From Undibacterium sp. Jales W-56 (GTDB lineage Bacteria; Pseudomonadota; Gammaproteobacteria; Burkholderiales; Burkholderiaceae_D): 64,000 bases of DNA. The DNA lies in NCBI RefSeq assembly GCF_025548535.1, contig NZ_JAJLQW010000001.1, forward strand, positions 186,001 through 250,000. The letters are read 5' to 3'. A program made the position numbers and the translations under genes. Positions within the stretch are counted from its first letter, which is position 1; every line of letters begins with the position of its first letter. The notes under the pieces are model-generated. The model saw nothing but the letters and a program-made list of their open reading frames with translations, did no database searches and had not been told where the DNA came from. Positions 1 through 64,000 of the stretch are shown here, piece by piece.

Positions 1-2
1 GC

Positions 3-455
3 GACCGCCTGAAGCACGCCATCACCGCCGCCAGGCGCGATAAGCATGTACTGGCGCTGATGTATCTCGATCTGGATAAATTCAAACCCATCAACGATCA
101 GCTTGGTCACCATGTCGGCGATTTATTGCTGCGGGCAGTGGCTGAAAAAATGCTGCACTGTGTCCGCGAATCCGACACCGTGGCGCGTATGGGCGGCGAT
201 GAATTCGTGATTCTCTTGCCCCTGATTGAGCATGAACAGGATGCGCTGCTGGTCGCCGAAAAAATCCGCCAAACTCTGTGCGAGCCCTGTGAAGTCGCCG
301 GCGGACATGTACTGAGCATCTCCTGCAGCATCGGTGTTGCGCTGTATCCGCAACATGCGCAGGATGACATCGAACTGTCGCGCAATGCCGACATTGCGAT
401 GTACCGCGCAAAGGAATTGGGACGCGATAGGGTGCAGGTATTTACACCATCCTGA
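3..455 (+). CDS. Diguanylate cyclase (GGDEF domain), 5' truncated by window edge
   Basis: Only the C-terminal part of a GGDEF protein is present; the reading frame is open from base 3, so the start and any sensory domain lie outside the window. The signature GGDEF is intact (bases 192-206) and is preceded, five residues upstream, by R-E-S-D, which fits the RxxD inhibitory I-site of active diguanylate cyclases. By family, the domain makes cyclic di-GMP from two GTP molecules, and the I-site gives product inhibition. The frame ends with G-R-D-R-V-Q-V-F, typical of the end of GGDEF domains, and no EAL domain follows. Convergent with the IclR gene. The input signal cannot be judged. Confidence 0.93.
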   Translation, partial: DRLKHAITAARRDKHVLALMYLDLDKFKPINDQLGHHVGDLLLRAVAEKMLHCVRESDTVARMGGDEFVILLPLIEHEQDALLVAEKIRQTLCEPCEVAGGHVLSISCSIGVALYPQHAQDDIELSRNADIAMYRAKELGRDRVQVFTPS

Positions 456-469
456 TCGCCGTCTTCGAT

Positions 470-1306
470 TCAAGCCCCCAACGAGATCCGCAGGCGCTGC
501 GCCAGATCGAGCAAGCGCGGACGCACTTGTTCCAATAAAAACGCCGAGGACAAGGTGAAGGCCGGGCCGCCGCAATTGATCGATACCGGCGGCATGCCAT
601 TGCCCGGGTAGAACGCGACCGCGATCGCATTCACATCTTTTTGCCAACTGCCGAATGAGGTGCAGCAGCCCAGCTTTTGATATTCGCTGATCGATTGCCG
701 GATCTCTTTGGCGACGCTGTCCCAGTTGGCTTGATCCGCTTGCTGTATCTGGTTCAGCAGCTGGCTTCTTTCATCGGTGCGCATCTCGGCCAGAATCGCC
801 CGTCCCATCGCGGTACTCGCAAGTGGAATGCGCGAACCCACATCGAGGCTCAAGGTCAGCGCAGTCTGGCTGCGGCAATTTTCGACATAAATCATGCTGA
901 GCCGGTCGCGCATGCCCAGCGATACCATGCCTTGTGAAAAATCCGCGAGTTCCTGCATCAGGGGCCGCGCCAATTGACGCACATCGAGCCGCGCCAGCAT
1001 TGCACTGCCGAGCGCCAGCGTGGCGGAACCCAGACGGTATTTACCCAGCGACTCGACATAGTCGAGATGACCGGTTTTGGTCAGCGTATAGGTCAGGCGC
1101 GACACCGTGGATTTGGGTAATTGACAGCGCTCCGCCAATTCCTGGTTACCCAGCGCTTTATCGCCGGAACGAAAGCAGGCCAGCAAGTCCAGGCCGCGCG
1201 CCAGCGCCGTGACGAAATGCCGGTCTTGTTTGGCATTGCCGGGCGGCGCGTCGATGGCATCGCTTGCAAGCGCAGGAGGCAGGGATTTTTTGATGATTCT
1301 TGACAT
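470..1306 (-). CDS. IclR-family transcriptional regulator
   Basis: An IclR-type regulator: an N-terminal winged helix (around L-P-K-S-T-V-S-R-L-T-Y-T-L, helix-turn-helix recognition region) followed by the IclR effector-binding domain (S-L-D-V-G-S-R-I-P-L-A-S-T-A-M-G-R-A motif, then the ...C-C-T-S-F-G-S-W... segment typical of PcaR/PobR-like members). The frame is open to 1348, but M-S-R-I-I-K-K-S-L at 1306 is the more usual family start; the longer version would begin inside an operator-like palindrome. It is divergent from the beta-oxidation genes at 1489-5564, so it probably controls them and itself. Members respond to aromatic or fatty acid metabolites; the effector here is unknown. Confidence 0.9.
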   Translation of the reverse strand: MSRIIKKSLPPALASDAIDAPPGNAKQDRHFVTALARGLDLLACFRSGDKALGNQELAERCQLPKSTVSRLTYTLTKTGHLDYVESLGKYRLGSATLALGSAMLARLDVRQLARPLMQELADFSQGMVSLGMRDRLSMIYVENCRSQTALTLSLDVGSRIPLASTAMGRAILAEMRTDERSQLLNQIQQADQANWDSVAKEIRQSISEYQKLGCCTSFGSWQKDVNAIAVAFYPGNGMPPVSINCGGPAFTLSSAFLLEQVRPRLLDLAQRLRISLGA

Positions 1307-1350
1307 GGCGTTATGGAAGAAATACAGTAAATAAATATTGCGGAACATAA

Positions 1351-1365
1351 TTCTGCATTGCAGAA
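1351..1365. promoter_or_regulatory. Perfect 7-bp palindrome, candidate IclR operator
   Basis: TTCTGCATTGCAGAA is an inverted repeat of TTCTGCA around one central base. It lies between the divergent IclR gene and the hydroxyacyl-CoA dehydrogenase gene. IclR-family proteins commonly bind ~15-bp palindromes in such intergenic regions. A degenerate GCGGAA half-site sits just left of it (about 1340-1345). Binding is inferred. Confidence 0.55.
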
Positions 1366-1488
1366 CTAAGCTTAGCAGTAATCATGCAAAATACCAAGCA
1401 AGTCTTATCAAAGCAGGATCGCACCGCGACCGGTAAGCGCGCAAATAAGTGCAACGCCGGACGCTAAAACCAAGGTACAGGATTGACC

Positions 1489-3063
1489 ATGAACGAGAGC
1501 AAATTGACCCAGGCCGCCGCACTGCGCCCCGCCTTTGATTCGCCCGATTTACTGTTGGGCGTGATCGGTTGCGGCGTGATGGGGCGCGGTATTGCCCAGA
1601 TCGCCGCACTCGCCGGCACCCGGGTGCGTTTGATGGACAGCCGTGTCGGCGCGGCCCAGGCGGCACGCCATGAGCTGTTATCCACCTTCGCTCAACTGGT
1701 TGAAAAAGGTCGCCTGACCCAGAGCGCCGCTGATGCCGCTGCAGCGCGCTTGACGATTGCTAGCGACCTTAAAGACCTGGCTGAGGTTCACCTGGTGATT
1801 GAGGCGATTGTCGAAGATCTCACAGCAAAAAAATCCCTGTTCCAGCAACTCGAATCCATCGTCAGCCCGACGGCGATACTCGCGACCAACACATCTTCGC
1901 TAGCCGTCACGGCGATTGCCGCAGGCTTGCAGGTGCCGCAACGGGTGGCCGGATTCCACTTCTTCAATCCCGTGCCTTTAATGAAAATTGTCGAAGCCAT
2001 CGGCGGCTTGCTGACCGCTACGGAGATCGTCGATTTTCTGATCGCACTCGGTACGCATTGGGGGCATGCGACGGTACGTGCCAAAGACACGCCGGGCTTC
2101 ATCGTCAATCACGCCGGGCGCGGCTATGGCACCGAGGGTTTGCGCATCCTGGCAGAGAACATCACCGACATCGCCAACCTCGATCAGATTTTGCGCGATT
2201 GCGCCGGGTTTAAATTGGGGCCTTGCGAGTTGATGGACCTGACCGGACTCGATGTCTCGCATCCCGTGATGGAGTCGATTTATCAGCAGTATTACGAAGA
2301 GCCGCGCTTCCGTCCGCAAGGCCTGACGCGCCAGATGCTGACTGCCGGTGTGGTGGGCAGAAAAGTCGGACAGGGTTTTTATCGCTACGATAATGCAGGC
2401 AAAAAACTGGTTCAGTCGCCATCGCAACAAGCAACGCAATTGCCGGATGCAGTCTGGCTCAGTCGCGCACAGCCCGAGCGCAACGCGGCATTGCGCACAT
2501 TGATCGCCAGTCTGGCGGCACAGGCGGGTGTGGTATTCGAACAAGGCGAGCAACCCAGTGCCAAGGCTTTATGCATTGTCACGCCGCTCGGCGATGATGC
2601 GAGTACCTGCTGCATCCATGAAGCGCTGGATGCGCAGCGCACTATTGCGATGGATGTTTTATTCAATTTCACCACGCGCCGGGTGCTGATGAGCACGCCA
2701 GCCACCAGCGACGCGTATCGTGCCATGGCATGCGGCTTATTCAGCGCAGATGGCGCTGCGGTCAGCGTGATTCGCGATAGCTATGGCCTGGTCGCACAAA
2801 GAGTCGTCGCCCACATCATCAATATCGCCTGCGACATCGCCCAGCAGCATATCGCTGCACCTGTCGATATCGACCGCGCCGTCAAACTCGGACTCGGATA
2901 TCCGCAAGGACCGCTGGCCTGGGGCGATCAGTTGGGCGCGTCGACCGTGCTGCATATTTTGGAACGCCTGCTGCAGCACAGCGGCGATCCGCGCTATCGC
3001 CCCAGTCCCTGGCTGAAGCGCCGGGCGCAATTGCATTTGTCCTTGCAGCAGACGGAGAATTAA
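1489..3063 (+). CDS. 3-hydroxyacyl-CoA dehydrogenase (PaaH/PaaC-like)
   Basis: Oxidises 3-hydroxyacyl-CoA to 3-ketoacyl-CoA with NAD+, the third step of beta-oxidation. The N-terminus has a Rossmann motif (G-V-I-G-C-G-V-M-G-R-G-I-A) and the catalytic region G-F-H-F-F-N-P-V. A first C-terminal 3HCDH domain contains D-T-P-G-F-I-V-N, and a second (L-G-L-G-Y-P-Q-G-P-L-A-W) ends the protein. At about 524 residues with a duplicated C-terminal domain it matches the PaaH type of phenylacetate and dicarboxylate degradation, not short mitochondrial-type enzymes. ATG 1489 is preferred over TTG 1483 because it sits better behind AAGG/CAGG. Divergent from the IclR gene and followed by two acyl-CoA dehydrogenases, suggesting one catabolic unit. 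Confidence 0.9.
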   Translation: MNESKLTQAAALRPAFDSPDLLLGVIGCGVMGRGIAQIAALAGTRVRLMDSRVGAAQAARHELLSTFAQLVEKGRLTQSAADAAAARLTIASDLKDLAEVHLVIEAIVEDLTAKKSLFQQLESIVSPTAILATNTSSLAVTAIAAGLQVPQRVAGFHFFNPVPLMKIVEAIGGLLTATEIVDFLIALGTHWGHATVRAKDTPGFIVNHAGRGYGTEGLRILAENITDIANLDQILRDCAGFKLGPCELMDLTGLDVSHPVMESIYQQYYEEPRFRPQGLTRQMLTAGVVGRKVGQGFYRYDNAGKKLVQSPSQQATQLPDAVWLSRAQPERNAALRTLIASLAAQAGVVFEQGEQPSAKALCIVTPLGDDASTCCIHEALDAQRTIAMDVLFNFTTRRVLMSTPATSDAYRAMACGLFSADGAAVSVIRDSYGLVAQRVVAHIINIACDIAQQHIAAPVDIDRAVKLGLGYPQGPLAWGDQLGASTVLHILERLLQHSGDPRYRPSPWLKRRAQLHLSLQQTEN

Positions 3064-3069
3064 TTTCAA

Positions 3070-3157
3070 TTCATATACTCCCCATATTTGTTATAAAAAC
3101 AGGCTTATTCCGCATATATTTATTGCGGTTTAAAAAAATACAGGGGTAGAGTATATG
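3070..3157 (+). repeat. Copy 1 of an ~88-nt dispersed element with inverted ends
   Basis: The element begins TTCATATACTCCCCA and ends with an A-rich run and GAGTATATG. Its ends form an imperfect inverted repeat (CATATACT with AGTATATG). The same end sequences, at nearly the same separation, occur in reverse orientation at 39731-39819, while the centres differ. It fills the gap before the large acyl-CoA dehydrogenase gene, so it may carry that gene's promoter or be a small mobile repeat. Confidence 0.6.
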
Positions 3158-3193
3158 TATTCCGTAGACACATTTTTATCTTGAGAGAGCAGC

Positions 3194-4390
3194 ATGAATC
3201 TGAATTTCAGCGCACAAGATCAGGCATTCCGGCAAGAAGTGAGAACCTTCATTGCGCGCGCCTTGCCTGCCGATATCCAGCACAAAGTCGTCAACGGCCT
3301 AATCCTTGAGCGCGACGATTACGTGCGCTGGCAACAGGCCTTGCATGCGCAAGGCTGGGGCGGATCGTCGTGGGCCAGGGAGTTCGGCGGCACCGGCTGG
3401 TCGGCGGTGCAAAAGTATATTTTTGAAGAGGAAGTCGCCGCTGCAGGTGCGCCGAGAATTATTCCTTTCGGCGTCAAAATGGTGGCGCCCGTCATCATGG
3501 CATTCGGCTCGCCAGCGCAGCAGCAGCGCTTCTTGCCGAAAATTTTATCCGCGGAAGAATGGTGGTGTCAGGGCTATTCAGAACCCGGTTCCGGCTCCGA
3601 TCTGGCGTCAGTCCAAACCGCGGCGCAACGTGACGGCGACCACTACCTGGTCAACGGCCAAAAGACCTGGACCACGCAAGCGCAATACGCCGACTGGATC
3701 TTTTGCCTGGTGCGCACCGACCGTGAGGCCAAGCCGCAGCGCGGCATCTCCTTTCTGTTGATCGACATGAAGACTCCCGGCATCACCGTGCGCCCCATCA
3801 TCACCATGGACGGCGCGCATGAGGTCAATGAAGTCTGGTTCGACAATGTGCGGGTACCGGTCGAGAATCTGGTCGGCGAAGAAAACGCCGGCTGGACCTA
3901 CGCCAAATTCCTGCTCGGCCATGAGCGCACCAATATCGCAGGCATCGGCATCGCCAAACGCGAGCTCGCGCGCCTGAAACGGATCGCCAGCCAGGAAACC
4001 AAGCATGGCAAAGCGCTGATTCAGGATCCCCAGTTCGCGCTGCGCATCGCCCAGATCCAAGTCGACCTGACCGCGCTGGAGATCACCAATCTGCGCGTAC
4101 TCTCCGCCGAAGAGCAGCGTAAAACGCCGGGTCCGGAAGCCTCGATTTTAAAAATCAAAGGCACCGAAATCCAGCAGGCGATTACCGAACTCATGACCCA
4201 GGCAGTCGGCCTGTATGCCCTGCCGTTGCGCCGCGATGCGATGGCGGCGGGCTATCAGGGCGAGCACGCCGGACCGGCGTATGCGACTTCACTCGCCGCC
4301 AATTACCTGAACATGCGCAAGCTGTCGATTTATGGCGGATCGAATGAGATTCAGAAGAACATCATTGCGCAAATGATTCTCGGTTTATAG
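3194..4390 (+). CDS. Acyl-CoA dehydrogenase, PimC-like large subunit
   Basis: FAD-dependent acyl-CoA dehydrogenase that introduces the alpha,beta double bond. The order is N-terminal helical domain (M-N-L-N-F-S-A-Q-D-Q-A-F-R), middle beta domain with G-Y-S-E-P-G-S-G-S-D-L-A-S-V and the T-W-T-T-Q-A FAD-contacting segment, and a C-terminal helical bundle ending S-I-Y-G-G-S-N-E-I-Q-K-N-I-I-A. Length (398 aa) and partner gene resemble the large subunit of pimeloyl-CoA dehydrogenase. GAGAG upstream of the ATG is a fair ribosome site. It is followed 49 nt later by the small-subunit-like gene, so they probably form a heteromer. Substrate is inferred: a medium dicarboxylyl-CoA such as pimeloyl- or adipyl-CoA. 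Confidence 0.9.
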   Translation: MNLNFSAQDQAFRQEVRTFIARALPADIQHKVVNGLILERDDYVRWQQALHAQGWGGSSWAREFGGTGWSAVQKYIFEEEVAAAGAPRIIPFGVKMVAPVIMAFGSPAQQQRFLPKILSAEEWWCQGYSEPGSGSDLASVQTAAQRDGDHYLVNGQKTWTTQAQYADWIFCLVRTDREAKPQRGISFLLIDMKTPGITVRPIITMDGAHEVNEVWFDNVRVPVENLVGEENAGWTYAKFLLGHERTNIAGIGIAKRELARLKRIASQETKHGKALIQDPQFALRIAQIQVDLTALEITNLRVLSAEEQRKTPGPEASILKIKGTEIQQAITELMTQAVGLYALPLRRDAMAAGYQGEHAGPAYATSLAANYLNMRKLSIYGGSNEIQKNIIAQMILGL

Positions 4391-4439
4391 AGGCGTTTTA
4401 GCAGTGAAACAATATTTGCAAAATGAGCAGGAGTAGAAA

Positions 4440-5564
4440 ATGGACTTCACTTTTACCGAAGAACAAACCATGTTGCAAGACGCCACGCGTCGCTTTATCG
4501 GCAAGGAAGCCAGTTTTGAACAACGCCGGCAAGCGCAAAAGACGCCAGTCGGCTATAGCAAACCGGTCTGGCAAGGATTTGCCGATCTCGGCCTGCTGGC
4601 CTTGCTGGTGCCGGAGGACGATGGCGGTCTGGGCGGCACGGCGATGGACAGCATGCTGGTCATGGAGGCGATCGGCGAAGGCCTGGTGATTGAGCCGTAT
4701 CTTGCCAGCGCGGTGCTGGCGACCAGGACGCTTTGCTTGCTAGGCAATGCAGAACAACGCGCCCGATTTTTACCGGGGCTGATCGGCGGCACTGCGATTG
4801 CGGCATTCGCACATGACGAAGCAACTAGCCGGTTTGAGCGCCTGAATATCGCGACCAGCGCCACGCCGACGGCTGGCGGCTATATATTGAACGGACATAA
4901 AAGCGTCGTCCAGCATGGTGCATCTGCCGATGTCCTGCTGATTACCGCCCGCATGCCGGATCAGCGCCTGGCCGTATTTGCGCTACCGAAATCTACCGCG
5001 GGTTTGCGCATCTTGCCTTACACCACAGTCGACGGCATCGGCGCCGCCGAACTCCATCTGGCTCAGCTTGACGTGCCCGCAGGCAGCCTGCTCGATGCGC
5101 AGTCGGATGCCGAAGCGGCACTGAATCAAATCCTCGACCTCGGTATCGCCGCGGTCTGCGCCGAGGCGGTCGGCGCGCTCGATAAGCTGCTGGCCGCCAC
5201 CATCGCCTACGCAAAAAACCGCAAGCAATTCGGTGTCGTCATCGGCAAATTCCAGGCGCTGCAACACAAGATGGCCGACATGGTGCTGCACATAGAGCAA
5301 GCGCGCTCGATGAGCTATCTCGCCGCTGTCAGCCTGGAAGAGCGCGACCCCAGCGCACGGGCTGTTGCCCTGTCGTCCGCCAAAGTCGTGATCGGCCAGG
5401 CCTGCCGCTTCGTCGGGCAACAGGCGGTGCAGCTACACGGCGGCATGGGCGTGACCGATGAACTCGATGTCAGCCATTACTTCAAACGATTGATGGCGAT
5501 TGAATTGCAGTTTGGTAGTACGGACCATCACTTGGAAATGGTGGCGCAGCGCTTGGGATCGTAA
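4440..5564 (+). CDS. Acyl-CoA dehydrogenase, PimD-like small subunit
   Basis: Second acyl-CoA dehydrogenase-fold protein (374 aa). It starts M-D-F-T-F-T-E-E-Q-T-M-L-Q-D and contains R-K-Q-F-G-V-V-I-G-K-F-Q-A-L-Q-H-K in the C-terminal domain, a dehydrogenase signature, with L-H-G-G-M-G-V-T-D-E near the end. The middle domain is shorter and more divergent than in the upstream gene, as in PimD-type small subunits, which pair with a PimC-type large subunit. AGGAG lies nine bases before the ATG. Last gene of the IclR-linked module; an enoyl-CoA hydratase, thiolase and CoA ligase are not seen nearby. Confidence 0.88.
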   Translation: MDFTFTEEQTMLQDATRRFIGKEASFEQRRQAQKTPVGYSKPVWQGFADLGLLALLVPEDDGGLGGTAMDSMLVMEAIGEGLVIEPYLASAVLATRTLCLLGNAEQRARFLPGLIGGTAIAAFAHDEATSRFERLNIATSATPTAGGYILNGHKSVVQHGASADVLLITARMPDQRLAVFALPKSTAGLRILPYTTVDGIGAAELHLAQLDVPAGSLLDAQSDAEAALNQILDLGIAAVCAEAVGALDKLLAATIAYAKNRKQFGVVIGKFQALQHKMADMVLHIEQARSMSYLAAVSLEERDPSARAVALSSAKVVIGQACRFVGQQAVQLHGGMGVTDELDVSHYFKRLMAIELQFGSTDHHLEMVAQRLGS

Positions 5565-5673
5565 TTGCTCCCGATGAGTCCCAATTGGATTCGCGTCCGG
5601 CGTGAGCTTTAGTCGCTTGGTCCGATAAAAAATACCCTACAATATTGGATTGACTTCATCGCTAGGATCGATC

Positions 5674-6912
5674 ATGGCCGTTAATTCTCCTCTTCCCGTC
5701 GCCGCCGACTTGCTTCCTGTGGCCGGTATCCAGCTTGGTTTTGCCGAGGCCGGTATGAAAAAACCGAATCGTAAAGACCTGCTGGTGCTGCTGCTGGCGC
5801 CGACCGCGACGGTTGCTGGCGTGTTCACGACCAATCGTTTTTGCGCTGCTCCGGTGCAGGTCAGTAAAGCGCATCTGGAAGGTTTGCATATGTCAGCCGG
5901 CCCGATCCGGGCACTGCTGATCAATACCGGCAATGCGAACGCGGGTACCGGCGACGCGGGGCTGGCAGCGGCGAATGCGACTTGCGCGGCCCTGGCCGAG
6001 TTGCTGCAATGCGAGGCGTCGCAGATTTTGCCATTCTCCACCGGTGTAATTCTGGAACCCTTGCCGGTCGACCGTCTGGTCGCGGGTTTGCCGCAGGTGA
6101 TTGCGAATTTGCAGACCGACAATTGGTATGCCGCGGCCGAGGCGATCATGACGACCGACACGCAGCCTAAAGCCGCATCGGCCACCGTGAGCATCAATGG
6201 CCGGACCGTGACGATGACCGGCATCAGCAAGGGGGCAGGCATGATCAAGCCGAATATGGCGACCATGCTCGGCTATCTGGCGCTGGATGCCAAAGTCGCG
6301 CAACCGGTGCTCGATCATCTGGTCAAGCAGGCCGCGGATAAATCCTTTAATTGCATCACGATTGATGGCGATACCTCGACTAATGATTCTTTTATGCTGA
6401 TCGCGACGGGCGCCTCGGAGGTCGAGATCAATGAGATCGATACACCGGAATACCGGGTATTGGCCAAAGCCGTGACCGATTTGTCGCAAAAGCTCGCGCA
6501 CATGATCATCCGTGACGGCGAGGGCGCGACCAAGTTCATGACGATTGCAGTCGAAGAGGGTCGCGATGTCGAAGAGTGCCGCAAGATCGCGTACTCGATT
6601 GCGCATTCGCCCTTGGTCAAAACGGCGTTCTTCGCCTCCGATCCGAATCTGGGCCGTATCCTGGCGGTGATCGGTTATGCGGGCGTCGGTGATCTGGATG
6701 TCAGTAAATTGAATCTGTATCTGGACGATGTGTGGGTCGTCAAAAATGGCGGTCGCAATCCGGATTATCGCGAAGAAGATGGGCAGCGCGTGATGCAGCA
6801 AAGCGAGATCACGATCCGCGTCAAACTCGCCCGTGGCGAGGCCGAGGCCACGGTATGGACCTGCGATCTGTCGCATGATTACGTGTCGATCAACGCCGAT
6901 TACCGCTCTTGA
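5674..6912 (+). CDS. argJ: Bifunctional ornithine acetyltransferase / N-acetylglutamate synthase ArgJ
   Basis: Transfers the acetyl group from N-acetylornithine to glutamate (and can use acetyl-CoA), closing the acetyl cycle of arginine synthesis. The protein self-cleaves before a conserved Thr; [15 protein letters not shown] carries this site in the middle of the sequence, and [12 protein letters not shown] follows. About 412 aa is the usual length. The frame is open from 5650, but M-A-V-N-S-P-L-P at 5674 is the family-like start, with AGGATCG upstream. The DUF815 ATPase gene follows after 13 nt, an arrangement conserved in Burkholderiales. Confidence 0.96.
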
Positions 6913-6925
6913 TCAGGATACGGGC

Positions 6926-7789
6926 ATGACGCAACTCGATCAGTTTTTAGTCCGTGCCGAGCAGCTCTTGACCCGGCTGGAAAAACTGCTGCCGGCCTCC
7001 GCGCCGGCAGCGGATTTTGCGCTCGGTACGGCGTTCCGCTGGCGTAAACGCGGCAATGTCGCGTACCTGCAAGTGGTGCGTCATGCATCGCCTATTGCGC
7101 TCGACGATTTGCACAATATCGCGATCCAGAAGCAGCAGATTGAGCAGAATACCTTGCAGTTCGTGCAGGGAAAACCCGCCAATAATGTGCTGTTGACGGG
7201 CGCGCGTGGCACCGGCAAATCCTCGCTGATCAAGGCTTGCCTGAACCAATTTGCCGACCAGGGTTTGCGCCTGATCGAGGTCGATAAAGCGGATCTGGCA
7301 GACTTGCCGGACATCGTTGATCTGGTGGCGGAACGTCCTGAGCGCTTCATTATTTTTTGTGACGACTTGTCGTTTGAAGAAGGCGAGAGCGGCTACAAGG
7401 CGCTGAAGGTGGCGCTGGACGGCAGTATCGCTACCCAATCCGACAATGTGCTGATCTATGCGACCTCGAACCGGCGCCATCTGCTGCCGGAAAAAATGTC
7501 GGACAACGCCAGTTATACGCATGCCGATGACGGCGACCTGCATCCCGGTGAAACGGTGGAAGAAAAAATCTCTCTGTCTGAACGTTTCGGCCTGTGGGTA
7601 TCGTTTTATCCGTTCAAGCAAGACGACTATCTGGATATTGTCGCGCACTGGCTGGGCAGCATGGGTTGCGACGCCGGGCAGATTGCAGCGGCGCGCGGCG
7701 ATGCCTTGCGCTGGGCCTTGCAGCGCGGCTCGCGCTCAGGCCGGGTGGCCTGGCAATTTGCCCGTGATTACGCTGGCAGGCTTGCTTAA
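6926..7789 (+). CDS. AAA-type ATP-binding protein, DUF815 family
   Basis: P-loop ATPase of about 287 residues. Walker A is T-G-A-R-G-T-G-K-S-S (around residues 91-100) and the Walker B-like segment is F-I-I-F-C-D-D-L-S-F. A-T-S-N-R-R-H-L resembles sensor 1, and E-K-I-S-L-S-E-R-F-G-L-W-V-S-F-Y is typical of DUF815. The role of the family is not established; proteins of this group are predicted AAA+ ATPases. The ATG at 6926, just after argJ, is preferred over upstream in-frame starts that overlap argJ. The next gene, mutT, starts 93 nt later. Confidence 0.88.
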   Translation: MTQLDQFLVRAEQLLTRLEKLLPASAPAADFALGTAFRWRKRGNVAYLQVVRHASPIALDDLHNIAIQKQQIEQNTLQFVQGKPANNVLLTGARGTGKSSLIKACLNQFADQGLRLIEVDKADLADLPDIVDLVAERPERFIIFCDDLSFEEGESGYKALKVALDGSIATQSDNVLIYATSNRRHLLPEKMSDNASYTHADDGDLHPGETVEEKISLSERFGLWVSFYPFKQDDYLDIVAHWLGSMGCDAGQIAAARGDALRWALQRGSRSGRVAWQFARDYAGRLA

Positions 7790-7882
7790 ATATACTAGGT
7801 AGGTGTATGTGGATTTATATGCCTTGATCCGCAGACTTTATCTGGTGTTTCAAAAATACTCCCCCTTAATTACTCATAATCT

Positions 7883-8290
7883 ATGAAACCAGCCCCCATT
7901 GATGTTGCCGTCGGTATTTTGATGAGGCCGAACGGCGATGTCCTGCTGGGCCAGCGCCCGGCGGGTAAGCCGTATGAAGGTTACTGGGAATTCCCCGGCG
8001 GTAAAGTCGAGGCGGGCGAAAGTATCCTGGACGCCTTGAAACGGGAATTTGTCGAGGAGTTGGGCGTGCAGATCGAATCTGCCGAACCCTGGTGCGGCGT
8101 CGAACATGTATATCCGCATGCCCATGTGCGCCTGCACTTCTACATCAGCCATGCATGGTCAGGTCAGCCGCAAAGTCTGGAAGGCCAAGCCTTCGCCTGG
8201 CAGGGGAGTGTGGCTGTGTCCCCATTATTGCCGGCGACCATACCTTTGCTCGAATGGCTGGATGTCAGACGGGCTGAAATCAGTGCCTGA
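7883..8290 (+). CDS. mutT: MutT-like 8-oxo-dGTP diphosphatase (Nudix)
   Basis: A Nudix hydrolase of 135 residues. The Nudix box is intact: G-K-V-E-A-G-E, seven residues, then R-E-F-V-E-E-L-G-V, fitting GX5EX7REUXEEXGU. The N-terminal I-D-V-A-V-G-I-L and G-Q-R-P-A-G-K-P-Y-E-G-Y-W-E-F-P-G-G match MutT, which sanitises the nucleotide pool by hydrolysing 8-oxo-dGTP to the monophosphate. In related genomes mutT sits next to the yacG-zapD-coaE cluster; here the alanine operon separates them. Substrate assignment is by similarity. Confidence 0.92.
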   Translation: MKPAPIDVAVGILMRPNGDVLLGQRPAGKPYEGYWEFPGGKVEAGESILDALKREFVEELGVQIESAEPWCGVEHVYPHAHVRLHFYISHAWSGQPQSLEGQAFAWQGSVAVSPLLPATIPLLEWLDVRRAEISA

Positions 8291-8389
8291 AGGTGTGTTG
8301 AAGCGATTCTGATTTGAGTCGACTCTTATTTCAGATTGTCTCTGATCGGCGCTTTCTCGCTGATTTCCTCCCTAATTTCTGATTTATTC

Positions 8390-8407
8390 TGTATCCATTC
8401 CGCTACA
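8390..8407. promoter_or_regulatory. TyrR-type box 1 upstream of alr operon
   Basis: TGTATCCATTCCGCTACA fits TGTA-N10-TACA, the outer arms of the TyrR/PhhR box. It is the most distal of four such 18-mers, about 290 nt upstream of the sigma-54 promoter, and the least symmetrical inside. Confidence 0.5.
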
Positions 8408-8499
8408 GTGTGCAATCGCAGGTATTGCGGCTGGTACGTATTGCTGAAATCATGCATTCCTTAGGTTTTTTGCCTGCTGACTGGCACACTCATCATGCG

Positions 8500-8517
8500 T
8501 GTACTAGAATTAATACA
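8500..8517. promoter_or_regulatory. TyrR-type box 2
   Basis: TGTACTAGAATTAATACA matches TGTA-N10-TACA. It nearly abuts box 3, with centres 19 bp apart, a side-by-side arrangement suited to cooperative binding by two dimers. Confidence 0.6.
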
Positions 8518-8518
8518 C

Positions 8519-8536
8519 TGTATCATTATCAATACA
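8519..8536. promoter_or_regulatory. TyrR-type box 3
   Basis: TGTATCATTATCAATACA matches TGTA-N10-TACA and is embedded in a longer perfect inverted repeat (ACACTGTAT at 8515-8523 with ATACAGTGT at 8532-8540). Confidence 0.65.
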
Positions 8537-8598
8537 GTGTCCAGTTTGCCGGACATACTAGATGTTAAACTCTAGATTTTCATCGAATTCCATTCGTG

Positions 8599-8616
8599 TG
8601 TATCGAAATCAATACA
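8599..8616. promoter_or_regulatory. TyrR-type box 4
   Basis: TGTATCGAAATCAATACA, extended by TG/CA on the outside, matches TGTA-N10-TACA and shares ATCAATACA with box 3. Its centre is 80 bp from box 3 and about 73 bp upstream of the -24 element, a usual distance for a sigma-54 activator site. Confidence 0.65.
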
Positions 8617-8625
8617 CATGATTTA

Positions 8626-8638
8626 GTCGGTCACCGAC
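8626..8638. promoter_or_regulatory. 13-nt perfect palindrome of unknown use
   Basis: GTCGGT-C-ACCGAC is a perfect inverted repeat between TyrR-type box 4 and the sigma-54 promoter. It is GC-rich in AT-rich surroundings. It could be the site of the Rrf2-like regulator of the operon, but nothing in the sequence proves this. Confidence 0.35.
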
Positions 8639-8679
8639 GAATATTTTCTAAGTAGTTGAATTGTTTCAATAAAATTTTG

Positions 8680-8695
8680 TGGCACGGCGATTGCT
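8680..8695 (+). promoter_or_regulatory. Sigma-54 (-24/-12) promoter of the alr-dadA operon
   Basis: TGGCACG, four bases, TTGCT: an exact match to the RpoN consensus, with the invariant GG (8681-8682) and GC (8693-8694) ten bases apart. Transcription would start near 8706, giving an untranslated leader of about 135 nt before alr. The last gene of the operon encodes an activator with the sigma-54-contacting GAFTGA motif. Confidence 0.85.
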
Positions 8696-8840
8696 AATAA
8701 GAATCCTAATGTCGTTTCCAGCTAACAAGAGAAAAGGGCGCACGTTGGTGTGTGGCTTCTACAGACAACACGAACGACCAGCGCGCTATTCATTCTTTAT
8801 CTGGAAATGCAATGGCGATTGTCACTACGGAGATGCGTAA

Positions 8841-10025
8841 ATGCGGGATATGACGGGAAACTCAGAGGCAGCGGGACGTGCGGGCGCTATCCTGACGATT
8901 AATCTTTCAGCTTTACGTCATAACTATCGTTTTCTACAAAGCAAGCTGGGCAAGGCGCGTTGCGGAGCTGCGGTCAAGGCCGATGCCTATGGACTGGGTG
9001 CGGTCAAGGTCGCTCAGGCGCTGGAACTGGAAGGCTGCCGCGATTTTTTTGTCGCGCATCTGGATGAGGCGATTGCGCTGCGTCCCCACTTGTCGGCTGA
9101 GAGTGCTTTGTATGTCATGCATGGCTCACCGGTCGGTTATGAAGCCGAATTTCTCGAATTTAACTGCACCCCGGTGTTAAACAGTCTGGAACAAATTGCT
9201 GGCTGGCGGGCACTGGCTGCAGCCCAGCAGACGACTTTGCCTGCGATCGTCCAGCTCGATACCGGCATGTCGCGCATGGGCATGTCGGGACAGGAAGTCC
9301 AGGCCTGGCTGGCAGATCCATCCCTCACCCAGGGCATCCAGGTTACGCATTTGATGAGTCATCTGGCCTGCGCCGAGGACCAGCAAGATCCGATGAACCG
9401 GCAGCAGTTGCAGACCTTCAAGGCATTGCGGGCGCAATTGCCGGCTTGCGGCGCGACGCTGGCGAATTCTTCCGGCATCTTTTTGGGACCTGATTTTCAT
9501 TTTGATATGGCGCGTCCCGGTGCTGCTTTGTATGGCGTGGCGCCGGTTGCCGGTCAAGCGAATCCGATGCAGGCGGTTGCGTATTTACAAGCAAAAATCA
9601 TCCAGATCCGCAGCATTGATGCCGGTGCCGGCGTGGGTTACAGCCTGACTTATCGGGCACCGGCTGCGCGCACTATTGCGACCGTGGCGGTCGGCTATGC
9701 GGACGGCTGGCTGCGCAGTCTGAGCAACCGCGGCCTTGCGTATATCGCCGGTCAGGCGGCGCCGATGGTCGGCAATGTCTCGATGGACACCGTGACGCTG
9801 GATGTGAGCGATGTCGATCCGGCGCAGCTTTATCCGGGAGCGCCGGTCGATCTGCTATCCGCGACCAATACCATCGATACCGTCGCCCGGCTCGCTCAAA
9901 CCATAGGCTATGAAATCTTGACCAGCCTCGGTCAACGTTATCACCGTCATTATCTCGAGTCCGAATCAGAGCAGCATCCAATCAGCCATTCCAGCCACGT
10001 AGGGAATAAGGGAGAAGCACAATGA
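8841..10025 (+). CDS. alr: Alanine racemase
   Basis: Interconverts L- and D-alanine with pyridoxal phosphate. The PLP-binding lysine lies in [11 protein letters not shown], and the second catalytic Tyr in G-V-G-Y-S-L-T-Y; the C-terminal beta domain contains [12 protein letters not shown]. At 394 residues it is slightly long, owing to the ends. ATG 8841 has CGGAG eight bases upstream; ATG 8850 is also possible and would overlap the stop of a 13-codon upstream frame. Its stop overlaps the dadA start (ATGA). Placed before dadA in a catabolic operon, it most likely supplies D-alanine for oxidation, as DadX does, and a separate housekeeping racemase may exist elsewhere. Confidence 0.95.
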
Positions 10026-11317
10026 AAGTAGTCATACTGGGTGCCGGCGTCATCGGTACCGCATCCGCGTATTACCTGGCAAAAGCAGGACACGAGGTAA
10101 CGGTGATTGAGCGTCAACCCGCTGCCGCATTGGAGACCAGCTACGCGAATGCGGGTGAAGTGTCGCCCGGTTATTCTGCTCCCTGGGCCGGACCGGGCGT
10201 GCCGCTCAAAGCCATCAAATGGCTGATGATGAAACACAGCCCGCTGGCGATTCGTCCCAGCCTCGATCCGCATATGTGGCGCTGGGTCACGCAGATGCTG
10301 TTGAATTGCACCACCAAGCGTTACGAGATCAATAAAAGCCGCATGTTGCGCATGGCAGAATACAGCCGCGATACCCTGCAACAGTTGCGCGCCGATACCG
10401 GCATCCATTACGACGAGCGCACGCAGGGGACTTTGCAATTGTTCCGCAATCAGGCGCAACTCGAAGGCTCTAAATTCGATACCGATATCCTGGATCGCTA
10501 CGGCGTGCCATACGAAGTGCTGGATAAGGCGGCATGCCTGAAAGTCGAGCCCGCTTTAAAAAATGTGCAGGATAAATTCGTCGGGGCCTTGCGCCTGCCC
10601 GGTGACGAAACCGGCGATTGTTTTAAATTTACCCAGAATCTCTCGAAGCTCGCTGAAGAGCTTGGGGTGCAATTCAAGTATGGTGTGAGTATTGAACAGG
10701 TAATGCATGAAGGTGACCGCATTACCGGAGTCAAAACCTCGACCGGTACCGTACAAGCCGATGCGTATGTGCTGGCTCTGGGCAGCTACTCATCGGTGAT
10801 GTTGCGCGAATTAGGGATCAGGATTCCTGTGTATCCGATCAAAGGCTATTCGATCACCGTGCCGATTACCGATGCCCGGAAGGCACCGGAATCCACCGTC
10901 ATGGATGAGACTTACAAGGTCGCGATTACGCGTCTGGGCGATCGTATCCGGGTAGGCGGCACTGCTGAAATTACCGGCTACGACCTGACTTTGCGCGAGG
11001 ACCGGCGTGCCACGCTGGTGCACTCAGTCACCGATCTGTTCCCGGGCGGCGGCGATATTGCGAAGGCGGAGTTCTGGACCGGCTTACGCCCTATGACACC
11101 GGACGGCACACCTATCGTCGGACCTACGCCTTTCCGCAATCTTTATCTGAATACGGGACATGGCACTCTGGGCTGGACCATGGCGTGCGGCTCCGGCCGT
11201 TTTATCGCGGACGTGGTGTCAAACAAGCGTCCGGCGATTTCTACCGAGGGCCTGTTCATGGATAGATATGGCAGCGCGAATCGTCCGATTATTGTAGCCA
11301 AGGAGTTGCAAGCATGA
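10022..11317 (+). CDS. dadA: D-amino-acid dehydrogenase, small (FAD) subunit DadA
   Basis: Membrane-associated flavoenzyme that oxidises D-alanine and other D-amino acids to 2-oxo acids, passing electrons to the respiratory chain. It starts with a dinucleotide-binding motif [20 protein letters not shown], then [22 protein letters not shown], hallmarks of DadA, and ends with the [14 protein letters not shown] and [13 protein letters not shown] motifs. 431 aa is typical. Start and stop overlap neighbours by ATGA on both sides, so translation is coupled with alr and the Rrf2-like gene. With alr it converts L-alanine to pyruvate and ammonia. Confidence 0.96.
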
Positions 11318-11916
11318 ATTTGATCGAACGCGAACAATTGGTCTCGACCACCGAGATATTTTCCGATCCAACGCTGAACATGCGCTTTTACACCGCCATC
11401 GAATTGCTGGCGCAAATTGTCATGGTGATGCCGCGCACCGCGACCGTTGCTTCGCTGGCGCAGGCAACCGGTAAAACGCCGCGCCTGGTGCGCTCCATCT
11501 TGTCGACACTCAGCAAGGACGGTTTGGTGGCGCGTGATGCGAAAGAAAAAGATGCCTGGCATTGCCGCTCCTGTAACGGCATCATCACGCTGGCGGATAT
11601 TTATCGTTGCTTCTGTCTGGCCGAAGAAAAAGCGGTTGCCAAAGCTGCACAAGCAGAGGCGGATGCAGCCAAAGGCCTAGCGACCATGGATGCTGACAAC
11701 GAGCGCAGTAGCGAACCTGAGCGCCCGTCCCGGCCACGTAGCTCGAACCAGCATAGTGTTGACCTGTTGATGATGCAAGTCAAAATGACGGTCAATCGCG
11801 CTGTGTTTCAGCAGCTAGAGCAATTTGATCTCGGTCGTCTGCGCGGATTGGCCTCAACCACCAGTTTTCGCAGCCATAATGCACGGCCACGCGGCTATAT
11901 CCCCGAACCTCTCTGA
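11314..11916 (+). CDS. Rrf2-like winged-helix regulator with four-cysteine cluster
   Basis: Small DNA-binding protein (200 aa). Residues ~18-75 resemble an Rrf2 winged helix ([13 protein letters not shown], then [20 protein letters not shown]). Cysteines 84, 87, 99 and 101 (CxxC, eleven residues, CxC) could bind a metal or Fe-S cluster, as IscR and NsrR do with a different spacing. The tail from ~105 is polar and Arg/Pro-rich. Its ATG overlaps the dadA stop. Regulation of the operon is inferred from position; a redox or metal input is only a possibility. Fold assignment is moderately sure. Confidence 0.72.
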
Positions 11917-11964
11917 CCGCAACACCCTTAAGCTTGATCATTCACTATTTTTTAAGCAAGACCG

Positions 11965-13521
11965 ATGCGCATCAATATCCAGTTTAAAGACAGAGTAGGT
12001 ATTGCGCATGAAATACTGGCGGTGTTCGCCCTGCGTGGCTTGAATGTAGTCGGTGTCGAAGTCGACCCGCCGAATATCTATATCGATAGCCCTGAGCTGC
12101 TGGAATTCATGTTGCCGTCTTTGCAGCAGGATTGCGATCAGGTGCGTGGCGTAGGCAAAATCAATATCCTGGATATTTTGCCCGGCAAACGCCGTCGCCT
12201 GAACCTCGACACCATGCTGGCGGTCATGGAAGATCCGGTATTGGCGATCGATGCCAACGGCCAGGTCGTGGTGGCGAATGCGGCCGCAGCAGCGGTATCC
12301 GGTATGACGGAAGAGATGCTTTGTCAAAAGAGCCTGGTCGATTTGCTGGAAGATAGCTCGGTTCAGGAAGAATTGATCTCACATTCTTTTCATGTCCCCA
12401 GCCGCGAAGTCATCTTGAACGGCGAGCCGTTCTGGATGGATGTCACACCTGTCTCCGAACCGATCACGCATGATATCGCGCGCACCGGCCAGACCGTAGG
12501 TGCGGTCCTGACCCTGCATGCGCCGCGTCGTATAGGCGGGCGACTGCATGCGCTGCAACATTCCGAGGGCAGCGGTTTTCATTTCATCATCGGCGAGTCC
12601 GAACAAATCAGGGCGCTCAAGGCCAAGGCCGCCAAGGTCGCGGTAGTCGATGCGCCTTTGCTGATCACCGGTGAAACCGGAACCGGTAAAGAGCTGTTGG
12701 CGCAAGCCTGTCACGGCGTCAGCGCACGCTGTAATGCACCATTTCTCGAATTGAATTGCGCGGCTTTGCCCGAGAGTCTGGCGGAGAGCGAATTGTTCGG
12801 CTATATGTCCGGCGCTTTCACTGGCGCGCAGCGCGGTGGCAAACCGGGATTGATAGAGATGGCGGACGGCGGCACGGTGTTTCTGGATGAAATCGGCGAG
12901 ATGTCGCTGTATTTACAGGCCAAGCTATTGCGCTTCTTGAACGACGGTAAATTCCGGCGGATTGGTGGTGACAAAGAGGTGAAAGTCAATGTCCGGATTA
13001 TCAGCGCAACCCACCGCAATCTGCACAAGATGGTGCAAGAGGGTCTGTTCCGCGAAGATTTATTTTATCGCCTGAATGTCCTGCATCTGGAAATGCCTGC
13101 CTTGCGCGAGCGTCCTGACGATATCTTGCCGCTGGCCAGACATTTCATCGAGCGCGCTTGCACGCAGGCGCAAAAGCCTGTGTGCCGCTTGAATTCTGCG
13201 GCGTGTGCGGCGCTGGTGGCGAACCGTTGGCCTGGTAATGTACGTCAGTTGCAGAACGTGGTCTTCAGGGCGATTACGATGTCGGATCAACGGGTGCTGG
13301 GCGCGGCGGATCTGGATTGGGCTGAGGGCAGTATCACTGCCGATGAAGTGAATATCGATGCGGCCGAGAGCTGGGAATTGACGGTACAGGCGTTTGAGTC
13401 CAGCTTGTTAGAGAAGCTGTATTTGCAGTATCCATCGAGCCGCAAACTCGCGGCGCGACTGGATACCTCGCATTCGATGATCGCCGCCAAACTCAGGAGG
13501 TATGGGATACCCAAGCGCTAA
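11965..13521 (+). CDS. TyrR/PhhR-like sigma-54-dependent activator (ACT-PAS-AAA+-HTH)
   Basis: Transcriptional activator of 518 aa. An N-terminal ACT domain (residues 1-~75, starts M-R-I-N-I-Q-F-K-D-R-V-G-I-A-H) should bind an amino acid; a PAS domain follows (~80-185); the AAA+ domain has Walker A G-E-T-G-T-G-K (236-242), GAFTGA (283-288), needed to contact sigma-54, and Walker B V-F-L-D-E (305-309). The C-terminal helix-turn-helix (S-R-K-L-A-A-R-L-D-T-S-H-S-M-I-A-A-K-L) is of TyrR type. E. coli TyrR lacks a proper GAFTGA, so this is nearer PhhR. Four TyrR-type boxes and a sigma-54 promoter lie upstream of alr, making autoregulation of the whole operon likely. The effector, perhaps alanine or an aromatic amino acid, is unknown. 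Confidence 0.92.
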   Translation: MRINIQFKDRVGIAHEILAVFALRGLNVVGVEVDPPNIYIDSPELLEFMLPSLQQDCDQVRGVGKINILDILPGKRRRLNLDTMLAVMEDPVLAIDANGQVVVANAAAAAVSGMTEEMLCQKSLVDLLEDSSVQEELISHSFHVPSREVILNGEPFWMDVTPVSEPITHDIARTGQTVGAVLTLHAPRRIGGRLHALQHSEGSGFHFIIGESEQIRALKAKAAKVAVVDAPLLITGETGTGKELLAQACHGVSARCNAPFLELNCAALPESLAESELFGYMSGAFTGAQRGGKPGLIEMADGGTVFLDEIGEMSLYLQAKLLRFLNDGKFRRIGGDKEVKVNVRIISATHRNLHKMVQEGLFREDLFYRLNVLHLEMPALRERPDDILPLARHFIERACTQAQKPVCRLNSAACAALVANRWPGNVRQLQNVVFRAITMSDQRVLGAADLDWAEGSITADEVNIDAAESWELTVQAFESSLLEKLYLQYPSSRKLAARLDTSHSMIAAKLRRYGIPKR

Positions 13522-13551
13522 CTGGGTCGCAATTACCGGGCACTGATAGAT

Positions 13552-13746
13552 TTATTGCAGACTGGACTGAGATAAATCTTCGTCAGGATCTTCCGGCAGG
13601 TTGACGGCCGGGATGGTGTATTTTTCTTCCGCCCAGGCACCCAGGTCAATTTTTTTGCAGCGTTCAGAGCAAAACGGGCGAAAGGCATTGTCGCTGGTCC
13701 AGGCTACTTTTTTGCCGCAAGTCGGGCAATCTACAACTGTGCTCAT
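13552..13746 (-). CDS. yacG: DNA gyrase inhibitor YacG (zinc-binding)
   Basis: A 64-residue zinc protein with C-P-T-C-G near the start and F-C-S-E-R-C-K downstream, giving the four zinc ligands of the YacG family. E. coli YacG binds GyrB and inhibits gyrase. The acidic tail (L-P-E-D-P-D-E-D) is usual. Last gene of the minus-strand run pilB-pilC-pilD-coaE-zapD-yacG, 14 nt after zapD. Confidence 0.94.
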
Positions 13747-13760
13747 AAGTCTCTGCTACG

Positions 13761-14516
13761 TTAAAAATTACAAAGTGTCAGGTCGAACGGAATTTCGCTC
13801 TCAAAGGCTTTCGGTTTCATGTCGCCGTCTTGCGACATGAAGCGTATCCACAGCATATATTTATTCGCAGAGATTTCCGGAATCGCACCCATCTCCCGCA
13901 TCACGCTGACGCGCAGCAGTTGATAAATCTTACCTTGCAACATTTGCTGATAACTGCCCGCCTGGGCAATGACTTTAGTCGTGACACCGGACTCTCTTAA
14001 CAGACGCAGAACGATGTTGATCGCATCAAATAACGGGGCAATCGGTGCAAACCAGTTGGCGATATCAGCGAAGCGCTTTTCAGCAGGATTCTTTTGCCAG
14101 GCGTGATAACTAGGCAGATCAAATTCACATGCCCCGCCGGGAATGATGGTGCGGCCACGTATGCTCATCAACCATTCATTATCACGGATGTTTTGGCCGG
14201 TTTTGCCGGTTGATGCCATCAGGGCGCTACTGGCACGATCTACTTCATCGAGAATTTGATCCAGCATGTCGGCCTGGACATTGGGATTGGATTTAAAGCT
14301 GATCAGGGTATGTTTTTGTCGTTCAAGCTCTTGCAGAAGATCCGATTTGAGGTCGGCGCGACCAGCGACTTCCAGCATTTCAAAAATGGTGGAAAGGGCA
14401 ACGTGATGCTGCAGAGGATCAGACTGATGCAGGAAAAAAGTGAATTTTTCGTACAGGTCTTCCAGCCGCAATAACGTGCGAATACGCTCGTTAAAAGGGT
14501 ATTCGTAAACGATCAA
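13761..14516 (-). CDS. zapD: Cell division protein ZapD
   Basis: Cytoplasmic protein that bundles FtsZ filaments and supports the Z-ring. The sequence begins [20 protein letters not shown] and contains the ZapD-typical [18 protein letters not shown]; 251 aa is the normal length. The start is a TTG at 14516, chosen because homologues begin at this point and CAGGGA lies upstream; no ATG is available nearby. It sits between coaE and yacG in the conserved cluster. Confidence 0.93.
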
Positions 14517-14605
14517 AATAATATCCCTGTCAAAATTGGTGCCAACCCGTAAGTATCACGTGATTCTGAACCATGCCGGGCAAAATTACAAACATTGCGT
14601 GCTTA

Positions 14606-15238
14606 TTACGGGTGATTTTTTACCGATGCCTGCGCTAACTGGCAATATTGATGATGCAAGCCTGCGACTTGCTCACGAATCGCTTGCAGATCGCCTTGAT
14701 TGACGATGACATCGTCCGCTGCCGCCAATCTTTGCTGACGACTGGCCTGATTGCGCATGATGGCCAGCACCTGGTCTTGGGATAAACCGTTTCTTGCCAT
14801 TACACGCTGGATTTGTACCTGTTCAGGACAATCTACAACCAGAATCCGGCTGACTTTTTCCTTCCAGTTGCCCGACTCAACTAATAGCGGAACGATGAAA
14901 ATTAGGTAGCTGCCAACAGCTTGTCCTGCGGCTTTTTTCGTCTCTTGCCTGATTAGGGGATGCAGGATCTGTTCAAGTTTGGCTTTTGCCGAAGGCTCTG
15001 CAAATACCAGCTCCCGCATTTTTGCTCTATCCATTGCACCATCGGGCTGGATAAATTCGTTACCAAATTGCTGACGAACCGCGTTGATGGCAATGCCATT
15101 CGGTATAGTCAATTGGTGTGCGATGAGGTCGGTGTCAATCAGGCTGGCACCGAGCTCACCAAACATATTGGCGATGGTCGTTTTGCCACTGCCGATGCCA
15201 CCTGTCAATCCTAAACTGAATGACGACCGCAACTCCAT
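14606..15238 (-). CDS. coaE: Dephospho-CoA kinase
   Basis: Last enzyme of coenzyme A synthesis, phosphorylating the 3' hydroxyl of dephospho-CoA. P-loop G-L-T-G-G-I-G-S-G-K-T-T lies near the N-terminus, followed by L-I-D-T-D-L-I-A-H, the CoaE substrate-binding motif; the lid region and R-Q-Q-R-L-A-A-A-D-D-V-I near the end also fit. 210 aa is normal. Its ATG overlaps the pilD stop by one base, so the genes are translationally coupled, a frequent betaproteobacterial arrangement. Confidence 0.96.
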   Translation of the reverse strand: MELRSSFSLGLTGGIGSGKTTIANMFGELGASLIDTDLIAHQLTIPNGIAINAVRQQFGNEFIQPDGAMDRAKMRELVFAEPSAKAKLEQILHPLIRQETKKAAGQAVGSYLIFIVPLLVESGNWKEKVSRILVVDCPEQVQIQRVMARNGLSQDQVLAIMRNQASRQQRLAAADDVIVNQGDLQAIREQVAGLHHQYCQLAQASVKNHP

Positions 15239-16104
15239 CAGCCAAGCATGCCCAGATACTGTTGGGATAAGGTTTTACCCCAGACAAGAGCGATCAAACC
15301 CGCTGCCGCGAGGTAAGGGCCAAATGGAATCGGATTGTTTTTCCCCATTTTTGCAAACACGATCATGCTGATTCCGACAATCGCACCAACCACGGAGGAT
15401 ATCAAGATGATGACTGGTAGCATGGTCCAGCCCATCCATGCGCCGAGAGCTGCCAGCAATTTAAAATCGCCATAGCCCATACCTTCTTTGCCGGTAGCGA
15501 GCTTGAACAGCCAGTAGATCGACCATAATGCGAGATAGCCAGCTATCGCGCCGATCACTGCATCATGTAACGAAGTAAAAATACCGTTGAGGTTGATCAG
15601 TAAGCCCAGCCATAACAAAGGCAAGGTCAAATCGTCAGGCAGTAGTTGTGTGTCGGCATCGATAAAGGTCATCGCGATCAAAAACCAGACGAATACGACT
15701 GCGCCTAAACCCGCGAAACCACTGCCGAAATGCCAAATCAGGTATGCGGAGAGCGCACCGGTCAGCAATTCGACTAAGGGATAACGTATCGATATCGGCG
15801 CTTTACATTGCGTGCATTTGCCGCCAATTGCAAAATAGCTGATAACGGGAATGTTTTCCATTGCGGTAATCTGATGCCCACAATGAGGGCATGCCGAGCG
15901 CGGTAAAATCAGGTTATATCGATCTGCATGCGGCAACTCCTGGCCACTTTCAACGGCCACGTAGTTATCCGATTCCCTTTGCATCATTTTAGGAACGCGA
16001 TGAATCACTACGTTTAGGAAGCTGCCGACCAGCAACCCTAAGATGCCGATTAAAACCACGCTCGGCCAGAATGCCGGGGGGGCGAAGAAAAAGATATCTG
16101 ACAT
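15238..16104 (-). CDS. pilD: Type IV prepilin peptidase / N-methyltransferase PilD
   Basis: Inner-membrane aspartic protease that cleaves the prepilin leader and methylates the new N-terminus. The cytoplasmic N-terminal domain carries two CxxC zinc pairs (C-P-H-C and C-T-Q-C); the catalytic aspartates are in I-D-A-D-T-Q-L-L-P-D-D-L and G-M-G-Y-G-D-F-K. Several hydrophobic helices make up the rest. 288 aa. Its start overlaps the pilC stop by one base. With pilB and pilC it forms the core type IV pilus assembly locus; the same enzyme may also serve type II secretion. Confidence 0.96.
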   Translation of the reverse strand: MSDIFFFAPPAFWPSVVLIGILGLLVGSFLNVVIHRVPKMMQRESDNYVAVESGQELPHADRYNLILPRSACPHCGHQITAMENIPVISYFAIGGKCTQCKAPISIRYPLVELLTGALSAYLIWHFGSGFAGLGAVVFVWFLIAMTFIDADTQLLPDDLTLPLLWLGLLINLNGIFTSLHDAVIGAIAGYLALWSIYWLFKLATGKEGMGYGDFKLLAALGAWMGWTMLPVIILISSVVGAIVGISMIVFAKMGKNNPIPFGPYLAAAGLIALVWGKTLSQQYLGMLG

Positions 16105-17336
16105 TAAACAACCGATCCAAGTTTGAAAATTGGAAGATACATAGCTACGACCAAACCACCAATCAGTACACCTAAAATTACCATAATCATAGGCTCCATC
16201 AAACTAGAAAGAGAGGCGACTGCTTCATCCACCTCATCTTCGTAGAAGTCCGCTACTTTTCCAAGCATTTGATCGAGTGCGCCCGACTCTTCGCCAATCG
16301 ATACCATTTGGGTCACCATATTGGGGAAGACGTTCGAGTTTTGCATTGCGACTGTCAGGCTGGTACCGGTACTGACTTCAGTTTGGATCTTAATGGTTGC
16401 ATCGAGGTATACGGCGTTGCCCGCAGCGCCGCCAACTGAATCCAGAGATTCAACCAGGGGCACGCCCGCCGCAAACATCGTGGCCAATGTGCGCGTCCAG
16501 CGCGCGATAGTCGCTTTCCTGATCACATCGCCAAAGATGGGTAATTGCAAGAGTAGGCGATCCATATATCTTTGCATCTTTAATGAGCGCTTCCATGTCT
16601 GGAAGAAAAAATAAATACTGCCGAATAGTCCGCCAAAAATGAGGTACCAGTATTTAACAAAAAAATCAGATATTGCCATCACAAAAAGAGTTGGAGCAGG
16701 GAGATCTGCGCCGAAACTGGTGAAAACTTCCTTAAAGGCGGGCACAACCCAAATCATAATCACTGCGGTAACAATGAAGGCAATGGATAGAATTGCAATG
16801 GGATAGGTCAAGGCAGATTTAATTTTCGCCTTGATTGCCAGCGTTTTTTCTTTATACAAGGCAAGTCTGGTCAGTAAGTCCTCCAAAATACCAGCTTGTT
16901 CACCCGCACCTACAAGATTGCAGAACAAAGGGTCAAAATACAGGGGGAATTTACGGAAAGCTTGATTCAAGCTCGTACCGGTCTCGACATCTCCGCGTAT
17001 ATCCTGCAACAGTTTCGATACCGAAGGATTTGCGTTTCCTTTTGATACGATGTCAAAAGACTGGAGCAATGGAACGCCAGCTTTCATCATCGTTGCTAGC
17101 TGTCGAGTGAATAAGGTAATATCCTTGTCGGTAATTTTTTTACCGGAGGCGTAAGTTTTTTTCTTTAATTTAGTAACTAGGACGCCCTGACGCCTAAGGG
17201 TCGCATTGACAATCGCCTCGCCTCCGGCACGTAATTCGCCACGCACGGTCTTCCCATATTTATCTTTACCTTCCCAGGCATAGACTTGTTCTTTAACCTG
17301 AGTAGTTTTGAGCGTTGCTTTTGGAGTTGTCGCCAT
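16104..17336 (-). CDS. pilC: Type IV pilus inner-membrane platform protein PilC
   Basis: Polytopic platform protein on which the PilB ATPase acts. It has the N-terminal F-x-W-x-G-like segment (Y-A-W-E-G-K-D-K-Y-G-K) and two T2SF repeats, each with T-R-Q-L-A-T-M-M-K-A-G-V-P-L or the matching T-R-T-L-A-T-M-F-A-A-G-V-P-L, followed by G-A-G-E-Q-A-G and S-I-G-E-E-S-G. Three transmembrane segments are visible. 410 aa is typical. It lies 12 nt downstream of pilB and overlaps pilD. Confidence 0.95.
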   Translation of the reverse strand: MATTPKATLKTTQVKEQVYAWEGKDKYGKTVRGELRAGGEAIVNATLRRQGVLVTKLKKKTYASGKKITDKDITLFTRQLATMMKAGVPLLQSFDIVSKGNANPSVSKLLQDIRGDVETGTSLNQAFRKFPLYFDPLFCNLVGAGEQAGILEDLLTRLALYKEKTLAIKAKIKSALTYPIAILSIAFIVTAVIMIWVVPAFKEVFTSFGADLPAPTLFVMAISDFFVKYWYLIFGGLFGSIYFFFQTWKRSLKMQRYMDRLLLQLPIFGDVIRKATIARWTRTLATMFAAGVPLVESLDSVGGAAGNAVYLDATIKIQTEVSTGTSLTVAMQNSNVFPNMVTQMVSIGEESGALDQMLGKVADFYEDEVDEAVASLSSLMEPMIMVILGVLIGGLVVAMYLPIFKLGSVV

Positions 17337-17348
17337 ACTGGTATCCTG

Positions 17349-19070
17349 TTATTCGTTGGTGCATCCAAGAACCTCTTCCAAACTGGTAAGTCCTTGTTTT
17401 ACTTTTTGCAGACCGGATTGCCGCAAGGTTCTGACACCTTCTTTTTCCGATTGTTTTTCGATTTCGAGAGAGGTCCCACTTGCCAGGATGATCCGCTCGA
17501 TCGCTTCGGTAATGGGCATAATCTGATAGATACCCACCCGTCCTTTATAGCCGCTACCGCTGCAGCGTTCGCAGCCGACGGGTTGATAGGGTTTCCAGGT
17601 GCCATCTAACTCTTCGTCCTTAAAGCCTGCCTGAAGTAATACTTCATCAAGAATATCGACGGTTTTTTTACAGGTGCAAAGGCGGCGCGCAAGCCTTTGA
17701 GCGGTGATCAGAATAACTGACGAGGCAATGTTAAACGGTGCTACTCCCATATTCATCAGACGCGTTAGCGTAGACGGCGCATCATTGGTATGCAAAGTAG
17801 AGAAAACCATATGGCCGGTTTGAGCCGCTTTAATGGCGATATCTGCCGTTTCCAGATCGCGAATCTCACCCACCATGATAACGTCAGGATCTTGACGAAG
17901 AAAGGATTTCAGCGCAACCGGAAACGTCAGACCTGCCTTGTCATTAATGTTGACCTGGTTCACTCCAGGTAAATTAATTTCAGCCGGATCTTCAGCTGTT
18001 GAAATATTAATCCCGGGTTTATTGATCACATTCAGGCATGTGTACAGCGAAACGGTCTTGCCCGAACCGGTTGGACCAGTAACCAGCACCATGCCATAAG
18101 GACGTTGAATCGCATTCATCAGAATTTCTTTCTGATCCGGATCATATCCGAGCGCATCAATCCCCATTTGAGCCTGCGACCCATCAAGGATACGCATGAC
18201 GATTTTTTCGCCAAACAGTGTTGGCAGTGTGCTGACGCGGAAATCAATCGCTTTTGTTGCAGACAGCACCAGTTTCATGCGTCCGTCTTGCGGTACCCGT
18301 TTTTCAGAAATATCTAGTTTGGAAATCACTTTGACACGGGACACCAATTTATCTTTGATTGCTAACGGCGGCTGTGCAATATCACGTAATTCGCCATCTA
18401 CCCGGAAACGGATACGATAGAATTTTTCAAACGGTTCAAAGTGTAAGTCCGATGCACCCATGTTGATGGCATCTATCAGCATTTTTTGTAGAAATTTAAC
18501 AACCGGTGCGTCATCCACTTCGGCGGCTTGCGCATCGGCAGACGCAGTGGAAATATCTTCTTCATTAAATTCGATGTCGTAATCGTCGCCGGATAAGTCA
18601 GTCAGGCTTTGCTCTGAAGTTTTACCAAGTTTTTCCAGTAACTTTAGCAGCGCATCATGCTGAACTACGACCAGCTCGATTCCAAGACCGGTTTGAAACT
18701 TGATTTGGTCTTGTGCAGATGTATTGGTGGGGTCGGATACGGCGAGGGCTATTTTATTTCCACGTTTTGCAAGAGCCACGATCCTTTGTGTCTGCATCAG
18801 CTTGGTATCAACGATTTTTTCAGGCAGGCTGCTCTCGTTAAATACAGATAAATCGACTAATGGATAACCGAATGTATCCGAGCAGAACGAGGCGAGATCG
18901 CGCGGGTTCATTGCACCGCTTTGTATCAAGCTGTCTATGAACGCAGTTTTGTCTACTTGAGATTTTTTTAGAATGCCGTCAATCTGCGCTGCTGGCAATA
19001 CATTGCCTTGCATAAGAGCTCTGGCAAGTCCTGACGTCGATGGTGATATGTTTGGTAGTACGGCTGACAT
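17349..19070 (-). CDS. pilB: Type IV pilus extension ATPase PilB
   Basis: Hexameric cytoplasmic ATPase driving pilus extension. The N-terminal MshEN-like domain (around L-A-S-F-C-S-D-T-F-G-Y-P-L-V-D-L) precedes the motor: Walker A V-T-G-P-T-G-S-G-K-T-V-S, the Asp box, Walker B D-P-D-V-I-M-V-G-E-I-R-D, and the His box. The tetracysteine zinc site is R-L-C-T-C-K-K and G-C-E-R-C-S-G-S-G-Y. 573 aa is usual. First gene of the minus-strand pil-coaE-zapD-yacG run. Confidence 0.96.
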   Translation of the reverse strand: MSAVLPNISPSTSGLARALMQGNVLPAAQIDGILKKSQVDKTAFIDSLIQSGAMNPRDLASFCSDTFGYPLVDLSVFNESSLPEKIVDTKLMQTQRIVALAKRGNKIALAVSDPTNTSAQDQIKFQTGLGIELVVVQHDALLKLLEKLGKTSEQSLTDLSGDDYDIEFNEEDISTASADAQAAEVDDAPVVKFLQKMLIDAINMGASDLHFEPFEKFYRIRFRVDGELRDIAQPPLAIKDKLVSRVKVISKLDISEKRVPQDGRMKLVLSATKAIDFRVSTLPTLFGEKIVMRILDGSQAQMGIDALGYDPDQKEILMNAIQRPYGMVLVTGPTGSGKTVSLYTCLNVINKPGINISTAEDPAEINLPGVNQVNINDKAGLTFPVALKSFLRQDPDVIMVGEIRDLETADIAIKAAQTGHMVFSTLHTNDAPSTLTRLMNMGVAPFNIASSVILITAQRLARRLCTCKKTVDILDEVLLQAGFKDEELDGTWKPYQPVGCERCSGSGYKGRVGIYQIMPITEAIERIILASGTSLEIEKQSEKEGVRTLRQSGLQKVKQGLTSLEEVLGCTNE

Positions 19071-19518
19071 AAATTCTTTATCGTAAAGTTCGTCAAGGCT
19101 ATCGTTGCCTTAAGATAATGCAACCAAGCACTTCTTTTGTAAAGGGAAGTGTTTGAATCGCTCGACAACAGATGCGCAACAATTTACCGATGTTGAAACG
19201 ACGAACATTTTAACGAGCGCTTAGGTTGGTAGCACGCAATATCATTTCCATCCAAGAAACGTCCCTTAGTATAAAGGCCTTCTTGTTTTTCGACTAATTG
19301 TTCAATAGGATAAATGAATTTTTCGTGTGGAATTACCCACGTTTTTAGCCCGGATCGCTTATCGATACGGAATGGGGGAATGGTTTGGGGCAGCTATATG
19401 GACGATCAACTGACATTGGGAGGCAATTTAATGCAGATAATTCTTATTGGGAATTGATCGATACTCGTTTTGAGTAAGGCGTATCGCCTGGATTTTTTAA
19501 AGATCCATTGAGTAACGA
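19071..19518. other. Intergenic region between pilB and ispB
   Basis: 448 nt without a convincing gene or RNA. A hairpin CAAGCACTTC / GAAGTGTTTG (19125-19134 and 19146-19155, one G-T pair) is the only notable structure; it has no T-run. The stretch should hold the promoter of the pilB operon, but I see no clear -10/-35 pair. Confidence 0.5.
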
Positions 19519-20502
19519 TCAATGATTTCTATCAACGGAAAATTTGCATAAAGTCAGCAAAGCATCTTTAAATGGACTAGCCGTCAGTTCTTGTATTGAG
19601 GCCGCTGCGCGTTCGGATGCTTTCATCGCCTCGGATCGAGTGTAGTCAAGGGCGCCCGATTTTGTGATTGCCTGTAAAATGGCATCAAACTGGGTTTCAT
19701 CGCCTTGCTCTATACAATTCTTAACCAGGTTTTTTTCTTGCTCGCTCCCGTTTTTCATCAAATAAATCAGCGGCAGCGTAGGTTTTCCTTCGCGCAGGTC
19801 ATCGCCGACATTTTTTCCGATTTCTTCTGCATTGCCTGAATAATCCAGCACGTCGTCTATCAGTTGGAACGCTGTGCCAAGCGAACGACCGTATTCCGCC
19901 GCTGCTTCTATCTGACCCGCGTCGGCACCGGAAATCAAGGCGCCCACTTGTGCGGCAGCCTCAAACAGTTTTGCGGTTTTTGAGCGTATGACTTGTAAAT
20001 ACCGTTCTTCCGTGACATCCGGATCATGCATATTCAATAATTGCAGTACCTCGCCTTCGGCAATCACATTGGTTGCATCGGCTAAAATTTCCATGATTTC
20101 CATGCGATTGATAGAGACCATCATCTGAAAAGCGCGTGAATATAAGAAATCACCGACAAGAACCGAGGCGGCATTGCCGAACAGCGCATTGGCAGTTTTT
20201 CTGCCGCGACGCATAGATGATTCATCCACCACATCATCGTGCAGCAAGGTCGCGGTATGGATAAATTCTATGATTGCCGCCAATTCATGGTGATGAACGC
20301 CTTTGTATTGATAGGCATTCGCCATCAATAGCACCAATACAGGCCGGATTCTTTTGCCGCCGGCACTGATAATGTATTCAGCTATCTGATTGACTAAAGG
20401 AACGTCAGAGTGAAGTTTGCTCCGTATTACCTGATTCACTGACGCCATATCGCCGGCGATAGATTCTGTAATGGTATTTTGTGTGGATGTTGTGGCAGAC
20501 AA
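19519..20502 (-). CDS. ispB: All-trans polyprenyl diphosphate synthase (octaprenyl type)
   Basis: Elongates farnesyl diphosphate with isopentenyl units to make the ubiquinone side chain. First Asp-rich motif L-L-H-D-D-V-V-D-E, second F-Q-L-I-D-D-V-L-D-Y, and G-G-K-R-I-R-P-V near the N-terminus are all intact. The frame is open to 20565, but TTG 20502 (reading S-A-T-T-S-T-Q after Met) follows CAGG and gives about 327 aa, the family length; the exact start is uncertain. Divergent from rplU, as in most beta- and gammaproteobacteria. Confidence 0.93.
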   Translation of the reverse strand: MSATTSTQNTITESIAGDMASVNQVIRSKLHSDVPLVNQIAEYIISAGGKRIRPVLVLLMANAYQYKGVHHHELAAIIEFIHTATLLHDDVVDESSMRRGRKTANALFGNAASVLVGDFLYSRAFQMMVSINRMEIMEILADATNVIAEGEVLQLLNMHDPDVTEERYLQVIRSKTAKLFEAAAQVGALISGADAGQIEAAAEYGRSLGTAFQLIDDVLDYSGNAEEIGKNVGDDLREGKPTLPLIYLMKNGSEQEKNLVKNCIEQGDETQFDAILQAITKSGALDYTRSEAMKASERAAASIQELTASPFKDALLTLCKFSVDRNH

Positions 20503-20692
20503 AGCGGTACCTGCTAAAAATGCGTGATTGCTTGGGAAGCATGGATTATACGATGCCCTTGCCATTTCGCGCTGCCTTACTCAAGCTTCAAAGAATGCTT
20601 GGGAAAATAATGCCGCATGGTAATTTTGCGAATCTAGCAAAAAGGGAAATGAGTAGCGTCAAAGTAGTTGACTCAAAAATTTAAGGAATGTT

Positions 20693-20721
20693 TTGACCGA
20701 CTCGCTAAGTCTATGTATAAT
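20693..20721 (+). promoter_or_regulatory. Sigma-70 promoter of rplU-rpmA
   Basis: TTGACC (20693-20698), 17-bp spacer, TATAAT (20716-20721): near-consensus and well placed 78 nt before the rplU ATG, as expected for a strong ribosomal-protein promoter. Confidence 0.85.
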
Positions 20722-20798
20722 TGGAGGTTTTCCCGATTTCATTGCATTATTTGGGTCGAGAAAAATTCGATTATTAATATCATTTGATGAGGTTTCAC

Positions 20799-21110
20799 AT
20801 GTACGCGGTCATAAAAACCGGTGGCAAACAATATAAAGTTGTCGCTGGTGAAAAACTTAAAGTAGAACAGATACCTGCAGACATTGGCTCCGAAATCACC
20901 ATTGATCAAGTGCTCGCTTTGGGCGCAGGTGACACCATTAAATTTGGTGCTCCTTTGGTCGCAGGTGCTACGGTGCTGGCTACGGTAATTTCGCAAGGTC
21001 GCCACGACAAAGTGCGCATTTTCAAAATGCGTCGTCGTAAGCATTACCAAAAGCGTCAAGGCCATCGCCAAAATTACACAGAACTGCAAATCGTTTCTAT
21101 CAACGGCTAA
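20799..21110 (+). CDS. rplU: 50S ribosomal protein L21
   Basis: Large-subunit protein that binds 23S rRNA. The sequence [14 protein letters not shown] is the classic L21 start, and [18 protein letters not shown] the RNA-binding signature. The start at 20799 gives 103 aa, the usual size; upstream in-frame codons are spurious. Co-transcribed with rpmA from the promoter at 20693-20721. Confidence 0.98.
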
Positions 21111-21147
21111 GCCGGTTGATTTAACTGACAATCCAAGGAGCTAATAA

Positions 21148-21405
21148 ATGGCACACAAAAAAGGCGGCGGCACCACGCGCAACGGCCGTGACTCAGAGTC
21201 AAAACGCTTAGGCGTTAAAGTTTACGGCGGCCAGGCTATCAATGCCGGCGGTATCATCGTTCGTCAACGCGGCACACGTGTTCACCCAGGTGAAAACGTC
21301 GGTATGGGTAAAGACCATACTTTGTTCGCGCTGATTAACGGCAAAGTACAATTCGCAATCAAGGGTGCTGCCAAGCATCAATACGCGATTGTTGTAGCGG
21401 CGTAA
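21148..21405 (+). CDS. rpmA: 50S ribosomal protein L27
   Basis: Large-subunit protein whose N-terminal arm reaches the peptidyl-transferase centre. [17 protein letters not shown] is the invariant start, and no N-terminal leader needing cleavage (as in Firmicutes) is present. 85 aa. AAGGAG precedes the ATG. Followed by a strong terminator. Confidence 0.98.
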
Positions 21406-21443
21406 TCCACGCCTTACAGCTAGTAGAATAAGGCGCAAGCCTG

Positions 21444-21480
21444 ACTAAAAAGGCTCTGCCGTTGGTAGAGCCTTTTTAGT
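21444..21480 (+). terminator. Rho-independent terminator after rpmA
   Basis: Perfect 14-bp stem ACTAAAAAGGCTCT / AGAGCCTTTTTAGT with a 9-nt loop; the A- and T-rich arms make it effectively bidirectional. It separates the ribosomal genes from obgE. Confidence 0.92.
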
Positions 21481-21646
21481 TTCAAGAGGTCCTGTATAAG
21501 TTGGTCTTTGCGTTTTCCGGCGATTTATACAAGCTCTTTTTTGTTTTGGCAATCTTCAGGCAAGATTGCAGATCCTGCTCTTCCTTTGCACGGGAACTGG
21601 GGGTCGCGGTGCATATTGTTCCTACTCGAACGCACTGAATTTATAG

Positions 21647-22765
<1,119 letters not shown>

Positions 22766-22776
22766 CAGAATGTTTA

Positions 22777-22803
22777 AAAAGAGCCTGCTTGTCAGGCTCT
22801 TTT
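22777..22803 (+). terminator. Rho-independent terminator after obgE
   Basis: AAAAGAGCCTG / CAGGCTCTTTT, an 11-bp perfect stem with a 5-nt loop, 11 nt after the obgE stop codon. Confidence 0.92.
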
Positions 22804-23029
22804 CATAGATGCGTTCGAAAAAACAGTAACGGCAAATTGGAATTTTTCGGTTTATTCCCTTGATCCGGTAATAAAAATACGCAGGCGTAAAAATACTTGA
22901 TTAATTGGATTTAATCTCATTTTTCGGAATGAAATTTAGTTTTTATGATTTCTATCCATATAAAGTATAATTTTGAGTATCCGTGACCTCTCGTCTCTCA
23001 ATAAAGTTTTGCGCCTCCACGATCATCTC

Positions 23030-24148
23030 ATGCATTCAGTTATTCAAAACGCCAAACGACTCATCATCAAAGTAGGTTCTTCACTTGTTACCAATGACGG
23101 CAAAGGATTGGATCGCGTCGCCATTGAAAAATGGGCTGGTCAAATTGCCGAGCTGCGCAAACTGGGTAAAGAAGTGGTGTTAGTCAGTTCCGGCGCCATT
23201 GCTGAGGGGCGGCAGCGTCTGGGGTTTGATAAGCGGCCAACCGGCATACATGAATTGCAGGCTTGTGCCGCGGTAGGACAAATGGGACTGGCGCAGATTT
23301 ATGAAACAAGTTTCCGTGCGCATGCACTGGGTACTGCGCAAATCCTGTTAACGCATGCTGATCTGGCTGATCGTGAACGTTATCTGAATGCACGATCAAC
23401 CTTATTTACGCTGCTCAGTTTTGGTATTGTTCCCGTGATTAACGAAAACGATACCGTCGTTACCGATGAGATTAAGTTTGGTGATAACGATACTTTGGGC
23501 GCCTTGGTCGCTAATTTAATTGAAGCCGATGCGCTGATTATTTTGACGGATCAAAAGGGCTTGTATACGGCCGATCCGCGCAAACACCCGGATGCGCAAT
23601 TCGTGCATGAAGCACGAGCAGGTGATCCCGCTCTGGAGGCCATGGCGGGCGGCGCCGGATCGAGTCTGGGTAGCGGCGGCATGCTGACCAAAATTTTGGC
23701 GGCAAAGCGCGGCGCCAGTTCTGGCACGCATACCGTGATTGCCTGGGGGCGTGAAGATAATGTGCTGGTGCGTCTTGCCAGTGGCGAGGCGATCGGCACG
23801 CAGCTGATTTCGCAAATGGCGCCATTGGCGGCGCGTAAACAATGGATGGCCGATCAGTTGCAGACCGCAGGGCAAATCGTGTTGGATGCCGGGGCCGTGC
23901 AAAAACTCACAGCCGAGGGTAAATCGCTGCTGCCTATCGGCGTACTCGATGTACGCGGTGAATTTGGCCGAGGTGCCGTCGTGACTTGCTATAACGAAGC
24001 AGGGCAGGCAATTGCAAGAGGACTCAGCAATTATGCCAGTGCCGAAGCCAGACGCATTAAACGCCATCCTTCATCTGAGATCGCTGCAATTCTCGGTTTT
24101 GTCGAGGAGCCGGAATTGATTCACAGAGACAATATGGTGTTGCTCTAA
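23030..24148 (+). CDS. proB: Glutamate 5-kinase
   Basis: First enzyme of proline synthesis, phosphorylating glutamate; feedback-inhibited by proline in the family. The amino acid kinase domain shows [18 protein letters not shown] and [17 protein letters not shown]; a C-terminal PUA domain follows ([12 protein letters not shown]). ATG 23030 ([10 protein letters not shown]) gives 372 aa in line with homologues; the frame is open to 22973 without a good ribosome site at either start. proA is not adjacent. Confidence 0.95.
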
Positions 24149-24205
24149 TGCGCACTATTTGAGCAACGCCCATATTGCTGTTGATCCAGGTGGACAGCCG
24201 TCCGA

Positions 24206-24715
24206 TCAATACGGCTTGATGACTTGGTGCCTTTTGATCCTGTCAATGATCACTGACGCTTTTCCTGCGATGGAATTGCCGTCGCAAAAATAGTCATTAA
24301 ACAGCGTGCTATGTTGCTTGTTGACGTTCAGCGCCGAGATGTGATCCCATTGATTGCGGCGTGAGCGTGACCAGCTGCCGTCTGGTCGGCCGAACGCATA
24401 CAATTTTTTCTCATAGGTAGAGCAGCGGATTCCCTCATAGCTTACGTTTTTAGCGCCGCTGCTGCTGACTGCGACCAGGCTATAACGGATAATGCCATCG
24501 CCGGTAATTGAGAGTGATTTGACATCAATCGCAAAAGACTGACTACCGCTTGCATAGAAAGAGACCAGATTGCTGGCATCGGGTGCGCCGGGCAAATGCA
24601 ATGCAACTTCTGCCCATTCTTTTTCCGCTTCATCATCCGTAGTTTGCGCATGTAATGGCAGCAGCAAGCCGGATGCCAGTAGTAAACCAAAACCTGTAAG
24701 GGATTTTTTTAACAT
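24206..24715 (-). CDS. CNP1-like family protein, secreted
   Basis: 169-residue protein with an N-terminal signal peptide (M-L-K-K-S-L-T-G-F-G-L-L-L-A-S-G, cleavage likely after L-H-A-Q). The body resembles the CNP1 family, first noted as a Neisseria-type surface-related protein: G-I-R-C-S-T-Y-E-K-K-L-Y-A-F-G-R-P-D-G-S-W and ...D-Y-F-C-D-G-N. Two cysteines may pair in the periplasm. Function unknown. It follows rppH on the same strand by 29 nt and converges on proB, as in other Burkholderiales. Confidence 0.8.
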   Translation of the reverse strand: MLKKSLTGFGLLLASGLLLPLHAQTTDDEAEKEWAEVALHLPGAPDASNLVSFYASGSQSFAIDVKSLSITGDGIIRYSLVAVSSSGAKNVSYEGIRCSTYEKKLYAFGRPDGSWSRSRRNQWDHISALNVNKQHSTLFNDYFCDGNSIAGKASVIIDRIKRHQVIKPY

Positions 24716-24744
24716 AGTAGGAAATTCTGCAAAAAACGCTACGG

Positions 24745-25386
24745 TTATTCGGGATTTTCGACAGGCGGCACTGCACCTGTGTCGGAGGTTCTGGCAGTTT
24801 CAGGCGCAACAGAACCAGCAGAACCATCTGAGCTATCTGCCCTGGACTCTTTCGTTGCCTGAGGCTGCTGCCTTATCTGGCGATTACCCTGACGACCTGA
24901 GCCGGTATGCTCAGTCCTGTGCACAAAGCGAGACAATTCCTGCAAGGCCAGTTGATATACGCCGCGCTTGAATTCAATCACGACGTCCAAAGGTACCCAA
25001 TACTCATGCCAACGCCATGCATCAAATTCAGGATGGTTGCTGGCACGCAGGTTGACGTCGCAATCGCGTCCTAGCATGCGCAACAAAAACCAGATTTGTT
25101 TTTGTCCGCGGTAATGCCCGCGAATTTCGCGTTTGATAAAATGATCGGGAACTTCATAGCGCAGCCAGTCGCGGGTGCGACCGATGACTTTAACGTGTTC
25201 AGGCAATAAGCCGGTTTCTTCCTCAAGCTCGCGAAACATCGCTTGCTCAGGGGATTCGCCATACTTAATCCCACCCTGCGGGAATTGCCAGGAGTGTTCG
25301 CGTACACGTTTGCCCCACCATACTTCATTGTTGGCGTTAAGCAATATAATGCCTACGTTAGGCCGGAAGCCTTCACGATCGAGCAT
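24745..25386 (-). CDS. rppH: RNA pyrophosphohydrolase RppH
   Basis: Nudix enzyme that removes pyrophosphate from the 5' end of mRNAs and so triggers RNase E decay. [17 protein letters not shown] is the family start and the Nudix box reads [21 protein letters not shown]. The core (~165 aa) is followed by a ~45-residue low-complexity tail (Gln/Arg then Ala/Thr-rich), common in betaproteobacterial versions. Divergent from proS. Confidence 0.95.
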
Positions 25387-25488
25387 GACCCTACCTCAAA
25401 ACTTTCTGCGGCCAAGCGTCTATTTCAGCAATTTGACGTGATGCTGTCATCAGGAATTCATGGATAACAGCGATAATCACCGATCAAT

Positions 25489-25509
25489 TTGCGCATTTTT
25501 TATGCGCAA
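25489..25509. other. Hairpin between rppH and proS
   Basis: TTGCGCAT, five T, ATGCGCAA: perfect 8-bp inverted repeat. A second, AT-rich inverted repeat (AAAATTGAG 25610-25618 / CTCAATTTT 25631-25639) lies just before proS. Roles unknown; either could be an operator or leader structure. Confidence 0.4.
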
Positions 25510-25656
25510 TATCCTTATTTATGCCGATCTCCGGTTGATTTCGGGCATATCAAGCGGTTTTCCATCATCAAATTGCTAAACAGTGGGCGCATTAGCCAGC
25601 TAATCCTTTAAAATTGAGTCGATTATAACCCTCAATTTTTGAAAAGAATCATTGTC

Positions 25657-27393
25657 ATGCGCGCTACACGATTTTTTATTTCTACTTTAAAAGAAGCTCC
25701 TGCCGATGCTGAAATTGTCAGCCACAAACTGATGATGCGGGCAGGCATGATTAAACGCCTCGGTTCCGGTATCTACAACTACATGCCTATGGGTTTACGG
25801 GTGATTCGTAAAGTGGAAGCGATCGTACGCGAAGAGATGAATCGTGCCGGTGCGGTAGAGATGCTGATGCCGGTGGTACAGCCTGCCGAATTGTGGCAAG
25901 AGACCGGGCGCTGGCAGCAATACGGTCCTGAACTGATGCGTGTTAAGGACCGGCATGGTCGCGATTTCATTATCCAGCCAACCTCGGAAGAAGCGATTAC
26001 CGATGTGGCGCGTCAGGAAATCAGATCGTATCGCCAGTTGCCGATCAACTTCTACCATATCCAGACCAAGTTCCGCGACGAACGCCGTCCGCGTTTTGGC
26101 CTGATGCGCGGGCGCGAATTTACGATGAAGGATGCCTATTCTTTCGACCGCGACGTCGATGGCCTGAAAAAATCCTACCAGGTAATGTATGACGCTTACG
26201 TCCGGATTTTTAACCGCTTCGGCCTGGATTTCCGTGCGGTGGCAGCCGACAATGGCGCCATTGGCGGTTCCGGTTCGCATGAATTCCATGTGATTGCTGA
26301 GACCGGCGAAGATGCGCTGGTGTATTGCCCAAGCTCCGATTTCGCCGCCAATATGGAAGCGGCGGAAGCGATGCCGCTGTTCGCTCAGCGCCAAACTGCG
26401 ACCCAGGCATTGACCAAGACGCCAACACCGGGCAAGGCCAAGTGTGAAGACGTTGCAGCATTGTTGTCGATTCCTTTGCAGAGCACGGTGAAATCCATCG
26501 TCCTTACCGTTGAGACTGAAGAAAAAGACAAAATCAGCAAACAAGTCTGGTTGTTGTTACTGCGCGGCGATCACGAATTGAATGAGATCAAAGCCAGCAA
26601 AGTCCCGGGTCTGGCAAACTACCGTTTCGCTACCGAAGAGGAGATCGTCGAGCATTTCGGAACTAAGCCCGGCTACCTCGGTCCTATCAATACCAAGTTG
26701 CCGGTCAAGGTCGTTGCTGACCGCACGGTTGCGATGATGGGCGATTTTGTCTGCGGCGCGAACGAAGAGGACTTCCATTTCACCGGCGCTAACTGGCTAC
26801 GCGACATCGCCGAACCGCTGGTTGCCGATTTACGCAATGTGGTAACGGGCGATCCATCACCAGACGGTAAGGGCGTGCTGGCGATCCAGCGCGGGATTGA
26901 AGTCGGTCACGTCTTCCAATTGGGAACACGCTATTCCGAGGATATGAAAGCGACTTTCCTCGATGAGAACGGCAAACCGCAATTCCTGCAAATGGGTTGT
27001 TACGGTATCGGCGTCACGCGTATTCTGGGGGCGGCGATTGAGCAGAATTTCGACGACAAAGGCATTATCTGGCCTATCGCGCTGGCACCGTTTGAAGTCG
27101 TGATCTGCCCGATGGGAATGGAAAAAAGCGAAGCAGTCAAAGCTGAAACAGAAAAGCTGTATCAGGCGCTGCTGGATGCTGGTGTTGACGTGATGCTCGA
27201 TGATCGCGGCGAACGCCCTGGTGCGATGTTTGCCGATTGGGAACTGATCGGCGTACCGCATCGCGTAGTGATCGGTGACCGCGGTTTAAAAGACGGCAAG
27301 CTTGAATACAAAGGCCGCCGCGATGCTGAGGCGATTGAAATGCCAGCCGCTGAGATGCTGGAATTTGTCTTGACCAAGTTAAGAGGTAAATAA
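25657..27393 (+). CDS. proS: Prolyl-tRNA synthetase (bacterial type)
   Basis: Charges tRNA-Pro. The catalytic class II core has motif 2 ([17 protein letters not shown]) and motif 3 ([14 protein letters not shown]). A YbaK-like editing insertion, which removes Ala-tRNA-Pro, lies between them (around residues 230-390), and an anticodon-binding domain follows. About 578 aa. ATG 25657 ([12 protein letters not shown]) fits homologues; TTG 25639 is an alternative. Followed at once by a solitary end of the dispersed repeat, then the transglycosylase gene. Confidence 0.96.
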
Positions 27394-27414
27394 AATACTG
27401 GTATGAAGTATATT
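27394..27414 (+). repeat. Solitary end of the dispersed repeat
   Basis: The 21 nt here match the reverse complement of 39731-39751 at 20 of 21 positions (core ATACTGGTATGAAGTATATT against ATACTGGTATGGAGTATATT). No partner end is seen within 150 nt. It starts one base after the proS stop codon. Confidence 0.6.
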
Positions 27415-27454
27415 TTCAAGGTCCGGTGTTTTGTGCGCGTTGAGTAGGTTTTTT

Positions 27455-28096
27455 ATGGATACTCCTCTAAAAAATAATGATGTAGTGACCGTGTGCGGGT
27501 TGTTGTTGCGTGTCGTGATATGCGGCGTCCTGCTGCATGCAGGATTTGCGCAGGCGGGTAATCAGAAAGAAGAGGCGATGGCGGACTCGGTTCGCCTCGC
27601 TTTATCGAAAGCGGTGACCGATGCCCGTCCGCCGATTCCCAGCTTCGACGATATCAATGCGCGCATCAGTTATCTGCATTGGTTGGGCGAAATGTCCGAT
27701 CGTTTGAAGCGACGCCTGCCCGATCCTCAGACACGTCAGGAATTTCTCAAATCCGTCTGGTATGAATCCAAGCGCGCCGGCCTGGAACCGGCGATGGTCC
27801 TAGGTCTGATCCAGGTCGAATCGGGCTTTCGTAAATATGCGACCTCGGTGGTGGGCGCGCGCGGCTATATGCAGGTCATGCCATTCTGGTCGCGGGTGAT
27901 CGGCGACAGCGATGCGCAAAAGTTATTTCAGATGCAGTCGAATCTGCGTTACGGCTGTGCGATTTTGCGCATGTATATCGATATGGAAGCCGGTAATCTG
28001 TACCTGGCGCTGGGACGCTATAACGGTAGTCGTGGCCGGCCCGAATATCCGAATGCGGTGCTCGCCAACTGGAAGAACTGGGAATTTAAAGGATGA
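27455..28096 (+). CDS. Lytic transglycosylase, SLT domain
   Basis: Periplasmic murein-cleaving enzyme, 213 aa from ATG 27455. Hydrophobic signal segment at residues ~10-32 (V-T-V-C-G-L-L-L-R-V-V-I-C-G-V-L-L-H-A-G-F-A-Q-A). The catalytic Glu is in L-I-Q-V-E-S-G-F-R-K-Y-A, followed by G-A-R-G-Y-M-Q-V-M-P-F-W and A-L-G-R-Y-N-G-S-R-G, the three SLT motifs. By family it cuts the MurNAc-GlcNAc bond, forming 1,6-anhydro ends. An in-frame TTG at 27431 is less likely. Downstream of proS as in other Burkholderiales. Confidence 0.92.
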   Translation: MDTPLKNNDVVTVCGLLLRVVICGVLLHAGFAQAGNQKEEAMADSVRLALSKAVTDARPPIPSFDDINARISYLHWLGEMSDRLKRRLPDPQTRQEFLKSVWYESKRAGLEPAMVLGLIQVESGFRKYATSVVGARGYMQVMPFWSRVIGDSDAQKLFQMQSNLRYGCAILRMYIDMEAGNLYLALGRYNGSRGRPEYPNAVLANWKNWEFKG

Positions 28097-28133
28097 AATT
28101 CAGCGATGAAATCCAAACCATGAGACAGTCGGA

Positions 28134-28766
28134 TTGAGCTACAAACAAGCCGTGCGCTGGCCATGGTTAGTGTTCATCCTGGCCGCCCATACCGTCTTTA
28201 TTTTGGTCTGGTCAAATACGCTCAGACGGCAACCGCATACAGCACCTTTATCCGCTTTGCCCACACTGCCCGCATTAATCGTTGAGTTGATTCGTCCAGT
28301 TGAGTTGCCGCAAGCTAAGCCAGTGACCACAACAGCTTTAGCAACCCCGCAAACAAAATCACCGCCAGCATCGAGACGACCGTCAATGCAAGTGGATAAT
28401 GCGATTATTGCGGCACCCGCAGAATCCGATATCGTAGCAAGCACGCCGACCATCACAGTCGAGCCTGGACTGAACCTGGATACGCGCCAGATCAGCAAAG
28501 ACCTGCAATCGCAGCAGCGTGCATTACCCTTTGCGGTCAAGTCCGCAATACCGCCGATCGCGCGGCTGGGCGATAAAATTGCGGCGGCTGCAGTACCCGG
28601 TGAGGTCACCTACAAGACTTTTACGACAGCAGATGGCAGCTTGATCACCAAGGTCACAAGCGCACTTGGATCATATTGCGTGATCGCGCCGAATCCCGCT
28701 GGCGGCGCGACGCTTATCCAAAGAGAAGCTCGCTCAAACCGGGTCGTTAGTTGCGGCAATTACTGA
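28134..28766 (+). CDS. Membrane-anchored protein of unknown function
   Basis: 210-residue protein starting at TTG. One N-terminal membrane helix (W-P-W-L-V-F-I-L-A-A-H-T-V-F-I-L-V-W), then a Pro/Thr/Ala-rich linker to about residue 95 and a C-terminal domain ending ...S-Y-C-V-I-A-P-N-P-A-G-G-A...V-V-S-C-G-N-Y, with two cysteines able to form a disulfide. The layout recalls TonB-like periplasm-spanning proteins, but there is no TonB C-terminal motif. I do not recognise the family. The start is uncertain: no strong ribosome site is seen. Confidence 0.65.
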   Translation: MSYKQAVRWPWLVFILAAHTVFILVWSNTLRRQPHTAPLSALPTLPALIVELIRPVELPQAKPVTTTALATPQTKSPPASRRPSMQVDNAIIAAPAESDIVASTPTITVEPGLNLDTRQISKDLQSQQRALPFAVKSAIPPIARLGDKIAAAAVPGEVTYKTFTTADGSLITKVTSALGSYCVIAPNPAGGATLIQREARSNRVVSCGNY

Positions 28767-28844
28767 AGCGAACAATCTGCATCTGCGCATGAATCCTTGA
28801 CCGATCTATAAGCGCCATCGAAAATGGATGTGCCACAAACAAAA

Positions 28845-28865
28845 ACGCCCGCGCGATGCGGGCGT
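28845..28865 (-). terminator. Terminator at left end of the KAP islet (19-nt repeat copy L)
   Basis: ACGCCCGC, GCGAT, GCGGGCGT: 8-bp stem. On the minus strand it is followed by TTTTTGTTTG, so it would end transcripts from the KAP gene. Bases 28847-28865 (GCCCGCGCGATGCGGGCGT) recur exactly at 31315-31333. Confidence 0.8.
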
Positions 28866-28918
28866 CGCTTAAATATTTTCTCCTATGAAAATAGTGTTTT
28901 GTAAGGATGAAATTTAAA

Positions 28919-28932
28919 ATTATTGCCAAAAT
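28919..28932. repeat. 14-nt direct repeat, left copy (candidate attachment or target duplication)
   Basis: ATTATTGCCAAAAT, repeated in the same orientation at 31214-31227. The two copies bracket the KAP gene and its broken neighbour with little to spare, the left copy ten bases from the KAP stop codon. Confidence 0.5.
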
Positions 28933-28941
28933 TTTGAATTG

Positions 28942-30657
28942 CTAGTCATTTTTTTCAATAGAATTGTCAGGGCGACTCAGTTCTGAACCAAGTCTTGCAT
29001 CTTCAAATAAAATGGTGATGAGTTCGCCGAGTCTTTTGAAATTCGAATCGTTTGATATGTTTCGACATGCTTCAATAAAATGTTTTATCGCCAAACCAAA
29101 GTGTGATTCGTAGGCTTGGGACTGTAAGCGCATTTCTATAAATTTGCTCATAAACAGTCTGAGGTCTTCAACTTCAAGAGTTTTGATTGTGTCCTCAAAA
29201 TCTTTAACTGATGCGGCTTCCAAAATTTTGACTTGCTTATCTCCCCATCCGCTGTTCATTACTATGTGGGAACAAGCTTCGAATATCGTAGCCTTAGCTT
29301 GGGATGTTGCTCTCGTTAATTCAAATTCCGCTTTTATTTTTGGATGGATGGGACGATGGTAAAAATTATCAAAGTCGATGTTGTCATATTTTTTTGTTTT
29401 GAATGCCGTAACCCATGCATCAATCATAGCATCTGCTACCGGCACTCCATCCGTAAGCTTCGATATTGATTCGTGCAATTGGGTGACGTTGTAAGCATCC
29501 AGTGAATGTGCTCTTTCTACAAGAGATGCTGCTTCCAATACTAATTCGGACTCATCAATGGTGTGATGCCAAATAATATGGTCTTGAAGCTGTCGAGCTA
29601 GTTGAATTGTCCTCATGTAATCCGCTTCGGACATGTATTTATCAATGACTTTTGTTACGTCAGCCACATCAAAGAGACCTGATCTTAGAAACTCAACTAC
29701 TATTTGCTCGTATTCATCACAGGAGTTAATTCCTAATTCTCGAAGTTTAATTCTCCATTTCGCTCTATGCTTACCAGCATCGTCAAGTTCTTCGTTCTTT
29801 TTTTCCCAATCGCTATAATCGTCTGGGTTGCCTATTTTGAGAATGAAATCAAAATCTGGCGCATCTTCAATTCCCTTGTAATGAACCGCTGATAGAAGCA
29901 CCGTAGAAGGAATGACTCGATGTAGAACATCGTCAGAAAGGTCTGATCTTCCAAGTATTTTGTCTACGGCTTTAATGATTTTGCTGATTATTCGGATATT
30001 GGTAATGCCGCATGTTTCGACACTCTTTTTGATACGGTCAGCGTAAGGTGAGGGTGCAATGCCAGAGGCAATTTCAAAGGCTTCTGATGGGGAGGTTTCG
30101 AGCAGGATTTCATGATCTATCACTTTCTCGCGCAATGTATTCCATAACTCGCGGTCAGCTAGTTGATCGTTATTGAGGATAAGAATAATGCGCGCACCAT
30201 GTTGCTGAGTAAATTCATCGATAAAGCCCATAATCTCATCGACACCTAAATTTTTATGCTTGCGTTCGATATCGTCCAAAACAATAATGCGATTTTTCAG
30301 AATGGCTGGGACAGCGATTAGAGCGATTTCATTCAGCGCGGAAAAACCCTTATGAAGGCTTTCGAGAACCTTGGAAGCCGCCCCCCAACCCCTCTTTGTC
30401 GTTTCCCAGATAGTCGAACTTTCACCGGCCTTTGGTATTGAGCTTTGGACGATCTTAAATTTGATTTGATCCATGCTTGTAAGACCAAAAAGTGAAACGT
30501 AAAGTGCGTTCTTAATTTTTTCGTCTGACGAATTCGCTTTGACTTCCCGCCATAGATGACTTTTTCCCGTGCCCCATTTTCCAGATAAAGCGACCACTTT
30601 GTTTTCGTGGTCTGCCAAAAGCTGCTCAAAATGCGTTTTGGTTATTTGCATTGTCAT
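28942..30657 (-). CDS. KAP-type P-loop NTPase
   Basis: 571-residue ATPase. Walker A is S-G-K-W-G-T-G-K-S (25-33) and Walker B I-I-V-L-D-D-I-E-R (124-132), the latter with the D-D-x-E-R ending of the KAP family; R-I-I-L-I-L-N-N-D-Q-L (156-166) fits the next strand and sensor. KAP proteins often have membrane helices inserted between Walker A and B; here only a short hydrophobic stretch (~106-121) is seen. The C-terminal ~300 residues are helical, without a recognised domain. Two sampled 60-nt lines (29161, 29821) are each 24/60 GC, well below the flanking genes. It starts five bases after a decayed gene on the same strand. Bacterial KAP ATPases are often linked to phage defence; that role here is inference. 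Confidence 0.82.
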   Translation of the reverse strand: MTMQITKTHFEQLLADHENKVVALSGKWGTGKSHLWREVKANSSDEKIKNALYVSLFGLTSMDQIKFKIVQSSIPKAGESSTIWETTKRGWGAASKVLESLHKGFSALNEIALIAVPAILKNRIIVLDDIERKHKNLGVDEIMGFIDEFTQQHGARIILILNNDQLADRELWNTLREKVIDHEILLETSPSEAFEIASGIAPSPYADRIKKSVETCGITNIRIISKIIKAVDKILGRSDLSDDVLHRVIPSTVLLSAVHYKGIEDAPDFDFILKIGNPDDYSDWEKKNEELDDAGKHRAKWRIKLRELGINSCDEYEQIVVEFLRSGLFDVADVTKVIDKYMSEADYMRTIQLARQLQDHIIWHHTIDESELVLEAASLVERAHSLDAYNVTQLHESISKLTDGVPVADAMIDAWVTAFKTKKYDNIDFDNFYHRPIHPKIKAEFELTRATSQAKATIFEACSHIVMNSGWGDKQVKILEAASVKDFEDTIKTLEVEDLRLFMSKFIEMRLQSQAYESHFGLAIKHFIEACRNISNDSNFKRLGELITILFEDARLGSELSRPDNSIEKND

Positions 30658-30662
30658 GGTTT

Positions 30663-31153
30663 TTAGGCTAATTCTAGTTTGGGAAGTGATTTGACGATTT
30701 TCATAGTTTCAAGGCTCACAGTGATCACGCGCTGAAATAATTCGAGCGGATAGCGTGCGTTTCCCATTGTTTCGGTTGCCCATAAATTGGCGTCATTGAT
30801 GATGCCACTTTCTTTGTGTGTCGTAACTGCTTGTCGTTCCATGACCCATTCCAGCGCAGGCTTAACTGTTCTTTGAAATTGGGATCAGCTTTGACCGCTG
30901 CTTTGGCGATGATCTGTTTGATTTGAATGGATTGCGTCACGTTATCGAGACCATCCATCACGCGCTTTCGACCTTCGGGTGTTTTACACTCCGCTAAAAA
31001 TGCGATGGCAAGTTCCAAGGTGTCGAATAATTTATCGACGTTGAATTTTTCTTTGTTGCGATTAAGGCGAACACGGTAGAACGTCGAACCGCTGTCCACA
31101 TTTTTACGGTGGATTTTTTATATACCTTTTGGAGGGGCTGCTTCGCGTGCCAT
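30663..31153 (-). pseudogene. Broken gene upstream of KAP NTPase (nonsense codon plus frameshift)
   Basis: Read from ATG 31153: M-A-R-E-A-A-P-P-K-G-I, then an in-frame TAA (31118-31120), then K-I-H-R-K-N-V-D-S-G-S-T-F-Y-R-V-R and on to ...F-K-E-Q-L. There the frame changes: restoring one base near 30869 continues P-A-L-E-W-V-M-E-R-Q-A-V to L-P-K-L-E-L-A and a stop at 30663-30665, five bases before the KAP start. The repaired protein would be about 163 aa. A GTG at 31099 opens a 124-aa frame with an unnatural tail. The part P-K-G-I-x-K-I-H-R...Y-R-V-R-L-N-R-N-K...L-F-D-T-L-E-L-A recalls the arm DNA-binding region of phage-type integrases; function unproven. The same AT-rich islet as KAP. Confidence 0.7.
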
Positions 31154-31213
31154 TGCAGTTCCGTGCGCTATTTATGGAATCATAATAATACGCCGTTGCC
31201 AAATTCCGCGCTG

Positions 31214-31227
31214 ATTATTGCCAAAAT
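31214..31227. repeat. 14-nt direct repeat, right copy
   Basis: ATTATTGCCAAAAT, identical to 28919-28932, about 60 nt upstream of the broken gene. Confidence 0.5.
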
Positions 31228-31314
31228 ACGTCATTTTTAGCTGTTTTTGACCTGTTTCTAATTTATAAATTCGCTTACAAATCAATGACTTACGTGTATT
31301 AAAAATACAAAAAA

Positions 31315-31333
31315 GCCCGCGCGATGCGGGCGT
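31315..31333 (-). terminator. Terminator at right end of the islet (19-nt repeat copy R)
   Basis: GCCCGC, GCGAT, GCGGGC with flanking A- and T-runs on both sides, so it can act in both directions. Bases 31315-31333 are identical to 28847-28865. It would end the SWIB gene transcript, which runs leftward. Confidence 0.8.
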
Positions 31334-31405
31334 TTTTGTTTGGGATTGGGAGCCACCAACTACTTACATGATCCCAATAAGTCTCCCAAAACGACTACGG
31401 TCAGC

Positions 31406-31789
31406 TTAAGACAGATGACCGGAAATCAGCTTCGTCATTTCAAACATGGAGACTTGTTTTTTACCGCCAAAAACGGCTTTCAATTTGTCATCCGCGTTGA
31501 TGTTGCGCTTGTTTGCTTCGTCTTGCAGCTGATGCTTCTTGATGTATTCCCATACTTTTTTGGTGACTTCAGTACGTGGAATTGGTGCTGCACCGATTAC
31601 TGCTGCCAACACTGGAGAAATCGTCATTGGCTTCATGAACGCTGCATTTGGCTTACGTGCAGGTGCTGCTGCTTTTGCTGCCGGAGCAGCTTTCTTTGGT
31701 GCAGCGGCTTTTGGAGCTGCTGCTTTTGCTGCTGGCTTTTTAGCTGCTGGAGCTGCTTTAGCCGGTGCTTTTTTTGCTGCTGTTGCCAT
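31406..31789 (-). CDS. SWIB/MDM2-domain protein with Lys/Ala-rich N-terminal tail
   Basis: 127 residues. The first ~48 are almost only Lys, Ala and Pro, like the tail of histone H1-type nucleoid proteins; the remainder is a SWIB domain (P-M-T-I-S-P-V-L-A-A-V-I-G...I-P-R-T-E-V-T-K-K-V-W-E-Y-I-K-K-H-Q-L-Q-D...N-I-N-A-D-D-K-L-K-A-V-F-G). SWIB domains occur in eukaryotic chromatin factors and in Chlamydia and many Burkholderiales; the bacterial role is thought to be DNA or nucleoid binding. AAGGAGCC precedes the ATG. Compare the H1-like gene at 51473-52213. Confidence 0.9.
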   Translation of the reverse strand: MATAAKKAPAKAAPAAKKPAAKAAAPKAAAPKKAAPAAKAAAPARKPNAAFMKPMTISPVLAAVIGAAPIPRTEVTKKVWEYIKKHQLQDEANKRNINADDKLKAVFGGKKQVSMFEMTKLISGHLS

Positions 31790-32005
31790 ATTGAGGCTCC
31801 TTCACAAATATCTTGGAAAATGCGCCATATCACGCATCGCTAATAGTGGTGCGCTTTGCAGAGGGATGCAAGTGTTTTTTGCGGCTTTTTGCGGAAAATG
31901 TATCGTAATGTGCAGAGGAGAGCGCTGCATAGCGAAAAAAAACCGGATCAGGCTTGATTTTTAACGTATTCAGGTCGATCCGGCAGATGTTTTTCGCGCT
32001 GCGGC

Positions 32006-33373
32006 TTAGCGTTTACCCGGCATCATCCCCTTCATGCTGCGCAGCATCTTCATCATGCCGCCGCCTTGCAGCTTCTTCATCATGCTTTGCATTTGCTCAA
32101 ATTGATTCAGCATGCGATTGACTTCCTGAATCTGCACACCGGCGCCAGCCGCAATGCGGCGCTTGCGGGATGCTTTGATTAAATCGGGTTTGGCGCGTTC
32201 TAGCGGCGTCATCGAGTTGATCATGCCTTCCATGCGGCGCACGCTTTTTTCGGCCTGATCCATATTCGCGCCGCTAGCGGCTTGCTGCATTTGCGCCGGA
32301 AGTTTGTCCATCAGATTCGACAAGCCGCCCATTTTTTTCATTTGCGTCAGTTGCAGCTTGAAGTCGTTCATGTCGAACTTGCCGCCGCCTTTGATCTTGT
32401 GTGCAAGATCTTGCGCTGCAGCGACGTCCATGCCTTTTTGAGCGGACTCGACCAGCGCCAGGATATCGCCCATACCCAGGATACGATTGGCCATGCGAAC
32501 CGGATCAAAGGCTTCCAGGCCGTCGAGTTTTTCGGCGACACCGGCAAATTTAATCGGTTTGCCAGTGATATGGCGAACTGACAAAGCTGCACCGCCGCGC
32601 GCATCGCCATCAAGTTTGGTCAATACCACGCCGGTCAAAGGCAAGGCATCGTTAAAAGCTTTGGCGGTATTGACGGCGTCCTGACCGAGCATCGCATCGA
32701 CCACGAACAAGGTCTCGATCGGCTTGACGGCCGCATGCAATGCCGTGATCTCCTGCATCATCGCTTCATCAATACCGAGACGGCCAGCGGTATCGATGAT
32801 CAAGATATCGTGATGATGCTTTTTCGCGTAATCGAGCGCCGCCAGCGCGATATCGACCGGCTTATCGGTCGGCAGGGACGGGAAAAAATCCGCCCCGACC
32901 TGCGCTGTGACCGTCTGCAACTGCCCGATCGCGGCGGGACGATACACGTCGGCAGAGACGGTCAGGACTTTTTTCTTTTTCTGTTCGCGCAGATATTTGG
33001 CGAGCTTGCCGACGGTCGTGGTTTTACCGGCACCCTGCAAGCCTGCCATCAGGATGATCGCCGGCGGCTGCGTGGCAAAACTCAGTTGCGAGGCTTCCGG
33101 CCCGAGATCGGCACCCATCAGGCTGGCCAGTTCTTTTTGCACGACGCCGACCAGCGCCTGACCTGGCGTCAGTGAGCTGATGACTTCTTCGCCCAGCGCT
33201 TTTTCTTTGACGCGGGCGATCAGTTCACGCACGGCTGGCAGGGCAACGTCGGCTTCCAGCAAGGCCATGCGCACTTCGCGCAACATCTCGGCAGTATTGG
33301 ATTCTGTCAAACGCGCCTCGCCACGCATGGTTTTCACCACTTTGGCAAGGCGTTGGGTCAAATTATCAAGCAT
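32006..33373 (-). CDS. ffh: Signal recognition particle GTPase Ffh
   Basis: With 4.5S RNA, targets nascent membrane proteins to FtsY and the Sec translocon. N domain, then G domain with G1 G-L-Q-G-A-G-K-T-T-T, D-T-A-G-R-L and T-K-L-D-G-D-A-R-G-G, then the Met-rich M domain (Q-M-Q-S-M-M-K-K-L-Q-G-G-G-M-M-K-M-L) that binds signal sequences and RNA. 455 aa is normal. In relatives it is divergent from the ccsA-like gene; here a ~7.6 kb transport module separates the two. Confidence 0.97.
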   Translation of the reverse strand: MLDNLTQRLAKVVKTMRGEARLTESNTAEMLREVRMALLEADVALPAVRELIARVKEKALGEEVISSLTPGQALVGVVQKELASLMGADLGPEASQLSFATQPPAIILMAGLQGAGKTTTVGKLAKYLREQKKKKVLTVSADVYRPAAIGQLQTVTAQVGADFFPSLPTDKPVDIALAALDYAKKHHHDILIIDTAGRLGIDEAMMQEITALHAAVKPIETLFVVDAMLGQDAVNTAKAFNDALPLTGVVLTKLDGDARGGAALSVRHITGKPIKFAGVAEKLDGLEAFDPVRMANRILGMGDILALVESAQKGMDVAAAQDLAHKIKGGGKFDMNDFKLQLTQMKKMGGLSNLMDKLPAQMQQAASGANMDQAEKSVRRMEGMINSMTPLERAKPDLIKASRKRRIAAGAGVQIQEVNRMLNQFEQMQSMMKKLQGGGMMKMLRSMKGMMPGKR

Positions 33374-33622
33374 GGATGGAATCTACATTATTAAGTGAAA
33401 AACAAGACTGCAGAGGCTTGCAGCAGGCAACGTTATAGCATGGCATTTTAACCGATCGTCTCTTTGCCGACCCTGATTAAGTTAAGTGCGGCAATTGGCG
33501 TTGTCCAGATTATCGGAAAACTTGCCTGTGACTGGCTGGAAATCCGCCAACATTAGTAGTAATACCGATGTCCCAGGACAAATACTCATGTTAAAACAGG
33601 GACTTGTACTGTGGGGCAAAAT

Positions 33623-33638
33623 AGGAACGCTTTCTGCT
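33623..33638 (+). promoter_or_regulatory. Sigma-54-like promoter before the Leu-type binding protein
   Basis: AGGAACG, four bases, CTGCT: GG (33624-33625) and GC (33636-33637) are ten bases apart. Two positions depart from the RpoN consensus TGGCACG-N4-TTGCT. It stands 47 nt before the ATG at 33684. The rest of the 310-nt gap from 33374 shows no gene. Confidence 0.5.
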
Positions 33639-33683
33639 TAGTATCCAAAGCACAGTAACAAACTATAAAAATACGGAGACCAC

Positions 33684-34844
33684 ATGTTGAACACCCGCTC
33701 ACGCCGCCTGGCGCTGAGGCTCTGCGCCTGCCTCAGTCTTATGCTTCCACTCAGTGTCATGACTAGCCATGCGCTGGCCGAGGATGGCGTCACCGACAAC
33801 ACCATCCTGCTCGGACAAACGGTAGGGCTGAGCGGCCAGATCGCCGGGCCGGTGAAGGAAATGAATGCAGGGGCAAAGGCTTATTTTGAACATATCAATA
33901 CCAATGGCGGCGTGAACGGTCGCAAGATTGAAGTCAAAATCCTCGATGACAAATTCGATCCTGCCACTGCCGCCGCTAATGCCGCTATCCTGATTAAAAA
34001 AGAACATGTGTTTGCGCTGTTCCAGTCGCGCGGTACGCCGCATACCGAAGCCTTATTGCCGGTATTGACTGAAACCAAAGTCCCCTTGATTGCGCCAAGC
34101 ACCGGCGCTTCCCTGTTCCACGCGCCGGTCAATCGCTATGTATTTAATGTGCGTGCCAAATACCAGGATGAAGTAAGGCGCGGCGTAGAGCAATTCAATA
34201 CGATTGGCTTGAAAGATATCGCCTTGCTGCATGTCGACGATAGCTTTGGGCGCGATGGCTTGGCCGGCTTCAATCAAGCCATGATCCAGCATCATTTAAC
34301 ACCGGCAGCAATCGTGACTTTCGATCGAGCTAAGCCGGATATCGCTGCTGCCGTCAAGACGCTGACAGCGAGTACCGCCAAGGCGGTCATCATCATCGGC
34401 TCCGGCGTCACCACCGTGGCATTGATTAAAGAAATGCGGGAACAGAATCCAACCTTGCAAATCATGACCTTGTCGAACAATGCCTCGCAATCCTTTGTTG
34501 ACTCCCTGGGGAAAACCGGTCTCGGCGTGATGGTCTCGCAAATTATGCCGGCGCCGCACATGGTCTCGACCGTATTGGGGCAGGAATTTAAAAGCATCGC
34601 CATTGCCCAAGGCGTGAGTCCCTCGTATGCCGCGATGGAGGGATTTGTCGCCGCCAAAGTCATGGTAGAAGGTTTGCGTCGCGCCGGTCGCACTTTGACA
34701 CGAGAGGGTTTGATCCGTGCTCTGGAGTCGATGCGCCGTTATGATATCGGCGGAGTGATGCTAGGCTATAGCGAGAAGGATCACAGCGGCAGCGGATTTG
34801 TTGAATTGACCATGATAGGCAAGGACGGCAAATTCTTGCGATGA
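33684..34844 (+). CDS. ABC substrate-binding protein, Leu/Ile/Val-type (Peripla_BP_6)
   Basis: 386-residue periplasmic protein with a signal peptide (cleavage after S-H-A-L-A) and the fold start D-N-T-I-L-L-G-Q-T-V-G-L-S-G-Q, G-V-N-G-R-K-I-E-V-K-I-L-D-D typical of branched-chain amino acid or aromatic acid binding proteins. No LivHMGF-type permease or ATPase lies in the window. It may supply an uptake system elsewhere or serve the adjacent sensor kinase as a ligand-binding partner. CGGAG precedes the ATG, the same context as the next binding-protein gene. Confidence 0.88.
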   Translation: MLNTRSRRLALRLCACLSLMLPLSVMTSHALAEDGVTDNTILLGQTVGLSGQIAGPVKEMNAGAKAYFEHINTNGGVNGRKIEVKILDDKFDPATAAANAAILIKKEHVFALFQSRGTPHTEALLPVLTETKVPLIAPSTGASLFHAPVNRYVFNVRAKYQDEVRRGVEQFNTIGLKDIALLHVDDSFGRDGLAGFNQAMIQHHLTPAAIVTFDRAKPDIAAAVKTLTASTAKAVIIIGSGVTTVALIKEMREQNPTLQIMTLSNNASQSFVDSLGKTGLGVMVSQIMPAPHMVSTVLGQEFKSIAIAQGVSPSYAAMEGFVAAKVMVEGLRRAGRTLTREGLIRALESMRRYDIGGVMLGYSEKDHSGSGFVELTMIGKDGKFLR

Positions 34845-34975
34845 GTTCCCAATATGTGCGGAAACCCGCAACCGGCAGGGCATCAGGCTCCGGCAATGTC
34901 TGATTTCTCGGAATGAATAAACCGCGAACAATTATTTAGCCATTAAAAATCAAGCACTTGCAAAATCAAGTAAGT

Positions 34976-34991
34976 TGGCACAGAGTCTGCT
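34976..34991 (+). promoter_or_regulatory. Sigma-54 promoter before the NMT1-type binding protein
   Basis: TGGCAC, then AGAGTC, TGCT: GG (34977-34978) and GC (34989-34990) ten bases apart, full match in the -24 element. Start of transcription near 35002; the gene starts at 35030. The DctD-like regulator encoded at 39872 belongs to the sigma-54 activator class. Confidence 0.7.
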
Positions 34992-35029
34992 ATACACATG
35001 GAACAAATCAAAAAACACCGGAGACCACA

Positions 35030-36031
35030 ATGTTGAAACCTGTCGTAAACAAATCCCTGAAAAATTCCCTGCTCGCGTCCATTATTCTGGCGTCTTTAAG
35101 TGCGCTCGCCGGTACTGCTCATGCCGAGGATGCGGTACGTCTCGGCAATCTCAAATTTGCGCATTATGGCGCCGTGTCCTATATCAAAGAAATCGCCCCT
35201 AAATGCGGCATCAAGGTCGATGAAAAGGTTTTCCCTAAAGGCCTCGATGCGATGCAAGCCGTGATTGCCGGTGAACTCGACGTCGCCGCAGTATCGTCTG
35301 AAGCCGTGATTTCTGCCCGTGCCAGTGGCGCACCTATCTTCATCGTTGCCGGTTTTGCCAAAGGCGGCGCCCGGCTGGTAACGCGCACCGATCTCGGGAT
35401 CAAATCGATTAAAGAATTAAAAGGTAAAAAAGTTGGCGTGACCCGCGGCGGTATCCAGGATATTTTGCTGGCGGCAGAACTCTCGCAAAACGGTTTAAGC
35501 TATTCGGATCAACCGGGTAAAGACGTGCAGATTATTTACCTCGGCTTCCCTGATTTGAATCAGGCGCTGCTGGGTAAAAATATCGACGCCATCATGCAGT
35601 CCGAGCCGTATTCCGCCCAGGCGATTAACAAGGGTTTCGGTACAGAATTGCTGAAACCGTATGACACGCCTATCGGCGAGCCGGTGCGCACCATGGTCAT
35701 GACAGAAAAATTCTATAAAGAGAATCGTCCTCTGGCAGAAAAATTCATGCGCTGTTTTGTCGAGGCCACCAAGACCTTTATCGATAACAAGGATCTGGCT
35801 GAAAAATATGTCCGCGAAACCATCTTCAAAGGACAAATCACCAAGGACGACTTTATCGCCGCCATCGGCAACTCGCCTTACTCTTACGATGTGAGTGCTG
35901 AACACATACAGATCACGACCGATCTGATGCAAAAATACGGTGTCGGCAAGATGGCCAAACCGCCCGTCGCCAAAGACTGGGTCAAGACTGACTTACTCGA
36001 TCAGGCAAAGAAAAGCCTGAACATCAAGTAA
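35030..36031 (+). CDS. ABC substrate-binding protein, NMT1/SsuA-like
   Basis: 333-residue periplasmic protein from ATG 35030 (upstream in-frame TTG codons lack a ribosome site and would include the promoter). Signal peptide ends A-G-T-A-H-A. The body (V-R-L-G-N-L-K-F-A-H-Y-G-A...A-V-I-A-G-E-L-D-V-A-A-V-S-S-E...L-K-G-K-K-V-G-V-T-R-G) is of the NMT1/THI5-like class that binds sulfonates, nitrate, thiamine precursors or aromatic acids. Followed by a matching permease and ATPase, so this is the binding protein of that importer. Substrate not determined. Confidence 0.9.
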   Translation: MLKPVVNKSLKNSLLASIILASLSALAGTAHAEDAVRLGNLKFAHYGAVSYIKEIAPKCGIKVDEKVFPKGLDAMQAVIAGELDVAAVSSEAVISARASGAPIFIVAGFAKGGARLVTRTDLGIKSIKELKGKKVGVTRGGIQDILLAAELSQNGLSYSDQPGKDVQIIYLGFPDLNQALLGKNIDAIMQSEPYSAQAINKGFGTELLKPYDTPIGEPVRTMVMTEKFYKENRPLAEKFMRCFVEATKTFIDNKDLAEKYVRETIFKGQITKDDFIAAIGNSPYSYDVSAEHIQITTDLMQKYGVGKMAKPPVAKDWVKTDLLDQAKKSLNIK

Positions 36032-36129
36032 ACAGTTAAGTTAGCAAACTCAAGGCAACCCATACTACCCGCTGGCGCGAGCGACTTCGCGTTGTCATTG
36101 CCAGCGGAGATATTCTCAGAGGACATACG

Positions 36130-36948
36130 ATGAAGCTGAAATGGCGTGAAATTGGCGCGGGACTGGTTGTGCCTGCGGTATTGATTGCAATCTGGCATAC
36201 CGTCACCGCGATGGGCTGGGTGAATCCCCAGGTCTTGCCTGCACCTTGGGCCGTGGTCAGGAAATGGTGTGAATATGCGTCGCCGATGGAGGCTTTTGAT
36301 CCGGCCGGCATGACGCGTTTAGGCTGGTTATTTTCCGGTGAGCTGATACGCGACACGATAGGCAGTATGTATCGCGTGCTGGTCGGTTTTGTGGTCGGTG
36401 CGGGCCTGGCCTTGCCGCTGGGTCTGGCGATGGGCGCCAGTCAGCGTGCATATGCCTGGATGAATCCGCTGATGCAGGTGTTGCGCCCGATTCCGCCGAT
36501 TGCGTATATCCCCTTGTCTATCCTGTGGTTCGGCCTGGGTAATCCGCCGGCCATTTTTCTGATTGCGATTGGCGCTTTCTTCCCGGTGTTGATGAATACC
36601 ATCGCCGGTGTGCGGCATGTCGACGGCATATACATCCGCGCTGCGCGCAATCTCGGCGCGAATCAAACCACGTTGTTTGTGCGGGTGATGCTGCCAGCCG
36701 CTGTGCCGTATATTTTGTCGGGCGTGCGTATCGGTATCGGGACCGCTTTTATCGTGGTGATCGTGTCGGAAATGATCGCGGTAAATAACGGTCTGGGCTT
36801 CCGTATTCTGGAAGCGCGCGAGTATTTCTGGTCGGACAAAATTATCGCCGGCATGATCAGCATCGGTATGCTGGGTCTGGCGATTGATCTGGCGATGAAC
36901 AAACTGAATAATCATTTACTGCGCTGGCACCGCGGTCTGGAGAATTGA
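36130..36948 (+). CDS. ABC transporter permease, SsuC/TauC-like
   Basis: 272-residue inner-membrane protein with about six helices and the BPD_transp_1 coupling motif (H-V-D-G-I-Y-I-R-A-A-R-N-L-G-A-N, the EAA loop). It fits NitT/TauT-type importers. AGAGGA lies before the ATG. One base separates it from the ATPase gene. Part of the 35030-37750 importer. Confidence 0.92.
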   Translation: MKLKWREIGAGLVVPAVLIAIWHTVTAMGWVNPQVLPAPWAVVRKWCEYASPMEAFDPAGMTRLGWLFSGELIRDTIGSMYRVLVGFVVGAGLALPLGLAMGASQRAYAWMNPLMQVLRPIPPIAYIPLSILWFGLGNPPAIFLIAIGAFFPVLMNTIAGVRHVDGIYIRAARNLGANQTTLFVRVMLPAAVPYILSGVRIGIGTAFIVVIVSEMIAVNNGLGFRILEAREYFWSDKIIAGMISIGMLGLAIDLAMNKLNNHLLRWHRGLEN

Positions 36949-36949
36949 T

Positions 36950-37750
36950 ATGACACAGCAAGCGCAAATCAAGGTTAACGCCGTCAACAAGATTTTTAAA
37001 ACCGGCGACCGCGAGGTCGTTGCTTTAAAGGATATCAATCTGGAGATTCCGGAAGGCCAGTTCGTCTGCCTGCTCGGTCCATCGGGCTGCGGCAAATCGA
37101 CCTTGCTCAATGCCGTCGCCGGTTTCTCGTTGCCGAGTTCCGGCGCCATCACGACGGATGGCAAGCTAGTCGCCGCACCGGGGCCGGATCGCGGCATGGT
37201 ATTCCAGGAATATGCCTTGTTCCCCTGGATGACGGTCGAGCAAAACATCGCCTTCGGCCTGGAAATCAAAGGCAGCAGCAAGGCCGAGATACAGAAAAAA
37301 GTCGCTGACCTGCTCGGCATGCTGGGCTTAAGCGATTTCAAGAGCCGCTTCCCGAAAGATTTGTCCGGCGGCATGCGGCAACGGGTTGCGATTGCCCGCG
37401 TGCTGGCGCTGGATTCGCCTATCATGTTGATGGACGAGCCTTTCGGCGCACTCGATGCCTTGACCCGGCGCAACTTGCAGGATGAGTTATTGCGGATCTG
37501 GTCCGAGCTGAAGAAGACGATTATCTTCGTCACCCACAGTATTGAAGAAGCGATTTATCTGGCCGATCGCATTATCGTGATGACGTATCGCCCGGGCACG
37601 GTGAAGCGTGATCTGATCGTCGAGTTGCCGCGTTTGCGCGACCCCTCGTCGGCTGAATTCAATGCGTTGAAACGTGAATTGGGGCAATTGGTGATGGAAG
37701 AGCAGCAACGGCATCACACCGATGAATTGAAAATGGCTGCGGTGGATTAA
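36950..37750 (+). CDS. ABC transporter ATP-binding protein, SsuB/TauB-like
   Basis: 266-residue ATPase of the NitT/TauT class. Walker A G-P-S-G-C-G-K-S-T-L-L, Q-loop Q-E-Y-A-L-F-P-W, signature L-S-G-G-M-R-Q-R-V-A-I-A-R, Walker B I-M-L-M-D-E-P-F-G-A-L-D and switch H-S are all present. GGAG just upstream. It powers the importer with the preceding permease and binding protein. Confidence 0.94.
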   Translation: MTQQAQIKVNAVNKIFKTGDREVVALKDINLEIPEGQFVCLLGPSGCGKSTLLNAVAGFSLPSSGAITTDGKLVAAPGPDRGMVFQEYALFPWMTVEQNIAFGLEIKGSSKAEIQKKVADLLGMLGLSDFKSRFPKDLSGGMRQRVAIARVLALDSPIMLMDEPFGALDALTRRNLQDELLRIWSELKKTIIFVTHSIEEAIYLADRIIVMTYRPGTVKRDLIVELPRLRDPSSAEFNALKRELGQLVMEEQQRHHTDELKMAAVD

Positions 37751-37805
37751 ACCCAGGCGGGTTTCGTCCTGGCTTTGCAGGATGACTATTTTTGCTGACT
37801 GAAAG

Positions 37806-39692
37806 ATGAGACCTGCGCGATTTTCCTTCACCCGCCCGGCAACTGCGACCATTGCGCTGGTCGCGGCGCTGTTTGCATTGGCTGCCGTGCTGGTCTGTTC
37901 TGCCTATTGGTTCGCCGCTACATTCGCCAGAGAAGAATTGCAGCAGAGCGGCGACCGCCAGCTCAAGCTGATCTCGCTCGATCTTGAATCGGCACTCGAA
38001 AAATATGAAACCCTGCCTTACTCGGTCGCCTACCTGCCGCTGGCCGCGCAGTTATTGGCGCAACCGGATGACGCGCCACTGGTTACGGCATTGAATCTGG
38101 TGCTGCGCGACTTGCAGCGGCAAGCCAAGGTTGCGGCGATCTACCTGATGGATGCGCAGGGTAAGACGATTGCCGCCAGCAACTGGGACAGTCCGCAAAC
38201 CTATATGGGACAGAATTTCAGTTTCCGCCCTTATTTCCGGCAGGCGATGACGGGGCAGGCCGGGCGCTTTTATGCGATTGGGAATACCACGAATATTCCT
38301 GGCTATTTCATAGCGCAAGCGGTGTATCCGGCGGGTGTGCGGCCGTTTTCCAAAGAGGCGTCAACGACCGGTGAAACGCCAGGATCGCCGATCGGCGTCA
38401 TCGCCGTCAAAATCAGCCTGACCGAATTCGAGCAAGCCTGGCGAAGCAGCGAGGAGCCGATTGCTTTATCGGATCAGTACGGCGTGGTGTTTCTGAGCAA
38501 CCGGCCCGACTGGCAATACCGGAGCTTGCGCCCACTTGATCCGGCGGTGCAGCAGTCGCTGGGGACGACTTTGCAATATGGCGGCAAACCGATAGTGCCG
38601 GTCAGCGCGCTGGACAAATCCGAACGGCTCGATTTTGGCACTTATGTCGCGCGACCGGTGGGGCGGCTGTCATGGCAGTTAATGTTATTTCCGCTGGAGG
38701 CGAAAATCCGGCTGGCGGGGATTAAAGCCGCTCTGGTCGCCTTGCTGTTATTGGTCTTGAGCGCAACCGCGGCAGCGGTCGTGTACCAGCGCCGCCAGCG
38801 TTTGCGCGAAGGTCTCCTGGCAAGACAAGCCTTGCAAAGTGCGGCCGATGAGCTGGAGTTGCGGATCGCGCAGCGAACCCGCGAGCTGACTCTCGCCAAT
38901 CAACAATTGGCCGCTCAATACAGCAAGCTCAAAGACGCGGAAAACTTGCTGCGTTCGACCCAGGACGAGATGGTGCAGACCGGTAAGCTAGCGATGCTCG
39001 GGCAGATGGCGGCGGGCATGACGCATGAGCTGAATCAGCCGCTGACTGCGATCCGTGCTTTTGCCGACAATGCGGTGACCTATCTGGCGCGCGGCAATCT
39101 GCGGCAAGCCGGCGACAATCTCTCGCATATCGGCGCTGCCAGTGCCAGAATGGGCAGCATCATCGCGCAGTTAAAAGGCTTTGCCAGAAAAAGTCCTGAA
39201 GCGGTCGCCGTGGTCGATATGGCGCAGTCATTGCGGGCTGCCGCATTGCTGGTGCAAAGTGAATTTGACCGGCATGGCGTGCAGCTGGTTTTGTCGGATC
39301 AGGCGGGGATGCTGGTGCTGGGCGATGCGGTCAGGATAGAGCAAGTGCTGATCAACCTGATGCGCAATGCACTGGATGCGACCGTGCAAATGCAGGCCAG
39401 TGACAGCGCGCGACAAGTCAGCGTCGAGCTGGAAGCTGACGCGCAGTACGTCAGAATTCGCATCATCGATGCCGGCACCGGTTTGCCCGAGCATGTGATC
39501 GGGCATTTGTTCGAGCCGTTTTTTACGACCAAGCCGTCGGACCAGGGCTTGGGGCTCGGTCTGGCGATTTCATCGTCGATTGTGCAGGCCATGAACGGCA
39601 GCCTGAGCGCCTCGAATCGTCCTGGCGGCGGCGCTGAATTCGTGGTCAGCATTCCCCGCAGCACCGATAAGCCGGATACACTCGTTCTATAA
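37806..39692 (+). CDS. DctB-like sensor histidine kinase
   Basis: 628-residue membrane kinase. Transmembrane helices at ~14-36 and ~307-327 enclose a periplasmic double-Cache (PDC) sensor of about 270 residues, like DctB, which binds C4-dicarboxylates. A coiled coil (~340-395) leads to HisKA with the phospho-acceptor in M-T-H-E-L-N-Q-P-L (H407) and a HATPase with G-L-G-L-G-L-A-I-S-S. It should phosphorylate the regulator encoded at 39872. Here the linked importer is ABC-type, so the ligand may not be a C4-dicarboxylate. Confidence 0.92.
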   Translation: MRPARFSFTRPATATIALVAALFALAAVLVCSAYWFAATFAREELQQSGDRQLKLISLDLESALEKYETLPYSVAYLPLAAQLLAQPDDAPLVTALNLVLRDLQRQAKVAAIYLMDAQGKTIAASNWDSPQTYMGQNFSFRPYFRQAMTGQAGRFYAIGNTTNIPGYFIAQAVYPAGVRPFSKEASTTGETPGSPIGVIAVKISLTEFEQAWRSSEEPIALSDQYGVVFLSNRPDWQYRSLRPLDPAVQQSLGTTLQYGGKPIVPVSALDKSERLDFGTYVARPVGRLSWQLMLFPLEAKIRLAGIKAALVALLLLVLSATAAAVVYQRRQRLREGLLARQALQSAADELELRIAQRTRELTLANQQLAAQYSKLKDAENLLRSTQDEMVQTGKLAMLGQMAAGMTHELNQPLTAIRAFADNAVTYLARGNLRQAGDNLSHIGAASARMGSIIAQLKGFARKSPEAVAVVDMAQSLRAAALLVQSEFDRHGVQLVLSDQAGMLVLGDAVRIEQVLINLMRNALDATVQMQASDSARQVSVELEADAQYVRIRIIDAGTGLPEHVIGHLFEPFFTTKPSDQGLGLGLAISSSIVQAMNGSLSASNRPGGGAEFVVSIPRSTDKPDTLVL

Positions 39693-39730
39693 GCGGAATC
39701 AAATTTACCGGCAATCGCAACGGCAAAAAT

Positions 39731-39819
39731 AATATACTCCATACCAGTATTTTTTAAAGCCGCTCTCAAATATTGCCGGATTAATGATATTTGCTCGGTT
39801 TAATTGGGGAGTATATGAA
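39731..39819 (-). repeat. Copy 2 of the dispersed element with inverted ends
   Basis: In reverse orientation this copy starts TTCATATACTCCCCA (39819-39805) exactly as copy 1 at 3070 and ends with an A-run and ATACTGGTATGGAGTATATT (to 39731), close to the end of copy 1. Lengths are 89 and 88 nt; the middles share little. It fills the gap between the DctB- and DctD-like genes. Confidence 0.6.
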
Positions 39820-39871
39820 TTTAAGGCGGTGTCACCGTAGGTGGTCGGATCGTCGTTATCAGGAGAACGCG

Positions 39872-41215
39872 TTGGAAGCATTATTGATTGAGGATGAGCA
39901 GGCGGTCCGGCTGGCAACTGCTCAGACGCTGGAACTGGGTGGCTTCCGGGTGTATGCATATGCCAGCGCCGAGGCTGCGCAGGCGGCATTGCATAAAGGC
40001 TTTGCCGGTATCGTCGTCAGCGATGTGCGCCTGCCGGGACAATCCGGGTTGGAGCTGCTGGCGCAAGTGCTCGCGCTGGATCCTGATTTGCCCGTAATAC
40101 TGATTACCGGGCATGGCGACGTCAGCATGGCGGTCGATGCCATGCGGGTGGGAGCTTACGACTTTATCGAAAAACCTTTTGCGTCAGAACGCTTGCTGGA
40201 AACCTGTCTGCGGGCCCAGGAAAAACGTAGACTGGTGATCGATAATCGCCATCTTAAACAACAACTCGCCAGCCAAAAATCGGTGCCGGATCTGCTCGGT
40301 CAGACGCCAGCCATCGAGCAAGTCCGTAAATTCATCCAGGCGATCGGCCCCAGTCCAGTCGATGTCCTGATCAATGGTGCGACCGGTTGCGGCAAGGAAG
40401 TCGTGGCGCGCCAACTGCATCTGGCCAGCGGACGCAGCGGCGAATTCGTCGCGATCAATTGCGGCGCCTTGCCGGAGGCGATGTTCGAGAGCGAGATTTT
40501 CGGACATGAGGCGGGCGCCTTTACCAGTGCGCAAAAACGTCGCATCGGCAAGCTCGAATATGCACAGGGCGGCACGGTGTTCCTCGATGAAATCGAGAGC
40601 ATGCCGCTGGCGCTGCAAGTCAAACTATTGCGCGTGCTGCAAGAGCGTCGCCTGGAACGCCTCGGCGGCAATACCCAGATTACGCTCGACTGCCGCGTGA
40701 TCGCTGCCAGCAAGGCGGATTTATTGCAGTTGAGCGAAGAGGGCAAATTCCGCGAGGATTTGTATTACCGCATCAGCGTGGTCAGCATTGATTTGCCGAC
40801 GCTCAGGCAAAGGCGCGAGGATATTCCTTTGCTGTTGAAGCATTTCATTGACGCCGCAGCGCAGCGTTATCAAATGCCCGCAACCGCCTGGACCCCGGCC
40901 CAGATGGCCGAGTGGCAGCAGCGCGATTGGCCGGGCAATGTGCGTGAGCTGCGCAATTTCGCCGATAAATGGGTGCTCGGTGTCGCCGATCCGCATTTGC
41001 AATCAGCCTGCTCCGGCACCACAGTGTCCGATCGCTCCAGACCCGATACGGAGAGTTTGCCGAAGCGCGTCGATGACTATGAAGCCAGCCTGATTCAGCG
41101 GGCCTTGCAAAACCACGACGGTAATGTCGCGCTGGCCGCGGAACAACTCGGCATTCCGAAAAAAACCTTGTACGACAAAATTAAAAAATACCAGTTAACG
41201 GCACGCCCATCCTGA
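39872..41215 (+). CDS. DctD-like sigma-54 response regulator
   Basis: 447-residue activator. Receiver domain with phospho-acceptor D51 (V-V-S-D-V-R-L-P-G), AAA+ domain with Walker A G-A-T-G-C-G-K-E (169-176), and a Fis-type helix-turn-helix at the end (N-V-A-L-A-A-E-Q-L-G-I-P-K-K-T-L-Y-D-K-I). The sigma-54-contacting loop reads GAFTSA (215-220) in place of GAFTGA. TTG 39872 is chosen as start because AGGAG lies seven bases upstream and it opens directly on the receiver domain; an ATG at 39815 lies inside the repeat element and adds unlikely residues. Partner of the kinase at 37806; likely target promoters at 33623 and 34976. Confidence 0.9.
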   Translation: MEALLIEDEQAVRLATAQTLELGGFRVYAYASAEAAQAALHKGFAGIVVSDVRLPGQSGLELLAQVLALDPDLPVILITGHGDVSMAVDAMRVGAYDFIEKPFASERLLETCLRAQEKRRLVIDNRHLKQQLASQKSVPDLLGQTPAIEQVRKFIQAIGPSPVDVLINGATGCGKEVVARQLHLASGRSGEFVAINCGALPEAMFESEIFGHEAGAFTSAQKRRIGKLEYAQGGTVFLDEIESMPLALQVKLLRVLQERRLERLGGNTQITLDCRVIAASKADLLQLSEEGKFREDLYYRISVVSIDLPTLRQRREDIPLLLKHFIDAAAQRYQMPATAWTPAQMAEWQQRDWPGNVRELRNFADKWVLGVADPHLQSACSGTTVSDRSRPDTESLPKRVDDYEASLIQRALQNHDGNVALAAEQLGIPKKTLYDKIKKYQLTARPS

Positions 41216-41330
41216 ATTGACGATCATCCATTCCAGCTGGGATAGCGGCGGCCGCCGGCCTTGCCATCATCGGTCTTTGCAGAAACAAATCCCGGGCTAC
41301 AGATGCGCCGACATGGTGTAAACTTAAGCC

Positions 41331-42140
41331 ATGCAAACTTATCTTTCTTTCCTCGCAGCCGCCATCTATGTGCTTGGTAGCTTCGTCCCCAATCAGCGCC
41401 GCTTGCTTGAGTCTGGTGTTACCTGCACCGCATGGCTGGTACATGCGGCGGCTTTGTGCTTGACGATAGTGACGCCGGATGCCGTGCGGGTTGGTTTTGC
41501 GGTGATGCTGTCGGCCGCCTTGTGGGTGTCGGTGCTGGTGTATTGGCTGGAAAACCGCAATTTGCCGCTCGACGGCCTGAAGGTATTGCTGCTGCCGAAT
41601 GCCGCATTGATGGCAATTTTGCCGGTGTTTTTCCCCGGCAGCTTGGTGACCCTGGCAGGTAAGACCGCCATGTTTCCCTGGCATGTAGGGATCGCCTTGC
41701 TGGCCTACAGCACCTTGACGATTGCTGCGTTTCATGCGGTGGTGATGATTTTACAGGATGCGCATTTGCATAAGCCAGCCCATCAAGCGCTGCCTGCATG
41801 GTTGAGCGCGGCCATCGAGCGCCTGCCAGCCTTGCTGACCATGGAAAAAATCTTGTTTCGCCTGATCGCCATCGGTTTCGTCTTGCTGAGCCTGACCGTG
41901 TTGTCCGGCGTGGTATTTTCTGAGCAGGTACTGGGGATTGCTTTCAAATGGGATCATAAGACCATCTTGTCACTGTTCTCCTGGGCCTTGTTCGGGGTTT
42001 TGCTGATCGGCCGTCAATGGCGCGGCTGGCGAGGCAAGACCGTCTTGAGTTTTACCCTGAGCGGATTTATTACTTTATTGCTGGCCTATGTCGGCAGCCG
42101 TTTTGTCCTTGAAGTGTTGTTGCACAGGAGCCTGTCGTGA
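41331..42140 (+). CDS. CcsA/ResC-like cytochrome c assembly membrane protein
   Basis: 269-residue protein with about eight membrane helices, of the YpjD/CcsA-like family placed near ffh in many proteobacteria. H-V-G-I-A-L-L-A-Y-S-T-L-T-I-A-A-F-H and L-F-S-W-A-L-F-G contain conserved histidine and Trp residues of the heme-handling family. A role in heme delivery or cytochrome c assembly is predicted, not proven, for this subgroup. Its stop overlaps the GTG of the next gene by four bases. Confidence 0.85.
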   Translation: MQTYLSFLAAAIYVLGSFVPNQRRLLESGVTCTAWLVHAAALCLTIVTPDAVRVGFAVMLSAALWVSVLVYWLENRNLPLDGLKVLLLPNAALMAILPVFFPGSLVTLAGKTAMFPWHVGIALLAYSTLTIAAFHAVVMILQDAHLHKPAHQALPAWLSAAIERLPALLTMEKILFRLIAIGFVLLSLTVLSGVVFSEQVLGIAFKWDHKTILSLFSWALFGVLLIGRQWRGWRGKTVLSFTLSGFITLLLAYVGSRFVLEVLLHRSLS

Positions 42141-42391
42141 AATTATTGATGTGGCTGCTGTTAGCCTTGCTCGTCGTCTTGGCAATTCGTAAAAAAAGCC
42201 AGCCGCAACAGCCCACCGCCGGTTCGGACGAACGTTCATCTGATCCCGGCAATGCCGGTCAGGCGCCGGCACAACAACCCGAGACCATGGTGTGCTGCGA
42301 AGTTTGCCAGCTTCATGTCCCGGCATCTGAGGCGGTGTATCGTGAGCAGCGCGTATATTGCAGTCCGGCGCATGCGGATCAACATGCATAG
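42137..42391 (+). CDS. PP0621 family protein, membrane-anchored zinc-ribbon-like
   Basis: 84 residues starting at GTG. One N-terminal membrane helix (L-L-M-W-L-L-L-A-L-L-V-V-L-A-I), a polar Gln/Pro linker and a C-terminal C-C-E-V-C-Q-L-H...Y-C-S-P-A-H cluster that could bind zinc. Function unknown; always found between the ccsA-like gene and pilS in relatives. Translation is coupled to the previous gene. Confidence 0.85.
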   Translation: MKLLMWLLLALLVVLAIRKKSQPQQPTAGSDERSSDPGNAGQAPAQQPETMVCCEVCQLHVPASEAVYREQRVYCSPAHADQHA

Positions 42392-42457
42392 TCATCCGCG
42401 GCGCTATGTATTCCAGCTTGCCCGCTACGCGGTGACTGCGCATAACAAACTGCCATC

Positions 42458-44209
42458 ATGAATAGCCAGGCTACTGTGCCGAGCGCGACTTTTTGGCGCT
42501 CTTTGCAAACCTTGAATGTGTCGCGTCTGGTGGTAGCGATTGTCTTGCTGGCCTATCTGAATTTGCGCAATGGCAAAGATTCCTGGCTCAGCGAACAGTT
42601 ATTGCTCAGTGAAGCCTGTGTCGCTTACCTGATTATCGCCATCGCCTTCATCGTCCTGAAATTCCGTCATCGCAAGCATTTCAGGTGGCAACTGGCAGCG
42701 CAGATTGCACTCGATATCATCGTGATTTCCATCATGTATCTGGCATCGGGCGGCAACAAAAGCGGCTTGGCGATTCTCTATCTGTTCCCGCTGGCGGGCG
42801 TCGGCATCCTGGCGCCTTTATTATGGGGCTTGTCCTTTGCCGCGTTCGTCACGCTGTTTTTGCTAATGGAAAGCATCTACAGGATTTTGCAGCAAGAAGA
42901 TGTCAGCCTGAGTTCCCAGGCCGGCTTATATGGCGCCGCCTATTTTGCCGTGGTGTATCTGGTTAACCGGCTGGCAAAAAACCTGATTCAGCAAGAAAAC
43001 CTGGCGACAGAACGCGGTCAGGCACTGGCGATTCAGCAGGCGATTAACCGCCTGGTGATTGCGGATATGGGCGATGGCATTCTGGTGGTCGATCAGACCG
43101 AACATCTGGTTGAGATGAATCCTGCCGCCGAGCGCATGTTGGGTGCGTATCTCATGAAAGAGACCAGTTACAAGCGCCTGAGGGATATCCCGGCATTAAT
43201 ACCGATTGCCGAAGTGCTGTCGACCAGGAAGGGCGCCACTCTGAACACCACGATGATGAATACCGGGGTCATGCCGTGGGCGATGGAAGAGAATATTTCG
43301 TTTATTTCTATCCGCCATGCCGGCGATGCCACCTTCGACAGCAATTTGCCTGAAAATAATCTGCGCTCTGATTTTATGAGCCATCTTAAATTGCGCTTTA
43401 TGGATGTGGACAGCACGGATATCGATGGTTCTGGACAAGATCAGGCGTCTTACACGATTATTTTTATGCAAGATGTATCCGACATCGAGAATCAGGCACA
43501 GCAATTGAAGCTGGCCTCAATGGGACGACTGACTGCGAGTATTGCGCATGAAGTCAGAAATCCCCTGTCCTCGATTTCTTACGCCGCATCCTTGTTGAAT
43601 GAAGACATCAGCAATCCGTCGCAAACCCAGAGGTTGTTGAAAATTGTCGATGATAACGTGGCACGCCTGAACCAGTTAATCGAGGATATTTTAAAACTGT
43701 CACGTAAGGCGCAAGCCGATACCAAGCCATTTTCTTTATTGCCGATGGTCATGGAAATTGTCCAGGATTTTGTCGAAACGCGCGGACTCAGTCGTGATCT
43801 GATCTATGTGGACGGTACCATTACTTTTCCCGTGGTATTCGATGTCGGCCATTTACGCGAGGTCATCGTCAATCTTTTATCGAATGCAACACGCTATGCC
43901 AGCGGCGCAGCCGGCAGCATCAAGCTATTTGCCCAGACCAGCACCATGCACAGGCTGGAATTGCACATACAAGACGATGGGCCGGGAATCGGCGCCGAAG
44001 TGCGTTCGCATTTATTCGAGCCTTTTTATACCACCTCGAGCAAGGGAACCGGGCTGGGTTTGTACATGGCGCGTGAATTATGTTTGAATAATCATGCTTT
44101 ACTCGATTACGAATACCATACGGATGATCCGACCACGATGTTCGGTGAATCGAGAGGCCGTTTTGTGATTAATTTTTCTTTGACTGAGTCATCTGCCCAT
44201 GAACACTAA
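42458..44209 (+). CDS. pilS: Type IV pilus sensor kinase PilS
   Basis: 583-residue membrane histidine kinase. About six membrane helices in the first ~190 residues, a PAS domain (I-A-D-M-G-D-G-I-L-V-V-D), HisKA with I-A-H-E-V-R-N-P-L-S-S-I-S-Y and HATPase with G-T-G-L-G-L-Y-M-A. In Pseudomonas PilS senses pilin in the membrane and controls pilA through PilR and sigma-54. The gene overlaps pilR by 11 nt. Confidence 0.93.
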   Translation: MNSQATVPSATFWRSLQTLNVSRLVVAIVLLAYLNLRNGKDSWLSEQLLLSEACVAYLIIAIAFIVLKFRHRKHFRWQLAAQIALDIIVISIMYLASGGNKSGLAILYLFPLAGVGILAPLLWGLSFAAFVTLFLLMESIYRILQQEDVSLSSQAGLYGAAYFAVVYLVNRLAKNLIQQENLATERGQALAIQQAINRLVIADMGDGILVVDQTEHLVEMNPAAERMLGAYLMKETSYKRLRDIPALIPIAEVLSTRKGATLNTTMMNTGVMPWAMEENISFISIRHAGDATFDSNLPENNLRSDFMSHLKLRFMDVDSTDIDGSGQDQASYTIIFMQDVSDIENQAQQLKLASMGRLTASIAHEVRNPLSSISYAASLLNEDISNPSQTQRLLKIVDDNVARLNQLIEDILKLSRKAQADTKPFSLLPMVMEIVQDFVETRGLSRDLIYVDGTITFPVVFDVGHLREVIVNLLSNATRYASGAAGSIKLFAQTSTMHRLELHIQDDGPGIGAEVRSHLFEPFYTTSSKGTGLGLYMARELCLNNHALLDYEYHTDDPTTMFGESRGRFVINFSLTESSAHEH

Positions 44210-45770
44210 AGACCTGCCAAGCAGTCCGCGCATTCTGGTGGTGGATGATGAGGCGCATTTACGTGAACTGCTGGAAATTACGCTTATCAAGATGGGGCTG
44301 GATGTCGATAGCGCAGAAACCTTAGGGGTGGCGCGCCAATTCTTGGCAAAAACAACCTATTCGCTGGTGCTGACGGACATGCGTTTACCGGACGGTTCCG
44401 GCATGGAACTGGTGCACGAAGTCGGGCTGCATTATAAAAACACACCGATCGCCGTGATCACCGCGTTTGGCAGTGCCGACAATGCCGTGGTGGCCTTGAA
44501 GGCCGGTGCCTTTGATTATGTCTCTAAACCGGTAGCGCTGGATCAACTGCGCAAGCTGGTTCGCTCGGCCTTGCAAACCAGCGAAGCACAGAGCAAGCAA
44601 AATGTAGAAGCGGCGCACATAGAAAAAATCACGGCCTCCTCATTGATCGGGCAGTCCGAAGGCATACGCCATGTGCGGGCTCAGATCAGCCGCCTGGCGC
44701 GCAGTATGGCGCCGGTGATCATTACCGGCGAATCGGGCAGCGGTAAAGAACTTGCCGCCCGTGAAATCCACATTAACAGTGCACGTGCCGAAAAAGCCTT
44801 TATCGCGGTCAACTGCGGTGCGATTCCCGAGGCTTTGATGGAAGCCGAGTTTTTTGGTTATCGTAAAGGCGCATTTACCGGTGCCAATGATGATCGTGAC
44901 GGATTTTTCCAGGCTGCCAGCGGCGGCACCCTGATGCTCGATGAGGTGGCGGATCTGCCATTGGCGATGCAGGTCAAGTTGTTAAGGGCGATACAGGAAC
45001 GCCGGGTGCGCAAGGTCGGCGCCACTACCGAAGAACCGGTCGATGTCCGTATCATCAGCGCGACCCACCAGAACCTGGCGAATTGCGTCACCTCAGGAAA
45101 ATTCCGTCAGGATTTATATTACCGCCTGAATGTGATCGAGCTGCATCTGCCGCCCCTGCGCGAACGTTTGACCGATATCGGTGAATTGTCTCAGGGAATT
45201 TTGCTCCGGCTGACCGCATCGGCGCAGACCAATCCCGACCGCTGCACTACCTTATTGTCGGACGACGCGCTGCAGGCGCTGGCCGGGTATGACTTCCCCG
45301 GTAATGTACGTGAATTGGAAAATATCCTTGAGCGTGCGCTGGCTTTCGCTAATGACGGATGTATCGAAGTCAGTGACCTGGCGCTGCGTCCGGCCAATAA
45401 ATCGGTCAGCGCAGCGGGTTCTAATTTTGCTCCCGGCCCTGATCTGGAGCCCGTTAGCGCGGCAATGCCGCTGGCATCCTTGCATGCCGGCTTCTCTTCA
45501 GAGCAAGTGAGGCATTCTCCGTTGCCGGAGGCGGTTAAGGCAGATGCGGCTTTGGGCTCGCCGGAATTCAATACGGATATATCGATTTTTACTGAACCGG
45601 AACTGCCCTGTTCTTTGCCCGATTATCTGGAGCGCATAGAAAAAGAAGTGATACGCCGCGCCCTGATTAAAACCCGGAATAACCGTACGCAAGCCGCGGA
45701 ATTGTTGGGCGTCAGCTTCCGCCAGTTGCGCTATCAGATACAAAAACTCAAGATTCATGAGCCGGAATAA
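44199..45770 (+). CDS. pilR: Type IV pilus sigma-54 response regulator PilR
   Basis: 523-residue activator with a receiver domain (phospho-acceptor D60 in V-L-T-D-M-R-L-P-D), an AAA+ domain with G-E-S-G-S-G-K-E, the intact sigma-54 loop G-A-F-T-G-A and L-M-L-D-E-V, and a C-terminal Fis-type helix-turn-helix (N-R-T-Q-A-A-E-L-L-G-V-S-F-R-Q-L-R). A longer than usual linker (~60 residues, Ser/Ala/Pro-rich) precedes the DNA-binding domain. Activates pilin expression in known systems; pilA itself is not in this window. Confidence 0.94.
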   Translation: MNTKDLPSSPRILVVDDEAHLRELLEITLIKMGLDVDSAETLGVARQFLAKTTYSLVLTDMRLPDGSGMELVHEVGLHYKNTPIAVITAFGSADNAVVALKAGAFDYVSKPVALDQLRKLVRSALQTSEAQSKQNVEAAHIEKITASSLIGQSEGIRHVRAQISRLARSMAPVIITGESGSGKELAAREIHINSARAEKAFIAVNCGAIPEALMEAEFFGYRKGAFTGANDDRDGFFQAASGGTLMLDEVADLPLAMQVKLLRAIQERRVRKVGATTEEPVDVRIISATHQNLANCVTSGKFRQDLYYRLNVIELHLPPLRERLTDIGELSQGILLRLTASAQTNPDRCTTLLSDDALQALAGYDFPGNVRELENILERALAFANDGCIEVSDLALRPANKSVSAAGSNFAPGPDLEPVSAAMPLASLHAGFSSEQVRHSPLPEAVKADAALGSPEFNTDISIFTEPELPCSLPDYLERIEKEVIRRALIKTRNNRTQAAELLGVSFRQLRYQIQKLKIHEPE

Positions 45771-46401
45771 GCCAGCCTCAAGCACTGTACCTGCTGCCTA
45801 CACCATCGATGCCGGCGGCAACTGTCTTCAGGCCGTGCAAAGGCCTTCGCCGAATTATGACCGGCGTCCCGACGGCACCGGGATTTCGCTGCTGGTCATT
45901 CATAACATCAGCTTGCCGGCAGGGCAGTTCGGCGGCTCCGCAATTGCTGATTTATTTCTGAATCAACTAGACTTTGCTGCTCATCCCGACTTCATCTCTT
46001 TGCAGGGGGTGCGTGTCTCCACTCACTTTTTAATACGGCGCGATGGGCAGCTGTTGCAATTTGTGCCAGCCGGGTTGCGTGCCTGGCATGCCGGCGTCTC
46101 TTCATTTCAGGGGCGATCAGCGTGCAATGATTTTTCGGTCGGTATCGAATTGGAAGGTACCGATCAACAGGCTTTTGAGAAGGCGCAATATCAAGCCTTA
46201 TACCGATTGACCTTGGCATTGATTCAGCGTTACCCGATACAGCACATCGTCGGACATCAAGATATCGCACCCGGTCGCAAGACCGATCCCGGTCCGCATT
46301 TTGACTGGAAACAATATAAAAAATTGCTCACTCAGGCTGCCCAACAGGCGTCCATGTTAGTACCCACTCATGCGCTACCCAGCTTTCCTTTCATGCTTTG
46401 A
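45757..46401 (+). CDS. ampD: 1,6-anhydro-N-acetylmuramyl-L-alanine amidase AmpD
   Basis: Cytoplasmic zinc amidase that removes the peptide from anhydro-muropeptides in murein recycling; its loss derepresses ampC in species that have it. Amidase_2 fold: zinc ligands in V-I-H-N and the H-x-D-P-G-like end (G-H-Q-D-I-A-P-G-R-K-T-D-P-G-P), and R-P-D-G-T-G-I-S-L-L-V-I near the start. 214 aa. Overlaps pilR by 14 nt, a conserved neighbourhood. The signature S-T-H-F-L-I-R-R-D-G is present. Confidence 0.94.
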   Translation: MSRNKPASSTVPAAYTIDAGGNCLQAVQRPSPNYDRRPDGTGISLLVIHNISLPAGQFGGSAIADLFLNQLDFAAHPDFISLQGVRVSTHFLIRRDGQLLQFVPAGLRAWHAGVSSFQGRSACNDFSVGIELEGTDQQAFEKAQYQALYRLTLALIQRYPIQHIVGHQDIAPGRKTDPGPHFDWKQYKKLLTQAAQQASMLVPTHALPSFPFML

Positions 46402-46465
46402 TTTTGTCAATCAACAAAGCCGGCAAGAAAAATAAAAAATAGTCTCTTTTCAATAAAAAAAGCGA

Positions 46466-46494
46466 TTGCGTATCTGTCGGCGCGGCACTAGAAT
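46466..46494 (+). promoter_or_regulatory. Candidate sigma-70 promoter of nrdA
   Basis: TTGCGT (46466-46471), 17 bp, TAGAAT (46489-46494). The -10 element lies inside NrdR box 1, the usual geometry for NrdR repression. The remaining leader to the ATG (46531-46778) shows repeated GTCAA/AATC words but no gene. Confidence 0.55.
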
Positions 46495-46500
46495 TAGTGC
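46485..46500. promoter_or_regulatory. NrdR box 1
   Basis: GCACTAGAATTAGTGC is a palindrome fitting the NrdR consensus (ACACWATATATWGTGT core CWA...TWG). Its centre is 30 bp from box 2, close to three helical turns. Confidence 0.8.
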
Positions 46501-46514
46501 AAATCAAATCTTGT

Positions 46515-46530
46515 GCACTACATGTAGTGG
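46515..46530. promoter_or_regulatory. NrdR box 2
   Basis: GCACTACATGTAGTGG contains the perfect palindrome CACTACATGTAGTG. Paired with box 1 upstream of the ribonucleotide reductase genes, the standard NrdR operator. Confidence 0.8.
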
Positions 46531-46778
46531 TTTGATTCCGGTTTTTCGCCATGTTCTGTTTTTGAATCTGGTCTCGTTTTAATCAGGTAAACGATTTAAA
46601 AAACAGGGACTTGGCTCAGACTTCCGATCTGAACTATGCAGTGCGCAACAAGTGAAAAAGATTTCCGGCAGCGCTACGCTCACTGGAAATCGAGTAAGTA
46701 ATTAGTCAAGTTAATCGATCAATGTAGTCGACCAAGCTAATCAATCAAGTCTCAACCCATGCTGACCCCGGAGGCCAA

Positions 46779-49703
<2,925 letters not shown>

Positions 49704-49825
49704 GCCTGCCAGCGGGTTTGGCAGTGAGCGGATGACTAAAAACAGAGCGGGAAAAGCCGGGTGCTACACCGGACTCTTCCCCTACTCGCACAGAACGATC
49801 TATTTAATAAGTAAGGAATAAGCAA

Positions 49826-51016
49826 ATGCTTTCTTGGGATGATGAAGTCGCGCCAGCACCAGCTGCGCCAGCCGGATCGCCAAAATCGGTTCAACCACCG
49901 GATCATGTGCAAGCCGGTCTGAGTTTGCGCACGCAAGAGATTGCGCTGAATCCAGCCGTGGTCGCAAAACCGGTTGCGGCAGCCCCGGAAGATATCGCCC
50001 GCCGAGTGAATGCCGCCGACAAGCGCATCATCAACGGCCAGACCGACGTCAACCAGTTGGTGCCGTTCAAATACAAATGGGCCTGGGATAAATATCTGGC
50101 CGGTTGCGCGAACCACTGGATGCCGCAAGAGATCAACATGCAGCGCGATATTGAATTATGGAAAAGTCCCAACGGCCTGACCGAAGACGAGCGTCGCTTG
50201 GTCAAACGCAATCTGGGTTTCTTCGTGACGGCCGATTCACTGGCAGCCAACAATATCGTACTCGGCACCTATCGCCACATTACTGCGCCGGAATGCCGCC
50301 AGTACCTGTTGCGCCAGGCATTTGAAGAGGCAATTCACACTCATGCTTATCAATACATCGTTGAGTCTTTGGGACTGGATGAAGCGGAAATCTTCAATGC
50401 CTACAATGAAATTGAATCGATCCGCGACAAAGATCAATTCCTGATTCCGTTTATCAACGCGCTGACGGATCCCGAGTTTAAGACCGGCACGATGGAAACG
50501 GATCAGACATTATTGAAGTCATTGATCGTGTTTGCATGTCTGATGGAAGGTCTGTTTTTCTATGTCGGCTTCACACAAATTCTGGCATTGGGCCGGCAAA
50601 ATAAAATGATGGGCGCCGCTGAACAGTATCAATACATCTTGCGCGATGAATCGATGCACTGCAATTTCGGAATCGATTTGATCAACACAATCAAGATGGA
50701 AAATCCGCATTTGTGGACCGCGACATTTAGAGATGAAATTAAATCGTTGTTTTTGCGTGCGGTGGAGTTGGAATATCGCTACGCAGAGGATACAATGCCG
50801 CGTGGAGTGCTTGGTTTGAATGCGCCGATGTTCAAAGGTTATTTACGATTTATCGCAAATCGCCGCGCGCAACAAATCGGACTTGATACTTTGTTCCCGC
50901 AGGAAGAAAATCCTTTTCCGTGGATGAGCGAAATGATCGACCTGAAAAAAGAACGCAACTTTTTTGAAACCCGTGTGATTGAGTATCAAACTGGCGGTGC
51001 CCTGAATTGGGAATAA
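49826..51016 (+). CDS. nrdB: Class Ia ribonucleotide reductase, beta (small) subunit
   Basis: Houses the diiron-tyrosyl radical cofactor that starts catalysis in NrdA. Ferritin-like ligands are seen in E-E-A-I-H-T-H-A-Y and [10 protein letters not shown], and the radical Tyr region follows [10 protein letters not shown]. 396 aa with a ~60-residue Ala/Pro-rich N-terminal extension. 122 nt after nrdA and probably co-transcribed; followed by two terminator-like hairpins. Confidence 0.96.
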
Positions 51017-51135
51017 AACGCCGCAGCATTCAGATACATCTGGATGTCGACTCAAATTCACATGATGTGAAAAACGCGAGAGGCCTCACCAAACTGAATG
51101 GACAGTCATAGACCGAATCGATCTACTCTGTTTAT

Positions 51136-51162
51136 GCCGCGACACCACGCAAGTGTTGCGGC
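51136..51162 (+). terminator. Hairpin after nrdB
   Basis: GCCGCGACAC / GTGTTGCGGC with one G-T pair and a 7-nt loop, followed by TTTCGGTTTT. Probable rho-independent terminator. Confidence 0.65.
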
Positions 51163-51200
51163 TTTCGGTTTTGGAAAAACTCTCGACACACAAGATACCG

Positions 51201-51235
51201 ACGCCGGCATTATTTAATGCGGGCGTTTTTTTTGG
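51201..51235 (+). terminator. Second terminator after nrdB
   Basis: ACGCC-GGCATT / AATGC-GGGCGT, an imperfect stem with a 4-nt loop followed by eight T. Good rho-independent shape. Confidence 0.75.
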
Positions 51236-51307
51236 CTGATTGACTCTGGATGATGCCGTATCCGACGCAGGGCATGCGTTGATCGGCTCGAAGTCAAACT
51301 GCCATAT

Positions 51308-51350
51308 GGCTAAAGTGCTGCATCAGAAGAGGAGATGCAGCAGTTTAGCC
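51308..51350 (+). other. Long hairpin between nrdB and the H1-like gene
   Basis: GGCTAAAGTGCTGCATC pairs with GATGCAGCAGTTTAGCC over 17 bp with a single mismatch; the loop is AGAAGAGGA. No T-run follows, so it is not a typical terminator. A shorter hairpin (AATCCGCTC 51399-51407 / GAGCGGATT 51424-51432) lies between it and the gene. It may be part of the leader of the H1-like mRNA or a small RNA. No protein gene is seen in 51017-51472. Confidence 0.55.
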
Positions 51351-51472
51351 GGTGCCAAATTCATTAGCGCAACCAACAGTTTGTTTGCGCCCATGAATAA
51401 TCCGCTCGCTTCAAGGCGTCATTGAGCGGATTTAATTGATCAATTTTTTCCATCAAATGAAGGAGAAACAAA

Positions 51473-52213
51473 ATGGCAACAGCACCAAAACCACCAGAGG
51501 CAAAGAAAGCCGCTGCAAAAAAAACTGTAGCGAAAGCAGCAGCCAAGCCAGCGGCGAAACCTGCAGTGAAAAAAGCGGCAGCAAAACCAGCGGCTAAAAA
51601 AGCAGTAGCCAAGCCAGCGGCGAAACCTGCAGCGAAAAAAGCGGCAGCAAAACCAGCGGCTAAAAAAGCAGTAGCTAAGCCAGCGGCAAAACCTGCAGCG
51701 AAAAAAGCGGCAGCAAAACCAGTAGCTAAAAAAGCAGTAGCTAAGCCAGCGGCAAAACCTGCAGCGAAAAAAGCAGCAGCAAAACCAGTGGCTAAAAAAG
51801 CAGTAGCTAAGCCAGCGGCAAAACCTGCAGCGAAAAAAGCAGCAGCAAAACCAGTGGCTAAAAAAGCAGTAGCTAAGCCAGCGGCGAAACCTGCAGCGAA
51901 AAAAGCAGTGGCAAAACCAGCGGCTAAAAAAGCAGTAGCTAAGCCAGCGGCAAAACCTGCGGCGAAAAAAGCGGCAGCCAAGCCAGCAGCTAAACCAGCG
52001 GTGAAAAAAGCAGCAGCCAAGCCAGCAGCGAAACCTGCTGTAAAAAAAGTAGCAGCTAAGCCAGCGGCCAAGCCTGCCGCAAAACCTGCGGCGAAAAAAG
52101 CAGCAGCTAAGCCAGCGGCGAAAGCAGCTGTTAAGCCTGCTACACCAGATGCCAAAACCGTGGTAAGTCCAACAGCAGCTTGGCCTTTCCCGACAGGCAC
52201 ACGTCCAGCTTAA
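51473..52213 (+). CDS. Histone H1-like Lys/Ala/Pro-rich nucleoid protein
   Basis: 246 residues made almost wholly of A-A-K-K, A-K-P and A-V-K-K words, as in the H1-like DNA-binding proteins of Bordetella (BpH1) and other Burkholderiales, which bind DNA through the positive charge without a fixed fold. Only the last ~20 residues (P-D-A-K-T-V-V-S-P-T-A-A-W-P-F-P-T-G) are ordinary. The middle is six tandem 22-residue units encoded by 66-nt repeats. AAGGAG precedes the ATG. Length probably varies between strains through repeat slippage. An antisense frame here is a by-product of the composition. Confidence 0.9.
   Translation: MATAPKPPEAKKAAAKKTVAKAAAKPAAKPAVKKAAAKPAAKKAVAKPAAKPAAKKAAAKPAAKKAVAKPAAKPAAKKAAAKPVAKKAVAKPAAKPAAKKAAAKPVAKKAVAKPAAKPAAKKAAAKPVAKKAVAKPAAKPAAKKAVAKPAAKKAVAKPAAKPAAKKAAAKPAAKPAVKKAAAKPAAKPAVKKVAAKPAAKPAAKPAAKKAAAKPAAKAAVKPATPDAKTVVSPTAAWPFPTGTRPA
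51581..51976 (+). repeat. Six tandem 66-nt repeats inside the H1-like gene
   Basis: The word GCAAAACCAG starts at 51581, 51647, 51713, 51779, 51845 and 51911, exactly 66 nt apart. Units differ by a few silent or Ala/Val changes, and the copies from 51713 to 51910 are nearly identical, which points to recent duplication. Each unit encodes 22 residues. Confidence 0.9.
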
Positions 52214-52252
52214 TTCAGATAGCTTGGACGCCTGATCTTATTCAGGCACAAT

Positions 52253-52288
52253 ACCCACTGCGTGATTTTCACTCAGTGGGTTTTTTTT
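52253..52288 (+). terminator. Terminator after the H1-like gene
   Basis: ACCCACTG / CAGTGGGT with a 13-nt loop and eight T. It ends 12 nt before the GTG of yggT. Confidence 0.85.
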
Positions 52289-52300
52289 AGGGGTAGTGTT

Positions 52301-52849
52301 GTGTTGCATGGAATATTTACCTTTGTCATCGATACGATTGCCGGCCTGTTTGCCGGCTTTCTCTTGCTGCGTTTCTGGATGCAGGTGCAGCGTGTCCGGC
52401 CGCCGATGGGGCTGGCGCAGTCTATCTTTCAATTAACTGATTGGCTGGTACATCCGATCAGACGCATCATTCCCGGGTTTGCCGGTTACGACTGGGCGAG
52501 TTTGATTGCCGCCTTTTTCGTTGCTTTGATATCGACGCTGGCTGATTTTTTGGTGGTGTCCCAAGTATCTTTGCCGGTGCTGGCGCTGCTGGCATTGTTC
52601 AAAATGCTGCAATGGATACTTTACGGTTTGATGGCATTATTGGTGCTGGAAGCGGTCTTTAGCTGGGTTAATCCGCATGCACCATTTGCCCCGTTTATCC
52701 GGACCTTAAATGAACCTATCCTGTCGCCGATACGCAAATTACTTCCGCCACTGGGGGGTATCGACTTCTCACCGATGGTCGCCTTAATTTTGCTGCAAGT
52801 GCTTAATCGCTTGTTGATGGAATTGTTGCCAAGGCTGCTATTGATCTAG
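52301..52849 (+). CDS. YggT family integral membrane protein
   Basis: 182 residues with two YggT repeats, each a pair of membrane helices: L-F-A-G-F-L-L-L-R-F-W-M-Q and later L-V-L-E-A-V-F-S-W-V-N-P-H-A-P-F-A-P-F-I-R-T-L-N-E-P-I-L-S-P-I-R-K, the family signature. Function not firmly known; linked to osmotic stress and membrane protein or chloroplast division homologues. GTG 52301 with AGGGG upstream matches homologues that begin M-L-x-G-I; an earlier GTG at 52262 lies within the terminator. Its TAG overlaps the stop of the convergent LacI gene. Confidence 0.88.
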   Translation: MLHGIFTFVIDTIAGLFAGFLLLRFWMQVQRVRPPMGLAQSIFQLTDWLVHPIRRIIPGFAGYDWASLIAAFFVALISTLADFLVVSQVSLPVLALLALFKMLQWILYGLMALLVLEAVFSWVNPHAPFAPFIRTLNEPILSPIRKLLPPLGGIDFSPMVALILLQVLNRLLMELLPRLLLI

Positions 52850-53850
52850 GCGGGTACTGGCCCGGTCGATTGACGTACGGTCAGTTTGGTCTCCAGCATC
52901 TCGCGTCTCAGCGGTAATTCTGCATTGATTATCCGGTTCACCAGCACGCGTGCGGTCAGCACGCCAATCTCGTGTTTGGGTTGCGCAATGGTGGTCAACG
53001 GCGGCGTACTGAACGAAGCCAGGGCGATATCGTCGTAGCCGATCACCGACAATTCTTCCGGAATCCGCATGCCTGCCTGCTGGGCTGCGCACAAACCGCC
53101 GATCGCCATCAGATCGTTGCTCGCGAAAATTGCCGTAGGGCGGGTAGGTAAAGCCAATAATTGCTGGAACGCGCTGAATCCGCCCTGGCTGGTAAAGTCG
53201 CTATGCGCGAGGTAATCGATATTGAAGTCGATGCCGGCTTCTTTCAGTGCGCGCAGATAGCCAGAGACCCGGTCGCTACTTGGCAGCAAAGTTTTGGGTC
53301 CTGCTACGCAGGCGATGCGCCGATGCCCGAGATCGAGCAAGTATCTGGTCGCCAGGTAACCGCCTTGTTCATGGTCCGCTTCAATAAAATCAGCGGCGAC
53401 ACCAGGGACTTCCCTGTCGACCAATACCTTGGGAATGGCTTCGTCGGCCAGCAATTGCGTGAGTTCCAGATCAATGCCGGACGACACCAGGATCAAACCA
53501 TCGATCCGTTTTTCCATCAGCACGCGGGTATAGGCCGCTTGCTTCTTGGGATCATCGTAAGAATTGCACAGGATGATGTTATAGCCGAGTCTGAAGCTCT
53601 CATCCTCGATGCCCTGTATCACTTCGGCGAAATACGGATTCGAATTATTCGGGATCATCATGCCCAGGGTGTGCGTCTTATCGTTCTTCAGGCTGCGTGC
53701 AACCGCACTGGGGATATAGCGCAATTCCTGGATCACGGACAGTACGCGTTCACGAGCATCTTCGCTGACCACGCGGGTATTGTTGATGACGTGAGAAACC
53801 GTGGTGGTGGAGACGCGCGCTTTCTCAGCGACTTGCTTCATTGTTGCCAT
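52846..53850 (-). CDS. LacI-family transcriptional regulator (RbsR-like)
   Basis: 334 residues. N-terminal helix-turn-helix (T-M-K-Q-V-A-E-K-A-R-V-S-T-T-T-V-S-H-V-I-N) with hinge S-A-V-A-R-S-L-K, then a sugar-binding-protein-like effector domain (T-H-T-L-G-M-M-I-P-N-N-S-N-P-Y-F-A-E-V, V-D-R, S-N-D-L-M-A-I-G). Resembles RbsR and related pentose regulators. No sugar transport or catabolism gene is adjacent, so its targets lie elsewhere. AAAGGA lies before the ATG. Sense and antisense stops share CTAG at 52846-52849. Confidence 0.93.
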   Translation of the reverse strand: MATMKQVAEKARVSTTTVSHVINNTRVVSEDARERVLSVIQELRYIPSAVARSLKNDKTHTLGMMIPNNSNPYFAEVIQGIEDESFRLGYNIILCNSYDDPKKQAAYTRVLMEKRIDGLILVSSGIDLELTQLLADEAIPKVLVDREVPGVAADFIEADHEQGGYLATRYLLDLGHRRIACVAGPKTLLPSSDRVSGYLRALKEAGIDFNIDYLAHSDFTSQGGFSAFQQLLALPTRPTAIFASNDLMAIGGLCAAQQAGMRIPEELSVIGYDDIALASFSTPPLTTIAQPKHEIGVLTARVLVNRIINAELPLRREMLETKLTVRQSTGPVPA

Positions 53851-53948
53851 AAAATTTCATCCTTTCTCTATATGAATTATGACGCATGAATTACAGAAAA
53901 AGGTGACTTTTAGAGAATTGACAATATTGTTTTATTTTTTTGTTGCGA

Positions 53949-54635
53949 TCAAGCTGGCTTGAGCGCAAGCCCTGCCAGCACCATATCGACGATCAGTTTT
54001 TCGGCATCGTCAAAATCTTTTTTGTTTAACTGCTTGCGATTCATGACCAGGCTCATTTGGGTTGCGAAGTCGGCATACGACTGCGTCATGGCCCAGATCG
54101 CGAACAGCAGATGGGTAGGATTGACCGCGGCGATCTTGCCTTCGGTAATCCATTTTTCGAAAATCTCTATGTCCTTACGCAACAAAGGCACGACTTTTTT
54201 GCGGATATCCGCGCCATACACTTTGGCGCCGCCGATCACCTCCATCGCATACACGCGTGAACCCCAGGGCCGTTCGCGCGAAAAGCGCAGCTTGGCGACG
54301 ATATAGTCGCGCAATAATTCTTCCGGCTCGCGACTGTCGTCAGCCAGGCTATTCATACGCTCCAGCCAGGCATTCAGCACGTCGTCCAGCACGCGCTGAT
54401 ACAGCGCCTGTTTGCTGGGAAAGTAGTACAGCAGGTTTTGTTTGGATAGGCCGACTTGTTCCGCAATCGTGGCAATCGATGTGCCTTCGTAGCCGCACTC
54501 GGCAAACAGGCGTACCGCCTGCTCCAGAATCTCGGTTTCCAATTTATCGCGATTTTGCAGGCGGCGATTAATGCTTGCCGGTTTCGCCGGTTTTTCTTTC
54601 GCCGGAAGATTTTTTTCAATGTCCAATAAGGTCAT
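53949..54635 (-). CDS. TetR-family regulator, RutR-like
   Basis: 228 residues. TetR helix-turn-helix in the first third (A-V-R-L-F-A-E-C-G-Y-E-G-T-S-I-A-T-I-A-E, then S-K-Q-N-L-L-Y-Y-F-P-S-K-Q-A-L-Y), with a C-terminal domain like RutR/YcdC (W-G-S-R-V-Y-A-M-E-V-I-G-G-A). RutR in E. coli binds uracil or thymine and controls pyrimidine use. Its position beside the preTA cluster supports the same effector. It overlaps the MocR-type gene by 20 nt and is probably co-transcribed. Likely sites are the TTTACC-N4-GGTAAA palindromes at 56305 and 59526. Confidence 0.9.
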   Translation of the reverse strand: MTLLDIEKNLPAKEKPAKPASINRRLQNRDKLETEILEQAVRLFAECGYEGTSIATIAEQVGLSKQNLLYYFPSKQALYQRVLDDVLNAWLERMNSLADDSREPEELLRDYIVAKLRFSRERPWGSRVYAMEVIGGAKVYGADIRKKVVPLLRKDIEIFEKWITEGKIAAVNPTHLLFAIWAMTQSYADFATQMSLVMNRKQLNKKDFDDAEKLIVDMVLAGLALKPA

Positions 54636-56103
54636 GGCAGGTATTTAAGAAGGTGCTTAGTTGTTCGGCGTGGGAGTAAGCGACATTGAAGCGGAACCAG
54701 ACTGTATCGGCAGGTGTGATGGAGAAGAACTCGCCGGGAGACAGCAAGATGCCTGCCTTTAAAGCCTGATCTGCAATCAGCTGGGCGTTGAAGCCCGGAG
54801 TGGACGGTGTTTGCCAGCCGGCACTGATAAACATGCCGCCTCGCGGTTTCGCCAACGGCGTCATGCCTGCTTGCTGCAAACTCAGCATGCTGCGCTCCCT
54901 TGCGGTAGCGAGCTGCTGGATCAGATGCTCCAGCATGCGCCGGTAAGGCCGGGCAGTAATCGCATGCAGCACCGCACGCTCATTGATTTCCGAGGTGGTG
55001 AGTCCGGTCAGCATCTTGATCCGCACCAATTCACTAATCAAGGAGGCGGATGCAGCAATCGAACCGACCCGCAAAGCCGGCGACAGCGTTTTAGAAAAAC
55101 TGCCGACCCGTATCACCCGCCGCAATCCATCCATTGCCGCCAGAGAGGGATCGCCGCGCACGCTCAGTTCACGGTAAATATCGTCTTCGACGACCCAGAA
55201 GTCGAAGCGCTCCGCCAGGCCCAGCAGGCGATGTGCCTGCGCGTGGCTGAGGGAGGTGCCGAGGGGATTTTGCAAGACGGTATTGACGAACATCAGCTTG
55301 GGCTGATGGATGGTCGCTTTCTCCTGTAATGCGTCAAAATCCAGGCCGTGCTCGCCGCGCGGTATGCCGATCGCAATGCAGCCATGATGACGGATCAGCG
55401 ACAGCAGATTGCTGTAACCCGGATCTTCCACAAAGATACAGTCACCGGGTTTGCTCAGGGTGCGCAGGATCAGATCGAAACCATGAGTCGCACCGTGCGT
55501 CAGTACGATCTGATCGGGTTCAACTGCAAACAATTCATCGCCCAGACTGCTCGCCAGATGCTGGCGCAAACTCGGGAATCCCAAAGGATTGCCATAGCCG
55601 CGCATGCGGCAGGTCGGGATACGCATCGCATGCCGCACCGCATCCAGGATGGTCGATTCGCCATACCACTCCGGCGGCAGCCAGCCGGAGCCGGCAGGCA
55701 GTGCATCCGATACGCCGGTATATAAATCAGGACTCAGCGCATCGATGCTGACTGGTAATGCGTGTTGGGTCAATGCCGGACGGGCGCAAGGGCTTTCGCA
55801 ACGCGCCACAAAATAACCCGAGCCGCGACGTGAGGACAGCAGGCCCGTCGTCAGCAAGCGATCGTAGGACTCGACGACAGTAAAAGTACTGATGCCGTTC
55901 GATTTGGCGAACTGCCGCACGGAAGGCATCTTGGTGCCGGTACGTAATTCGCTAGTGTTGACCAGTGCCGTGATGGCCGACACGATCTGCTCGACCAGGT
56001 TGCCGCGCCTGCTGCGATCGAGTCGCAACATCGGCCAGGATATTGCGTTGCCATCGCCAGGCAATGTGGCAACACTCTGGCCGCTCTCTGCTAACTGTTG
56101 CAT
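54616..56103 (-). CDS. MocR/PdxR-type regulator (GntR helix-turn-helix plus aminotransferase domain)
   Basis: 495 residues. A GntR winged helix (residues ~25-95, P-S-V-R-Q-F-A-K-S-N-G-I-S-T-F-T-V) is fused to a fold-type I aminotransferase-like domain with the PLP lysine in G-S-F-S-K-T-L-S-P-A-L-R-V-G. MocR proteins use PLP adducts as signals, for example with GABA, taurine or beta-alanine-like amines. Divergent from the omega-transaminase gene, which it may control with beta-alanine as signal. ATG 56103 is preferred: AGGTGGAG stands six bases upstream; GTG 56115 and ATG 56109 are in frame. Confidence 0.92.
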   Translation of the reverse strand: MQQLAESGQSVATLPGDGNAISWPMLRLDRSRRGNLVEQIVSAITALVNTSELRTGTKMPSVRQFAKSNGISTFTVVESYDRLLTTGLLSSRRGSGYFVARCESPCARPALTQHALPVSIDALSPDLYTGVSDALPAGSGWLPPEWYGESTILDAVRHAMRIPTCRMRGYGNPLGFPSLRQHLASSLGDELFAVEPDQIVLTHGATHGFDLILRTLSKPGDCIFVEDPGYSNLLSLIRHHGCIAIGIPRGEHGLDFDALQEKATIHQPKLMFVNTVLQNPLGTSLSHAQAHRLLGLAERFDFWVVEDDIYRELSVRGDPSLAAMDGLRRVIRVGSFSKTLSPALRVGSIAASASLISELVRIKMLTGLTTSEINERAVLHAITARPYRRMLEHLIQQLATARERSMLSLQQAGMTPLAKPRGGMFISAGWQTPSTPGFNAQLIADQALKAGILLSPGEFFSITPADTVWFRFNVAYSHAEQLSTFLNTCHDLIGH

Positions 56104-56304
56104 GTACATCTCCACCTGACGCGAAGTTATTCGACCGGCTTGCGAGCGACGCCGGGCATGGCCGCTCCTTCATTTGCCGCATTCACCTTATTTCTTGAAC
56201 TGTAGCGTTTGACCGACCAATACGGTTGCTGGTTTTTTGTGCATCTGTATATGTCGCCATCGATGTTCTTGTCTTTATGCTGCTGCCTACTATTGCACCA
56301 TAGT

Positions 56305-56320
56305 TTTACCGGATGGTAAA
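56305..56320. promoter_or_regulatory. RutR-like operator 1 (TTTACC-N4-GGTAAA)
   Basis: TTTACCGGATGGTAAA, perfect 6-bp arms, 27 bp before the transaminase ATG. Same arms and spacing as the site at 59526-59541, and the same 16-bp geometry as the E. coli RutR box (TTGACCA-NN-TGGTCAA). Confidence 0.7.
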
Positions 56321-56347
56321 TAGTTTTTCCAATAACAGGAGCCTCCC

Positions 56348-57664
56348 ATGTATGAATCCCGCCCCGAAAACATGCACCCGTTCTGGATGCCTTTCACTGC
56401 CAACCGCGATTTCAAAAGCACGCCGCGTCTGCTGGTCTCTGCCCAGGGTATGCATTATCGCGATGTCGATGGCAATCGCATCCTCGACGGCACGGCTGGT
56501 CTGTGGTGCGTACCGCTGGGACATGCGCAGCCCAGGCTGGTCAAGGCAGTGCAGGACATGGTGGCGCAACTGGATTTTGCGCCGACCTTCCAGATGGGAC
56601 ATCCGTCAGCGTTTGAGTTGGCCGAACGCTTGATGAGTTATACCAATCATCGTTTTGGACAGGTTTTTTATACCAACTCAGGCTCCGAGGCAGTCGATAC
56701 TGCGCTCAAAATGGCATTGGCCTACCACCGTGCGCGCGGTGATGGAACGCGTACCCGCCTGATCGGTCGCGAGCGTGGTTATCACGGCGTCGGTTTTGGC
56801 GGCATGTCTGTCGGCGGCATCGCTAATAACCGCAAGACTTTCGGCAGTTTATTGCCGGGCGTGGATCATTTGCCGCATACCCATAACCTGGAAAAAAACG
56901 CCTTCACCCGCGGCGAGCCGGAATACGGCGCACATCTCGCGGATGAGCTGGAACGGCTGGTTGCTCTGCATGACGCATCGACGATTGCTGCCGTCATCGT
57001 GGAGCCGCTGGCGGGTTCCAGCGGCGTCCTGGTGCCGCCCAAAGGTTACCTGAAGCGCCTGCGCGAGCTTTGCACCAAGCATGGCATCTTGTTGATTTTT
57101 GATGAAGTCATCACGGGTTTTGGCCGCCTGGCGACGCCGTTCGCCTTTGATTATTTTGATGTCGAGCCGGATCTGGTCACCATGGCCAAGGGCTTGACGA
57201 ATGGCGTTGTGCCTATGGGTGCGGTGTTTTCCAAGCAGCATATCTACGACGCCTTCATGCAAGGGCCCGCCGGCATTGAGTTATTCCACGGCTATACCTA
57301 TTCCGGTCATCCACTGGCCTGTGCCGCTGCCCTGGCAAGCCTGGATATTTTTGAGGAGCAAAAAGTGCTTGAACATGCGCGTGGCCTGACCGAATATTGG
57401 GCCGATGCGGTGCATTCCCTCAAAGGCTTGCCGCATGTAATCGACCTGCGCAATCTGGGCTTGATCGCAGGGATTGAGCTGGCGCCGATACCGGGCAAAC
57501 CGGGAGCCAGGGCATTCGATGCATTCAAACGCGCATTTGCCGACGGCATCCTGATCCGTGTTACCGGCGACATCATCGCCTTGTCGCCGCCGCTGGTTTT
57601 AGAAAAATCGCATATCGACGAACTGTTCGGCAAGCTGGCGCAGATTTTAAAAAATCTCGATTAA
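56348..57664 (+). CDS. Omega-amino acid (beta-alanine) : pyruvate transaminase
   Basis: Class III PLP aminotransferase of 438 residues. T-N-S-G-S-E-A-V-D-T-A-L-K binds the cofactor phosphate; I-F-D-E-V-I-T-G-F-G-R contains the Asp that contacts the pyridine nitrogen, and the lysine is in M-A-K-G-L-T-N-G-V-V-P-M-G. H-P-F-W-M-P-F-T-A-N near the start is typical of beta-alanine:pyruvate transaminases. In this cluster it would convert beta-alanine (from uracil) or beta-aminoisobutyrate (from thymine) to the semialdehyde. AGGAG upstream. Confidence 0.94.
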   Translation: MYESRPENMHPFWMPFTANRDFKSTPRLLVSAQGMHYRDVDGNRILDGTAGLWCVPLGHAQPRLVKAVQDMVAQLDFAPTFQMGHPSAFELAERLMSYTNHRFGQVFYTNSGSEAVDTALKMALAYHRARGDGTRTRLIGRERGYHGVGFGGMSVGGIANNRKTFGSLLPGVDHLPHTHNLEKNAFTRGEPEYGAHLADELERLVALHDASTIAAVIVEPLAGSSGVLVPPKGYLKRLRELCTKHGILLIFDEVITGFGRLATPFAFDYFDVEPDLVTMAKGLTNGVVPMGAVFSKQHIYDAFMQGPAGIELFHGYTYSGHPLACAAALASLDIFEEQKVLEHARGLTEYWADAVHSLKGLPHVIDLRNLGLIAGIELAPIPGKPGARAFDAFKRAFADGILIRVTGDIIALSPPLVLEKSHIDELFGKLAQILKNLD

Positions 57665-57795
57665 GCCCCTCTACACCAATGCATATCTGGACAAGGAATT
57701 AATAGGACTACCGCAACAGCCAAAACCACGCACCACCGAGACACGGAGAAAGGCAAGAGAAACTGGTTTCATGGCATGTGGATATTAAAACGAAG

Positions 57796-57855
57796 CCGCA
57801 AGCCGGGTGGGCCTGTTGGCGCTAAATGCCTCGGAAAGCCGCACCCAGCTTGCGG
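57796..57855. other. Inverted repeat between the transaminase gene and mmsA
   Basis: CCGCAAGCCGGGTG (57796-57809) pairs with CACCCAGCTTGCGG (57842-57855) with one mismatch, enclosing 32 nt. No T-run. May be a REP-like repeat or processing site. The rest of 57665-57933 shows nothing clear. Confidence 0.5.
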
Positions 57856-57933
57856 GTTCAATGTACATGACGCTAACCGCTTGCCGTTTTGCGTCCGTTC
57901 TAACCAAGTGAAAAATGAAATGAGAATCCCATT

Positions 57934-59457
57934 ATGAGTTCATTGATGAATCGAGAGACCATTCCCCACTTCATCGCGGGCGAGAAGCAGGATACAACGA
58001 GTGGACGCTATGCCGACGTGTACAACCCGGCGCTGGGCGTGCCGATCGCCCGCGTTGCGCTGGCATCGGCGGAGGAAGTTGATCGGGCGGTCGCCGCCGC
58101 TGCCAAGGCATTCCCGTCATGGGCCAATACCCCGCCACTGACGCGTGCGCGCGTGCTGTTCAAATATCTGCATTTGCTGCAGGAAAACGCCGACCGCTTC
58201 GCCGAAATGCTGACGCGGGAGCATGGTAAAACCTTTGCCGATGCGCAGGGCGAAGTCGCCCGCGGCATCGAAGTGGTGGAATTCGCCTGCGGTATTCCGC
58301 AGCTTTTAAAAGGGGAGTTCAGCGACCAGATTGCGCGTGGCATCGATGCCTGCTCGTTCCGCCAGCCACTTGGCGTGGTCGTGGGGATTACGCCGTTCAA
58401 TTTCCCGGCGATGGTACCGATGTGGATGTTTCCGGTTGCCCTTGCTTGCGGCAATACCTTTGTGCTGAAGCCGTCGGAGCGCGATCCTTCGCCGTCGATT
58501 CTGCATGCCGAACTGTTGAAGCAGGCAGGCTTGCCGGATGGTGTGTTCAATGTCGTACAAGGCGATAAGACGGCGGTCGATGCTTTGCTCGATCATCCGC
58601 AGGTGCAGGCAATCAGCTTCGTCGGCTCTACTCCGATTGCCGAATATATTTATACCCGTGGCAGTGCCAACGGCAAGCGCGTGCAGGCATTGGGCGGTGC
58701 AAAAAATCATATGGTCGTGATGCCGGATGCCGAGATGGACATGGCGGTCGATGCCTTGATCGGCGCCGCGTATGGTTCAGCGGGCGAGCGTTGCATGGCG
58801 ATTTCGGTGGCGGTTGCCGTTGGCGGCGCAGCCGATCAACTGGTCGCCGCTCTGGCGGAAAGAACGCGGGCATTGAAAATCAATGACGGCATGGCCGCCG
58901 GAGCAGAAATGGGACCGGTTGTCAGCCTGGCAGCCAAGCAACGTATAGAAAAACTGATAGGCCAGGGCGTCGAGCAGGGCGCTCACCTGGTGGTGGACGG
59001 GCGCGGACACAAGGTAGCCGGGCGTGAAAACGGTTTTTTTGTAGGCGGCACTTTATTTGATCGCGTGACACCGGAGATGACGATTTACCAGGAGGAGATT
59101 TTTGGCCCGGTACTGTGCGTGATGCGGGTGCCGGACATCGCGAGCGCAGTTGAACTGATCAACAAGCATGAATACGGTAACGGCGTCGCGATTTTTACCC
59201 GCGATGGCGGTGTAGCGCGTGAGTTTGTGCGGCAGATACAAGTCGGTATGGTTGGTGTCAATGTGCCTTTGCCTGTGCCGATGGCATTTCACAGTTTTGG
59301 CGGCTGGAAGCGCAGCCTGTTTGGCGATCATCATGTCTACGGTCCTGAGGGGGTACGTTTTTATACCCGTAGCAAGGCGGTCATGCAGCGTTGGCCTGAT
59401 TCTGCAAAAGCTCATGGCAGTGCCGGTGCAGAATTCGCCTTCCCGCAAATGAAGTAA
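57934..59457 (+). CDS. mmsA: CoA-acylating (methyl)malonate-semialdehyde dehydrogenase
   Basis: Aldehyde dehydrogenase of 507 residues that turns malonate semialdehyde into acetyl-CoA (or methylmalonate semialdehyde into propionyl-CoA) with NAD+, CoA and loss of CO2. The catalytic Cys is in [23 protein letters not shown] and [13 protein letters not shown] are MmsA signatures. MmsA uses the product of the upstream transaminase, completing beta-alanine degradation. Confidence 0.95.
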
Positions 59458-59525
59458 TGTGCAGGAATGGTGCAGTGCAAATCAGAAATGTGCCAAATAG
59501 CAGCATAAAAGTGGTAATTTTTGTT

Positions 59526-59541
59526 TTTACCAAGTGGTAAA
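59526..59541. promoter_or_regulatory. RutR-like operator 2 (TTTACC-N4-GGTAAA)
   Basis: TTTACCAAGTGGTAAA, 149 bp before preT. It reads TTTACCA-AG-TGGTAAA, differing from the RutR consensus by one base per half-site. An extra GGTAA half lies a few bases to the left (about 59512). Confidence 0.72.
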
Positions 59542-59690
59542 TATTGGCACGAGGTTTGCTAGCTGTTTCAGGTAATACGTAATTGCTGCCCGCAGTGTTG
59601 TTGGTCGTCACAGATATACGCAAAAATAGCCACGGATAGCGGAATAAGAACCTCCGCTGTTTTCCCAGTCAAGATAATAAGTAGGAATGC

Positions 59691-61121
59691 ATGATGATTG
59701 AATCTCCCTCTCCTCTGACACAATTTTCGCCATTGTCGCAGCTCGCGCATCTCGCTCATCCAGAAGCCCCTCATGAAGCGCTGGCAGCGCGCTTTACCGA
59801 CCTGGCTCCCGCCTTGAGCCAGCGTCAGGCACTGATAGAAAGCCAGCGTTGCCTGTATTGTTACGATGCCCCTTGTACCCGTATCTGTCCATCCGATATC
59901 GATGTCGCCAGCTTCATCCGCAATATCGCGAACGAGAATATCAATGGCGCTGCCAAAACGATACTGCAAGAGAATATTCTGGGCGGCAGTTGCGCCCGGG
60001 TTTGCCCAACCGAAATCCTGTGCGAGCAAGCCTGCGTGCGCAATCATGATGCCGAGGCGCAGCCGGTCAAGATCGGCCTGTTGCAGCGTCATGCGATTGA
60101 TCATATGGATTTTCAGTCTCATCCATTTCAGCGCGCTGCCGCCACCGGTCGCACGATTGCCGTAGTTGGCGCTGGGCCGGCGGGTTTAGCCTGTGCGCAC
60201 CGGCTGGCGATGCTGGGCAACGATGTCGTGATTTTTGAAGCGCGCGCCAAACCGGGCGGCCTGAATGAATACGGGATTGCCAAATACAAGCTGACCGGGG
60301 ATTTTGCGCAGCGTGAAGTGCAGTTCTTACTAGAAATCGGCGGCATCACGATGCAGTATGGACAAACACTGGGCGGCAATCTGCAGCTCAGCGATTTACG
60401 CGACAAATATGATGCCGTGTTTCTGGGTATCGGTCTTGGCGCCAGCCGTCAACTGGGCCTGACGGGAGAAGACGCGCCCGGCTTGCTGGCCGCAGTCGAT
60501 TACATTGCCGAATTGCGCCAGACCGACGACCTGAGCCAGTTGCCGCTGGCGTCACGCTGTCTGGTGATCGGCGCGGGGAATACCGCCATCGATATGGCGG
60601 TGCAGATGGCCAAGCTCGGCGCGGACGATGTCACCGTGGTGTATCGTCGCGGCACGGAAGCGATGTCAGCGACCGGCCATGAACAAGAGATCGCCAAAGC
60701 ACATCAGGTCAGGTTGAAAACCTGGGCGCAGCCGCAACAGGTGTTGCTGGATGAGACGGGCAAGGTGCGTGGCATGCGCTTCGAAAAAACACGCATGGAC
60801 GGTAAGCGCCTGCTTGGTACAGGCGAGATGTTTGAGCTTGCGGCGGATGCGATTTTTAAAGCCATCGGCCAGTCTTTGGATGCGGCCTCCCTCAGCGATA
60901 CGCTGGCACATGAATTGCAAAAAACAGGCGACAAAATTGATGTCGATGATCGGTTTCGCACCGCTGTTGCTGGCGTATATGCGGGTGGCGATTGCGTCGC
61001 ACCCGGACAGGATTTGACGGTGCAGGCGGTCCAGCACGGCAAGCTGGCTGCGGCCGCGATTCATCAAGATTTGTTATCCGGCGCATTCCCCAGATCATCT
61101 ACCAGGAAGGAGGCTGCATAA
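59691..61121 (+). CDS. preT: NAD-dependent dihydropyrimidine dehydrogenase subunit PreT
   Basis: Flavin and iron-sulfur subunit passing electrons from NADH to PreA. N-terminal Fe-S cysteines C-L-Y-C-Y-D-A-P-C-T-R-I-C-P and G-G-S-C-A-R-V-C-P-T-E-I-L-C-E-Q-A-C; FAD site V-V-G-A-G-P-A-G-L-A-C-A; NAD site V-I-G-A-G-N-T-A-I-D; end G-V-Y-A-G-G-D-C-V. 476 aa. GTAGGA precedes the double ATG. Its stop overlaps the preA start by one base (TAATG). Confidence 0.95.
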   Translation: MMIESPSPLTQFSPLSQLAHLAHPEAPHEALAARFTDLAPALSQRQALIESQRCLYCYDAPCTRICPSDIDVASFIRNIANENINGAAKTILQENILGGSCARVCPTEILCEQACVRNHDAEAQPVKIGLLQRHAIDHMDFQSHPFQRAAATGRTIAVVGAGPAGLACAHRLAMLGNDVVIFEARAKPGGLNEYGIAKYKLTGDFAQREVQFLLEIGGITMQYGQTLGGNLQLSDLRDKYDAVFLGIGLGASRQLGLTGEDAPGLLAAVDYIAELRQTDDLSQLPLASRCLVIGAGNTAIDMAVQMAKLGADDVTVVYRRGTEAMSATGHEQEIAKAHQVRLKTWAQPQQVLLDETGKVRGMRFEKTRMDGKRLLGTGEMFELAADAIFKAIGQSLDAASLSDTLAHELQKTGDKIDVDDRFRTAVAGVYAGGDCVAPGQDLTVQAVQHGKLAAAAIHQDLLSGAFPRSSTRKEAA

Positions 61122-62404
61122 TGGCCGATCTCAGCATCCATTTCGCCGGTATCAAGGCGCCGAATCCATTCTGGCTCGCCTCCGCACCGCCCACGGACAA
61201 AGCCTATAACGTGATCCGCGCCTTTGAGGCGGGTTGGGGCGGCGTGGTCTGGAAAACCTTGGGCGAGGACCCGGCACCCGTCAATGTGTCATCGCGCTAT
61301 TCCGCTCACTTCGGCAAGAACCGAGAAGTCATCGGCTTTAATAATATTGAACTGATTACCGACCGCAGCCTGGACATCAACCTGCGTGAAATCACTCAGG
61401 TAAAAAAAGACTGGCCCGATCGCGCCATGATCGTCTCTATGATGTATCCCTGCGAAGAAGCGATCTGGAAAGCCGTGTTGCCGCTGGTCGAAGCGACCGG
61501 GGCGGATGCGATTGAATTGAATTTCGGCTGCCCGCACGGTATGCCGGAACGCGGTATGGGTGCGGCAGTGGGGCAAGTGCCGGACTATGTAGAAATGGTC
61601 ACGCGCTGGTGCAAGCAATATTGCTCCTTGCCGGTGATCGTCAAGCTCACTCCGAATATTACCGATGTACGCCTGCCGGCACGCGCCGCGCACAATGGCG
61701 GGGCCGATGCGGTATCGCTGATCAATACCATCAATTCGATTACCTCGATTGATCTTGATCATATGGTGGCGCGCCCTATCGTCGGCGGTAAGAGCACGCA
61801 CGGTGGTTATTGCGGCTCGGCGGTGAAGCCGATTGCATTAAATATGGTGGCAGAAATCGCCCGCGATCCTGCGACGCAGGGTTTGCCGATCTCCGGTATC
61901 GGCGGTATCGGCAACTGGCGCGACGCCGCCGAATTCATTGCGCTCGGCGCGGGTTCGGTGCAGGTGTGTACGGCAGCGATGCTGCATGGCTTTCGTATCG
62001 TCGAAGACATGAAGGATGGCCTGTCGCGCTGGATGGATGAAAAAGGCTATGCCACGATTGAGGATTTTCGAGGCAAGGCGGTTGCCAATACGACCGACTG
62101 GAAATACCTGAATATGAACTTCAAGTCCATAGCCCGGATCAACCAGGACAATTGCATTCAGTGCGGTCGCTGCTATATCGCTTGCGAGGACACCTCGCAT
62201 CAATCGATAGCCCAGTTGATTGCGGCAAATGGCCAGCGTAAATATGAAGTGATCAAAGAAGAATGCGTTGGCTGCAACCTCTGTCAAATCACGTGCCCGG
62301 TTGAAAACTGTATTACGATGGTGACAGAAGAAACCGGCAAACCGTATATGAACTGGACCCAGGATCCGCGTAATCCACGAGCAGAAAATCTGATCAAAGC
62401 ATAA
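61121..62404 (+). CDS. preA: NAD-dependent dihydropyrimidine dehydrogenase subunit PreA
   Basis: Reduces uracil and thymine to the 5,6-dihydro forms, the first step of reductive pyrimidine breakdown. An FMN-binding TIM barrel like dihydroorotate dehydrogenase (N-P-F-W-L-A-S-A-P-P-T; N-F-G-C-P-H; S-G-I-G-G-I) is followed by a ferredoxin domain with two 4Fe-4S motifs (C-I-Q-C-G-R-C-Y-I-A-C and C-V-G-C-N-L-C-Q-I-T-C-P). 427 aa from ATG 61121, with AGGAAGGAGG upstream; the frame opening at 60992 is spurious. Confidence 0.96.
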   Translation: MADLSIHFAGIKAPNPFWLASAPPTDKAYNVIRAFEAGWGGVVWKTLGEDPAPVNVSSRYSAHFGKNREVIGFNNIELITDRSLDINLREITQVKKDWPDRAMIVSMMYPCEEAIWKAVLPLVEATGADAIELNFGCPHGMPERGMGAAVGQVPDYVEMVTRWCKQYCSLPVIVKLTPNITDVRLPARAAHNGGADAVSLINTINSITSIDLDHMVARPIVGGKSTHGGYCGSAVKPIALNMVAEIARDPATQGLPISGIGGIGNWRDAAEFIALGAGSVQVCTAAMLHGFRIVEDMKDGLSRWMDEKGYATIEDFRGKAVANTTDWKYLNMNFKSIARINQDNCIQCGRCYIACEDTSHQSIAQLIAANGQRKYEVIKEECVGCNLCQITCPVENCITMVTEETGKPYMNWTQDPRNPRAENLIKA

Positions 62405-62423
62405 AAATATCAATGACAATAAC

Positions 62424-62455
62424 GGATTGCGCCCTGTCCAAGGCGCAATCCTTTT
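62424..62455 (+). terminator. Terminator after preA
   Basis: GGATTGCGCC / GGCGCAATCC, a perfect 10-bp stem with an 8-nt loop followed by TTTT. May reduce read-through into the transporter gene. Confidence 0.8.
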
Positions 62456-62499
62456 GTATTCACAGATAGCACGGCTTAACCACCGAAGGAGAGGCAAAC

Positions 62500-63981
62500 G
62501 TGAACAAATCAGCGGCAAGTAGCGAACTCTGGAACGAAGACCTGGCGCCGACCAGCGAGGCGCAGCGCACCTGGCGCTGGTATCATTTTGCAGCCTTATG
62601 GGTAGGCATGGTGATGTGCATTCCCGCCTACACTCTGGCGGCAAGTCTGATCGAGAGCGGCATGTCTGCGTCGCAAGCGGTTATCACAGTCTTTCTCGCG
62701 AATGCAATCGTGCTGGTGCCGATGCTGCTGATCGGCCATGCCGGTACCAAGTACGGCATTCCCTATGCGGTATTGGCGCGTAGTTCCTTCGGCACCAAAG
62801 GCGCCCGTTTGCCTGCCTTGATGCGGGCGATTGTCGCGTGTGGCTGGTACGGTATCCAGACCTGGTTCGGCGGCATGATGATCTATACGCTGGCAGGGGT
62901 GTTGCTCGGGCATCCTCTCGGTGGCGACAAGATTGCCGGTCTCGGCATCAATGGCGCACAGTTTGCCTGTTTCCTGGGTTTTTGGGCGATTCAGTTCTGG
63001 TACATCTTCCACGGCATGGATGCGATCCGCAAATTGGAAACCTATACCGCGCCTTTAAAAATCGTGATCTGCTTTGTCTTGCTGGGCTGGGTGTATAACA
63101 AGGCCGGCGGCTTTGGCCCTATCCTCGATCAGCCGTCCCAGTTTGTTGAAGGCGGTAAAAAAGCCGGACAGTTCTGGGCCACTTTCTGGCCTTCATTGAC
63201 GGCGATGATCGGTTTCTGGGCGACGCTCGCATTGAATATTCCCGACTTCACGCGCTTCGCCAAATCGCAGCGCGATCAGGTGCTGGGACAAAGTGTGGGC
63301 TTGCCTGTGCCTATGGGTTTGCTGGCGATGCTGGCGGTGATCGTGACCTCGGCAACCGTGGTGCTGTATGGCAAGGCGATCTGGGATCCGGTCGATCTGG
63401 CGAGCCGCATGACGGGCGTGGCGGTGCTGATCGCCTTGCTGATTTTGCTGATCGATACCGTCAGCGTGAATCTGGCCGCGAATCTGGTAGGACCTGCCTA
63501 CGATTTTTCGGCACTCAGCCCGAAACTCATCAGCTATAAAACCGGCGGTTACATCACGGCGTTTATCGCGATTGCGATGATGCCGTGGAAGATACTGGAA
63601 TCGACCCAAGGCTATATTTTTACCTGGCTGATCGGTTATTCCGCATTGCTGGGGCCGATCGCCGGCATCCTGATTATCGATTATTACTTCATCCGTAAAA
63701 CCACGCTCGATGTCGATCAGCTGTATCAGCAGAATGGCAAATATTCCTACGGCAATGGCTGGAACATGGCGGCGATCGCGGCCTTCGTGATCGGTGTCGC
63801 GCCGAACATCCCGGGCTTTTTAAACGCCGCTTTCCCCGCTGCTTTTCCGGATACGTCCGAGGTATTTAAATCCATCTATACCTATGCCTGGTTTGTCGGC
63901 CTGGTGTTATCGGGTGTGCTGTATCTGGTGATGATGAAGGGCAAACCGGATCAGGTTCTGGCCGTACCGCAGCCGCAATAA
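62500..63981 (+). CDS. NCS1-family nucleobase permease
   Basis: 493-residue membrane protein with about twelve helices, NCS1 family (cytosine, uracil, allantoin, hydantoin transporters). Family features are N-E-D-L-A-P-T...R-T-W-R-W-Y-H-F-A-A-L-W-V-G-M, the G-I-P-Y-A-V-L-A-R-S-S-F-G segment, and the ...I-N/L-N-I-P-D-F-T-R-F-A motif. Starts at GTG with AAGGAGAGG upstream. Its place after preTA makes a pyrimidine such as uracil or dihydrouracil the likely substrate. The window ends 19 nt later. Confidence 0.93.
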   Translation: MNKSAASSELWNEDLAPTSEAQRTWRWYHFAALWVGMVMCIPAYTLAASLIESGMSASQAVITVFLANAIVLVPMLLIGHAGTKYGIPYAVLARSSFGTKGARLPALMRAIVACGWYGIQTWFGGMMIYTLAGVLLGHPLGGDKIAGLGINGAQFACFLGFWAIQFWYIFHGMDAIRKLETYTAPLKIVICFVLLGWVYNKAGGFGPILDQPSQFVEGGKKAGQFWATFWPSLTAMIGFWATLALNIPDFTRFAKSQRDQVLGQSVGLPVPMGLLAMLAVIVTSATVVLYGKAIWDPVDLASRMTGVAVLIALLILLIDTVSVNLAANLVGPAYDFSALSPKLISYKTGGYITAFIAIAMMPWKILESTQGYIFTWLIGYSALLGPIAGILIIDYYFIRKTTLDVDQLYQQNGKYSYGNGWNMAAIAAFVIGVAPNIPGFLNAAFPAAFPDTSEVFKSIYTYAWFVGLVLSGVLYLVMMKGKPDQVLAVPQPQ

Positions 63982-64000
63982 AGCAGCGTCATTGCACCAT

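Follow-up and report, generated by a model that had tools for sequence, protein, structure and literature searches.

A conserved sigma-54 alanine operon with a TyrR-like activator gene in Undibacterium

Genes of the operon and their products

The stretch of DNA analyzed in this study, hereafter the window (64 kb from Undibacterium sp. Jales W-56), contains four genes in a row on the plus strand: alr for alanine racemase (8841-10025), dadA for D-amino acid dehydrogenase (10022-11317), orf3 for a divergent Rrf2-like winged-helix protein (11314-11916), and a gene for a TyrR-like sigma-54 activator (11965-13521), hereafter tyrR. The first three are joined by ATGA overlaps, and a 48-base gap precedes tyrR. 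In all 20 same-genus loci that were fetched, alr and dadA lie ahead of tyrR. Alr is the sole PF00842 protein of the genome, and DadA scored 707 bits against NCBIfam NF001933 (cut-off 383). A second DadA-like protein, 45% identical, is encoded in the same genome at C1:714114-715364 (L232).

The TyrR-like protein matched the Sigma54_activat (228 bits), HTH_50 (42 bits), and PAS (35 bits) models, each above its cut-off. Its ACT match of 23.4 bits fell below the cut-off of 27; nonetheless, residues 1-188 align to the E. coli TyrR structure 2JHE (4e-20), and the ACT residues D9 and R10 are retained. The GAFTGA loop, which contacts RpoN, is present, and one of six aligned rows has GSFSGA. With its ACT/PAS region, AAA+ domain, TyrR-type helix-turn-helix, and GAFTGA motif, the protein has the make-up of the TyrR-like sigma-54 enhancer-binding proteins; family searches and the 2JHE alignment thus agree with a preliminary description of this DNA, in which the fourth gene had been read as an ACT-PAS-AAA+ activator with GAFTGA and a TyrR-type helix-turn-helix. 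Against the NCBIfam TyrR equivalog NF008085, it scored 481 bits, below the curated cut-off of 576. The genome encodes one RpoN and one full-length match to the regulator; the other six matches mainly cover the AAA+ part. Two more sigma-54 activator matches lie in the window at approximately 40292-41197 and 44616-45386 (open frames of 475 and 528 residues).

The regulator was found in 23 of 25 same-genus genomes, and the two genomes in which it was missed are 65% and 89% complete. Within the family, 42 of 294 genomes have it, spread over 6 of 44 genera; at E 1e-90, no hit was obtained in 16 genomes from other families. Among named loci, the 28 closest show 74-89% identity; 23 of these are labeled Undibacterium and five only Burkholderiales or Oxalobacteraceae.

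The product of orf3, a gene that the preliminary description did not mention, has 200 residues. A winged helix is predicted at residues ~20-90, a block modeled with pLDDT values of 82-96 (protein mean, 72). The protein scored 19.6 bits against Pfam Rrf2, for which the gathering score is 30; 18 of the 19 members of its family matched this model at E values up to 1 (best, 1.9e-7), and both the family profile (1.3e-6) and the predicted fold (Foldseek, 1.9e-4) matched the Rrf2 structure 1YLF. W82 and C84 are invariant among the 19 members. No orf3 was detected in 7 of the 20 same-genus loci (L053 and L058-L063), nor in divergent dadA-tyrR relatives, where the boxes described below remain. It is possible that orf3 encodes a second regulator within the operon, and the simplest guess is that it modulates the operon.

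The promoter region upstream of alr

The TyrR-type box pattern TGTA-N10-TACA occurs exactly four times in the window, at 8390, 8500, 8519, and 8599, all within 8390-8616. The number expected for the window was 0.36 (sd 0.64), and none of 100 shuffles reached four. In the whole genome (4.19 Mb), 19 such sites were found, compared with 41 for the reversed control pattern. Using the density of the other 15 genome sites, the probability of at least three boxes in 227 bp is approximately 1e-10, and the cluster is thus not due to chance. B1 (8390-8407, TGTATCCATTCCGCTACA) fits the pattern and marks the start of a conserved block, which is no perfect box in relatives. B2 (8500-8517) is the distal half of a tandem pair, and its position is kept in relatives; B3 (8519-8536) lies 1 bp from it, which gives a period of 19 bp. 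The proximal box, B4 (8599-8616), begins 81 bp before the start of the sigma-54 (-24/-12) element TGGCACGGCGATTGCT, which lies on the plus strand at 8680-8695. This element has no mismatch to the RpoN (sigma-54) consensus TGGCAY-N5-TTGCW, and transcription of the operon would be expected to start near 8706. Between B4 and the element, a candidate IHF site on the minus strand (8649-8661, ATTCAACTACTTA), likewise unmentioned in the preliminary description, differs by one mismatch from the IHF consensus WATCAANNNNTTR; if it binds IHF, its place between boxes and sigma-54 element would suit an IHF-assisted promoter.

Sigma-54 sites with up to two mismatches are no rarer in the window than chance predicts (34 found, 34.5 expected), so the weight of the element at 8680-8695 rests on its conservation. 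A second exact consensus occurs at 59545-59559, 146 bp ahead of an open frame at 59691 whose product is of the glutamate-synthase-small-subunit-like oxidoreductase kind (314 bits, under the cut-off); judged by eye, the neighbors of this frame look like genes of pyrimidine catabolism.

Conservation was examined in 26 Undibacterium promoters, namely that of the window and those of 25 same-genus relatives. All 26 have the sigma-54 element (TGGCAY-N5-TTGC), and 25 have a proximal box that deviates from the pattern at no more than one position. The complete set of three boxes, the two tandem ones being spaced 19 bp apart, was found in 22. Among the exceptions, L063 is without the proximal box and L062 has one box only; both count against the model. 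A perfect counterpart of B1, 250-330 bp upstream of the sigma-54 element, was found in none of the 25 same-genus promoters. Only L045, the closest relative, has a counterpart at the same place, with one mismatch (292 versus 290 bp), and L048 and L058 have one-mismatch matches at other places. B1 was therefore dropped as a fourth box and is probably not functional as a TyrR box. The preliminary description had proposed four TyrR-type boxes and an exact RpoN promoter. The promoter stands as described, and all four sites exist in the window; however, only the boxes at 8500, 8519, and 8599 are kept in the genus, and these three would be the functional ones.

The IHF-like 13-mer is conserved as well. 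It was found on the minus strand, 48-51 bp from B4 and with at most one mismatch, in 24 of the 26 promoters (exact in seven), whereas L045 and L063 have none at this distance from the proximal box. What varies in the layout is the distance from the IHF-like site to the promoter, which measures approximately 31, 41, or 52 bp. A strict pattern of B4, gap, and sigma-54 element was found at the alr-dadA operon in 32 of 42 Undibacterium genomes, once per genome. In total, it gave 67 matches in the 42 genomes, and the reversed control gave 17 (sorted by eye). The matches away from the operon include three recurrent sequences, TGTATGC.GC.GATTACA (G011, G022, G225, G020, G009, and G021), TGTACGTGT.TC.GTACA (G004, G269, and G322), and TGTATCCGGAAACCTACA (G013 and G015), which by eye look like conserved coding sequence.

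The distance from the proximal box to the promoter clusters near 71, 81, 91, and 102 bp, that is, in helical-turn steps, as predicted if a looping activator reaches the polymerase from the same side of the helix. The same spacing is seen among 80 named loci in Rhodocyclales, Noviherbaspirillum, Azospirillum, and Skermanella; the distance there is mostly 70-74, 79-83, or 90-92 bp (68 bp in two loci), and the distal pair lies approximately 80 and 100 bp further upstream than the proximal box. For 62 alpha- and betaproteobacterial promoters (61 loci minus L170, which has no proximal box, plus the window and L099, with distances entered by hand), the vector strength peaked at 10.0-10.5 bp with R 0.72, a value that is not independent evidence, since many of these promoters are related and kinship weakens the statistic. 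The helical-step test gave 5e-5 for 15 distinct values against draws from 66-104, and 0.006 for a hand-picked list with one promoter per clade.

The operon may nevertheless be expressed mainly from elsewhere, either from a sigma-70 promoter at approximately 8389-8455 or by read-through from the nudix gene upstream, with the sigma-54 promoter only boosting expression. A block of about 70 bp in this place, which begins at B1 and holds no perfect TyrR box in relatives, is kept in most of 12 aligned Undibacterium loci with the nudix gene upstream, and a constitutive promoter might lie inside it. The genes upstream of alr are co-directional with the operon. Furthermore, Alr is the only recognizable racemase (see below); a sigma-54-only promoter ahead of it would be physiologically odd, and a basal route probably exists. 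However, a sigma-70 scan of 8250-8900 found no convincing promoter for the racemase (two sites, one per strand, against 1.4 expected), a hairpin resembling a weak terminator lies behind the nudix gene at 8304, and loci that have no nudix gene upstream still carry the boxes and the sigma-54 element. On balance, expression mainly from such a source is somewhat less likely than not.

Gene company of the TyrR branch and known systems

The genes beside tyrR were surveyed in the 80 named loci, a set that overlaps in part with the unlabeled genome set. An alanine gene (dadA, alr, ald, agcS, or cycA-like) lies within 6 kb of tyrR in 74 of them. The other six (L175, L191, L196, L201, L203, and L205) count against the model; L191 has instead genes for a branched-chain-type amino-acid-binding protein and threonine ammonia-lyase. 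dadA itself is found no more than 7 kb from tyrR in 69 of the 80 loci, co-directional in 35, divergent in 31, and downstream in 3. Of these 69 dad units, 54 have a strict sigma-54 element ahead of them; among the 15 others, three offer hardly any sequence upstream. The loose sigma-54 pattern is absent from 11 of the 31 divergent loci and from L173 (700 bases), which also counts against the model. Many Rhodocyclales have a divergent unit in which dadA is followed by a Rid-family gene, a gene for a carrier of the AgcS or D-alanine/D-serine/glycine type, and alr, in this order. In L212, for example, the Rid protein satisfies its model, and the carrier scored 507 bits against the D-serine/D-alanine/glycine transporter model, short of the cut-off of 732. 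L188 and L189 have an AgcS carrier only (497 and 486 bits, respectively, against a cut-off of 273).

In Herbaspirillum sp. ST 5-3 (L174) and a related MAG (L177), the same kind of promoter is followed by a gene for alanine dehydrogenase, which replaces alr-dadA, and then by orf3 and tyrR (alanine dehydrogenase at 5971-7086 and 3092-4204, respectively; TIGR00518, 539 bits, cut-off 392). In L182, the alanine dehydrogenase gene (3144-4256; 542 bits) lies 4.9 kb from tyrR with its own sigma-54 element ahead. Thus, two routes from L-alanine to pyruvate, one by Alr and DadA and the other by Ald, stand beside one regulator, which suggests that the substrate of the system is alanine. The TyrR branch looks like a regulator of alanine catabolism rather than of aromatic metabolism, and from the gene company its effector would most likely be alanine or a related small amino acid.

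Other arrangements were also seen. In an Oxalobacteraceae MAG (L096, 4674-8000; same record as L193), tyrR comes first, followed by boxes and a sigma-54 element and then by alr-dadA, a third gene order that also occurs in L209 and L218. In another MAG (L088, 5906-6810; same record as L175), boxes and a sigma-54 element stand ahead of orf3 and tyrR only, and none of the alanine genes sought (dadA, alr, ald, agcS, or cycA-like) was found. Of the 15 perfect boxes elsewhere in the genome of the window, 13 fall within crude open frames of at least 100 residues, and two are intergenic (L022 and L225). None of the 15 has a strict sigma-54 element within 350 bp, and a loose one accompanies 2 of the 13 in-frame boxes and neither of the intergenic ones; this search of perfect sites gave no support for a wider regulon.

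In the well-known enteric dad operons, with which the preliminary description drew a comparison, control is by Lrp and CRP at sigma-70 promoters. These are not the nearest comparison. A precedent exists in the TyrR-dadA circuit of Azospirillum brasilense. In strain Sp7, as described in PMC6375630, TyrR carries GAFTGA, tyrR is divergent to dadA, and three TyrR boxes and a -24/-12 element are present; a tyrR mutant had no dadA mRNA and did not grow with alanine as carbon source (DL-alanine is stated in one place in the legend of Figure 4), and a plasmid copy of tyrR restored both. The GAFTGA-bearing TyrR, the position of tyrR beside dadA, the boxes, and the -24/-12 element are shared with the window. 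In place of the divergent arrangement, the window has a single co-directional operon that starts with alr and also includes orf3. The regulators of two A. brasilense records are 61-62% identical to that of the window, and no racemase of at least 45% identity lies within 6 kb in these records; one of them (L206) has no perfect box, which counts against the model. The need of TyrR for dadA expression was shown in A. brasilense only, and by analogy it may hold in Undibacterium. GcsR of Pseudomonas aeruginosa is also a TyrR-like activator working with RpoN that serves a small amino acid, glycine, rather than aromatics; it has three 18-bp sites, but its target is the glycine cleavage operon and its site consensus is TGTAACG-N4-CGTTCCG, according to PMC4894688. 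In an article on FleQ of P. putida (PMC8125075), alanine racemase, D-amino acid dehydrogenase, and sigma-54 are each named once.

The regulator could also be viewed as a PhhR-type aromatic regulator that recruited alr-dadA to racemize and oxidize aromatic D-amino acids, consistent with its match to E. coli TyrR and with the breadth of DadA enzymes, which accept a broad range of substrates. The retained D9 and R10 point the same way. The authors of the A. brasilense study link D and R residues with aromatic amino acids (PMC6375630), so an aromatic effector is conceivable, and this counts against the model. However, in the 4 kb around phhA in the genome of the window, the one region of aromatic catabolic genes that was searched, neither a box (one mismatch allowed) nor a loose sigma-54 site was found, and thus no link between regulator and phhA. 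Alanine genes prevail beside tyrR in the 80 loci, with those for alanine dehydrogenase and AgcS carriers among them, and the A. brasilense ortholog affects alanine use (PMC6375630). Recruitment by an aromatic regulator is therefore improbable. PhhR of Pseudomonas belongs to the same family and activates amino acid catabolic genes, but its targets are phenylalanine and tyrosine genes (PMC5343134). E. coli TyrR has an N-terminal structure that the regulator matches, yet it is described as being without GAFTGA (PMC6375630) and as controlling aromatic genes (PMC5343134). The TyrR regulons reconstructed in gammaproteobacteria are mostly aromatic and wider in Shewanella, as reported in PMC5343134, and "dad" and "racemase" do not occur in the main text of that article. 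It is very improbable that the boxes repress, or serve orf3 instead of TyrR: E. coli TyrR represses several promoters (PMC5343134) and orf3 is possibly a second regulator, but the regulator has GAFTGA, the boxes lie 80-180 bp upstream at helical-phase distances, and they remain where orf3 is undetected in part of the genus and in divergent relatives.

The best explanation, which we hold with considerable confidence, is an autoregulated sigma-54 operon for alanine breakdown under a TyrR-clade activator. The unit alr-dadA-orf3-tyrR is a real and conserved sigma-54 alanine operon, and autoregulation is probable. The activator, encoded by the last gene, would bind the three boxes (B2 and B3 as a tandem pair, B4 as the proximal box); IHF would introduce a bend downstream of B4, ahead of the promoter; and the AAA+ ring would open the RpoN polymerase at 8680-8695 when given an amino-acid signal. 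Alr would then convert L-alanine to D-alanine, and DadA would convert D-alanine to pyruvate and ammonia. The preliminary description had already listed the parts of a self-regulated circuit, all of which are visible and recur across the Undibacterium promoters. Its view of a PhhR-like circuit applied to alanine was right in outline, but three boxes rather than four are involved, and the A. brasilense precedent exists. A TyrR-dadA circuit of this kind is thus already known; the variant found here lies in the alanine scope, the colinear operon, and the history of the racemase.

The alanine racemase of Undibacterium

Exactly one PF00842 protein was found in 37 of 43 Undibacterium genomes; G326 has two partial matches, and five genomes with a completeness of 56-89% have none. 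In 34 of the 37, the single Alr is encoded no more than 4 kb from tyrR on one contig (positions compared by eye), and the other three (G322, G324, and G325) were outside the tyrR searches. In contrast, all 14 tested relatives from other genera have another Alr elsewhere, and five of them also have one by dadA. These separate racemases are 28-32% identical to the Alr of the window and form their own clade with a support of 100/100 (midpoint root). In G233, of another genus, the separate racemase lies between lplT and radA. It is missing from all eight Undibacterium genomes compared, where lplT and radA are adjacent, and no remnant was found in the eight loci at E 1e-5.

Besides alr, the genome of the window has two PF01168 matches. 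One (83.8 bits) looks by eye like a YggS-like protein, and the other (26.7 bits) was rejected as a racemase because it is an exosortase-associated decarboxylase (TIGR03099, 598 bits, cut-off 478). No other racemase was recognizable by PF00842 or PF01168, the two family models to which this search was confined. The term "housekeeping" for the lplT-radA racemase is our own label. A racemase of this type (L231) scored 493 bits against the NCBIfam model of DadX, a catabolic racemase (cut-off 600), compared with 174 bits for the Alr of the window; thus, the family models support neither the catabolic nor the housekeeping label, and both rest on position and distribution.

Since the separate racemase is absent from Undibacterium, the operon Alr appears to be the sole recognizable alanine racemase of the genus and seems to have taken over from the lost one. 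The same Alr would then have to supply D-alanine for the cell wall, which may depend on the sigma-54 promoter of the operon. Compared with the A. brasilense circuit, the apparent absence of a second racemase is an unexpected twist. It is conceivable, though rather unlikely, that with the loss of the lplT-radA racemase RpoN and the TyrR-like activator became necessary for growth without added D-alanine. If so, an enhancer-dependent catabolic sigma-54 promoter would control an essential cell-wall precursor.

In sum, these alpha- and betaproteobacterial "TyrR" proteins form a branch that appears to be tied to alanine rather than to aromatic metabolism, and the names TyrR or PhhR would mislead on the function of these proteins. 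The promoter geometry is clear enough for target prediction. If the sole racemase truly depends on the sigma-54 promoter, an essential wall precursor would stand behind an enhancer-dependent promoter in Undibacterium.
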